Notes under the pieces: generated by a model
The model's input: the letters and a program-made list of their open reading frames with translations, nothing else
The model's database searches: none
What the model was told of the DNA's origin: nothing
Shown here: positions 1 through 38,333 of the stretch, piece after piece
How positions within the stretch are numbered: position 1 is the stretch's first letter
Layout: each line of letters begins with the position of its first letter
Translations under genes and position numbers: made by a program
Assembly: GCA_903887375.1 (NCBI GenBank)
Contig: CAISPN010000103.1
Span: 1 to 38,333 of the forward strand
Length of the DNA: 38,333 nt
DNA from: an uncultured cyanobacterium
Lineage (GTDB): Bacteria; Cyanobacteriota; Cyanobacteriia; Cyanobacteriales; Microcystaceae
Direction of reading: 5' to 3'

Positions 1-51
1 CTTTACAATTGTAATGCGGTTTTAATCTTGCTAGCTTCTAACTTGATGTCT

Positions 52-1047
52 ATGGACTCTTTCCTGAAAAAATTCAAACAAATCTTAACACTAGTTACGA
101 TTTCTCTACTTTGTCTCAGTTGCAGCAGTGTTCCTTCAATCAGCCAAAGTCCTTGGAAACCAATCACTTTAGAGACTGATTCGGTACTTGCTGACCTTGA
201 CTTTACTGGTGATCCTCAGCATGGCTGGATAGTGGGAACTAGAGAGACTCTCTTTGAAACCAAAGATGGTGGGCAGACTTGGCAGCGCAAAATATTAGAC
301 TTTGGCGATGAAAAAGTCAGCTTCACGGCAGTTAGCTTTCAAGGCGATGAAGGTTGGGCTACTGGCAAACCCTCAATGTTGCTTCATACCAATGATGCAG
401 GCGCTAACTGGTCTCGCATTCCTTTGAGTGAAAAACTTCCCGGAGCACCTTATGGAATTAAAGCCCTAGGCAAAGATACCGCCGAAATGGTGACTGATCT
501 AGGAGCAATCTATAAGACCACCAACGGTGGAAAAAATTGGAAAGCTCTTGTTGAAGGAGCTGTGGGGGTAGCTAGAACTATCACTCGCTCTGACGATGGC
601 AAGTATGTAGCAGTATCGGCTAGAGGCAATTTTTACTCCACTTGGCAACCTGGAGATACGGAATGGACTCCCCACAATCGTACTTCCTCGCGTCGTCTGC
701 AAACGATGGGTTACACTGAAGATAATAGAATGTGGCTCTTAGCTAGAGGTGGACAGATACAGTTCAGTTCACCAGAAGATGACCAAAAATGGGATGATGT
801 CAAATATCCTGAATTTGCAACTTCTTGGGGACTACTAGATTTGGCCTATCGCACTCCTAAAGAGATTTGGGTTTCTGGCGGCAGTGCTAATCTGCTGGTG
901 AGCTATGATGCTGGATTGAGTTGGTCTAAGGATCGCTCTGTTGAAAGCTTAGCCTCAAATTTCTACAAGGTAGTCTTTTTGTCCCCTAACAAGGGCTTCA
1001 TTCTGGGACAAGATGGTGTCTTGCTCAAATACGAACCTACAGCATAG
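52..1047 (+). CDS. ycf48: Photosystem II assembly factor Ycf48 (HCF136-like)
   Basis: Ycf48 is a lumenal beta-propeller that assists early photosystem II assembly by binding newly made D1. The protein has a lipoprotein-type N-terminus: a Lys-containing start, a hydrophobic stretch, then LLCLSC followed by SS, so the mature protein probably begins at that Cys and is lipid-anchored. The rest shows repeated blade motifs of the kind 'TKDGGQTWQR', 'TNDAGANWSR', 'TTNGGKNWKA' and 'SYDAGLSWSK', which are typical of the Ycf48/BNR propeller. The frame is also open from a TTG at 28 and an ATG at 46. I chose the ATG at 52 because it gives a compact signal peptide, although no clear Shine-Dalgarno site supports any of the three. 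It lies directly upstream of psbEFLJ, the usual cyanobacterial order, in which rubA normally precedes it just outside this window. Confidence 0.93.
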   Translation: MDSFLKKFKQILTLVTISLLCLSCSSVPSISQSPWKPITLETDSVLADLDFTGDPQHGWIVGTRETLFETKDGGQTWQRKILDFGDEKVSFTAVSFQGDEGWATGKPSMLLHTNDAGANWSRIPLSEKLPGAPYGIKALGKDTAEMVTDLGAIYKTTNGGKNWKALVEGAVGVARTITRSDDGKYVAVSARGNFYSTWQPGDTEWTPHNRTSSRRLQTMGYTEDNRMWLLARGGQIQFSSPEDDQKWDDVKYPEFATSWGLLDLAYRTPKEIWVSGGSANLLVSYDAGLSWSKDRSVESLASNFYKVVFLSPNKGFILGQDGVLLKYEPTA

Positions 1048-1118
1048 ACGGTTCAGTATTCGTGTTATGAGATAATAAATTAATTAAATCGACAAATCTT
1101 TACGGAGGAAAACGCTCA

Positions 1119-1364
1119 ATGGCAGGTACTACTGGAGAACGTCCTTTTAGTGACATTATTACCAGTATTCGTTACTGGGTGATTCACAGTGTCACTATCC
1201 CTATGCTCTTTATTGCCGGCTGGCTATTTGTCAGCACTGGTCTTGCTTACGATGCTTTTGGTACCCCACGTCCTGATGAGTATTTCACTCAGGATCGTCA
1301 GCAGATACCCATCGTTACAGACCGTTATACCGCGGTGGATCAAATTAAAGAATTTAATAAGTAG
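1119..1364 (+). CDS. psbE: Cytochrome b559 alpha subunit (PsbE)
   Basis: This is the alpha chain of cytochrome b559, a core part of the photosystem II reaction centre in the thylakoid. The 81-residue protein matches the family length. It shows the conserved N-terminus ([19 protein letters not shown]), with the haem-ligating His at residue 23 followed by a single membrane helix. A strong ribosome site (GGAGGA, about 1103-1108) precedes the ATG. It is first of four short genes, psbE-psbF-psbL-psbJ, separated by 14 to 36 bases and surely co-transcribed. The 71-base gap after ycf48 is AT-rich, but I see no convincing promoter in it. Confidence 0.98.
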
Positions 1365-1385
1365 TTTTTCGATAGGTTATTAATC

Positions 1386-1520
1386 ATGGCTTCAGGTAAT
1401 CCAAATCAGCCCGTTTCTTATCCCATTTTCACAGTCAGATGGTTGTCCATTCATGCCCTAGCTGTACCTAGTGTTTTCTTTGTTGGCGCTATTGCGGCCA
1501 TGCAATTTATTCATCGTTAG
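1386..1520 (+). CDS. psbF: Cytochrome b559 beta subunit (PsbF)
   Basis: This is the beta chain of cytochrome b559, which pairs with PsbE to hold one haem between the two subunits. I translated it directly: 44 residues, with the conserved segment [20 protein letters not shown]. The haem-ligand His is at residue 23 and a single transmembrane helix ends in QFIHR. The start is an ATG 21 bases after the psbE stop. Length, motif and position in the psbEFLJ cluster all agree. Confidence 0.98.
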
Positions 1521-1534
1521 GAGTTTAATCAAAC

Positions 1535-1654
1535 ATGGAAAAATCTCCTAACCCCAATCGTCAACCCGTTGAGCTCAATCGTACTTCCCTTTATCTGGGA
1601 TTATTGCTGATTGCTGTTCTTGGTATTCTCTTTTCTAGTTATTTCTTCAACTAG
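1535..1654 (+). CDS. psbL: Photosystem II protein PsbL
   Basis: PsbL is a one-helix subunit at the photosystem II monomer interface, needed for normal electron flow on the acceptor side. Direct translation gives 39 residues, the family length. A polar N-terminus ([20 protein letters not shown]) leads into one hydrophobic helix ending SSYFFN. The GGAG overlapping the psbF stop region (about 1520-1523) can serve as its ribosome site. It is third in the psbEFLJ operon. Confidence 0.97.
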
Positions 1655-1690
1655 AATAAATTTATTTAAAAAACATTTGGGAGCAAAAAA

Positions 1691-1810
1691 ATGTTCGCAG
1701 AAGGACGTATTCCTCTTTGGTTGGTAGCAACAGTAGCTGGACTTGGCGTGATAGCTGTTGTTGGTCTCTTTTTCTATGGAGCTTACGCAGGTCTAGGCTC
1801 CGCTTCTTAG
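1691..1810 (+). CDS. psbJ: Photosystem II protein PsbJ
   Basis: PsbJ is a one-helix photosystem II subunit near cytochrome b559 that affects plastoquinone exchange. Direct translation gives 39 residues: a short N-terminus ([17 protein letters not shown]), one glycine-rich membrane helix, and the ending [11 protein letters not shown], typical of the family. GGGAG at about 1679-1683 supplies the ribosome site. It is the last gene of the psbEFLJ operon and is followed at once by a terminator hairpin. Confidence 0.97.
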
Positions 1811-1830
1811 GAAATTTTTTCAATCAATAA

Positions 1831-1870
1831 AAAAGAAGTGGCTATGAAAAAATGGCCACTTCTTCTTTTT
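1831..1870 (+). terminator. Two-way terminator after psbEFLJ
   Basis: A 10-bp perfect stem (AAGAAGTGGC at 1833-1842 with GCCACTTCTT at 1855-1864) can extend by a G-U and an A-T pair around an A-rich loop, and is followed by C then five T on the + strand. On the - strand the stem is followed by a T-rich run (complement of the A-run before 1835). It can therefore stop both the psbEFLJ transcript and the converging CpcD-domain gene that ends at 1882. Confidence 0.75.
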
Positions 1871-1881
1871 GGGTTTACCTT

Positions 1882-2166
1882 TTATTCGCCAGCAGTTTTT
1901 GCTTCTACTTTAGGCTCAACTAGAGTGACGCTGGTAATGATTTCACCTCTTCTGTGAAAATGTTGATACTCCTGGAATAGCTTGCTATAGGGAATCAAGA
2001 AAACTTGATTGCTTTGACGGAGTTTGGAGATGCGATTAATCGCACCAGGTGAACTATAGCCGCTAACCTGAACTCGGTAGATTTTATCGTTATTTGTATT
2101 ATCTGTAACATCCAGAGCTTTAGTTGTTGCTTTGGGTGCGGGTTGGGCTTTAGATTTGGAAGCCAT
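1882..2166 (-). CDS. CpcD-domain phycobilisome linker-like protein
   Basis: A 94-residue basic protein. After a low-complexity Lys/Ala/Thr-rich N-terminus of about 25 residues it holds one CpcD-type linker domain: KIYRVQVSGY near 28-37, then VFLIPYSKLFQEYQHFHRRG and IITSVTLVEP. This resembles the fold of the small rod-capping linker CpcD, the core linker ApcC and the N-terminal domain of phycobilisome-bound ferredoxin-NADP reductase. It probably sits at the end of a phycobilisome rod or core, but which of these it is cannot be settled because no phycobiliprotein gene is nearby. A GGGAG (about 2180-2184) upstream supports the ATG start. Its neighbours are photosystem II genes (psbJ on the facing strand, psbY upstream). 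Confidence 0.75.
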   Translation of the reverse strand: MASKSKAQPAPKATTKALDVTDNTNNDKIYRVQVSGYSSPGAINRISKLRQSNQVFLIPYSKLFQEYQHFHRRGEIITSVTLVEPKVEAKTAGE

Positions 2167-2301
2167 TGTTAATAAATCTCCCGGGATTTTAAACTGATAA
2201 CACCTAAAATATCATCAGACCATGTGCCCAAAGTAGAAAAAGCTCTTGTTACCAGAAAATATTTAATAAAGTTAACAAAAATTAATATTAAATTCAGATA
2301 A

Positions 2302-2322
2302 GGCCACCATTGAATGATGGCC
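2302..2322 (-). terminator. Hairpin just past psbY, possible terminator
   Basis: GGCCACCAT at 2302-2310 pairs with ATGATGGCC at 2314-2322 with one mismatch. The hairpin lies about 11 bases past the psbY stop on the - strand. The bases after it on that strand are AT-rich but not a clean T-run, so it may be a weak terminator or only a 3'-end stabiliser. Confidence 0.4.
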
Positions 2323-2332
2323 AAAAATCAAT

Positions 2333-2452
2333 TTAATCTTCTTTGCCCAAAAAATCCTGAATTTGAACAAGAGCAGCTTTGGCAATGTTAAAGAGTGCCC
2401 AAGAAGCAGCCAGAACAATCGGACCAAAAACAATCAAAATGCGCCAATCCAT
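2333..2452 (-). CDS. psbY: Photosystem II protein PsbY
   Basis: This small gene was found by reading the - strand of the gap between two longer genes. It encodes 39 residues: [10 protein letters not shown], then [10 protein letters not shown] and a C-terminal helix rich in Ala and Gln, ending in FLGKED. The MDWR start, single membrane helix and length match PsbY, a peripheral photosystem II subunit close to cytochrome b559. An AAGGGAA about 12 bases upstream may be the ribosome site. It lies upstream of the CpcD-domain gene on the same strand, with a hairpin between them, so co-transcription is uncertain. Confidence 0.88.
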
Positions 2453-2508
2453 ATCTTGAAAATTCCCTTATTCTTAAAAGCAGTATATCAAACTCTACAT
2501 ATATCTCA

Positions 2509-2994
2509 TTATGAACCCTTTGCCAAGTCCAATTCGGCATGAACTAGAGCAAGCTGATGGTATTTTTCGGCATGGACTATGAGTTCAGCTCTTTCTTGAG
2601 CGCTTAATTGACGCACGACTTTAGCGGGAATACCCATAGCCAGAGAGCTTTCAGGAATATCTTTGGTCACCACAGAACCAGCAGCAATAATACTGCCTGG
2701 GCCGACGGTTACCCCATTTAAAACAATAGCTCCTATACCAATTAGAGATCCATTTTCAACCTTGGCTGAATGTATAACTGCGCGATGCCCTACGGTGACA
2801 TAATCCCCAATATGAGTTATCTCACCGGGGTCACCGTGTAATATAGCGCCATCTTGAATATTGCTATACTGCCCTATGTGGATACGTTCCACATCAGCTC
2901 GTAAGATAGCACCATACCAAATACTACAGCCATGAGAAAGGGTCAAATCTCCAATGACAGTGGCATTAGCCGCGATAAAACTAGCGCTCTGCAT
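2509..2994 (-). CDS. Gamma-carbonic-anhydrase-like hexapeptide protein
   Basis: A 161-residue left-handed beta-helix protein of the gamma-carbonic anhydrase/YrdA/PaaY family. It shows the conserved RADVERIHIG strand with Arg32 and Asp34, and the three zinc-ligand histidines in ILHGD (His53) and VGHRAVIHSA (His70 and His75). Hexapeptide repeats (IGDYVTVG, IGIGAIVLNGVTVG) run through the middle, and a C-terminal helix of about 30 residues follows. Zinc binding is well supported by the residues. Whether it hydrates CO2 or acts on another substrate is not, because many YrdA-type proteins have shown little or no carbonic anhydrase activity. It is not beside carboxysome genes. The 3'-to-5' gap to psbY is short (56 bases). 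Confidence 0.85.
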   Translation of the reverse strand: MQSASFIAANATVIGDLTLSHGCSIWYGAILRADVERIHIGQYSNIQDGAILHGDPGEITHIGDYVTVGHRAVIHSAKVENGSLIGIGAIVLNGVTVGPGSIIAAGSVVTKDIPESSLAMGIPAKVVRQLSAQERAELIVHAEKYHQLALVHAELDLAKGS

Positions 2995-3044
2995 AGATCA
3001 AAACTAAAATGAAATAATTAATTAGGATTTAACATCCAAATTCT

Positions 3045-3551
3045 ATGTCCAATCTAAATTTACAATATCCCATATTCGGCGCGGAAATCCTCTGTCCACA
3101 CTGTCAACAGACAATCTCTGCAATTACCTTAACGGATAGTTATCTCTGCCAAAGGCATGGAGCTTTTGAGGTAGAACCAAACACGAATGATTTGGTGCAT
3201 TTGTCATCAAACAGACGCTGGAGGCAATGGGACGGACAATGGTATCGCCAGCACACACATCCTGATGGAATCCGCTTTGAAATTCATGAAGCCCTAGATC
3301 GTCTTCATAGCCAAGGATATCAGGCAACCAAAGTAATCATTGCTGGGCGTTACCAGCAAATTATTACAGCATATCTCCGGCGTGGTGGAAATTCCTGGCA
3401 TAGTGAAACTCTCAAACTCTATGGTTTGCCAGTAGAATTTAGCTCAGATGCTAGTACTGATTCTTGCTGGGATGTGATCAATTTCAATCTTGAGAAAGAC
3501 CAGCAGCAGCGCTCAAGTAAGCGGCAAGGCTATTTTCATAATTTTGAATAG
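3045..3551 (+). CDS. Conserved zinc-ribbon protein of unknown function
   Basis: A 168-residue protein with an N-terminal zinc-ribbon-like motif: CPHC at about 18-21 and a later CQRHG near 35-39. It is followed by a Trp/Arg-rich stretch (RRWRQWDGQWYRQ) and a mixed C-terminal domain. It resembles the cyanobacterial conserved family TIGR02652, recognised by its general pattern only. No catalytic residues can be proposed. Its stop codon overlaps the GTG start of the next gene by one base, so the two are translated as a coupled pair. Confidence 0.75.
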   Translation: MSNLNLQYPIFGAEILCPHCQQTISAITLTDSYLCQRHGAFEVEPNTNDLVHLSSNRRWRQWDGQWYRQHTHPDGIRFEIHEALDRLHSQGYQATKVIIAGRYQQIITAYLRRGGNSWHSETLKLYGLPVEFSSDASTDSCWDVINFNLEKDQQQRSSKRQGYFHNFE

Positions 3552-3955
3552 TGTTGCACCATATTTCTATCAAGACGGCAGATATCCATCGCTCGATGAA
3601 ATTCTATCAACATTTAGGATTTGCAACAGAAGAGCGCTTTACTACTGGTTATACTTTGGCTTGTTGGCTCTCAGGGGAATTGGGCAGGATAGAGCTAATC
3701 CAAGTTCCCCAACCCCAACCAACAAATGATGCTTTTGGCGATGAGCGATATGTTGGTTTTTATCACATCTCCTTTGATCTAACTGGTAAGACTCAAAGCC
3801 TTACTATCTGGCTAGAGAGCCTAGCGCAAAAAACAAAGCTCACTATCTTGTTAAAGCCTCAGCAGCAGATGATAGGAGATAGGGTTTACGAAGTAGCCTT
3901 TATTGCTGATCCTGATGGCTTACCGCTGGAATTTCTGTTGCGTTTGGATAAGTAA
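3551..3955 (+). CDS. VOC-fold (glyoxalase/dioxygenase-like) protein
   Basis: A 134-residue protein of the vicinal-oxygen-chelate superfamily. It opens with LHHISIKTADIHRSMKFYQHLGF, the typical first module with a metal-ligand His. A second module begins at YHISFDL, and the protein ends with FIADPDGLPLEFL, where the Glu is the usual last metal ligand. The substrate cannot be inferred. It starts at a GTG that shares one base with the stop of the preceding zinc-ribbon gene, which implies translational coupling. It ends directly against the stop of the facing gene at 3956, with no room for a terminator. Confidence 0.8.
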   Translation: MLHHISIKTADIHRSMKFYQHLGFATEERFTTGYTLACWLSGELGRIELIQVPQPQPTNDAFGDERYVGFYHISFDLTGKTQSLTIWLESLAQKTKLTILLKPQQQMIGDRVYEVAFIADPDGLPLEFLLRLDK

Positions 3956-4621
3956 CTATCTTCTGCTCAGGATTAGATTGAGCTTGTCTTGGTCAATGGA
4001 AATCTGGCTAATTTTAATAGATTTAAGTTTTAAAGATAGCTTTTGCTGGATTTTTTCCCTAGAAAGCCCTGTTAGCTTGGCAATGTCATCTTTGGTAAAT
4101 TGAAGGTTTCCTATTTTAACTAATCCATCTGAACTAAGTTCTAGTCGATCTCCATTGAGTATTGGCCTACCTTGAACTCCCAAATAGATATCTCGATTGG
4201 CAAATTGTCGCAGGTTTTTAATAATCTTTGCCAGTATTTCCCTATGCTCAGCAGATAAATTCTCTTGCTCTAGATTGGCTAGATTGATTATTCCACCTAC
4301 TTCCATCTGATTATCGGCAATCTTGGCTTGGATTCCATCGGGTATACCTTTAGAATCTTTATCTCCCAACTCTTTAACTAATATCAGCTTAATCAAATCA
4401 TTGACCTGTCCGGAAGACAGTTGGAGCTTAATTTGCTCTCGCTGCTCAAAGTCAAATACTTTCTCTTTTAATTTTCTTTTCTCAGACTTCATAAGGGGCT
4501 TGACTTCTTTTCTAATCTGATACCATCGGGGAATTTCCCTAGCCTGTTGTGAGTAGTAAAAAAAGGCAACTATCAAGCCACCAAGTAAAGAAAAAAGTCC
4601 CAGTATAAAGAGTTTGCGCAT
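3956..4621 (-). CDS. Membrane-anchored protein of unknown function
   Basis: A 221-residue protein not recognised as a named family. Residues 4-23 form one hydrophobic N-terminal helix (a signal anchor or uncleaved signal) after MRK. The rest is soluble and rich in Lys and Leu, with helical stretches (about 45-75 and 120-140) and beta-like segments (IYLGVQGRPILNGDRLELS). This suggests a lipid-binding or scaffold-like extracytoplasmic domain, but that is inference. It ends exactly where the facing VOC-fold gene ends and diverges from the 2TM gene across a 96-base gap holding a TATAAT at 4684-4689 on the + strand. Confidence 0.65.
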   Translation of the reverse strand: MRKLFILGLFSLLGGLIVAFFYYSQQAREIPRWYQIRKEVKPLMKSEKRKLKEKVFDFEQREQIKLQLSSGQVNDLIKLILVKELGDKDSKGIPDGIQAKIADNQMEVGGIINLANLEQENLSAEHREILAKIIKNLRQFANRDIYLGVQGRPILNGDRLELSSDGLVKIGNLQFTKDDIAKLTGLSREKIQQKLSLKLKSIKISQISIDQDKLNLILSRR

Positions 4622-4717
4622 AGTTGATATTTGATTGAGAATCCCTATCTAGTTTAAAACAACTAGTACCGAGAGATTTGGACTATAATATTAGAGATTG
4701 ATTGAGACAGAGAAATT

Positions 4718-4975
4718 ATGCCCCCACGTTGGCCGCGTGAGCCTGACCGAAACGATCCTGCCTATCGTAAGCTTGAGGATCGTATTAATTTTGCAGTCCA
4801 TGTAGCGCTATATGCTGCTACTAATTCTGGTCTTTGGTTTTTTCACAATTTTCTTAAGAGGGATTGGCCTTGGCTGGTCTGGTTTTCAGGGATATGGCTG
4901 ACGGTTTTAGCCCTAAATCTGATCTATATCCTTTGGCTTAGTGACTATTCTATTAAAGGGGTCAAGCCAGATTAA
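4718..4975 (+). CDS. 2TM-domain membrane protein
   Basis: An 85-residue protein with a charged proline-rich start (MPPRWPREPDRND), a short amphipathic stretch (AYRKLEDRINFAVHVALYAA) and two membrane helices separated by FLKRDWPW. This matches the small 2TM domain family, also found fused to signalling domains in other bacteria. Function is unknown. A TATAAT 29 bases upstream (4684-4689) could be the -10 of its promoter, though no good -35 is seen. Its last 63 bases overlap the end of the opposing DUF1350 gene. Confidence 0.75.
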   Translation: MPPRWPREPDRNDPAYRKLEDRINFAVHVALYAATNSGLWFFHNFLKRDWPWLVWFSGIWLTVLALNLIYILWLSDYSIKGVKPD

Positions 4976-5725
4976 TATTTCTTGTTTGAGCCGGTGGAGA
5001 TCTCTGGAGAATGCTTCATTGAGCCATTTATTTGTTGTCTGAAATAGATCATTTTTGATCCTGTTGTAAAAAGATATATCTTGGCTGCAGGGAGTCAAGT
5101 GGGTACCAGGTAGGCGCAAAGCTGAGGTCATTTCAGGAAAACGCCGCAAAAGAATGGGGCGCAGATCAAGTGTTTGATCTATATCGTCATTGTCAAAATA
5201 AATAAGCAAATTTCTGCGAATTTGGTAATCATCCCTGATTAGGTCTCTGGTCTGTTGGGGATTGGGGCTAAATTCAAGATTCAAATACTGATCTAGTTCG
5301 AGTTCCTTGACAAAGGGAATTGCCCGCTTAATTGGATAGTTGTTAAAAGCAATCAAAATATTGCCAGATCTCTCAAATTCATCATCTAAGCTACCAATTA
5401 ACAGATGCAACTTGCAGCCCATGCTATGGCCTATACCGTAAACAGGTAGATAGCCCTTACCTAAACGATCTTCTGCTCGCCACTTTTTTTCTAAAGTTTT
5501 CCAACGCTTAAGCACTTCAAGAGCAATTGCCCGGTGATCTAGATTCATTTCAAATGGTGTGGCAACTATGCAGTAGCCCTCTTGGGCTAACTCCTGCAAT
5601 AGCCAGCGATAAGTAACATTAGGAAGAGTTCCCAAAAAGGCTCCGCCTAAAAAATGTAAAATCGCGACCGGTTCTTTTGAGGGAAATAAAACCCAATGGC
5701 CAGATATCTCTTCCCAGTTCATCAT
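4913..5725 (-). CDS. DUF1350 family protein, alpha/beta-hydrolase-like
   Basis: About 271 residues of the DUF1350 family, found in cyanobacteria and plastids. The start (MNWEEISGHWVLFP) and the following VAILHFLGGAFLGTLPNVTYRWLL stretch are typical. A nucleophile-elbow-like GIGHSMGCKLH suggests an alpha/beta-hydrolase fold with Ser in GHSMG. No enzymatic role is established for the family. I chose the ATG at 5725 (an AGGAG lies 13 bases upstream). An ATG at 5722 and a TTG at 5737 are alternatives. The 3' end overlaps the opposing 2TM gene by 63 bases. That overlap is unusual but both frames look real. Confidence 0.8.
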   Translation of the reverse strand: MMNWEEISGHWVLFPSKEPVAILHFLGGAFLGTLPNVTYRWLLQELAQEGYCIVATPFEMNLDHRAIALEVLKRWKTLEKKWRAEDRLGKGYLPVYGIGHSMGCKLHLLIGSLDDEFERSGNILIAFNNYPIKRAIPFVKELELDQYLNLEFSPNPQQTRDLIRDDYQIRRNLLIYFDNDDIDQTLDLRPILLRRFPEMTSALRLPGTHLTPCSQDISFYNRIKNDLFQTTNKWLNEAFSRDLHRLKQEILIWLDPFNRIVTKPKDIDQI

Positions 5726-5770
5726 CCTACTATACAATCTCCTAAGAAGCCTCTTTAAAATATTTTAGAC

Positions 5771-6547
5771 ATGACAAAGCTGACTATTGGCTGGCTCTAT
5801 CCAACTTTGATGAGTACTTATGGAGATCGTGGCAATGTAATCTGCTTGCAAAGACGTTGTCAATGGCGCAACATCCCTGTTTCTATTTTGCCTCTTGATC
5901 AAGAATGTGATAGCTCAAAATTTGCCCAAGTTGACTTAATTGTCGGTGGAGGAGCCCAAGATCGCCAGCAAGAAATAGTCATGAGAGATCTCAAGGGAGA
6001 CAAAGCCAGAACTCTCAAGCAGATACTGACAGATGGGGTGCCAGGTGTGTTCACTTGCGGCTCTCCCCAACTTCTGGGACATTACTACGAACCGGCTTTT
6101 GGAGAGCGTATTGAGGGGCTAGGAATTTTAGATCTTGTCAGTAAGCATCCAGGACCTAATGCTCAAAGATGTATTGGCAATGTGGTTTTTGATATCACCG
6201 CTAGCCCCTTATTGGAAGAAATTGGCAGTTTTTGGAGGGATTTACCAAGAGTGATCGGTTTTGAGAACCATGGGGGAAGAACTTATTTGGCAGACGTAGC
6301 CGCTCTAGGAAAAGTAGTCAAAGGCTATGGTAACAATGGAGAGGATCAAACAGAAGGAGCTTTTTACCAAAATGCCATTGCTACTTATGCTCATGGTCCA
6401 CTACTACCTAAAAACCCATTTTTAGCTGACTGGCTTATTTACAAGTCCCTATCTCGTCAATCTTCAACCAAGGTGACTCTAGATCCTCTAGATGATAGCC
6501 TGGCTTATAAAGCCAGAGAATCTCTCTTGATGCGCCATGGCCTTTGA
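5771..6547 (+). CDS. GatD/CobQ-like class I glutamine amidotransferase
   Basis: A 258-residue glutaminase of the triad class. It has the opening WLYPTLMSTYGDRGNVICL, the oxyanion region VGGGAQDRQQ, the nucleophile Cys96 in VFTCGSPQLLG, and His208 in TYAHGPLLPKNP. This layout matches GatD, which with the Mur-ligase-like MurT amidates the D-Glu of lipid II in Gram-positives. Cyanobacteria have related proteins. It would release ammonia from glutamine for a partner synthetase, most likely acting on peptidoglycan precursors, but no murT-like gene is adjacent here. It starts at an ATG 45 bases from the divergent DUF1350 gene. Confidence 0.82.
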   Translation: MTKLTIGWLYPTLMSTYGDRGNVICLQRRCQWRNIPVSILPLDQECDSSKFAQVDLIVGGGAQDRQQEIVMRDLKGDKARTLKQILTDGVPGVFTCGSPQLLGHYYEPAFGERIEGLGILDLVSKHPGPNAQRCIGNVVFDITASPLLEEIGSFWRDLPRVIGFENHGGRTYLADVAALGKVVKGYGNNGEDQTEGAFYQNAIATYAHGPLLPKNPFLADWLIYKSLSRQSSTKVTLDPLDDSLAYKARESLLMRHGL

Positions 6548-6559
6548 AAATTGAAAATC

Positions 6560-6588
6560 TTCAAAAAAAGCTCTGTTCATAGTAGAAT
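6560..6588 (+). promoter_or_regulatory. Candidate sigma-70-type promoter for psbH
   Basis: TTCAAA (6560-6565) and TAGAAT (6583-6588) are separated by 17 bases, and the -10 lies 33 bases before the psbH ATG. Spacing is ideal and both boxes are partial matches. The 74-base gap has no room for psbN, which often lies opposite and upstream of psbH in cyanobacteria. Confidence 0.35.
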
Positions 6589-6621
6589 GTTGTTAATAAA
6601 ATCTAAATTAGTGATAAAAAT

Positions 6622-6816
6622 ATGGCACAGCGTACGAGATTGGGAGATATCCTCAGACCTCTAAATTCCGAGTACGGTAAAGTATCTCCAGGCTGGGGTA
6701 CAACAGGGGTTATGGCAGTATTTATGCTCTTGTTCTTTGTTTTTCTACTTATTATTTTACAGGTTTATAATTCATCTTTACTACTAGAAGGCTTCAGGGT
6801 CAACTGGGCTGGTTGA
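6622..6816 (+). CDS. psbH: Photosystem II phosphoprotein-family subunit PsbH
   Basis: A 64-residue photosystem II subunit that stabilises the QB side of the complex. The N-terminus ([21 protein letters not shown]), the [11 protein letters not shown] entry to one long membrane helix and the C-terminal RVNWAG are all typical. As in other cyanobacteria it lacks the phosphorylated Thr-rich extension of plant PsbH. It is followed 52 bases later by tatA, a common pairing in cyanobacteria. Confidence 0.97.
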
Positions 6817-6868
6817 GAACGTTAAGCTTATAACAGTAGCCTAATTCAAATTCTAGCGGTAGTAATTT

Positions 6869-7114
6869 ATGAATATTTTTGGAATCGGATTACCTGAACT
6901 GATGGTAATTCTGGTGATTGCTCTTTTGATATTTGGTCCCAAAAAACTACCTGAAATTGGTAAAAGCTTGGGTAAGGCGGTCAAGGGTTTTCAGGATGCT
7001 TCGCGTGAATTTGAAAATGAGTTCAAAAAAGAAGCAGATCGCTTAGAAGAAGAACCCGTCAAATTTCAAGCGCAGCTAGAAGAAACTTCTGATAAACAGC
7101 AGGAAAAGGTCTAG
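6869..7114 (+). CDS. tatA: Twin-arginine translocase subunit TatA
   Basis: An 81-residue TatA/E protein. It has the N-terminal membrane helix ([23 protein letters not shown]), the [16 protein letters not shown] hinge and amphipathic helix, and a charged tail rich in Glu and Lys. TatA forms the pore for folded proteins carrying twin-Arg signals in the plasma and thylakoid membranes. A likely client lies in this window: the molybdopterin oxidoreductase at 9938-10645 has an RRRF signal. TatA and TatB are not sharply separated in cyanobacteria, but the length and hinge fit TatA. Confidence 0.93.
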
Positions 7115-7130
7115 ACAAACCAAGGATTAT

Positions 7131-8060
7131 ATGAGGATTTTAGTGACAGGTGGGGCAGGTTTTATTGGCTCTCACCTTATAGATAAACTGATTGCTCAAG
7201 AACATGAAGTTCTCTGTCTAGATAATTTTTATACAGGAGATAAGCGCAACATCACAAAATGGTTGAATCAGCCCAATTTTGAGCTAATTCGCCATGATGT
7301 CACTGAACCTATAAGGCTAGAGATTGACCAAATCTATCATCTGGCCTGTCCTGCTTCGCCAGTTCACTACCAGTTCAACCCCATCAAAACTCTCAAAACC
7401 AGCATGCTGGGAACGATGAACATGCTTGGGTTAGCTAAAAGAGTCAAAGCCAGAATTTTAATGGCTTCAACCTCCGAAGTTTATGGGGATCCGGAAGTTC
7501 ATCCGCAATCAGAAGAATATTGGGGGCATGTCAACTGTACGGGAATTCGCTCTTGCTATGATGAAGGTAAGCGAGTTGCCGAGACCCTTTGTTTCGATTA
7601 TCATCGTGAGCATCAGGTTGATATTCGGGTTGCTCGTATATTTAACACCTACGGTCCTAGAATGCTCGAAAACGATGGAAGAGTAGTCAGCAACTTTGTT
7701 GTTCAGGCGCTCAAGGGTATTCCTCTGACTATTTATGGTGACGGTTCTCAAACTCGTAGTTTTTGCTATGTTTCTGACTTGGTAGAAGGTTTGATGAGAT
7801 TAATGAACGGGGACTATATTGGACCTGTAAATTTAGGCAACCCAGGAGAATATACAATCCTTGAGCTAGCCCAGAAAATTCAATCTTTAGTAAACCCATC
7901 TGCTGAGCTGGTTTATAAGCCATTGCCTCAAGATGATCCAAAGCAGAGAAAGCCAGATATCAGCAAAGCCCAAAAATATTTAAATTGGCAGCCTACTATC
8001 TTATTAGATCAGGGGTTAGATTTGACGATTAGCGATTTTAAAGCTCGTCTTGCCAAATGA
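7131..8060 (+). CDS. UDP-glucuronate decarboxylase (UDP-xylose synthase)
   Basis: A 309-residue extended short-chain dehydrogenase. [10 protein letters not shown] binds NAD, Ser/Thr lie at 113-114 and the catalytic pair is Tyr143/Lys147 in SCYDEGKR. The [11 protein letters not shown] and [10 protein letters not shown] segments are characteristic of the UDP-xylose synthase group rather than of dTDP-glucose dehydratases. It converts UDP-glucuronate to UDP-xylose, and the gene for UDP-glucuronate synthesis follows 32 bases later, giving a two-step route for cell-surface polysaccharide. The segment before the catalytic Tyr reads [14 protein letters not shown], where I remember [14 protein letters not shown] as usual, so two substrate-side residues look changed. 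Confidence 0.88.
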
Positions 8061-8092
8061 CAGTTGAAGCTAAGGAGGCTAAATAAACCGTA

Positions 8093-9451
8093 ATGAAAGT
8101 ATGCGTCATTGGGACAGGCTATGTAGGATTGGTAACTGGTGTATGTTTAGCCCATATTGGTCATCATGTTATATGTATAGATAACAATGAAGAAAAAGTT
8201 AAGCTCATGAAGCTTGGCCAATCACCAATATTTGAACCAGGACTTTCTGAATTGATGCAATCTAGCACTACTTCAGGCAACCTAGAGTTTAGTACTGATA
8301 TTGGCTATGGGGTTGAGACTGCAGATATTCTCTTTATTGCTGTTGGAACTCCCTCTTTACCTAATGGAGAAAGTGATACTAGATATGTTGAGGCAGTAGC
8401 TAAGGGAATTGGCTCTCATCTGATTAGCGGCTATAAAGTAATTGTCAATAAATCTACTGTGCCTATAGGTTCGGGTGATTGGGTGCGCCTATTAGTTCTA
8501 GATGGTCTAGCCGAGCGTAAAAAATCTTCCTCAGAAAACTTGGATGTTGATTTCGATATTGTTAGCAATCCGGAATTTTTGCGCGAGGGCTCAGCCATAT
8601 ATGATACATTTAACCCAGATCGTATTGTTTTAGGTAGTGATAGCGCTAAGGCGATCGAAATGATGCAAGAGCTCTATACCCCAATCATTGAGCGCAAATA
8701 CAGCGAAAACCCTTCATTGGGCGCTGTTCCTGTTGTGGTGACAAATTTAAACTCAGCCGAGATGATCAAGTATGCAGCTAATGCCTTTTTGGCTACTAAA
8801 ATTAGCTTTATCAACGAGGTTGCCAATATTTGCGATAGGGTTGGGGCTGATGTGACTCAAGTGGCTCAAGGCATTGGCCTTGATTCTCGCATTGGTGGCA
8901 AGTTCCTGCAAGCTGGTATTGGCTGGGGAGGATCTTGCTTTGCTAAAGATGTCTCAGCCTTGATTCATACAGCTAATGACTATGGCTATGAAACTGAACT
9001 CCTTAAATCTACTGTTTCGATCAACCAACGTCAACGCTTGATCGTCATTGAGAAACTGCAATATGAGCTCAAGATTCTCAAAGGTAAAATTATTGGAATT
9101 CTAGGTTTGACTTTTAAACCCGATACTGATGATATGAGAGATGCGCCGGCTCTTAATATTATTGAGCAGCTCAATAGGCTCGGTGCCAAGTTGAAGGCTT
9201 ATGATCCGATTGTTTCCCAAAGTGGTTTGAGCCATGCTATTTCCGGGGTGACTATTGAAACTGATGCCCAAAGGTTGGCTGATGGCTGTGATGCTATAGT
9301 TTTAGTAACTGATTGGCAAGAGTTCCTCAGGCTTGATTATGCAGAGATGGCCAAATCAATGAATCAGCCTTTGATTATTGATGGGCGCAATTTTCTAGAT
9401 AGGCAAAAGCTTGAATCTGCTGGTTTTCGTTATGTAGGGGTGGGACACTAA
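8093..9451 (+). CDS. ugd: UDP-glucose 6-dehydrogenase
   Basis: A 452-residue enzyme oxidising UDP-glucose to UDP-glucuronate with two NAD. The N-terminal Rossmann motif GTGYVGLVTG, the central helix with NSAEMIKYAANAFLATKISF, the catalytic Cys282 in GGSCFAKD, and the C-terminal LGLTFKPDTDDMRDAPA are all present. Length matches the family. AGGAGG at 8073-8078 is a strong ribosome site, though its 14-base distance to the ATG is long. It forms a pathway pair with the upstream UDP-xylose synthase. Confidence 0.96.
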   Translation: MKVCVIGTGYVGLVTGVCLAHIGHHVICIDNNEEKVKLMKLGQSPIFEPGLSELMQSSTTSGNLEFSTDIGYGVETADILFIAVGTPSLPNGESDTRYVEAVAKGIGSHLISGYKVIVNKSTVPIGSGDWVRLLVLDGLAERKKSSSENLDVDFDIVSNPEFLREGSAIYDTFNPDRIVLGSDSAKAIEMMQELYTPIIERKYSENPSLGAVPVVVTNLNSAEMIKYAANAFLATKISFINEVANICDRVGADVTQVAQGIGLDSRIGGKFLQAGIGWGGSCFAKDVSALIHTANDYGYETELLKSTVSINQRQRLIVIEKLQYELKILKGKIIGILGLTFKPDTDDMRDAPALNIIEQLNRLGAKLKAYDPIVSQSGLSHAISGVTIETDAQRLADGCDAIVLVTDWQEFLRLDYAEMAKSMNQPLIIDGRNFLDRQKLESAGFRYVGVGH

Positions 9452-9471
9452 ATTTTAAATTTAAGGAAGTT

Positions 9472-9936
9472 ATGGCTAATAGTAAACCAATAAAAGTAGG
9501 AGATGTTGCTCCTGATTTTACTCTTTCTTCTCAAACTGGAGAACAAGTAACGCTCAGTGATTATCGCGGCAAACAAGCGGTAGTTGTTTACTTTTATCCC
9601 AAAGATAATACTCCTGGCTGTACAGCAGAATCCTGCGCGTTTAGAGATAGCTATGAAGTATTTAAAACTATGGGCGCTGAGGTAATTGGAATCAGTTCTG
9701 ATTCAATCCGCTCTCATGATTCTTTTGCCAAGAAATATAATCTGCCTTTTCTACTGTTGAGTGATAGTGATAGTAGCATCAGGAATCTTTATGGGGTTCC
9801 TTCTACGATGTTTATTCTTCCTGGTAGGGTAACCTATGTAATTGATAAACAAGGCATAGTCAGAAATGTCTTCAACTCAATGATGGATTTCGAGGCCCAT
9901 GTTAAAGAGGCAGTAAAAACCCTCCAAGGGCTCTAG
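9472..9936 (+). CDS. bcp: Thioredoxin-dependent peroxiredoxin, BCP/PrxQ type
   Basis: A 154-residue peroxiredoxin that reduces peroxides using thioredoxin. The peroxidatic Cys50 and resolving Cys55 lie in PGCTAESCAF, the five-residue spacing of the atypical 2-Cys PrxQ group. The FYPKDNTPGC motif and the conserved Arg in the later PSTMFILPGRVTYVID region fit. A good AAGGAAG ribosome site precedes the ATG. The lack of a signal peptide suggests a cytosolic enzyme. Its stop lies one base from the stop of the facing molybdopterin oxidoreductase gene. Confidence 0.94.
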   Translation: MANSKPIKVGDVAPDFTLSSQTGEQVTLSDYRGKQAVVVYFYPKDNTPGCTAESCAFRDSYEVFKTMGAEVIGISSDSIRSHDSFAKKYNLPFLLLSDSDSSIRNLYGVPSTMFILPGRVTYVIDKQGIVRNVFNSMMDFEAHVKEAVKTLQGL

Positions 9937-9937
9937 T

Positions 9938-10645
9938 TTAAAGTCCAGCAAACCACTCATATCCCTGATCTTCCCAATAGCCGAGCGCTTTGGGTTTTTC
10001 TTTGAGTAAAGTAATTTGGGTTACCCATTTGCTTTGTTTATATCCTAGCTTGATAGGAGAAGCAAGACGCAAAGGAGCTCCATTATCTATCGGCAGTGGT
10101 AGATTATTTTTTTCATAAGCCAAAAGAGTTTGAGGATGTAAGGCTGAGACTATATCCCAACTTTCATAATAGCCATCGGCCGATTTGAAATTGACATAGT
10201 TAATACCATCTTTAGGCAAGGCTAGAGTGATGATATCTCTCAAGCGAACCCCTCCCCAGCTCACAATTGCTGACCAGCCTTCTACACATACATGGCGAAT
10301 TGTCATTCTCACTGGCTCAATTTTTTGGATATCAGAGATGCTCAAACTTAAAGGGCGATTGACCTGACCATCTACTGTCAATCGAAATTTGTTTGGATCA
10401 ATTTTGGGTGTAGCGTTAAAAGTATTTACAAGTAAGGCTTCTGGCTCTATGCTGCTTGTGGGAAATTCAGCAATCAATTTATTGGGATTCAATAATAGAG
10501 ATTCTATGCTCTGATTAAAAGGCTCAGTTGCCTTAAAGATTTCCTGCTCAAACCAAGGTGCCCCACATCCTCCCAAAATCAACCCGAGACTTGAGAGTGA
10601 GGAAATTTCCAGAAATCGACGACGGGGCAAAAGAATTTTGGACAT
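9938..10645 (-). CDS. Molybdopterin-dependent oxidoreductase (sulfite-oxidase/MsrP fold)
   Basis: A 235-residue exported molybdoenzyme. The N-terminus has RRRFLEISSL (residues 8-17), a twin-Arg-like signal, followed by a hydrophobic stretch ending LILGGC (Cys27), a lipobox, so it is probably Tat-exported and lipid-anchored. The sulfite-oxidase-fold core has the molybdenum-ligand Cys120 in IRHVCVEGWSAIVSWGGVRL, and later YVNFKSADGYYESWD and GAPLRLASPIKLGYKQSKW. This resembles MsrP (YedY), which repairs oxidised methionines in the periplasm. The substrate here is unproven. It is the second gene of a pair with a cytochrome b membrane protein nine bases upstream, the likely electron donor. Confidence 0.85.
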   Translation of the reverse strand: MSKILLPRRRFLEISSLSSLGLILGGCGAPWFEQEIFKATEPFNQSIESLLLNPNKLIAEFPTSSIEPEALLVNTFNATPKIDPNKFRLTVDGQVNRPLSLSISDIQKIEPVRMTIRHVCVEGWSAIVSWGGVRLRDIITLALPKDGINYVNFKSADGYYESWDIVSALHPQTLLAYEKNNLPLPIDNGAPLRLASPIKLGYKQSKWVTQITLLKEKPKALGYWEDQGYEWFAGL

Positions 10646-10654
10646 AATATTTAA

Positions 10655-11233
10655 TTAGCGAAAAAACATAGAGTCAACCAAACTAGAGCCACCGACTTTA
10701 AGAGCCAGACGCCAGTGAACTATAGCAAAAACGATAAAAGTAGGAACCGCCAAAAAATGAACAATCCTCAAAGATTGCCAATCGCCAAAACAACTGACAA
10801 TCCAAGCAAATTGGGCGGGCTTGTACATCCCTATCCCTGTAAAAATCGATAAAACTAGTACTGGAATAATTATCGTATAGATCAAGCGATGCCAAGCGTA
10901 ATTAGTGCGCTTGATGTTTTTTGATTTCTGCAGAGCACCTAGATCTTTGGCAGAAAAAAAACGTATTTTCCATCGCCTGGTAAAAACAATGTAAATACCA
11001 TAGAGTAGCAAATTAACAGAAAACAAGGTCATTGCAGCAAAATGCCAATGTCTCCCTCCAGCTAGCCATCCCCCTAGCAAAAATATAGGTGGAAAGTGCC
11101 AGCCTGCTCTACCGCCAAAAACTGGATTGGCATTGTAAATCTGTAGTCCACTGGTGATCATTAAGATCAAAGCTATTAAATTAATCGAGTGAAAAATTTG
11201 GACTATTTTGAAGATCCTTGGTTTATTCTGCAT
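10655..11233 (-). CDS. Cytochrome b561-like membrane protein, partner of the molybdoenzyme
   Basis: About 192 residues with four to five membrane helices and several His suited to haem ligation (IFHSINLIALILM near the N-terminus, WHFAAM in the middle, IVHFLAVPTF and FAIVHWRLAL near the end). It fits the cytochrome b561/b6-domain family that feeds quinol electrons to periplasmic molybdoenzymes. It is distinct from the classic MsrQ fold as far as can be seen. Start: ATG at 11233, with a GTG directly before it (11236) as an alternative. Neither has a clear ribosome site. The nine-base gap to the downstream molybdoenzyme gene says they are one operon and probably one redox system. Confidence 0.8.
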   Translation of the reverse strand: MQNKPRIFKIVQIFHSINLIALILMITSGLQIYNANPVFGGRAGWHFPPIFLLGGWLAGGRHWHFAAMTLFSVNLLLYGIYIVFTRRWKIRFFSAKDLGALQKSKNIKRTNYAWHRLIYTIIIPVLVLSIFTGIGMYKPAQFAWIVSCFGDWQSLRIVHFLAVPTFIVFAIVHWRLALKVGGSSLVDSMFFR

Positions 11234-11300
11234 CACTGTATGTTAAGGACTATTAAGTATCTGTTCTTATTTTGCAATCTCTAAAACCCCTTTTGGTCGC

Positions 11301-11306
11301 TATAAT
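11301..11306 (+). promoter_or_regulatory. Perfect TATAAT -10 upstream of the dynamin-like gene
   Basis: TATAAT lies 37 bases before the start of the dynamin-like gene in a 107-base gap between divergent genes. A TTGCAA (11272-11277) is too far away (23 bases) to be an ideal -35, so this may be an extended or activator-dependent promoter. Confidence 0.35.
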
Positions 11307-11343
11307 GAGGCTCATGGGAACAATTAAATGACTAAATTGAACG

Positions 11344-13335
11344 ATGAACGAATTTGCCACTTCTTCTCAAGATGAAATAATTCATAGAATTTCCACATAT
11401 ACAGGAGATAATCCCAATTCTATCAAAGTTGAAAAGATTAGAGCTCTTTTAGTTAAATTAAAAGATGATTTGCGTCCCAAGACAAGCTCCCTGATGCTTT
11501 TAGGACAAAAACAAGGTTTGGTGGAAGAATCTAAAAGTGAAGAATTGATAAGCGATCTTGAAAAAGTTGCTCTTACTTTAGATTCGTTAGTTTTTCGCAT
11601 TGCTGTTATTGGAGAATTTAGTAAGGGCAAGTCAACCCTTTTAAATGCAATTATTGGCGAAGAAATACAGCCATCAAGGATGATTCCCTGTAGTGCCAAT
11701 ATAAATGTGCTTAAATATGGGGAGCGTCAAAAAGTTACGGTTAAAAACAAAGATGGATCCTTAGAAGAGATTCCGCTAGAAGAGTATAAAGATAAAGCTG
11801 TAATGCCTATAGAGGCGGCAATTAGTAATCATACTGATACTCTGGTTAATTCTAATATTGAAGAAATTATTTATGAGCATCCTGGGCTAGAGCTTTTCAA
11901 AAATGGTATAGAGCTGATTGATTCTCCGGGTCTTAATCAACATCCAGATTTAGAAAAAATCACCCAAAAAATTATCAAAGGAGTTGATGCTATTGTCTTT
12001 GTTACCAGTTGTCTGCAGCCTCTTACTCAAAATGAAAGACAACTTTTACAATCTCTTAAAACTCAACTAAATCAACTCTCAGGTAAAGGAGAAGATCAGC
12101 CAGCACAAAATATATTCATCATTGTCAATTTTATCGATTTAATTAGAACAAATCAGGATCGCCAGCAGATTTCTTTACTCTTTCAAGAGCTCACTAAGGG
12201 CAAAAATCCTACTGTAATAGATGAAAGTAGAATACATTTTATATCTGCCCAAAAAGCCTTAGATGCCATTGTTAACAACAACCAAGACGATGAGTATCTG
12301 CAAGGATTTCATAGTTTTATTGAGCAGATCAATGGCTTTTTAAATCAGAGAGGCTATTTGATTATTCAGCAGCCTTGCAATAAATTTGGACAGATTGTTA
12401 AGGAATATCTTAAAGAGCTGGATAAGTCCGAAGCAGGAATAGAAAAAGAACTGCGAAAAATGGAAGATGAGATTAACAGAGTAGCTGATCAGATTGGCCA
12501 TGCTGAAAATTGCCAAAAGGAAATACTGCTTGAGGCAGAAAGGCTACTTAATCTTAGCAACAGCGAAATAAGCGAAAACTGGCAACAATGGAGCCGTGAA
12601 GATTCCCTAAAGACCATGGTCGATAGGGAGAGTATTGGTTGGTCTTCCAACTTTAATCCTGTTTTCCAGCAAAGAGAGATAATTCAAGATTATGTTGAAC
12701 AGTTCAACAAAGATCTTCAAAGTATGTTGGAAAAGTGGGGTCAAGAGCAACTCAGTGAGGTTCTTCAGCCTAGATCGCAAGATTTTGAGGATTTCATAAA
12801 TAGACAATTAGAAGCAATTCGGTTGAGGGTATATGGGGAAGGTCCTCGCAATAGGGAGATTTTTAACTATCAGAAATATCAGATGGTTGCCAAGCTTGAG
12901 GATAATTTTTTTGGCATTATCGGTATCAGAGGTGGCGTGATTATTGGCAGTGTAATCGCTCTAGTTGCAGGAGTTTTAAGCCAGCCCCATCTGGTCAATG
13001 CGGTAGCCGCAGGGGCTATCTCTACAATTCTTGGATCACTAGGTCTAGGCACACTAGATGTGGATCAACTCAAGCCTCAAATTAAAGATAAAGTCATCAC
13101 CCAATGCCTGGAAAGATTTGAGCGCTCTAAGTTTGAGAAAGATATGCAAAAAGCTATCCAAAGCGCATTTACTGATAGAGCCAAGAACATCAATAAAGAG
13201 ATAGATAAGTTGATTCTTCAGTGGAAGGCTGATTTGCAAAAAAAGAGAAAACATATGAAACAACAAAGGGCGGACATAAGTCTGATCAGATTAAAGGACA
13301 ACGTAGTGAGCTTGAACAAGTACTTCATGAAATAG
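11344..13335 (+). CDS. Bacterial dynamin-like GTPase, C-terminus probably frameshifted
   Basis: A 663-residue membrane-remodelling GTPase of the dynamin superfamily. The P-loop GEFSKGKS is at 90-97, the switch DSPGL at 193-197, and a variant G4 is seen at IVNFIDL. A glycine-rich hydrophobic hairpin (about 523-570) looks like the membrane paddle, flanked by long helices (about 355-400 and 575-640). Cyanobacterial relatives are linked to thylakoid maintenance. Oddity: after residue 634 the reading frame ends in an unconvincing basic tail (to 663), while the -1 frame from 13245 to 13367 gives 40 residues including GQRSELEQVLHEIDVLLSEV, a regular amphipathic helix typical of these proteins. The switch coincides with a slippery A AAA AAG. 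A -1 shift would yield 674 residues. Confidence 0.88.
   Translation: MNEFATSSQDEIIHRISTYTGDNPNSIKVEKIRALLVKLKDDLRPKTSSLMLLGQKQGLVEESKSEELISDLEKVALTLDSLVFRIAVIGEFSKGKSTLLNAIIGEEIQPSRMIPCSANINVLKYGERQKVTVKNKDGSLEEIPLEEYKDKAVMPIEAAISNHTDTLVNSNIEEIIYEHPGLELFKNGIELIDSPGLNQHPDLEKITQKIIKGVDAIVFVTSCLQPLTQNERQLLQSLKTQLNQLSGKGEDQPAQNIFIIVNFIDLIRTNQDRQQISLLFQELTKGKNPTVIDESRIHFISAQKALDAIVNNNQDDEYLQGFHSFIEQINGFLNQRGYLIIQQPCNKFGQIVKEYLKELDKSEAGIEKELRKMEDEINRVADQIGHAENCQKEILLEAERLLNLSNSEISENWQQWSREDSLKTMVDRESIGWSSNFNPVFQQREIIQDYVEQFNKDLQSMLEKWGQEQLSEVLQPRSQDFEDFINRQLEAIRLRVYGEGPRNREIFNYQKYQMVAKLEDNFFGIIGIRGGVIIGSVIALVAGVLSQPHLVNAVAAGAISTILGSLGLGTLDVDQLKPQIKDKVITQCLERFERSKFEKDMQKAIQSAFTDRAKNINKEIDKLILQWKADLQKKRKHMKQQRADISLIRLKDNVVSLNKYFMK
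13239..13245 (+). other. Slippery heptamer A AAA AAG at the apparent frame switch
   Basis: Within the dynamin-like gene the zero-frame codons are CAA AAA AAG, so the seven bases 13239-13245 form the same A AAA AAG signal as in dnaX frameshifting. Slipping back one base makes GAG (13245-13247) the next codon and opens 40 sense codons to a TGA at 13365-13367. GGAAGG (13223-13228) lies ten bases upstream, a spacing known to stimulate -1 slippage. No strong downstream stem-loop is visible. The same sequence could instead be a one-A deletion in a homopolymer (real or a sequencing error). Confidence 0.5.
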
Positions 13336-13367
13336 ATGTCCTTTTGAGTGAAGTTAGCTCTCATTGA

Positions 13368-13670
13368 TAGGTAGCTATGAACTCAGGGTGCTGCAATTGA
13401 GGCTGGGTTAATTTTAAGAATTGTAAATGTTAAAATTTATGGAAAAAAAAACCCACATTTTTGGTAAACAAGGCTACAATCGAAAATGTCTAAGTAAATA
13501 TTTAGACCTGATATTGATCGCATTGTGATGTGGTCAAAACTCTGATTCAGAGAGCTTTAAGTTACAAAAAATCAAATCCACAATAGATTTGATAATTTCA
13601 TAATTTAGATCAGTTAGAATTAACTGTCCAATCTTCTAATTTTGCACCGAAGGAGTAAGAGGAAAACGGC
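13368..13670 (+). other. 303-base non-coding region upstream of the principal sigma factor
   Basis: No open frame of interest on either strand. It holds an A9 run (13443-13451), a TACAAT (13475-13480) that could be a -10 without a good -35, a small hairpin CTCTG/CAGAG (13540-13552), and an 8-bp perfect hairpin ATCAAATC/GATTTGAT (13571-13593). The length fits a promoter region with a long leader for the sigma gene, but nothing can be assigned firmly. Confidence 0.4.
13571..13593 (+). repeat. Perfect 8-bp inverted repeat in the sigma-factor leader
   Basis: ATCAAATC (13571-13578) and GATTTGAT (13586-13593) flank a 7-base loop, 78 bases before the sigma factor start. It may be an operator or an mRNA hairpin. 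It is AT-rich, so a chance occurrence is possible. Confidence 0.4.
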
Positions 13671-14951
13671 ATGACGCAGGCCTACGAGGTACTCGAAGAA
13701 ACTATCCAAGAGGAGACACTCAACATCGATTTTTTAGTAGATGAGGATTTTGATCTTCTCCCTGAAGACGATACGCTCGAGTTAGCAGAGGAAATATTTA
13801 CTGAACCAGAAGGGAAAAAACCTCGCAAGCTGGCCGCTTCGCGTCGTCGAGATCTCAATAAAAGAAAACCATATACTGAAGACTCTATCCGTATCTATCT
13901 TCAAGAAATAGGTCGTATCCGCCTATTGAGAGCAGAAGAAGAAATTGAGCTAGCACGCAAAATTGCAGATCTTCTGAGACTAGAGCGCATCAGAGAAGAC
14001 CTCTGCCACGAAATCAAAAAAGAACCAACTGATGCGGAATGGGGAAAAAGGGTATGGAAAATAGAAAAAATTCGTGATACTCTTGTTCTTAAACTAGAGC
14101 GAGAACCCAAAGAAAGTGAGCTCAACAGCGAGGTAAAGAAACAGTTACCCGCTCTAAATCAGGGGCTTGATCAGGAATGGGGTTCTAAGCCTGGACATCT
14201 CTGGGAGTTTAGACGCCGACTTTATCATGTGCGCAGGGCAAAAGACAAGATGGTTCAATCTAACTTGCGCCTAGTGGTCTCTATTGCCAAAAAATACATG
14301 AACCGCGGTCTTTCTTTTCAAGATCTCATTCAAGAAGGCTCACTGGGTTTGATCAGGGCAGCTGAAAAATTTGATCATGAGAAAGGTTATAAGTTTTCAA
14401 CCTATGCCACATGGTGGATTCGTCAGGCTATTACCCGGTCTATAGCAGATCAATCTAGAACTATCCGTCTACCTGTGCATTTGTACGAAACTATTTCTCG
14501 TATTAAAAAGACCACTAAAATACTCTCTCAAGAGATGCATCGCAAGCCAACAGAAGAGGAAATCGCCACCCGCATGGAGATGACCATAGAGAAGTTGCGA
14601 TTCATTGCCAAATCTGCGCAACTGCCCATCTCTCTAGAAACACCCATAGGTAAGGAAGAAGATTCCCGTTTGGGTGATTTTATTGAAGCTGATGGCGAAA
14701 CCCCTGAAGATGAAGTATCCAAAAATCTTCTGCGCGAAGATTTAGAAAGTGTTCTAGATACCCTCAGCCCAAGGGAAAGAGATGTGCTGCGTTTGCGCTA
14801 TGGACTTGACGATGGAAGAATGAAGACCCTCGAAGAGATTGGTCAAATCTTCAATGTCACTCGAGAGCGAATTCGTCAGATTGAGGCAAAGGCTTTGCGC
14901 AAGTTACGCCATCCCAATCGCAATAGTATTCTCAAAGAGTATATTCGCTAA
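13671..14951 (+). CDS. rpoD: Principal (group 1) RNA polymerase sigma factor SigA/RpoD
   Basis: A 426-residue sigma-70 factor that directs RNA polymerase to housekeeping promoters. Region 1.2 ([18 protein letters not shown]), region 2 with the -10 recognition helix ([17 protein letters not shown]), region 3 ([13 protein letters not shown]) and region 4.2 with the -35 helix-turn-helix ([30 protein letters not shown]) are all present. An acidic N-terminal stretch (about 8-48) and a charged insert between regions 1.2 and 2 support group 1 membership. Group 2 factors are close relatives but usually shorter, lacking this acidic start. AGGAG and GAGG upstream (13651-13662) support the ATG. Confidence 0.92.
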
Positions 14952-14954
14952 AAA

Positions 14955-14989
14955 CAAAAAAAGGGGGGAAACAAAGATAGCCCCTCTTT
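14955..14989 (-). terminator. Terminator for the cbiT operon, shared with the sigma gene end
   Basis: AAAGGGGGG (14960-14968) pairs with CCCCTCTTT (14981-14989) with one G-U pair, around a 12-base loop. On the - strand the stem is followed by TTTTTGTTTT (complement of 14951-14960), an excellent U-tract, so it ends the radA-decarboxylase-cbiT transcript. On the + strand the hairpin also follows the sigma factor stop at once, but with only a weak T-run. Confidence 0.7.
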
Positions 14990-14991
14990 GC

Positions 14992-15582
14992 CTAGATTTT
15001 CTCGGCCGAAATAATAAAAAGAGGATCGATTGCCGAGAGAACCTGGCTAGTCCCTTTATTTTCTAGGCGATTGACTGAAGCTTGGACTATTTCTATTTGT
15101 CTGGCTTGGACTTGGCTGAGCCCTTCAGAAATTTGGTAGAGATATTCTAGGTTGCCCGAAGTTAAAACTACGCGACCTTGAGGTTTTAGCTTGCCCCAAA
15201 CCTTGGTTAAAATCTCTTTGATGGACTTGCCACCCTCAATACAGATCCTATCAGGCAAAGGTTTTAAATCTTCTAGACATTCTGGTGCGTTGCCCTCTAT
15301 AACAGTGATATTTTTAACCTGGAAAGAGCTACAGTTGCGGCGAATCAAATTAGCCACTTCTTCATCTCTTTCTATGGCAATAATTTTTCCATTAGGGCAA
15401 AGTAAACCTGCCTCTACTGGAATTGTTCCTGTTCCTGCTCCAATATCCCAAAAAACCGAATTTTCCTCTAAGCGCAAGGCACAAAGAATCAAAATACGGA
15501 TCTCTCTCGGTGTTAAGTAAATTCCAGGTAACTGTTCAAAGAGATTATCGGGAATGCCTGGGGTTGTATATGTCCACAACAT
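14992..15582 (-). CDS. cbiT: Cobalt-precorrin-6B C15-methyltransferase/decarboxylase CbiT
   Basis: A 196-residue SAM-dependent methyltransferase of the corrin ring pathway. It methylates C15 and removes the C12 acetate carboxyl on the way to cobalamin or pseudocobalamin. The N-terminus (PGIPDNLFEQLPGIYLTPREIR) is the hallmark of CbiT/CobL C-terminal domains. The SAM-binding motif WDIGAGTGTIPVE lies at about 45-57, followed by AIERDEE and an IEGGKS motif. It stands alone rather than fused to CbiE. It starts two bases after the stop of the PLP decarboxylase gene, so the two are co-transcribed and perhaps translationally coupled. Confidence 0.92.
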   Translation of the reverse strand: MLWTYTTPGIPDNLFEQLPGIYLTPREIRILILCALRLEENSVFWDIGAGTGTIPVEAGLLCPNGKIIAIERDEEVANLIRRNCSSFQVKNITVIEGNAPECLEDLKPLPDRICIEGGKSIKEILTKVWGKLKPQGRVVLTSGNLEYLYQISEGLSQVQARQIEIVQASVNRLENKGTSQVLSAIDPLFIISAEKI

Positions 15583-15584
15583 AG

Positions 15585-17036
15585 TTAAATTAATAATACT
15601 TTTAAGGTTTCTAAGCTAGAATCTTGGCAGCCTGTGATAATTCCACCTTGATTTACAATTGCAGTTAAATATTCTAAATGTGCTTGAGTTATTCTTTCTC
15701 CTGGCATAATCAAGGGGATTCCTGGTGGATAGGGGCAAATTAAATCGCCACTAATTCTCCCTATCGCTGATGAATAAGCAATAGTTTCATTACTACAAAA
15801 AAATGCCTCCCTGGGAGAGATATATAGCGGCTCTTGTGCAAGTGTTGGCAGCAAGGGAAGAGCTATCGCTATAGATTTATCTGCTTGTTGAACCAATAAG
15901 CCAAAAGCTTCAACCAGATTAGAAATATCTTGATCCAAGTTGCCTATTGTGATCATAAAGGTCAAATTATGCAAATTGGGTAATTCGGCCACAATGTTTC
16001 TCTTTTGCCTCAACCACTGATCAGCCTCAAAGCCAGTGAGCCCAAACTGACTAGTCCTGACGCTCAAGCGGGTAAGATCTAGAGATTGAAAACCTTCTCT
16101 AGGCTCTAGGGGTTGCTCTAGGATAACTAGTTGCTCGATTGATTTTAACTGAGCTCTGGCAGATTTAGCCAGATTCAATGTCCTCTCTAACAAAGAGTAT
16201 CCCTCTTGAGCCATTTGAGCAGTGGCTGCATCTAGTGAGGCTAGGAGCAAATAGCTAGCACTAGTAGATTGGACCAGTTGTAAGGATCTATTGATTCTGT
16301 CTGGATCGACTATATTCCCTTGTAGATGCAGCATAGAAGATTGGGTTAAAGAGCCCAACACTTTATGAGTTGATTGGATTACTAAATCTGCTCCCAGAGA
16401 AAGAGCGCAATCGGGAAGCTCACCATGAAAAGCAAAATGGGCCCCGTGCGCCTGATCTACAATTAGAGGTATTTTTCTTAGATGGGTAATTTTTTCAATC
16501 TCGCCCAGGTTACCTGTGACTCCTTGATAAGTTGGATAAGTTACCAAAACAGCTCGAGCATCAGGATGTTCTTGAAGAGCCAAAGCCAAAGCAGCAGGGG
16601 TAAAGCAATAGGATAGATCCCAATATGAATCATATTCAGGCTCTAAAAAAACAGGCATAGCACCAGAGAGGATCAAGCCAGAAAATACTGACTGATGAGA
16701 GTTACGAGGCAGGACGATTTTATCGCCAGGTTTGCAGGTTGCCAAAATGGCAGCAATCAAACCACAGCTGGAACCATTGACCAAAAACCAGCTTTGCTGA
16801 GCCTTGAAGGTTGCTGCAGCTAGATCTTGGGCTTTTTTAATTACGGATTCAGGGGCAAACAAGTTATCTAATTCAGGTAGTTCCGGCAGGTCAGCTCGAA
16901 AAACCTGCTCACCCAATAGTTCTATTAACTTAGTAGATATGCCCTTGCCTTTTTTGTGACCAGGCGCATAAAAAGGGCTCTCGTTTCTTTGTGCTAATTG
17001 CTGGAGAATATTAACTAACGGAAGATTTTCTGGCAT
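15585..17036 (-). CDS. PLP-dependent Orn/Lys/Arg decarboxylase family protein
   Basis: A 483-residue fold-type I PLP enzyme. It begins with PFYAPGHKKGKG, typical of the lysine/ornithine/arginine decarboxylase group. The cofactor-binding set is visible: Asp194 and His197 in LIVDQAHGAH, and the Schiff-base Lys225 in IQSTHKVLGSL. The C-terminal third ends with PYPPGIPLIMPGE, also typical. At this length it is the short bacillar/cyanobacterial form without the N-terminal wing domain. It probably makes a polyamine precursor (cadaverine, putrescine or agmatine), but the substrate cannot be told from the sequence. Its start lies inside the end of radA (26-base overlap) and its stop is two bases from cbiT. 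Confidence 0.87.
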   Translation of the reverse strand: MPENLPLVNILQQLAQRNESPFYAPGHKKGKGISTKLIELLGEQVFRADLPELPELDNLFAPESVIKKAQDLAAATFKAQQSWFLVNGSSCGLIAAILATCKPGDKIVLPRNSHQSVFSGLILSGAMPVFLEPEYDSYWDLSYCFTPAALALALQEHPDARAVLVTYPTYQGVTGNLGEIEKITHLRKIPLIVDQAHGAHFAFHGELPDCALSLGADLVIQSTHKVLGSLTQSSMLHLQGNIVDPDRINRSLQLVQSTSASYLLLASLDAATAQMAQEGYSLLERTLNLAKSARAQLKSIEQLVILEQPLEPREGFQSLDLTRLSVRTSQFGLTGFEADQWLRQKRNIVAELPNLHNLTFMITIGNLDQDISNLVEAFGLLVQQADKSIAIALPLLPTLAQEPLYISPREAFFCSNETIAYSSAIGRISGDLICPYPPGIPLIMPGERITQAHLEYLTAIVNQGGIITGCQDSSLETLKVLLI

Positions 17037-18432
17037 TTGAATGGCTTATAGCTTCAGTTAATTTTCCCACAGCTATAATCTCTAAGCCTATTCCTTCACA
17101 AAGGCTTTGCTCTTTAGGTACTATTGCTCTGGTAAAGCCAAGTTTGGCCGCTTCTTTGAGCCTGAGCTCCAATTGAGGAACTGAGCGAACTTGTCCGCCA
17201 AGACCAACTTCTCCAATAAAGACAGTACGAGGATCCATTACACAGTCTCTCGAACTAGCTACTATAGACATGGCTATTCCCAAATCAGCGGCTGGCTCTT
17301 CTACCGTTATTCCTCCAGCTGAGGAAACATAGACATCAAATTTGGAAAGAGCAATACCAATTCTTTTTTCTAGTACTGCCAAGATTTGCTGCAACCTATT
17401 GTAATCTAGCCCAGTAGTTGACCTGCGGGGTGAAGGGTAACTAGTATGGCTCACTAGTGATTGTAGCTCTACAAGTATAGGTCTAGTTCCCTCACAAGCT
17501 ACCACTGTAGCAGTTCCGGGCGTTGCTTCATCCCGATTACCCAAAAATAACTCAGATGGGTTAGAAACTTCTTGTAGTCCTTGCTGGACCATTTCAAAAA
17601 TCCCAATCTCATGTGTACCACCAAAGCGGTTTTTAACTGAGCGCAGCAGACGATGAGAAGCGTAGCGATCTCCTTCAAAGTAAAGAACAGTATCTACCAG
17701 GTGCTCCAAAACTTTAGGTCCGGCGATTGCCCCTTCTTTAGTCACATGTCCCACAATAAAAAGGGTGATATTATCTCTTTTGGCCGTTTGCATCAGCGAG
17801 CTAGTGCATTCGCGCACTTGGGCAACAGAACCAGAGGCTGAGCTCAAGCTGGCTAAGTGAACTGTTTGAATACTATCAATCACCGCCGCTTGCGGTCTGA
17901 GATGTTCAAGCTCATACAAGATAGTATCTAGATCTGTTTCAGGCAAGATATAGAGATGATTATCAATATCACTTTGGGATGCTTGGTCTAGTCCAATTCC
18001 TAAACGTGAGGCTCTCAATTTGATCTGCCTAGCTGATTCTTCTCCAGAAACGTAGAGAATACGTGAGAGTTTCTGGGCTAATTGGTTGGCAGTTTGCAGC
18101 AGCAATGTAGATTTGCCGATTCCTGGATCGCCGCCGATTAATACTAAAGATCCTGGAACTACTCCACCACCTAAGACGCGATCTAGTTCAGCATAACCTG
18201 AACTAAATCGAGCTTCTCCTAACTCCGAAATCTCAGAAATAGGTAGAGAAGCTTTTGGACCTATAGAGCTAGGGTTATTTTTTTTTGCAGAACGAGAGCT
18301 TGATGAGCTAGTATTAGGAATTGGCTGCTCTTCTAATGTGCCATAGGTCCCACAGTCATTGCACTTGCCAAACCACTGAGATGATTGGGAGCCACAAGCG
18401 CTACAGACATAGAGGGTACGAATCTTAGACAT
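17011..18432 (-). CDS. radA: DNA repair protein RadA (Sms)
   Basis: A 473-residue RecA-like helicase for branch migration in recombination. The N-terminal zinc finger has Cys10, Cys13, Cys24 and Cys27. The Walker A motif GDPGIGKS is at 101-108, followed by YVSGEES, a Walker B-like AAVIDSIQTV, and the RadA signature KNRFGGTHEIGIFEM. The C-terminal Lon-like domain (SSAGGITVEEPAADLGIAMSIVAS) is complete. It reads from an ATG with 178 bases to the divergent rpaB gene and overlaps the downstream decarboxylase start by 26 bases. Confidence 0.97.
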   Translation of the reverse strand: MSKIRTLYVCSACGSQSSQWFGKCNDCGTYGTLEEQPIPNTSSSSSRSAKKNNPSSIGPKASLPISEISELGEARFSSGYAELDRVLGGGVVPGSLVLIGGDPGIGKSTLLLQTANQLAQKLSRILYVSGEESARQIKLRASRLGIGLDQASQSDIDNHLYILPETDLDTILYELEHLRPQAAVIDSIQTVHLASLSSASGSVAQVRECTSSLMQTAKRDNITLFIVGHVTKEGAIAGPKVLEHLVDTVLYFEGDRYASHRLLRSVKNRFGGTHEIGIFEMVQQGLQEVSNPSELFLGNRDEATPGTATVVACEGTRPILVELQSLVSHTSYPSPRRSTTGLDYNRLQQILAVLEKRIGIALSKFDVYVSSAGGITVEEPAADLGIAMSIVASSRDCVMDPRTVFIGEVGLGGQVRSVPQLELRLKEAAKLGFTRAIVPKEQSLCEGIGLEIIAVGKLTEAISHSNARKSSVS

Positions 18433-18610
18433 CTTGAAATTTTATCTTGTGTAAACTCTTGTAAGGTCTAAAATTCCAACTATTTTTATGAATCTGGAGA
18501 GGCAGAAGCATTACTGTTATTATAGCCAGATAAAAGTACAATGAAGAAATAGATAAACAAAGTCACCGGATAATAAAAAATTTTCTTGCAGCTAGGGAGT
18601 ATTTAAAAAG

Positions 18611-19345
18611 TTGGAAAATCATAAAGAAAAAATATTAGTAGTTGATGATGAAGCAAGTATCAGACGTATTTTAGAAACTCGTCTGTCTATGATTGGTTAT
18701 GATGTAGTCACAGCGGCCGATGGAGAGGAAGCTCTAGAGATATTTCGCAACACATCACCAGATTTGGTTGTTTTAGATGTGATGATGCCCAAGCTAGATG
18801 GCTATGGGGTCTGCCAAGAGCTGCGCAAAGAATCAGATATTCCCATAATTATGCTGACTGCTTTGGGTGATGTTGCCGATCGTATCACAGGACTTGAACT
18901 AGGGGCTGATGATTATGTAGTTAAACCCTTTTCTCCTAAAGAATTAGAAGCTAGAATTCGTTCAGTACTGCGTAGGGTAGATAAAGATGGCATCACTGGT
19001 ATACCCAGCTCTGGGGTTATTCAAATTGCCACAATCCGAATTGATACTAATAAGCGTCAAGTTTATAAAGGGGATGAGCGTATTCGTCTTACTGGTATGG
19101 AATTTAGTCTCTTAGAATTGTTGGTTGGCCGCTCGGGAGAAGCTTTCTCTAGAGCTGAAATCTTACAAGAAGTCTGGGGTTATACACCTGAGCGCCATGT
19201 AGATACTAGAGTGGTAGATGTTCATATATCTCGACTCAGAGCCAAGCTAGAAGAAGATCCTAGCAATCCAGAGCTGATTTTAACTGCCAGAGGAACTGGC
19301 TATTTGTTTCAACGTATTCTAGAGCCTGGGGAACAGCCTAAGTGA
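18611..19345 (+). CDS. rpaB: OmpR-family response regulator RpaB (Ycf27)
   Basis: A 244-residue two-component regulator. It has the acidic pocket VVDDE, the phospho-acceptor Asp56 in VVLDVMMPK, the conserved Lys in YVVKPFSPKE, and a C-terminal winged helix (TGMEFSLLELLVGRSGEAFSRAEILQEVWGY and ...VDVHISRLRAKLEE). The N-terminus (KEKILVVDDEASIRRILETR) is near-diagnostic of RpaB/Ycf27, which represses high-light genes and is retained in red-algal plastids. It starts at a TTG: the protein would otherwise lose its conserved first residues, and AGGGAG lies 12 bases upstream (18594-18599). No clear HLR1 repeat, its usual binding site, was seen upstream. Confidence 0.92.
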   Translation: MENHKEKILVVDDEASIRRILETRLSMIGYDVVTAADGEEALEIFRNTSPDLVVLDVMMPKLDGYGVCQELRKESDIPIIMLTALGDVADRITGLELGADDYVVKPFSPKELEARIRSVLRRVDKDGITGIPSSGVIQIATIRIDTNKRQVYKGDERIRLTGMEFSLLELLVGRSGEAFSRAEILQEVWGYTPERHVDTRVVDVHISRLRAKLEEDPSNPELILTARGTGYLFQRILEPGEQPK

Positions 19346-19968
19346 ACTCCAAATTCCCTCTTTGGGCTGGAGGACTAGGTGGGGTTTTGCTTCTGTTAAA
19401 TCGACTATTTACTACTGAGCTAACCAATTCACAGAGTCGCTCTGATGTATTGGGCGTTCTACTTTGCTCTTTGTTGATTCTAATTGGATTACTTTGGCAG
19501 CAGATTAAGCCCAAGTCACCAGATGCTGTTGTCTTGGAAGGTGTCCAGGCTATGGAAATTTATGAAGATCTCTCTGACCAGCTCAAGCTCGAGCTGGCCT
19601 GGTCCTCTCATCTCCTGCTGACTAATACTGTAACCAAGACAATAGTAATTTACTATCAAGATGTGATTTTGCTGCGCAGGGGAATATTACCAGAAAAAAC
19701 AGAATTTAAAATAGGCCCAATTGTTGAAAGAGTTTTGCAAACTGCACGCCCGGTCTATTTGGTTTCTCTTGGACTCTATCCAGGGCGTTTTGAATTTACC
19801 TATCTTCCTGCCAATACCCAAGGGGTAATCTGCCAGCCCATAGGTGAAAAAGGGGTAATGATATTAGGATCTAATGTACCGCGTAGTTATACCAAGCAGG
19901 ATGAAAATTGGATAGCCGCCATAGCTGAAAAAATCAACAATTCTTTAGGGAATGATCCTTCCTTCTAG
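19342..19968 (+). CDS. CCB2/CCB4-type cytochrome b6f haem-attachment factor
   Basis: A 208-residue protein with two N-terminal membrane helices (about 6-20 and 36-51) followed by a soluble GAF-like domain (EIYEDLSDQLKLELAWSSHLLLTNT ... GVICQPIGEKGVMILGSN). This matches the family named cofactor assembly of complex C subunit B, required in algae and plants to attach haem ci covalently to cytochrome b6. It starts at a GTG that overlaps the rpaB stop (GTGA), so it is translated together with that light-response regulator. Its last 24 bases overlap the end of the opposing DUF3747 gene. Confidence 0.8.
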   Translation: MNSKFPLWAGGLGGVLLLLNRLFTTELTNSQSRSDVLGVLLCSLLILIGLLWQQIKPKSPDAVVLEGVQAMEIYEDLSDQLKLELAWSSHLLLTNTVTKTIVIYYQDVILLRRGILPEKTEFKIGPIVERVLQTARPVYLVSLGLYPGRFEFTYLPANTQGVICQPIGEKGVMILGSNVPRSYTKQDENWIAAIAEKINNSLGNDPSF

Positions 19969-20826
19969 CCCTTCTTTTTTGAGGCTCTCTACAATAGATT
20001 CGGCATTAGATCGGTTACCAAATCGTCCAATCTGGATTGCTGATACTCCATCATAGGAAGTGGGAACAGAGTCTGGGTACATCTGCTTGACTTTATCTTG
20101 CTCCTCGGGAGTTTTGATTAAAGCAATTACCCGGTAATAGGAACTTTTGTCGAAATTTTTGTAGGAATTATTATTACTAGAAGATGAACTACCAGCAGTA
20201 AAGGTCCATTCTTTGACTGGTTGAGCAGGTAAATCAGGGGCAACATCAGCATGTGATGGGCTGTTTTGGGGAATCGATACGAGATTTTGTTGAGTTGAAA
20301 AGTAAAAGTGAGAGAGTGTCGTGTTGTTGTACCTGCGCTGAGTAATTCGCCATTGGGGGTTTAAAATAATTTTCAAAAGTCCTGCTTTGACGCCATAGGT
20401 TCTGCCTACCACCATCTCTGGGAGAGTTTTATCGCGCCGAGAGGTTCCCACCAACCAAAGTTCTCCATCTCTTTCTACAATTCTAAAGAGATAATCAAGC
20501 CCAAGATCCTCCCCATTGACCCGTAGGGAATAACCATTGCTATCGGTACTTCTTAGACAGCTATCCGTAAAGTCAAACTGCGATAAAAGGGGATCGACAA
20601 CTATTGGATTAGAACCATTTTCTTGCCAGCACTGCCTTCTACGGGGCAATTGCTCAATAACCAAAAGATCATACTTTCCTTCCCCATAGGGACGGGCAAT
20701 GGCGATAATACTATTGGGAGCTAGTTCTTTTTCGGAAAAAGGGACGGATTTAACTGCTGATGCAAGGCTAAGATTGGTCAGAATAAAACTGGTGATAGCT
20801 AGAAAACTGTAGGCTAAGGATTTCAT
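19945..20826 (-). CDS. Exported DUF3747 protein with SPOR-like C-terminus
   Basis: About 293 residues. A signal peptide (MKSLAYSFLAITSFILTNLSLASA) is followed by a DUF3747-type domain (about 35-190), with the conserved RPYGEGKYDLLVIEQLP and CLRSTDSNGYSLRVNGEDLGLDYLFRI. A Ser/Asn-rich linker leads to a C-terminal region (YYRVIALIKTPEEQDKVKQMYP ... AIQIGRFGNRSNAESIVESLKKEG) that looks like a SPOR peptidoglycan-binding repeat. It is probably a periplasmic, wall-associated protein of unknown role. I chose the ATG at 20826 over in-frame starts at 20835 and 20853 because it begins the signal peptide cleanly. The 3' end overlaps the facing CCB gene by 24 bases. Confidence 0.78.
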   Translation of the reverse strand: MKSLAYSFLAITSFILTNLSLASAVKSVPFSEKELAPNSIIAIARPYGEGKYDLLVIEQLPRRRQCWQENGSNPIVVDPLLSQFDFTDSCLRSTDSNGYSLRVNGEDLGLDYLFRIVERDGELWLVGTSRRDKTLPEMVVGRTYGVKAGLLKIILNPQWRITQRRYNNTTLSHFYFSTQQNLVSIPQNSPSHADVAPDLPAQPVKEWTFTAGSSSSSNNNSYKNFDKSSYYRVIALIKTPEEQDKVKQMYPDSVPTSYDGVSAIQIGRFGNRSNAESIVESLKKEGLEGRIIP

Positions 20827-20915
20827 AGGTCTCATTAGAGAAGGTGGTCCCAAAGTTTCTGACGTAAAATCAAGACCTTTTGTTTAATTGTAATGACAAA
20901 AATTTTTTTCTCGCT

Positions 20916-20938
20916 TAGAGCTGAGTTTTTGAGCTCTA
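20916..20938. repeat. 7-bp inverted repeat upstream of infB
   Basis: TAGAGCT (20916-20922) and AGCTCTA (20932-20938) flank a 9-base spacer in the 218-base gap between the divergent DUF3747 and infB genes. It could be an operator or a hairpin in a leader RNA. No convincing -35/-10 pair was found beside it. Confidence 0.3.
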
Positions 20939-21044
20939 GTCTGCTTGAGTTAAGATAGAAGATGTAAGATTGGCGATGAGATTTACAAAAAATAGAACTT
21001 TTATGAATCACAAGTAACCAAGGACCAACTTTAGGGGATAATGG

Positions 21045-23843
21045 ATGAGCAACGGAAAAGTCAGAATTTACGAACTTTCAAAAGAGTTAAATCTAGAGAA
21101 CAAAGATATTATAGATATTTGCAGCAAACTCAACATAGCGGTGAAGAGCCATAGCAGTACGATTGCCGAGTCCGATGCCAGCCGCATCAAAGTGGCCGCG
21201 GACAGGTATTCTGTTAATAAATCAACTGAAAAACCAGCAGAGCCAGTGGTAGGAGAAAAAAAGCAACAGCAGATTTTGGCAATCCGTAAACAGCCCAAAA
21301 AAGAGCCGGAAATTATTGAGGATATTATTCCCGCCCCTGATAGCGATATTGAGAAAATTGAGAAGACTGCCCCTGTTCAAGAGTTAGCTGTCAGCGAGAA
21401 GACGGCGGAAAACCCAGTGATTAAGCAACCTGAAGCCCCTATCAAAAGAAAAATCATTCTTGATTCTCCAGATAAAGGCTCAAGTATTGAATCGACTCAA
21501 TATGGTGAAAAAGGTCACATCACTCCAAGACCTCTGATCAAAAAAATTGATAGAGCTGATTCTGCCGATAAACTTGTCAAAAAACCAATTTCTCCTGTTA
21601 AAAGAGCGCAAGAACCACCTAGAAGACCGGGAACTTCTGAGCCACAAGAGACCACTGGCTCAGCTACAACTCAAGATGATGGTCTGGGGGGAATTGATTC
21701 ACCCAAAAAGCTAAAAGATACCAGAAAACCACTGCCTCCCCGTTTGGGTGCTAAAAAAACAACTTGGGAAGAGGAAGAAGAGGAAGAAAACGCCAAGAAA
21801 GCTGCCAAGCTGGTAGGTAAGAACAAAAGACGCTCAGTCGTTATTGAGGATGAAGAGGATATAGAAGATGAATTGGGTAATATGCCCCTGCCAGTTTCTG
21901 TCAGCCTTTCGATTGCCAGACCTCCCAAGCCCAAGGGTACTTCTGTTGCTGGTGCCACCGCTGCAGTTTTCAGGCAGCCCAAAAGACCTACTCCTAAGGG
22001 AGAGCAAACTTCTAGAGCAGACCAGAGAGTTCAATCTAAAGTAGCGCTTGAAGAAAAACCCAGCAAGATATTGCTGAGCGGATCTTTGACTGTTCAAGAA
22101 CTAGCAGAAGAACTAAAGATCTCTGCGGCTGATATTATCCGCAATCTCTTTTTCAAAGGAATCCCCGTCAGTATCAACCAGACTCTAGATCTGCAAACTG
22201 CTCGTCTAGTTGCTCAAGAGCTGGAAGTCGAAGTAGAAACAGTAGAAGAGCAATCTACTGCCATTAAGGCTACGGAGATGTTAGATATTGGAGATCTTGA
22301 ACATTTGATCCGTCGCCCACCAGTTGTCACAATTATGGGACATGTTGACCATGGTAAGACAACTTTACTGGATTCTATCCGTAAAACCAAGGTCGCCCAA
22401 GGTGAAGCAGGTGGTATCACCCAGCATATTGGGGCTTATCATGTCGATGTTGAGCATGATGGCAAACAACAGCAGGTTGTTTTTCTGGATACACCAGGAC
22501 ATGAAGCATTCACAGCGATGAGAGCTAGAGGAGCTAGGGTGACTGACATTGCCATTTTGGTGGTTGCTGCTGATGATGGAGTTCAACCACAAACTAGAGA
22601 GGCAATTAGTCATGCTAGGGCAGCGGGTGTACCTATAGTTGTAGCTATTAACAAAATAGACAAACCCCAATCCAATGCAGATAGGATCAAGCAGGAATTG
22701 TCAGATCTAGGTCTTCTAGCTGAAGAATGGGGGGGAGATACAATCATGGTTCCGGTTAGCGCTCTCAAGGGCGAGAACCTAGATACTCTACTAGAGATGA
22801 TCATCTTGGTTTCAGAAGTAGCGGAGCTTTCTGCTAATCCTAATCGTCCAGCTAAAGGAACGGTTATCGAAGCTAATTTGGATCGCACTAAAGGCTCTGT
22901 CGCCACTTTGTTGATACAAAATGGTACTTTGCGTGTAGGCGATATTATTGTAGCTGGCGCAGTTTTCGGTAAGATCCGAGCGATGATCGATGATCGAGGA
23001 AATCGGGTAGAACAAGCAGGACCATCTTTTGCTGTAGAGGTATTGGGGCTCAATGAGGTCCCTGCAGCTGGGGATGAATTTGACGTCTTTAGCACTGAAA
23101 AAGAAGCCAGAGAGCTTGCCCAATCTAGAGCTGATAGCAAAAAACAAACTCGTCTGCAGCAGGCTATGGCCAGCCGTAGGGTTAGCTTAACTACTCTCTC
23201 AGCCCAAGCCCAAGAAGGGGAACTCAAAGAGCTTAACCTCATTATCAAATCGGATGTTCAAGGTTCAGGTGAAGCAATTTTGACTGCCCTGCAACAGCTA
23301 CCACAAAAAGAAGTACAAATACGTGTACTTTTGGTCAATGCAGGAGAGGTTACTGAGACCGATGTAGATCTAGCTGCTGCCAGTGGAGCAGTAATTTTGG
23401 GCTTCAATACAACCTTGGCTAGTGGAGCTAGGGCTGCGGCTGAGCGCGAGGGAGTAGATATCAGAGAATATGCAGTTATCTACAAACTTCTAGATGATGT
23501 ACAAGGCGCTATGGAAGGACTACTAGATCCTGAAGAGGTCGAGGAACATCTGGGCTTTGCGGCAGTACGTAACGTCTTTGCTGTTGGACGTGGTACAGTT
23601 GCTGGTTGCTATATCCAATCAGGCAAAATCGTTAGAAATCGTCTTTTAAGAGTAAAGCGGGGTGATACTTTAATCCACCAAGGAACAATAGAATCACTCA
23701 AGCGCTTCAAAGAAGACGCCCGTGAGGTCAATGCCGGCTATGAATGTGGAATAGGCGCTGCTAAGTTCAACGAGTGGAAAGAGGGTGACATCATTGAATG
23801 CTACGAAATGGCTATGAAGCGCCGCACTCTTTCTACCAATTAA
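21045..23843 (+). CDS. infB: Translation initiation factor IF-2
   Basis: A 932-residue GTPase that brings initiator tRNA to the 30S subunit. An N-terminal IF2_N module ([19 protein letters not shown]) is followed by about 270 residues of Lys/Pro/Glu-rich linker. A second IF2_N module ([25 protein letters not shown]) follows, then the GTPase domain with [17 protein letters not shown] and NKID, and finally domains II to IV ending [10 protein letters not shown]. The protein is complete. The usual nusA-ylxR genes do not precede it here: the upstream gene is divergent, so infB has its own promoter. TAGGGGAT just before the start serves as the ribosome site. Confidence 0.98.
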
Positions 23844-23854
23844 CCTAGATAATC

Positions 23855-24430
23855 ATGCTGGATCCTTACCTTTGGATACATTTTTCTGGACTAGCGGCAG
23901 CGCCTTTATTGCTAGAGATAGTCTGGCTATCTTTAGCATTAGGCTATGCTATTTCTCCTTTGGAGATTTTGCCAGTAGCGCTATTGGGCATGCTGCCTAT
24001 TTTTTGGATGCAGTGGAATAAACCTTTTAATATCTATAGCCTTTTGCTTTGGGTTATTAAACATGAGGTATTAACTACTGAGCAAAGACAGGTTTTGAGC
24101 CTGTATAAAAGCCGCTCCCAAAAAATATTGGCCTTAGTGGTGAGCCTATTGATGCTAGTAATGCTTTGGTTAATTTATAAACAAGCCCCTTTAGCATCAG
24201 GAATTGCTGAGAATTTTCTGCCACCAATTAGAATTTTCGGCTTAGCCTTAGCGACAATTGCTTTTGGGCTAGCTAATTTGTTTGTTCAAGTGGCTCTTAG
24301 CACATTACTGGTAATGGTTACCCTTGGCAAAGATCCAACTAGTCTAATTCCCTGGGAAATAGAGAAAATCAAAAATGACTTTACCTCTATCGGACTGCCA
24401 GTTCGGCAAATACTCCCACCGATGCAATAA
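23855..24430 (+). CDS. Conserved cyanobacterial membrane protein downstream of infB
   Basis: A 191-residue integral membrane protein with about four helices (around 8-30, 35-52, 88-107 and 128-155). It starts with LDPYLWIHFSGLAAAPLLLE and has a polar, proline-containing C-terminus without low-complexity repeats. It resembles the cyanobacterial group annotated as low-complexity tail membrane protein, which I recall lying next to infB in other genomes. Function is unknown. It begins 11 bases after the infB stop, so it belongs to the same transcript. Confidence 0.7.
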   Translation: MLDPYLWIHFSGLAAAPLLLEIVWLSLALGYAISPLEILPVALLGMLPIFWMQWNKPFNIYSLLLWVIKHEVLTTEQRQVLSLYKSRSQKILALVVSLLMLVMLWLIYKQAPLASGIAENFLPPIRIFGLALATIAFGLANLFVQVALSTLLVMVTLGKDPTSLIPWEIEKIKNDFTSIGLPVRQILPPMQ

Positions 24431-24487
24431 TCTTTGGAATAATTTTAAGTTTTTGTATTCTAGGATGCATCGCTTTATAGGGAAGCT

Positions 24488-24521
24488 AGGTTATCTTAGA
24501 GAAAACTAGGGTAACCTTTTA
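24488..24521 (+). promoter_or_regulatory. Hairpin with short T-tract before the 64-aa gene
   Basis: AGGTTAT (24488-24494) pairs with GTAACCT (24511-24517, one G-U) around a 16-base loop and is followed by TTTT. It lies 18 bases before the ATG of the small gene, in its leader. It could end the infB transcript or act as an attenuator. Confidence 0.4.
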
Positions 24522-24538
24522 GAGAGAGGTTTAAAAAC

Positions 24539-24733
24539 ATGGAAAATCCTACTACCCTGCTAAACAACTCTCCTTTGGCTGACAACGAGCACATTTGGGG
24601 AAAACTGAAACAGGCTATTGCATCTAGCTCAGGCTTTAAACGCTGGCAAAATGAGCAGCCTTTGAAGTCTTTCACCTTGGAAGAGCAGGTTCGTTTATAC
24701 CTTGAAGATACGCTTAGTACTTTAGCTTACTAG
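24539..24733 (+). CDS. Small conserved-looking protein, function unknown
   Basis: A 64-residue acidic-to-neutral protein with no signal peptide or membrane segment. It has a polar N-terminus and a probable pair of helices (HIWGKLKQAIASSSGFKRWQ and TLEEQVRLYLEDTLSTLAY). The C-terminal helix ending in ETL/DTL..LAY is familiar to me from small cyanobacterial proteins, but I cannot name a family. A purine-rich ribosome site (GAGAGAGG, about 24522-24529) supports the ATG. It has its own hairpins before and after, so it may be an independent short transcript. Confidence 0.65.
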   Translation: MENPTTLLNNSPLADNEHIWGKLKQAIASSSGFKRWQNEQPLKSFTLEEQVRLYLEDTLSTLAY

Positions 24734-24739
24734 ATTGCT

Positions 24740-24780
24740 AGAGCGCCTTCTATCTTTGGACTGGTGCTCTTAAAATTTTT
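24740..24780 (+). terminator. Terminator after the 64-aa gene
   Basis: AGAGCGCC (24740-24747) pairs with GGTGCTCT (24763-24770, one G-U) with a 15-base loop, followed by TAAAATTTTT. It lies just past the small gene's stop and only 15 bases before the start of the ABC transporter gene. Confidence 0.55.
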
Positions 24781-24794
24781 AGATACAATTACTT

Positions 24795-26564
24795 TTGAAA
24801 GTAACTCCCCAAAATCCCCTAGCGAGACTAATCAAGTATGCTAAAGCCTACCGCTCAAGGGTATGGCTATCTTCTGCCTGCTCAATTCTCAACAAGATTT
24901 TTGATCTAGCTCCTCCTGCTATTATTGGTGTTGCAGTCAATGTAGTAGTTAGTAAAAATAACTCCTTATTGGCCCACTGGGGGATAACTTCAGTCGTTCG
25001 TCAGCTTGCGTTTTTGAGTTTTATCTCCTTGATCATTTGGTCACTTGAATCTATTTTTGAATATGCCTATGAAAGGCTTTGGAGAGAGCTAGCTCAAAAT
25101 ATTCAGCATGATCTTAGGCTCGAGGCCTATAGCCATATTCAAAATTTGGAACTAGCTTACTTTGAACAAAGAAGCACGGGAGCTCTTCTTTCGATCCTCA
25201 ACGATGACATCAATCAATTAGAGCGCTTTCTCGATGTGGGAGCCAATGAAATACTCCAAGTTGCAACTACAGTTGTCATTATTGGCATTGCTTTTTTTAT
25301 CCTGACTCCTGGTACTGCTTGGATGGCCATGTTGCCGATTCCCTTTATTCTTTGGGGTTCGATTGCTTTTCAAAAACGTTTAGCTCCCCGTTATGCCAGT
25401 GTCAGAGAAAAAGCCAGTTTGCTCAATAGTCGCCTCAATAATAATCTCTCTGGAATTGCTACTATCAAGAGCTTTACAACAGAAGCCTATGAACTAGAAA
25501 GGCTGCGTCAACAAAGCGATGCCTATAGTCAAAGCAACCATGCTGCTATTGTTTATAGTGCTGCTTTTGTCCCCTTGATCCGGATCATTATTCTTTTAGG
25601 TTTTATCGCCATTCTCTTTTTTGGGGGCATGGAGGTAATCCACAAACAGCTAGATGTTGGTACTTATAGTGTTTTGGTTTTTTTAACCCAGCGACTGCTC
25701 TGGCCCCTCACTCGCTTGGGCCAAACCCTAGATTTATATCAAAGAGCGATGGCCTCTACCCAAAGGGTGATGGATCTTTTAGATACCCCTGTAGCTATCC
25801 CTTCAGGCAATAGAGCCATTTCTAGAGTTAAAGGAGAGATTGTTCTCAAGGATGTGAGTTTTAGTTACTCTAACGGCTTCAAGGTGCTAGATAAGCTCAA
25901 TCTAACAATCCCGGCTAATCGCACTACAGCTATTGTTGGGACTACTGGTTCTGGCAAGAGCACCCTGGTTAAATTACTACTGCGCTTTTATGAGCTAGAT
26001 TCTGGCAGAATTAGCCTAGATGGGATAGATATCAGGGAAATTTATTTAAAAGATTTAAGAAGAGCCATAGGACTAGTGAGCCAGGATATTTTTCTTTTTC
26101 ATGGCACAGTCAAAGAAAATATTGCTTATGGCGCTCCGGTGGATACAACTTTTGAAGAAATTATCTCTGCAGCCCAAGCAGCAGAAGCCCATGATTTTAT
26201 CATTGAGTTACCTGAGCAATATCAAACCATAGTAGGAGAAAGAGGACAAAAACTCTCTGGAGGGCAAAGGCAGCGTATTGCTATTGCTAGGGCAATTTTA
26301 AAAAATCCGCCTATTTTGGTTCTCGATGAAGCAACCTCAGCAGTAGATAATGAAACTGAATTTGCTATTGCCAAATCTCTTGAAAAAATCACCCACAATA
26401 GAACCACTATAGCCATAGCCCATCGGCTCTCTACTATACGTCAGGCTGATTGTATTTATGTAATGGAAAAGGGCAAGATAGTTGAACGGGGAACCCATGA
26501 AGAACTAGTCGCTCAAGGCGGGATCTATGCCAATCTATGGCGAGTGCAGACTGGAAGTAAATAA
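24795..26564 (+). CDS. ABC exporter, fused membrane and ATPase domains
   Basis: A 589-residue half-transporter of the MsbA/lipid-and-drug exporter type. Six membrane helices fill about 20-320. The ATPase domain has Walker [10 protein letters not shown], the Q-loop LVSQDIF, signature LSGGQRQ, Walker [11 protein letters not shown] and the H-loop IAHRLST. It works as a dimer, and the substrate is unknown. The start is a TTG: an in-frame stop lies 15 bases upstream, and the first residues ([19 protein letters not shown]) look like the family's N-terminus. No ribosome site is visible, and TACAAT (24784-24789) sits so close that the message could be leaderless. Confidence 0.9.
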
Positions 26565-26585
26565 AATTAAATTAAAATTATTAAT

Positions 26586-28484
26586 ATGATTAGCAGAAAC
26601 TTTCAAGATAGGTTTGATGTGATTGTCGTAGGAGCGGGACATGCTGGAGCAGAAGCAGCTCTATCTTGCGCGCGTCTGGGTTGTCGCACCCTTGTATTAA
26701 CTTTGAACTTAGACAAGATAGGTTGGCAACCTTGTAATCCTGCAGTTGGCGGGCCAGCCAAATCTCAACTGACTCATGAGGTAGATGCCCTAGGGGGTGA
26801 AATTGGCAAAATGGCTGATCGCACTTATCTACAAAAGCGTATTCTCAATAGTTCACGAGGCCCTGCAGTCTGGGCTTTGAGGGCGCAAACTGACAAGCGC
26901 GAATATGCGGCAGTTCTCAAAAACATCCTAGAAAACCAAGTTAATCTGACCATCAGAGAGGGTATGGTCACTGATTTACTCTTAGGTGAGAATGATGAGG
27001 TCACTGGAGTAGAGACTTATTTTGGAACTTGTTTTGCCTCAGCAGCGGTAATTTTAACTACTGGTACTTTTTTAGAAGGAAAGATCTGGATTGGTAATAA
27101 ATCCATGGCTGCAGGTAGAGCTGGTGAATTTGCCGCTGTAGGATTGAGCCAAACTCTCAACAATTTAGGTTTTGAAACCGGTAAACTCAAAACCGGCACA
27201 CCCGCTAGAGTCGATCGCCGCTCTGTGGACTATAGCCAACTGGAAGTTCAACCACCTGATGAGGATGTGCGCTGGTTTAGCTTTGATCCAGATGTTCATA
27301 TTGCAAGAGAGCAAATGAATTGCTATCTTACCAAGACCACCCAACAAACCCACCAATTGATCCGGGATAATCTTCATCTCTCGCCAATTTATGGAGGTTG
27401 GGTAGATTCTAAAGGGCCGCGCTATTGCCCATCTATTGAAGATAAAATTGTCCGTTTTGCCGATAAAGAGAGCCATCAGATCTTTATTGAACCAGAAGGG
27501 CGGGATATCCCAGAGCTCTATATCCAAGGATTTTCTACTGGCTTACCTGAAAATTTGCAATTGGCTATGCTCAGAACCTTGCCAGGGCTAGAAAAATGTG
27601 AATTACTTAGACCAGCTTATGCCGTAGAGTATGACTATATTCCAGCGACTCAATGCTATCCCACCTTGATGACTAAAAAACTCCAAGGTCTCTTTTGTGC
27701 AGGTCAAGTCAATGGCACTACAGGCTATGAAGAAGCAGCAGCCCAAGGTATTGTAGCTGGAATCAATGCTGCTAGATATGCGCAAGGCAAAGAGATGATT
27801 ATTTTTGCTCGCGAGCAAAGTTATCTAGGTACCTTGATTGATGATCTCTGCACCAAAGATCTGCGCGAGCCCTATCGAATGCTAACTAGTCGTTCTGAAT
27901 ACCGTTTGATATTGCGCTCTGACAACGCCGATCAAAGAATGACCCCACTTGGCAGAGAAATAGGCTTAGTAGATGATCGCCTATGGAAGCTATTTTCTGA
28001 TAAACAGGCTCAGATTATTGCTGAAAAAGAACGCCTACATGAAACAAGGGTCAAAGAGCAAGAAACAATAGGTTTAGCGATCACCAGTGAAACTGGAGAA
28101 AAAATTAAAGGCTCGATTACCCTAGCAGATCTTCTGCGCCGTCCTGGTTTTCACTATAGCAACCTGGAATGCTATGGCTTAGGAGATTTGCAACTAGCCC
28201 AAGAGGTCAAAGAGGGAGCAGAAATCGAAATTAAATACGCGGGCTATCTCCAACGCCAACAACAACAAATTGAAAAAGTTGCCCGCCAAGCTAGCCGACC
28301 TCTCCCAGCAGATCTAGACTATATGAAGATCGATACTTTATCGATGGAAGCTAGAGAAAAACTCACTAAGTTGCGCCCATTGACTATCGGGCAGGCTTCT
28401 CGCTTGGGGGGCGTTAATCCTGCTGATATCAATGCCCTATTGATTTTTTTAGAATGTAGAACTCGTAGCGCTATAAACAATTGA
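26586..28484 (+). CDS. mnmG: tRNA uridine-5-carboxymethylaminomethyl modification enzyme MnmG (GidA)
   Basis: A 632-residue FAD enzyme that, with the GTPase MnmE, modifies U34 of certain tRNAs. It has the dinucleotide-binding motif [19 protein letters not shown], the [20 protein letters not shown] signature, the family motif [14 protein letters not shown], and a second FAD region ([21 protein letters not shown]). The C-terminal helical domain for MnmE/tRNA contact ends with [18 protein letters not shown]. It is complete and 21 bases downstream of the ABC exporter gene, probably in the same transcript. Confidence 0.97.
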
Positions 28485-28494
28485 AATGATTTTA

Positions 28495-28527
28495 TAAACT
28501 CCACGAATTACAATATCTTGGGGTTTA
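28495..28527. terminator. Possible shared terminator between mnmG and sir
   Basis: TAAACTCCA (28495-28503) pairs with TGGGGTTTA (28519-28527) with one G-U pair and a 15-base loop, in the 55-base gap between the converging mnmG and sulfite reductase genes. Neither side has a strong T-run, so it is a modest candidate. Confidence 0.4.
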
Positions 28528-28539
28528 TTGGCCAAAATT

Positions 28540-30273
28540 TCACTTGTCAAATTTACCCGCATAATCTCTAAGTCCCTCTAGTCCCACTCTGGCGCAAAAC
28601 TGGCCAAAACTCTCACCCTCTTTCTTTTCATTTTTGAAATAGATCAGTAGTGGTCTGAGCTGGTTTTCAAGATCTTGATCTGGGCATTTCTCAAGATAAG
28701 GCTTGGCTAAGGCTATCTGGTTAGGATCGCCGCCAAGCCAAACTTGATAAGCATTAGGGGCGCTGCCAACTAAACCTAGCTCTGCCATATAGGGCCTAGC
28801 ACAGCCATTAGGACAGCCCGTCATGCGTACTACAAAATGCTCATTGGCAAGGCCTACTTCAGCTAAGAGATTTTCAATTCTTACAATAATTGAAGGTAGA
28901 GCTCGCTCGGATTCAGTGATAGCCAGTCCGCAAGTTGGCAAAGCAGGACAAGCCATTGAATAGCGCAACATGGGGTTGATATTTTCAGGGGAAGTTATTA
29001 CCCCATGCTCAGTAAAAATCTTCTCAATCCCATCTCGATCTGCCGGGGCAATTTCATAAAGAATGAGATTGTGATTGGCCGTTAGGCGCATTTCCGGTTT
29101 ATATCTCTCGACAATTTTTCTTAAAGCGCTTTTTAGGCGAAAATCACCTTCATCTTTAACCCGTCCATTGACAATAGAAAGCCCAAAAAATAGCTTGCCA
29201 TCTCCTTGTTGGTGCCAACCCAAATAGTCTTGATACTTCCAAGGGGCAAGAGGACGAAAAGGCTCTAGAGGTTTGCCAAAATAACTCTCTACCTGTTTGG
29301 TAAATTTCTCAACTCCCCAATCATTGATCAGGTACTTCAAGCGAGCATGACGGCGATCACCGCGATCACCATAGTCTCTTTGAGTAGCAACAATGGCTTT
29401 GACTGCTTCATAGACGTCATCTTTAGCAACATAGCCAATATGATCAGCCATTCTAGCAAAAGTATCTTCCTTGCCATGAGTACGACCAAGTCCACCCCCA
29501 GCTAGAATATTGAACCCTTCTAGTTCTCCTTTTTTGTTGGTGATAACTACCAGAGAAAGATCATGGGTATAGATATCAATTGAGTTATCGCCTGGTACAG
29601 TTACCGAGCATTTGAACTTGCGCGGCATATATTGAGAACCATAGATTGGCTCAAGTGGGTCGAGAGCTCCTTTGGCTCTGGCGGCTTTGACCTCGGGGGC
29701 TTCTTTGGCGGTGATTGCCTTTTCCCCATCGAGCCAGATTTCATAATAGGCACCAGATTGAGGGGTTAATAGATCTGCTATATTGTTGGCATATTCCCAA
29801 GCATAGAGATATTCTGGTTTTGTTTTGTAGGGAGCTGGCGGGGCCATAACATTGCGGTTGACATCCCCGCAGGCCGAGAGAGTCGAACCCATATTCAGGA
29901 GCATTTCCTTGATCACGGTTTTCAAATTCTTTTTGAGAATTCCATGAATCTGAAAGCCTTGGCGCGTAGTTGTTCTGAGGGTATGGTTGCCATATTTATC
30001 AGCGAGGCGATCCAGCGTTAGGTATAATTCAACTGGAATATAGCCACCTGGGCTACGAGTGCGCAGCATGAACTGATAGTCTTTCTCTTGACCTTTTACT
30101 CGATTATCTCGATTATCCTGCTGATAGGAACCGTGAAATTTGAGAACTTGGATCCCATCTTCACTAAAGTGGGTAGTATCTTGCTTAAGTTCTGTGGCGA
30201 CTGGCTCACGCAAAAAGTTACTACGCTCTTTGATGCCCTCTACCTTGGACTGCTTACGAGTTATCTCTACCAT
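28540..30273 (-). CDS. sir: Ferredoxin-sulfite reductase
   Basis: A 577-residue assimilatory enzyme reducing sulfite to sulfide with electrons from ferredoxin. The [4Fe-4S]-siroheme ligands are Cys442, Cys448, Cys487 and Cys491 (CPALPTC and TGCPNGC). The two ferrite-reductase half-domains are visible, with [14 protein letters not shown] early and [20 protein letters not shown] in the middle. It is closer to sulfite than to nitrite reductase by length and by the TRQGFQIHG and GGGLGRTHG motifs. The ATG start lies 75 bases from the kinase gene upstream, so it may be read with that operon or from its own promoter. Confidence 0.93.
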
Positions 30274-30348
30274 TGCAAATGAATATTCAAAATAAATAAC
30301 TATGGCTGGCTCTATAATTTTAGCGCCAAAGTCTAGTGATGATTGTTG

Positions 30349-31863
30349 CTATTTATTACTATTCTTGGTTCTCAAAAAAGAAGCAGTACTTTCGCCCATC
30401 ATCTGAGAGTTGAGTTTGGTCAAGATTTTAGGTTTGATTTTTTCTAGCTCTCTTTTGAGAATTTTTTTGCTAGCTTGAGGATCTCCTGCTTTGGTGGTTT
30501 GGGCATTGTTAGCCCAGTTCTTCAGGCTCATACTTTGGCTAGAGGAAATAGGAGAAGCCATAATCTGTCTGCATTTACCAGGATGCTCTAGGGCAAAAAA
30601 TAAAATCCAATAGTTGCCATTATCAGACATGGTGCGGGCGAATTTCTGCCCTGTGGGTGTTTTGAGATCTAGGTAGCAGTTTAGCCAGCGCGGGCCATAT
30701 TCAGGATGATTCAAAACAGTTATCCAGAGTAACATTGGATGAGGATTACTCAAAAAGATGAACTGATTGTATCTCATACTCGACATACGAATTACTATAT
30801 CTTCCTCTTCGAGCATCGTCCAAAGTGCTAAAATATCGCCATTTGGGGTATGCAACAGCCCAGGAAAAACAATTTTCTCTATCGGTTTATTGCCAGGCCA
30901 TAAGGTATTTAACCCAATTTCGTAAGGGGAAATATCTTGAGTAATATTGTGCAAATTTCCCTTGGTAGAAAGAGTTGTTCTCGGGCTGGATTGATTTTCA
31001 AGAGTTTCTAAAACTTGAATGAGCTCACTAATCTGCTGGGGACGCTCATCCGGTGATTTAGCTAGACATTTTAGAATCAGTGAATTGAGCTGAGGGGGAA
31101 TTTTGAAACTCGGGGCAATAGGATGTGGCTTGCTGTGGTGATGAACTTCATACCAAGCCCCAAATGAAGAGCCTTCTGGGCGCAGGGGCATATTCCCAGT
31201 GAGCATTTCATACATCACTACACCAAGGCTATAGATATCAGAGCGGTTATCTAGCTCTTTGCCTTCCATTTGCTCTGGTGAGCAGTAGGCTAAAGTGCCC
31301 ATGAAAGACTGGGTCTGAGATTCGTTTAAGTACATCAGTTTGGCTATGCCGAAATCTAGAATCTTTACCAGATCTCCCATGCCAGAATCTTGGACTACTA
31401 GAATATTGCTAGGTTTGATGTCTCTATGTACTATAGAAGAGCTTTCCCCTTGAAAGATAATTCCCCTATGGGCGCAATCTAGTCCGTAGCAGATCTGTTT
31501 AGCCAGAGAAATAAAGCGTTTTAATTCAATAGGATGTATTTTAATAATTTCATTGAGGCTGGCTCCAGAGAGAAATTCCATCACATAGAAAGGTACTTCT
31601 TTTTCATCAATGCCATAATCTCTGACTTTGACGATATGGATACTTTTTTCACCTAAAAGAGCCGAGATGGTTGCTTCTCTTTCAAAGCGCTCTTTCATTT
31701 TTTCGCTTAAAAGAGTTTGAGAGAGAAATTTAACAGCAACTGTTACTCCTCCAAGGAGCTTATCTTCTGCCTTGAAGACTTGACCCATGGCCCCTGTTCC
31801 TATCAGCTCTAACAGTTGATAGCGATCCGCAAGTAAGCGACGATAGTGAGAATCTGCAATCAT
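30349..31863 (-). CDS. Eukaryote-type Ser/Thr protein kinase with unknown C-terminal domain
   Basis: A 504-residue kinase from the ATG at 31863. It has the glycine loop GTGAMGQVFKA (22-32), Lys45, the catalytic HRDIKPSN with Asp148, DFG at 170-172, and the activation segment GTLAYCSPEQME. The kinase domain ends near residue 280. About 200 further residues (with LPGLLHTPNGDILALWTM, WITVLNHPEYGPRWLNCYLD, YWILFFALEHPGKC) form a second domain I do not recognise. No membrane helix, PASTA or WD repeats are visible, so the kinase looks cytosolic. The frame is also open to an ATG at 32019, but that start would run 97 bases into anmK and add a Ser/Asn-rich stretch unlike a kinase, so I rejected it. 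Confidence 0.85.
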   Translation of the reverse strand: MIADSHYRRLLADRYQLLELIGTGAMGQVFKAEDKLLGGVTVAVKFLSQTLLSEKMKERFEREATISALLGEKSIHIVKVRDYGIDEKEVPFYVMEFLSGASLNEIIKIHPIELKRFISLAKQICYGLDCAHRGIIFQGESSSIVHRDIKPSNILVVQDSGMGDLVKILDFGIAKLMYLNESQTQSFMGTLAYCSPEQMEGKELDNRSDIYSLGVVMYEMLTGNMPLRPEGSSFGAWYEVHHHSKPHPIAPSFKIPPQLNSLILKCLAKSPDERPQQISELIQVLETLENQSSPRTTLSTKGNLHNITQDISPYEIGLNTLWPGNKPIEKIVFPGLLHTPNGDILALWTMLEEEDIVIRMSSMRYNQFIFLSNPHPMLLWITVLNHPEYGPRWLNCYLDLKTPTGQKFARTMSDNGNYWILFFALEHPGKCRQIMASPISSSQSMSLKNWANNAQTTKAGDPQASKKILKRELEKIKPKILTKLNSQMMGESTASFLRTKNSNK

Positions 31864-31922
31864 AAGCTGAGTGATTTGCTGATTATTTCTGTATTTTAAA
31901 CTCGCCTTATCAAAAAACGCTG

Positions 31923-33074
31923 CTATTGGGTTATTGGCAGGTGAATTTGCCCTAAGAGCATTGGTATTTGGGCTCCGGTGACTTGCGGTAGATTGCCCGG
32001 CTCCTCGATCATACGCCAATAAGCCAATACCGCAAAAGCAATTGCCTCTTTATAATCTGCGCTCAGACCCAGTTCATCAGTGGTCATCACCTGGCTAGCT
32101 TGTCCCAATTTGTCCTGTAGTCTGCTTTTTAAATAGTGGTTGTGACTTCCTCCACCACAGAGTAGAACCTGTTGGGGAATTTCTTGCAAAAACCTTTGAT
32201 AGCTTAGAGCTATAGATGAGACTGTTAATTCGGTCAAACTGGCTAGCCAATCGGCGCTAGAAAGTTGATATTTTTGGGCTTGTAGTTGGCATTGTTTTAA
32301 ATAATCCGGGCCAAAGAGCTCTCTGCCAGTTGATTTAGGCGGCGCTTGTTGAAAAAACTCGTTTTCTAGCCATTTATCTACCAAATCATGGCAAGGAGTA
32401 CCGCTAGAGGCCCAGTTTCCATTTTGATCATATTTTTGTAGTCCATTGGTTAACTCCATGATTGCCAAATCCAACAGAACATTGCCAGGACCGGTATCCC
32501 AGCCTATGACTTCTTGCTGCCAGTTGGGTTTATTGCGCGCTGGAATATAGGTTAAATTGCCAATTCCTCCGATATTTTGCACGCAGCGGGAATACTGCAT
32601 ATCGCTTAAAAGAGCTGCATCTACTTTGCATACCAAAGGAGCTCCCTGTCCACCTGCTGCGATATCGGCTTGTCTAAACTGGGTGATCGTTGTTCTTTGG
32701 CTCAGCTTGGCAATCAGCTCACCTCGGCCTAGTTGCCAACTGTAACCTAATTGTCCTTCTTGAGCAGGCCGATGATAGACTGTCTGTCCATGAGATCCAA
32801 TCAATTGAGCATCCTGGCAGCCTTGCTGTTCAATTTCCAGCGCTGCAAGAGCAAACTGCCGGGCAATTGCCTCATCAAGCTCAACTAACTCTGGCAAAGA
32901 TAACTTCTCTCCGCCGCAAAGTGAAAGAATGCGCTCTCGCAGTTGCCCAGGATAGGGATAGGTATTACCTGCAAGAAGATGGATCTTTAAGTTATCCGTA
33001 GTTCCCTCAATCTCCACCAAGGCCGCATCAATTCCATCAACGGAAGTTCCACTCATCAGGCCAATTACCAACAT
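31923..33074 (-). CDS. anmK: Anhydro-N-acetylmuramic acid kinase
   Basis: A 383-residue sugar kinase that opens the anhydro ring of anhMurNAc and phosphorylates it for recycling of cell-wall fragments. It shows the ATP-phosphate motif [15 protein letters not shown], then [28 protein letters not shown], the catalytic region [12 protein letters not shown] and [11 protein letters not shown], and the C-terminal LLCGGGSHN. Length is normal. It lies four bases downstream of ycf65 and 59 bases upstream of the kinase gene, forming an operon. Confidence 0.95.
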
Positions 33075-33078
33075 CTAT

Positions 33079-33408
33079 CTACTTGCTTCCAGTAAAAACA
33101 ACTTCGGGGAAATGGCTTTGGGCTTCATTGATGGTTACTTTCTGGTCTTTATCTCTGAGATCTTGCCAGTAGTTGATGACATCGGTTGCTTGGTTTAATA
33201 CCTCGTTTCTTTTTTCTTCTGGGATCCAATGCTTGGCGTCTAATTCGCTTTTGAGTCGGTCCCAGGCTGTCGTCTCTTGAGTATTGTTTTGATCACTCCA
33301 AAAAAAGTAGATAGTCAAAGGGCTGTTTGCTGCGCCTATCACCTGATCTACTGCAATGCCCAATTTATTCTCTAGCCAAACAATTTTTAATAAGAATTTA
33401 GAGTCCAA
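33079..33408 (-). CDS. ycf65: Ribosomal protein PSRP-3 / Ycf65
   Basis: A 109-residue cyanobacterial and plastid-specific small-subunit ribosomal protein. The sequence FLLKIVWLENKLGIAVDQVIG, SPLTIYFFWSD, AWDRLKSELDAKHWIPEEKR, VINYWQD and EAQSHFPEVVFTGSK is highly characteristic. A short insert (QNNTQETT) between the FFW and AWD motifs seems longer than usual. The start is a TTG preceded by GGAG six bases upstream (33416-33419 on the - strand), which decides the start. It is four bases upstream of anmK. Confidence 0.9.
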   Translation of the reverse strand: MDSKFLLKIVWLENKLGIAVDQVIGAANSPLTIYFFWSDQNNTQETTAWDRLKSELDAKHWIPEEKRNEVLNQATDVINYWQDLRDKDQKVTINEAQSHFPEVVFTGSK

Positions 33409-33516
33409 GGATATCTCCGTTTATATAAATTTGCTCATATCTTTGCATTCTTACATCTAAACGGTATCAGATGCAACAAAAGATTGTAGTACCTAAACAA
33501 TAGACAGATATACTTT

Positions 33517-34389
33517 CTAGCCAATATCAGCAAGGCTACTGATGTTTCTAAGCTCTAATTCGGGGGTAGTTCTTTTAACTAAGCCTGTTAAAACTTTTCC
33601 TGGACCTATTTCTGTTACTTCGGTAATATCCAGCTCAGGCAATCTCAACATTGTCTCTAGCCAGCGCACAGAACCTGTCATCTGCCTTTTGAGTTTTTCT
33701 TTGAGCAGTTGCTCATCTTGCGTGGGGACAGGATCTACATTAGAAAGTACTGGTATCTGCGCGCTTTGAAAGGTAACATTATCTAAAACCTGCGCAAATT
33801 TGCTGGCAGCTTCACTCATAAAGGGGGAATGGAAGGCTCCTGAGACTTTGAGCACCATAGAGCGTTTGGTTTTGACTTGTTCTAGAACTGTGGCGATAGC
33901 TTCGGCTGTTCCTGAAATGACTACCTGCTCTGCGCTATTGTCATTGGCCAGGACTACATCGGGAGTTTTCTCTAATACTGCATCTAAGTGAGCTCTATCA
34001 AATTTCATCAGCGCGGCCATCTTTCCGCCTTGGGCCTGGCTCATGATTAAAGCTCTCTGTTTAACTAACTCCAATCCATTGGCAAAGTCAAATACTCCAG
34101 CAGCATAGAGAGCAACATATTCTCCCAAGCTATGCCCGGCTACATAGTCACAAGTAAGCCCTTTTGCTTTGCAAAGATCAACTAAGATACTCTCGATTAC
34201 ATAGAGGCAAGGTTGGGTATATTGCGTCAGAGAGAGCTCTTCCTCACTGCTTTGTACTTTCTCTAAGATCGAATAGCCCAAGATCTCATGGGCTTGTTTG
34301 AATTTTTCGCTTCCTTTCTCTTGTAAGTCAACTCCCATGCCGAGAGCTTGTGAACCCTGTCCAGGAAATATCCAGGCTTTTTTGTTCAT
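33517..34389 (-). CDS. fabD: Malonyl-CoA:ACP transacylase
   Basis: A 290-residue enzyme loading malonyl groups onto acyl carrier protein for fatty-acid synthesis. The N-terminus AWIFPGQGSQALGMG, the active-site Ser87 in AGHSLGEYVALYAAG, Arg in ELVKQRALIM and the His in GAFHSPFM are all present. I chose the ATG at 34389, where MNKKAWIFPGQG begins. The frame is open up to 34461, but those 24 extra residues do not look like the family. The usual partner fabH is not adjacent. The gene diverges from the peroxiredoxin gene. Confidence 0.95.
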   Translation of the reverse strand: MNKKAWIFPGQGSQALGMGVDLQEKGSEKFKQAHEILGYSILEKVQSSEEELSLTQYTQPCLYVIESILVDLCKAKGLTCDYVAGHSLGEYVALYAAGVFDFANGLELVKQRALIMSQAQGGKMAALMKFDRAHLDAVLEKTPDVVLANDNSAEQVVISGTAEAIATVLEQVKTKRSMVLKVSGAFHSPFMSEAASKFAQVLDNVTFQSAQIPVLSNVDPVPTQDEQLLKEKLKRQMTGSVRWLETMLRLPELDITEVTEIGPGKVLTGLVKRTTPELELRNISSLADIG

Positions 34390-34454
34390 ATGCTTATCTT
34401 TGCTTATTGTTATTAGAAATCGCATTATACAGCGAAAAAAGTCCCCATTTTCTC

Positions 34455-34512
34455 TTGACAAGTCATACTCATTACGACTACACTAATTTACAGGTATAAT
34501 TAAAGTCATACT
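34455..34512 (+). promoter_or_regulatory. Promoter region with a direct repeat, peroxiredoxin-Dps operon
   Basis: TTGACA (34455-34460) with TACACT (34479-34484) at 18-base spacing forms a good promoter. A perfect TATAAT (34495-34500) with a weak TTACGA (34472-34477) at 17 bases is a second. The 10-base direct repeat AAGTCATACT occurs at 34460-34469 and 34503-34512, 43 bases apart or about four helical turns, bracketing both -10 boxes. This arrangement suggests a regulator binding on both sides of the start, but no known operator is recognised. Confidence 0.5.
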
Positions 34513-34541
34513 GAATACAATTTAAAAAAGGAAGCAGAGAT

Positions 34542-35273
34542 ATGTTGCCCAATAAAGAAGGTCAAAAAATACCTAGTGTTACTTTCCCTGTGCGCAAAGA
34601 CAATAAATGGATCAATGTCACTACAGATGAGATCTTTAAGGGTAAGACAGTCGTTGTCTTTTCTCTTCCTGGAGCATTCACCCCTACTTGTTCTTCTACA
34701 CATCTGCCTGGTTACAATCAATTGGCACCGGTTTTCCGTAAAAATGGAGTAGATGAAATAGTCTGTATATCTGTCAACGATACCTTTGTGATGAATGAAT
34801 GGGCCAAAGATCAAGAGGCAGATAATGTGCTCCTGATTCCCGATGGCAATGGTGAATTCACCGAAGGTATGGGCATGCTGGTAGATAAAACCAATTTGGG
34901 TTTTGGCAAGAGATCTTGGCGCTATTCAATGCTCGTCAAAGATGGTTTGATTGAAAAGATGTTCATTGAGCCTGAAGTAGAAGGGGATCCTTTTGAGGTC
35001 TCCGATGCCTATACTATGCTCAGCTATATCAACCCACAGGCTAAACCATTGCCCTTGGTTACTATTTTCGCTAAAGTAGGCTGCCCTTTCTGTGCTAAAG
35101 CCAAAGCCCTATTAGAAGATCACGGATTGCAATATGAAGAGATTACTCTAACTCGTCAAATCACTACCAAGACACTCAAGGCTGTATCAGGCGCTGCTAC
35201 TACACCTCAGGTGTTCATTGATGGTAAATTAATTGGAGGATCTGAGGCTCTGGAAGCTTATTTAAAAAACTAA
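34542..35273 (+). CDS. Peroxiredoxin-glutaredoxin fusion protein
   Basis: A 243-residue hybrid. Residues 1-165 are a Prx5-type peroxiredoxin with peroxidatic Cys50 in [16 protein letters not shown]. Residues 170-243 are a glutaredoxin with Cys181 and Cys184 in [12 protein letters not shown] and the glutathione-binding [18 protein letters not shown]. The fusion lets the glutaredoxin part reduce the peroxidase part with glutathione, so it works as a self-contained peroxide scavenger in the cytosol. AGGAAG supplies the ribosome site. The dps gene begins eight bases after its stop, forming a two-gene oxidative-stress operon. Confidence 0.95.
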
Positions 35274-35281
35274 GAGGATTT

Positions 35282-35767
35282 ATGACTATTCGTTTTTATC
35301 CAACTCGCCATGATCTAGACATCACGATTCGCACCTCTATAGTTGAGCTTCTCTCAAAAACTTTAGCCACAACTCTAGATCTCAAAACACAGACCAAACA
35401 AGCTCATTGGAATGTCAAAGGTAGCAATTTTCTTCAGTTGCATGAGCTTTTTGATGAGCTCTCTAGTGAGCTAGAGGACTATGTGGATTTGGTGGCTGAG
35501 CGGATCACAGCTCTAGGCGGATCTCCTCAAGGAACTGCTCGCGTAGCTGCTAGTAATTCTCTTTTGAGTGAATATCCTCTAGATATCAGCCAAGGTGTTG
35601 ATCATCTCAATGCTCTAGCTGATCGCTTTGCTGCCTATGGCGCACATTTAAGAGGCGCTATTGATCATGCTAGCGATCTTGGAGATGCTGATACTTCAGA
35701 TCTTTATACCGAGATCTCCCGCACAATTGATAAGCGTCTTTGGTTCCTAGAAGCCCATTTAACTTAG
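35282..35767 (+). CDS. dps: Dps family ferritin-like protein
   Basis: A 161-residue Dps protein, a 12-subunit shell that oxidises Fe(II) with peroxide and stores it, protecting DNA. The intersubunit ferroxidase set is intact: His42 in AHWNVKG, His54, Asp58, and then Asp69 and Glu73 in DLVAERITALGG. The N-terminus is short with few Lys, so tight DNA binding is not obvious. A clear AGAGGA ribosome site precedes the ATG. It is co-transcribed with the peroxiredoxin-glutaredoxin gene. Confidence 0.94.
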   Translation: MTIRFYPTRHDLDITIRTSIVELLSKTLATTLDLKTQTKQAHWNVKGSNFLQLHELFDELSSELEDYVDLVAERITALGGSPQGTARVAASNSLLSEYPLDISQGVDHLNALADRFAAYGAHLRGAIDHASDLGDADTSDLYTEISRTIDKRLWFLEAHLT

Positions 35768-35790
35768 GTAAATTCAAACCCATAGGATCT

Positions 35791-35831
35791 AGTTGAGACT
35801 GTTTGATCTAATATATTAGATAGTATCAACT
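35791..35831. repeat. Perfect 16-bp palindrome in a larger inverted repeat before the methyltransferase gene
   Basis: ATCTAATATATTAGAT (35806-35821) is a perfect palindrome. Around it AGTTGAGACT (35791-35800) and AGTATCAACT (35822-35831) pair at nine of ten positions, with a five-base bulge on the left. The whole element ends at the ribosome site (GGGTGA, 35832-35837) of the methyltransferase gene. It could be an operator for a dimeric repressor or a hairpin blocking translation. It lacks the T-run of a terminator. Confidence 0.7.
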
Positions 35832-35839
35832 GGGTGATT

Positions 35840-38333
35840 ATGGGATTTGATCCAGAACTCTATCAACATAAGCAATGGCTAGGCTTGGTTCAGCCAGTCG
35901 GCTTGGTGGTCTCTCCGCCAGCTCTGGCTAAATCGGGAGCCTATGTGAATCGTCAAAGGTCTATTGAACTGCAGCAAAGGTTCAAATCTCAAATCGAGTT
36001 TGGTGATTTTGCCAGCTTTGCTATTGGCTTTCTCGAATGGCTCAGCGAGGATCTCTCTCTAGATCCCAAGATAGAATTTTATTTACCTGAATATGGTGAG
36101 CTGTTAACCCCTAGTTACAGAGTAAAAGATCCTGATACTGGTTTATATATCTTGCTTGTGCAGGAATTAGCTTACGGACAAGATATAGATGCCATAGATC
36201 CCAAGGGTTGGAAAGTCAGCTTTCACCAAAAGTTTGAAAGGTTAATCAGAGAAAGCCAGATTCATACTGGTTTAATTTTCAATGGACTAGAGCTCAGGTT
36301 AATCTACGCTCCTAGGGGGGAATCTTCTGGCTATATAGTTTTCCCAATCGATGTGATGCAGCATATAGATGGCAGGCCAGTAGCCGGGGCTTTGGATATG
36401 CTGCTGGGGGCAGATCGGCTCTTTAATGTACCAGTAGATCGCCGTTTATCTAAAATTTTGAGCGATAGTAGGGCTTTTCAAGCTCTAGTTTCTACTAAAC
36501 TTGCCTCCCAGGTGCTCGATGCTCTTTGGGAATTATTGAGGGGTTTTCAACATGCCAATGATATTTCCAGAGGCAGATTATTAGCTGATATTAAACCAGA
36601 GGTGATCTACGGGGGACTGGTCACAACCTTAATGAGAATGGTGTTTTTGCTCTATAGCGAAGATTCATCTTTAATGCCAGATCAGGCGATTTATCAGCAA
36701 AATTATTCAGTCTCCGGGCTCTATGAAAAGCTCAAAGAGGATGATAGTAAGCACCATGAGACGATGGATGCGCGCTATGGCGGCTGGGGCCATCTTTTGG
36801 GTTTATTTCGTTTGGTTTACCAAGGCATTGATCAGTTTTTACCGGCTAGACATGGACAACTCTTTGACCCTAGGGAATATCCTTTTTTAGAAGGTTGGGA
36901 TGAGACTCCTTTTGTACCAGATTATTCAATCTACCGCATTTTAGAGAATTTATTAATTCTAGATACCGAAAGGCTATCTTATAAAAGCCTTGATGTAGAA
37001 GAAATTGGTTCAGTCTATGAAGCTCTTATGGGCTATGAAATCGAGCAAGCCCAAGGCCTCTCTATTGCCCTAAGGCCAGAAGATATAGTCATAAACATTG
37101 AGCAGATCCTCTCCAGTAAACCCAATGAAAGAGCTAAGTTAATCCAAGATCAAGCCCTATGCAAATTATCACCCAAAGAGAGCGCTGGGGTTAAAGAGGC
37201 GACCACTATAGAACAGCTACTCTCAGCAATCAGCAAAAAGATCTCTTCTCGTACCAATAATCTTCTATCCAAGGGAGATTTTTACCTCCAGCCAGGACAG
37301 CAAAGAAGGCGCAGCGGCTCACATTACACACCAAGAGAGCTCACAAGACCCCTAGTAGCCAACACACTTACTCCCATCATCTCTCAACTGGGAGCTTATC
37401 CAGTTCCAGAAGCTATTTTGAATATCAAAGTTTGTGATATAGCCGTAGGTTCTGGCGCTTTTCTAGTAGAAACCTGTAGATTTTTAGCAGAGCAATTAGT
37501 CAAATCTTGGGAGCATTATGAGCAGCTTCCTGATATAGAAGATCCTCTTTTGCTAGCTAGAAGATTAGTAGCCCAAAGATGTCTCTATGGAGTAGATAAA
37601 AACCCGTTTGCTGTCAACTTGGCTAAATTATCTCTCTGGCTAATTACTCTCTCCAAAGATCAACCCTTTACTTTTGTAGATCATGCTATCAAACCTGGAG
37701 ATTCTCTAGTCGGTTTGATGCAATCACAAATTACTGCTTTTACCTGGATAGCCCAAGATGATCTCAGCGTAATGTTTGAATTAGAGCTAAATCAAGCAAT
37801 AGATAAAAGGATCTCTATCTATCAGCTTAATGAGCAAGATTATGATCTAAAAGCGCAGCTTAATGAACAAGCAGAATCTATCTCCAGTAACAATAAATCC
37901 AAAGGAAATCTAATAGTAGGAGCCTTCTTTTCTGGTAAACAAAAGAAAGAGCGAGAAGAGATTTTAAATAAAGTAAGACTTGATTCATCTAATAGCTCCG
38001 CTTTAACTTTTGCTCCATTTCATTGGGAAAATGAATTTCCAGAAGTCTTTGCTAGAGCTGAAAAAGGCTTTGATGCCATAGTAGGTAATCCTCCATTTAT
38101 GGGCAAAAATACTTTAATTAATAGTCATCCTTTAGGTTATCCCGACTGGCTTAAAGAAATCTATCCAGAGACTCATGGCAATAGTGATCTAGTTGCTTAT
38201 TTCTTCCGTAGAGCTTTTGAGCTATTAAAAGATCAAGGCAGTATGGGACTTATTGCCACTAATACCATTGCTCAAGGAGATACTAGAAATTCAGGATTAA
38301 GATATATCTGCCAAAATGGCGGCGATATTTATC
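35840..38333 (+). CDS. Eco57I-like N6-adenine DNA methyltransferase/restriction protein (partial, runs off the right edge)
   Basis: An unbroken frame of 831 codons from the ATG at 35840 to the window end, with the C-terminus missing. The N-terminal half (about 1-400) is a large conserved region with YGGLVTTLMRMVFLLYSED and ARYGGWGHLLGLFRLVYQG, and a middle segment has SYKSLDVEEIGSVYEALMGY. The methyltransferase core follows: the HYTPRELTRPLV entry, SAM motif I CDIAVGSGAFLVE (Asp533), and catalytic NPPF (750-753) in IVGNPPFMGKN. This is the layout of type IIG/IIL or phage-defence (BREX, DISARM) adenine methylases. Which of these it is depends on the missing end and the next genes. GGGTGA gives the ribosome site. 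Confidence 0.88.
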   Translation, partial: MGFDPELYQHKQWLGLVQPVGLVVSPPALAKSGAYVNRQRSIELQQRFKSQIEFGDFASFAIGFLEWLSEDLSLDPKIEFYLPEYGELLTPSYRVKDPDTGLYILLVQELAYGQDIDAIDPKGWKVSFHQKFERLIRESQIHTGLIFNGLELRLIYAPRGESSGYIVFPIDVMQHIDGRPVAGALDMLLGADRLFNVPVDRRLSKILSDSRAFQALVSTKLASQVLDALWELLRGFQHANDISRGRLLADIKPEVIYGGLVTTLMRMVFLLYSEDSSLMPDQAIYQQNYSVSGLYEKLKEDDSKHHETMDARYGGWGHLLGLFRLVYQGIDQFLPARHGQLFDPREYPFLEGWDETPFVPDYSIYRILENLLILDTERLSYKSLDVEEIGSVYEALMGYEIEQAQGLSIALRPEDIVINIEQILSSKPNERAKLIQDQALCKLSPKESAGVKEATTIEQLLSAISKKISSRTNNLLSKGDFYLQPGQQRRRSGSHYTPRELTRPLVANTLTPIISQLGAYPVPEAILNIKVCDIAVGSGAFLVETCRFLAEQLVKSWEHYEQLPDIEDPLLLARRLVAQRCLYGVDKNPFAVNLAKLSLWLITLSKDQPFTFVDHAIKPGDSLVGLMQSQITAFTWIAQDDLSVMFELELNQAIDKRISIYQLNEQDYDLKAQLNEQAESISSNNKSKGNLIVGAFFSGKQKKEREEILNKVRLDSSNSSALTFAPFHWENEFPEVFARAEKGFDAIVGNPPFMGKNTLINSHPLGYPDWLKEIYPETHGNSDLVAYFFRRAFELLKDQGSMGLIATNTIAQGDTRNSGLRYICQNGGDIY

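Follow-up and report, generated by a model that had tools for sequence, protein, structure and literature searches.

The 3' end of one gene in the window raises the question whether it encodes one protein or two. The window is the whole stretch of DNA analysed here, 38,333 nucleotides in length, and corresponds to contig C103 of genome G000 (2.93 Mb, 124 contigs), which is taken to be cyanobacterial. Close to the end of a dynamin-like GTPase gene, an A run and the following G13245 contain the heptamer A AAA AAG (13239-13245), whose zero-frame phase CAA AAA AAG fits a -1 slip, and behind it two different frames lead into an open tail (Table 1). Zero frame and -1 tail, joined at the heptamer, give a product of 674 aa. 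An earlier note had offered three readings of this arrangement: programmed slippage that yields two forms, transcriptional slippage that restores the frame, or the loss of one A. Its coordinates, the heptamer phase, the tail lengths (29 and 40 codons) and the product lengths (663 and 674 aa) all proved right on re-reading. On balance, we think that an A8 run close to the gene's 3' end has lost one A as an ordinary indel.

Table 1. Features of the dynamin-like GTPase gene and its 3' end, in window positions.
Feature	Position	Strand	Basis
Dynamin-like GTPase ORF, present form, 663 aa	11344..13335	+	ORF list; Pfam Dynamin_N match
GGAAGG, candidate upstream stimulator, weak	13223..13228	+	ten bases 5' of heptamer; GGAAAG in relative
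A7 run, C-A7-G (A8 in relative)	13238..13244	+	sequence; alignment with L002
-1 frame tail, 40 codons and TGA (13365-13367)	13245..13367	+	homologous to C-terminus of relative and distant homologues
Zero-frame tail, 29 codons and TAG (13333-13335)	13246..13335	+	ORF list

The gene and its product

The product of the gene is a bacterial dynamin-like protein. Residues 86-239 match Dynamin_N (Pfam PF00350) with an E-value of 8.3e-29 and a score of 101 bits (cut-off 27), so that a dynamin-type GTPase domain is present. The protein falls outside the DynA dynamin GTPase family NF052648 (NCBIfam), for which it scores 49.4 bits against a curated cut-off of 1600. By sequence, its nearest solved relative is the BDLP of Nostoc punctiforme (PDB 2j68, 2j69, 2w6d), which is matched by the protein of the related genome G002 at E 1e-30 over residues 41-399. 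This match is confined to the GTPase part and adjoining sequence, and the C-terminus has no significant match to the Nostoc protein (0.6 bits). AlphaFold models reached a mean pLDDT of 33 and 37, which is under usable confidence for judging the helical body, with membrane-interacting segment and GED, that bacterial dynamin-like proteins have; a hydrophobic stretch at residues ~530-570 was seen by eye only.

The zero-frame tail had been called basic in the earlier note, which agrees with its composition of 9 K/R/H and 2 D/E per 29 residues; it contains the peptide ADISLIR, and the -1 tail contains SELEQVLHEIDVLLSEVSSH. A promoter and terminator scan returned seven promoter-like sites (shuffles 7.5) and no terminators (shuffles 1.4).

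Elsewhere in the window, a protein-kinase-like ORF that opens at TTG (30349-32019) overlaps a minus-strand ORF (31923-33074, AnmK-like by eye) by 97 bases. Since its first 51 residues are without an in-frame counterpart in G002, its true start probably lies further in.

Comparison with homologues

Homologues were searched in 58 genomes including G000, of which 34 gave some match. A close ortholog was found only in G002, a genome of the same genus (83% amino acid identity), and the next best match in this set reached 38%. Neither the genus search (three genomes, G000 included) nor the family search (50 genomes, four of which matched at E <=1e-40: G000, G002, G009 and G030) returned an ortholog closer than that of G002. 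The G002 contig was also the sole return of a scan of genome contigs, which may omit records close to that of the window, and the 24 records of a plasmid search were all distant dynamins with <60% identity.

In this relative, the gene (L002) is a single frame of 674 codons. The C-A7-G of the window corresponds to C-A8-G in this gene, and the nearby alignment is without any other gap, which together support the loss of one A. The -1 tail of the window matches the C-terminus of the relative (tblastn E 9e-12), with 27 of 40 residues identical. The two sequences differ here at 31 bases, of which 9 are at codon position 1, 4 at position 2 and 18 at position 3 (binomial P 0.004 for 18/31). The tail is nevertheless less conserved than the body of the protein: 13 of its 41 codons carry a residue change, compared to a maximum of 12 in 30 body windows of 41 codons. 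As judged from two genomes, this extra divergence could mean that constraint was relaxed once the base had been deleted, or that the C-terminus is variable by nature.

The earlier note had suggested BLASTP of both tails, with a homologue that matches the zero-frame tail as an argument against any frame switch. We looked for such a match among eight homologues and found none. The result favours the -1 tail: the -1 form aligns to residue 669 or beyond in five of the eight, the relative included (L002, L003, L004, L039, L009), and the zero-frame form reaches residue 652 at most, while the alignments to L005, L040 and L008 end ahead of the site with either form. For L002, the score rises from 1124 bits with the zero-frame form to 1181 bits with the -1 form. 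The gains in the four distant homologues (369 to 371, 309 to 314, 278 to 285 and 225 to 231 bits) are small, 2 to 7 bits, and this counts against our preferred reading. Because five of the eight homologues align through the -1 tail, the sequence comparison identifies it as the C-terminus of the family and the zero-frame tail as new. Consequently, the change would be a loss in the window rather than a gain in G002.

Deletion or assembly error

Does the A7 run exist in the organism, or has the assembly dropped a base from an A8 run that encodes a normal protein of 674 aa? We regard a real indel as most likely and such a consensus error as less likely, improbable though far from negligible. The length of an A run is a classic site of sequencing error, the A7 allele comes from one assembly (one genome per species), and the -1 tail looks coding. 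In its retained excess of third-position change, a recent deletion or an error fits as well as an old deletion. Published expectations point in both directions. In those parts of a survey of 1106 genomes that bear on the question, most singletons validated by BLASTP are expected to stem from sequencing errors, but frameshifts are commoner at gene 3' ends and such singletons lean to real indels (PMC3711429). The present case resembles these singleton 3'-end bacterial frameshifts in that it occurs in one genome, lies near the gene end and has its frame confirmed by homology, and within those parts of the survey no difference to them was found (PMC3711429).

To test for genome-wide homopolymer damage, we compared parts of both genomes, namely 61 pieces of G000 (895,833 bases) and 66 of G002 (705,817 bases, some overlapping, so that a few genes may count twice). 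Ortholog pairs were defined by >=60% identity and 100 bits, which leaves out ORFs without a counterpart of this quality among the pieces retrieved. Seven of 109 A/T runs >=7 in the compared G000 genes were flagged, and six of these were dropped by eye, five with a gap-free run and gaps in the flanks and one unaligned. The dynamin run is thus the only clean frame-shifting length change, with none among the other 108, which supports a real loss of one A. For the same reason, the assembly does not appear to be generally homopolymer-damaged, and genome-wide damage of this kind, of which the ortholog pairs show none, was rejected as an explanation, although an error confined to this one site is conceivable.

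Frame breaks were counted by two-frame tblastn. This approach replaced a detector based on DNA alignment, whose 26 and 28 segments, not each of them checked, were judged to be mostly gap-placement noise. Searching with G002 ORFs against G000 (152 pairs, 49,199 aa) yielded two frame breaks, the dynamin gene and an N-terminal one in L070; the reverse search (151 pairs, 48,997 aa) yielded one candidate, in L146.

In contig C10 of G000 (L070:15702-15794), the first 31 residues of the G002 ORF L060 4343-5140 find their match in another frame, with 74% identity. From sequence comparison, this may be a second frame break in G000 outside a long homopolymer, or a start-codon effect. In the L146 candidate (325-477, compared with the L074 ORF 8333-8710), a short ORF shows a weak N-terminal match to G002 in another frame (45% identity). 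Weaker N-terminal flags by score concern the L088 ORF 2636-3034, the kinase-like window ORF mentioned above, and the L074 ORFs 1373-1831 and 8333-8710. We take the flagged cases in L088, the window and L074 for start-codon choice.

Slippage at the heptamer

If the deletion is real, -1 ribosomal slippage on A_AAA_AAG could still be of use: most ribosomes would make the form of 663 aa and a fraction the ancestral one of 674 aa. We consider this rather unlikely. The heptamer lies in phase, and the only tRNA-Lys seen in G000 has the anticodon UUU, with none carrying CUU among at least 40 tRNA matches (150 of 178 candidates scored); since no tRNA-Ile is among these matches either, the list is incomplete. 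There is also a precedent in tobacco chloroplasts, where a one-A deletion in the oligoA run of atpB goes along with a peptide that indicates -1 correction (PMC8254509). Both cases have in common that a one-A deletion can be corrected by a -1 shift. However, as far as the relevant sections describe it, the atpB run is longer (A9 after the deletion, to judge from the text), is followed by a predicted stem-loop and is backed by peptide evidence (PMC8254509), whereas the present run is A7 and is without such a structure. When AAG codons were introduced into the atpB run, a +1A insertion was no longer corrected (PMC8254509).

The reported efficiencies speak against an effective correction. In E. 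coli, heptamers of this type are given as slipping at ~0.3% without stimulators, a value that even the most favourable 3' context raises to no more than ~3.7% (PMC4066793), and the atpB one-A deletion retained ~5% activity there, which its authors, in the passage concerned, did not regard as effective (PMC8254509). In the four stretches folded, we did not find a stable stem-loop a few bases downstream of the window's heptamer. Low-level corrective slippage is possible, and by analogy with E. coli it would not be expected to exceed a few per cent.

The remaining two explanations are both very improbable. The first is a dnaX-type programmed -1 frameshift, selected for two forms. In dnaX, A_AAA_AAG is combined with an upstream Shine-Dalgarno sequence and a downstream stem-loop (in part PMC8254509). 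Heptamer and phase are the same here, so that the X_XXY_YYZ pattern is present, and an upstream purine stretch exists as well: the GGAAGG reported in the earlier note was found again at the right distance. It is a weak candidate for a Shine-Dalgarno-like element, and is GGAAAG in the relative. GGAAGG also differs from the usual Shine-Dalgarno core.

Folding gave little in favour of a downstream element. A cut of 51 bases behind the heptamer reached z -2.03, with a stem of five pairs that begins ~25 bases downstream; given its distance from the heptamer and its absence from the other cuts, we rejected this stem as a stimulator. The three other stretches (75 bases downstream, z 0.06; 145 bases downstream, z -0.36; a stretch including the site, z 0.78) fold like their shuffles. 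A further objection comes from the comparison of A-run length and phase, which the earlier note had also proposed. None of the eight homologues has an in-phase A_AAA_AAG at the site, so the frame switch is not conserved. The A8 run of G002 gives A_AAA_AAA in phase within one open frame, and the seven distant homologues use other codons there; one of them, L040, has a run of A6 within the part examined. The relative already makes the long form from a single frame, whereas here the frame switch is due to a missing base. Among the readings offered earlier, programmed slippage is thus not borne out, with neither a conserved heptamer nor a hairpin at the usual distance, and the loss of one A is the one that stands.

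Counts of the motif lead to a similar view. Across 475 ORFs >=150 aa (615 kb of G000), in-phase A_AAA_AAG was seen 24 times, compared to 32.4 expected from codon shuffles, and in-phase A_AAA_AAA 99 times, compared to 90.2. AAAAAAG occurs 27 times in the window, compared to 21.9 +/- 4.6. The heptamer by itself is no more than chance expectation, and the -1 tail is more than chance.

Transcriptional slippage would restore the frame by inserting an extra A into some of the mRNAs. In insect endosymbionts, it corrects 12-50% of the transcripts where poly(A) runs are long, but the bacterial cases in the part of that source concerned are described for runs of 9 (PMC5009743), in chloroplasts A8 was considered not to suffice (PMC8254509) and the activity falls steeply with shorter runs (PMC5574713), so that the A7 run makes it hardly credible here.

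Implications

We thus return to the loss of one A as our preferred reading. Replication slippage at the homopolymer would have shortened A8 to A7 in this lineage. The DNA would then encode a protein of 663 aa, in which the GTPase domain is intact, as is most of the body, and the last 40 residues are swapped for 29 unrelated ones. The slippery heptamer would be a by-product of the deletion and not an evolved recoding signal. This calls for caution, as CAA-AAA-AAA-G minus one A yields an in-phase A_AAA_AAG and an open -1 frame unaided. Because the loss of one base creates the heptamer by itself, recoding is only weakly indicated when nothing but the motif is present.

It is conceivable, if doubtful, that the deletion became fixed and is tolerated since slippage on the very heptamer it created supplies enough ancestral protein, in a bacterial parallel to atpB. 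If corrective slippage does occur, the gene would give a naturally occurring example from bacteria to compare with the cases known in insect endosymbionts and in chloroplasts. As to the protein itself, the GED follows the membrane-interaction domain according to a review of cyanobacterial dynamins, which, in the part concerned, assigns the GED of NosDLP a role in higher-order assembly (PMC5827413). Because of this role in NosDLP, self-assembly is the function that we would expect to suffer from the changed C-terminus, if the form of 663 aa is made.
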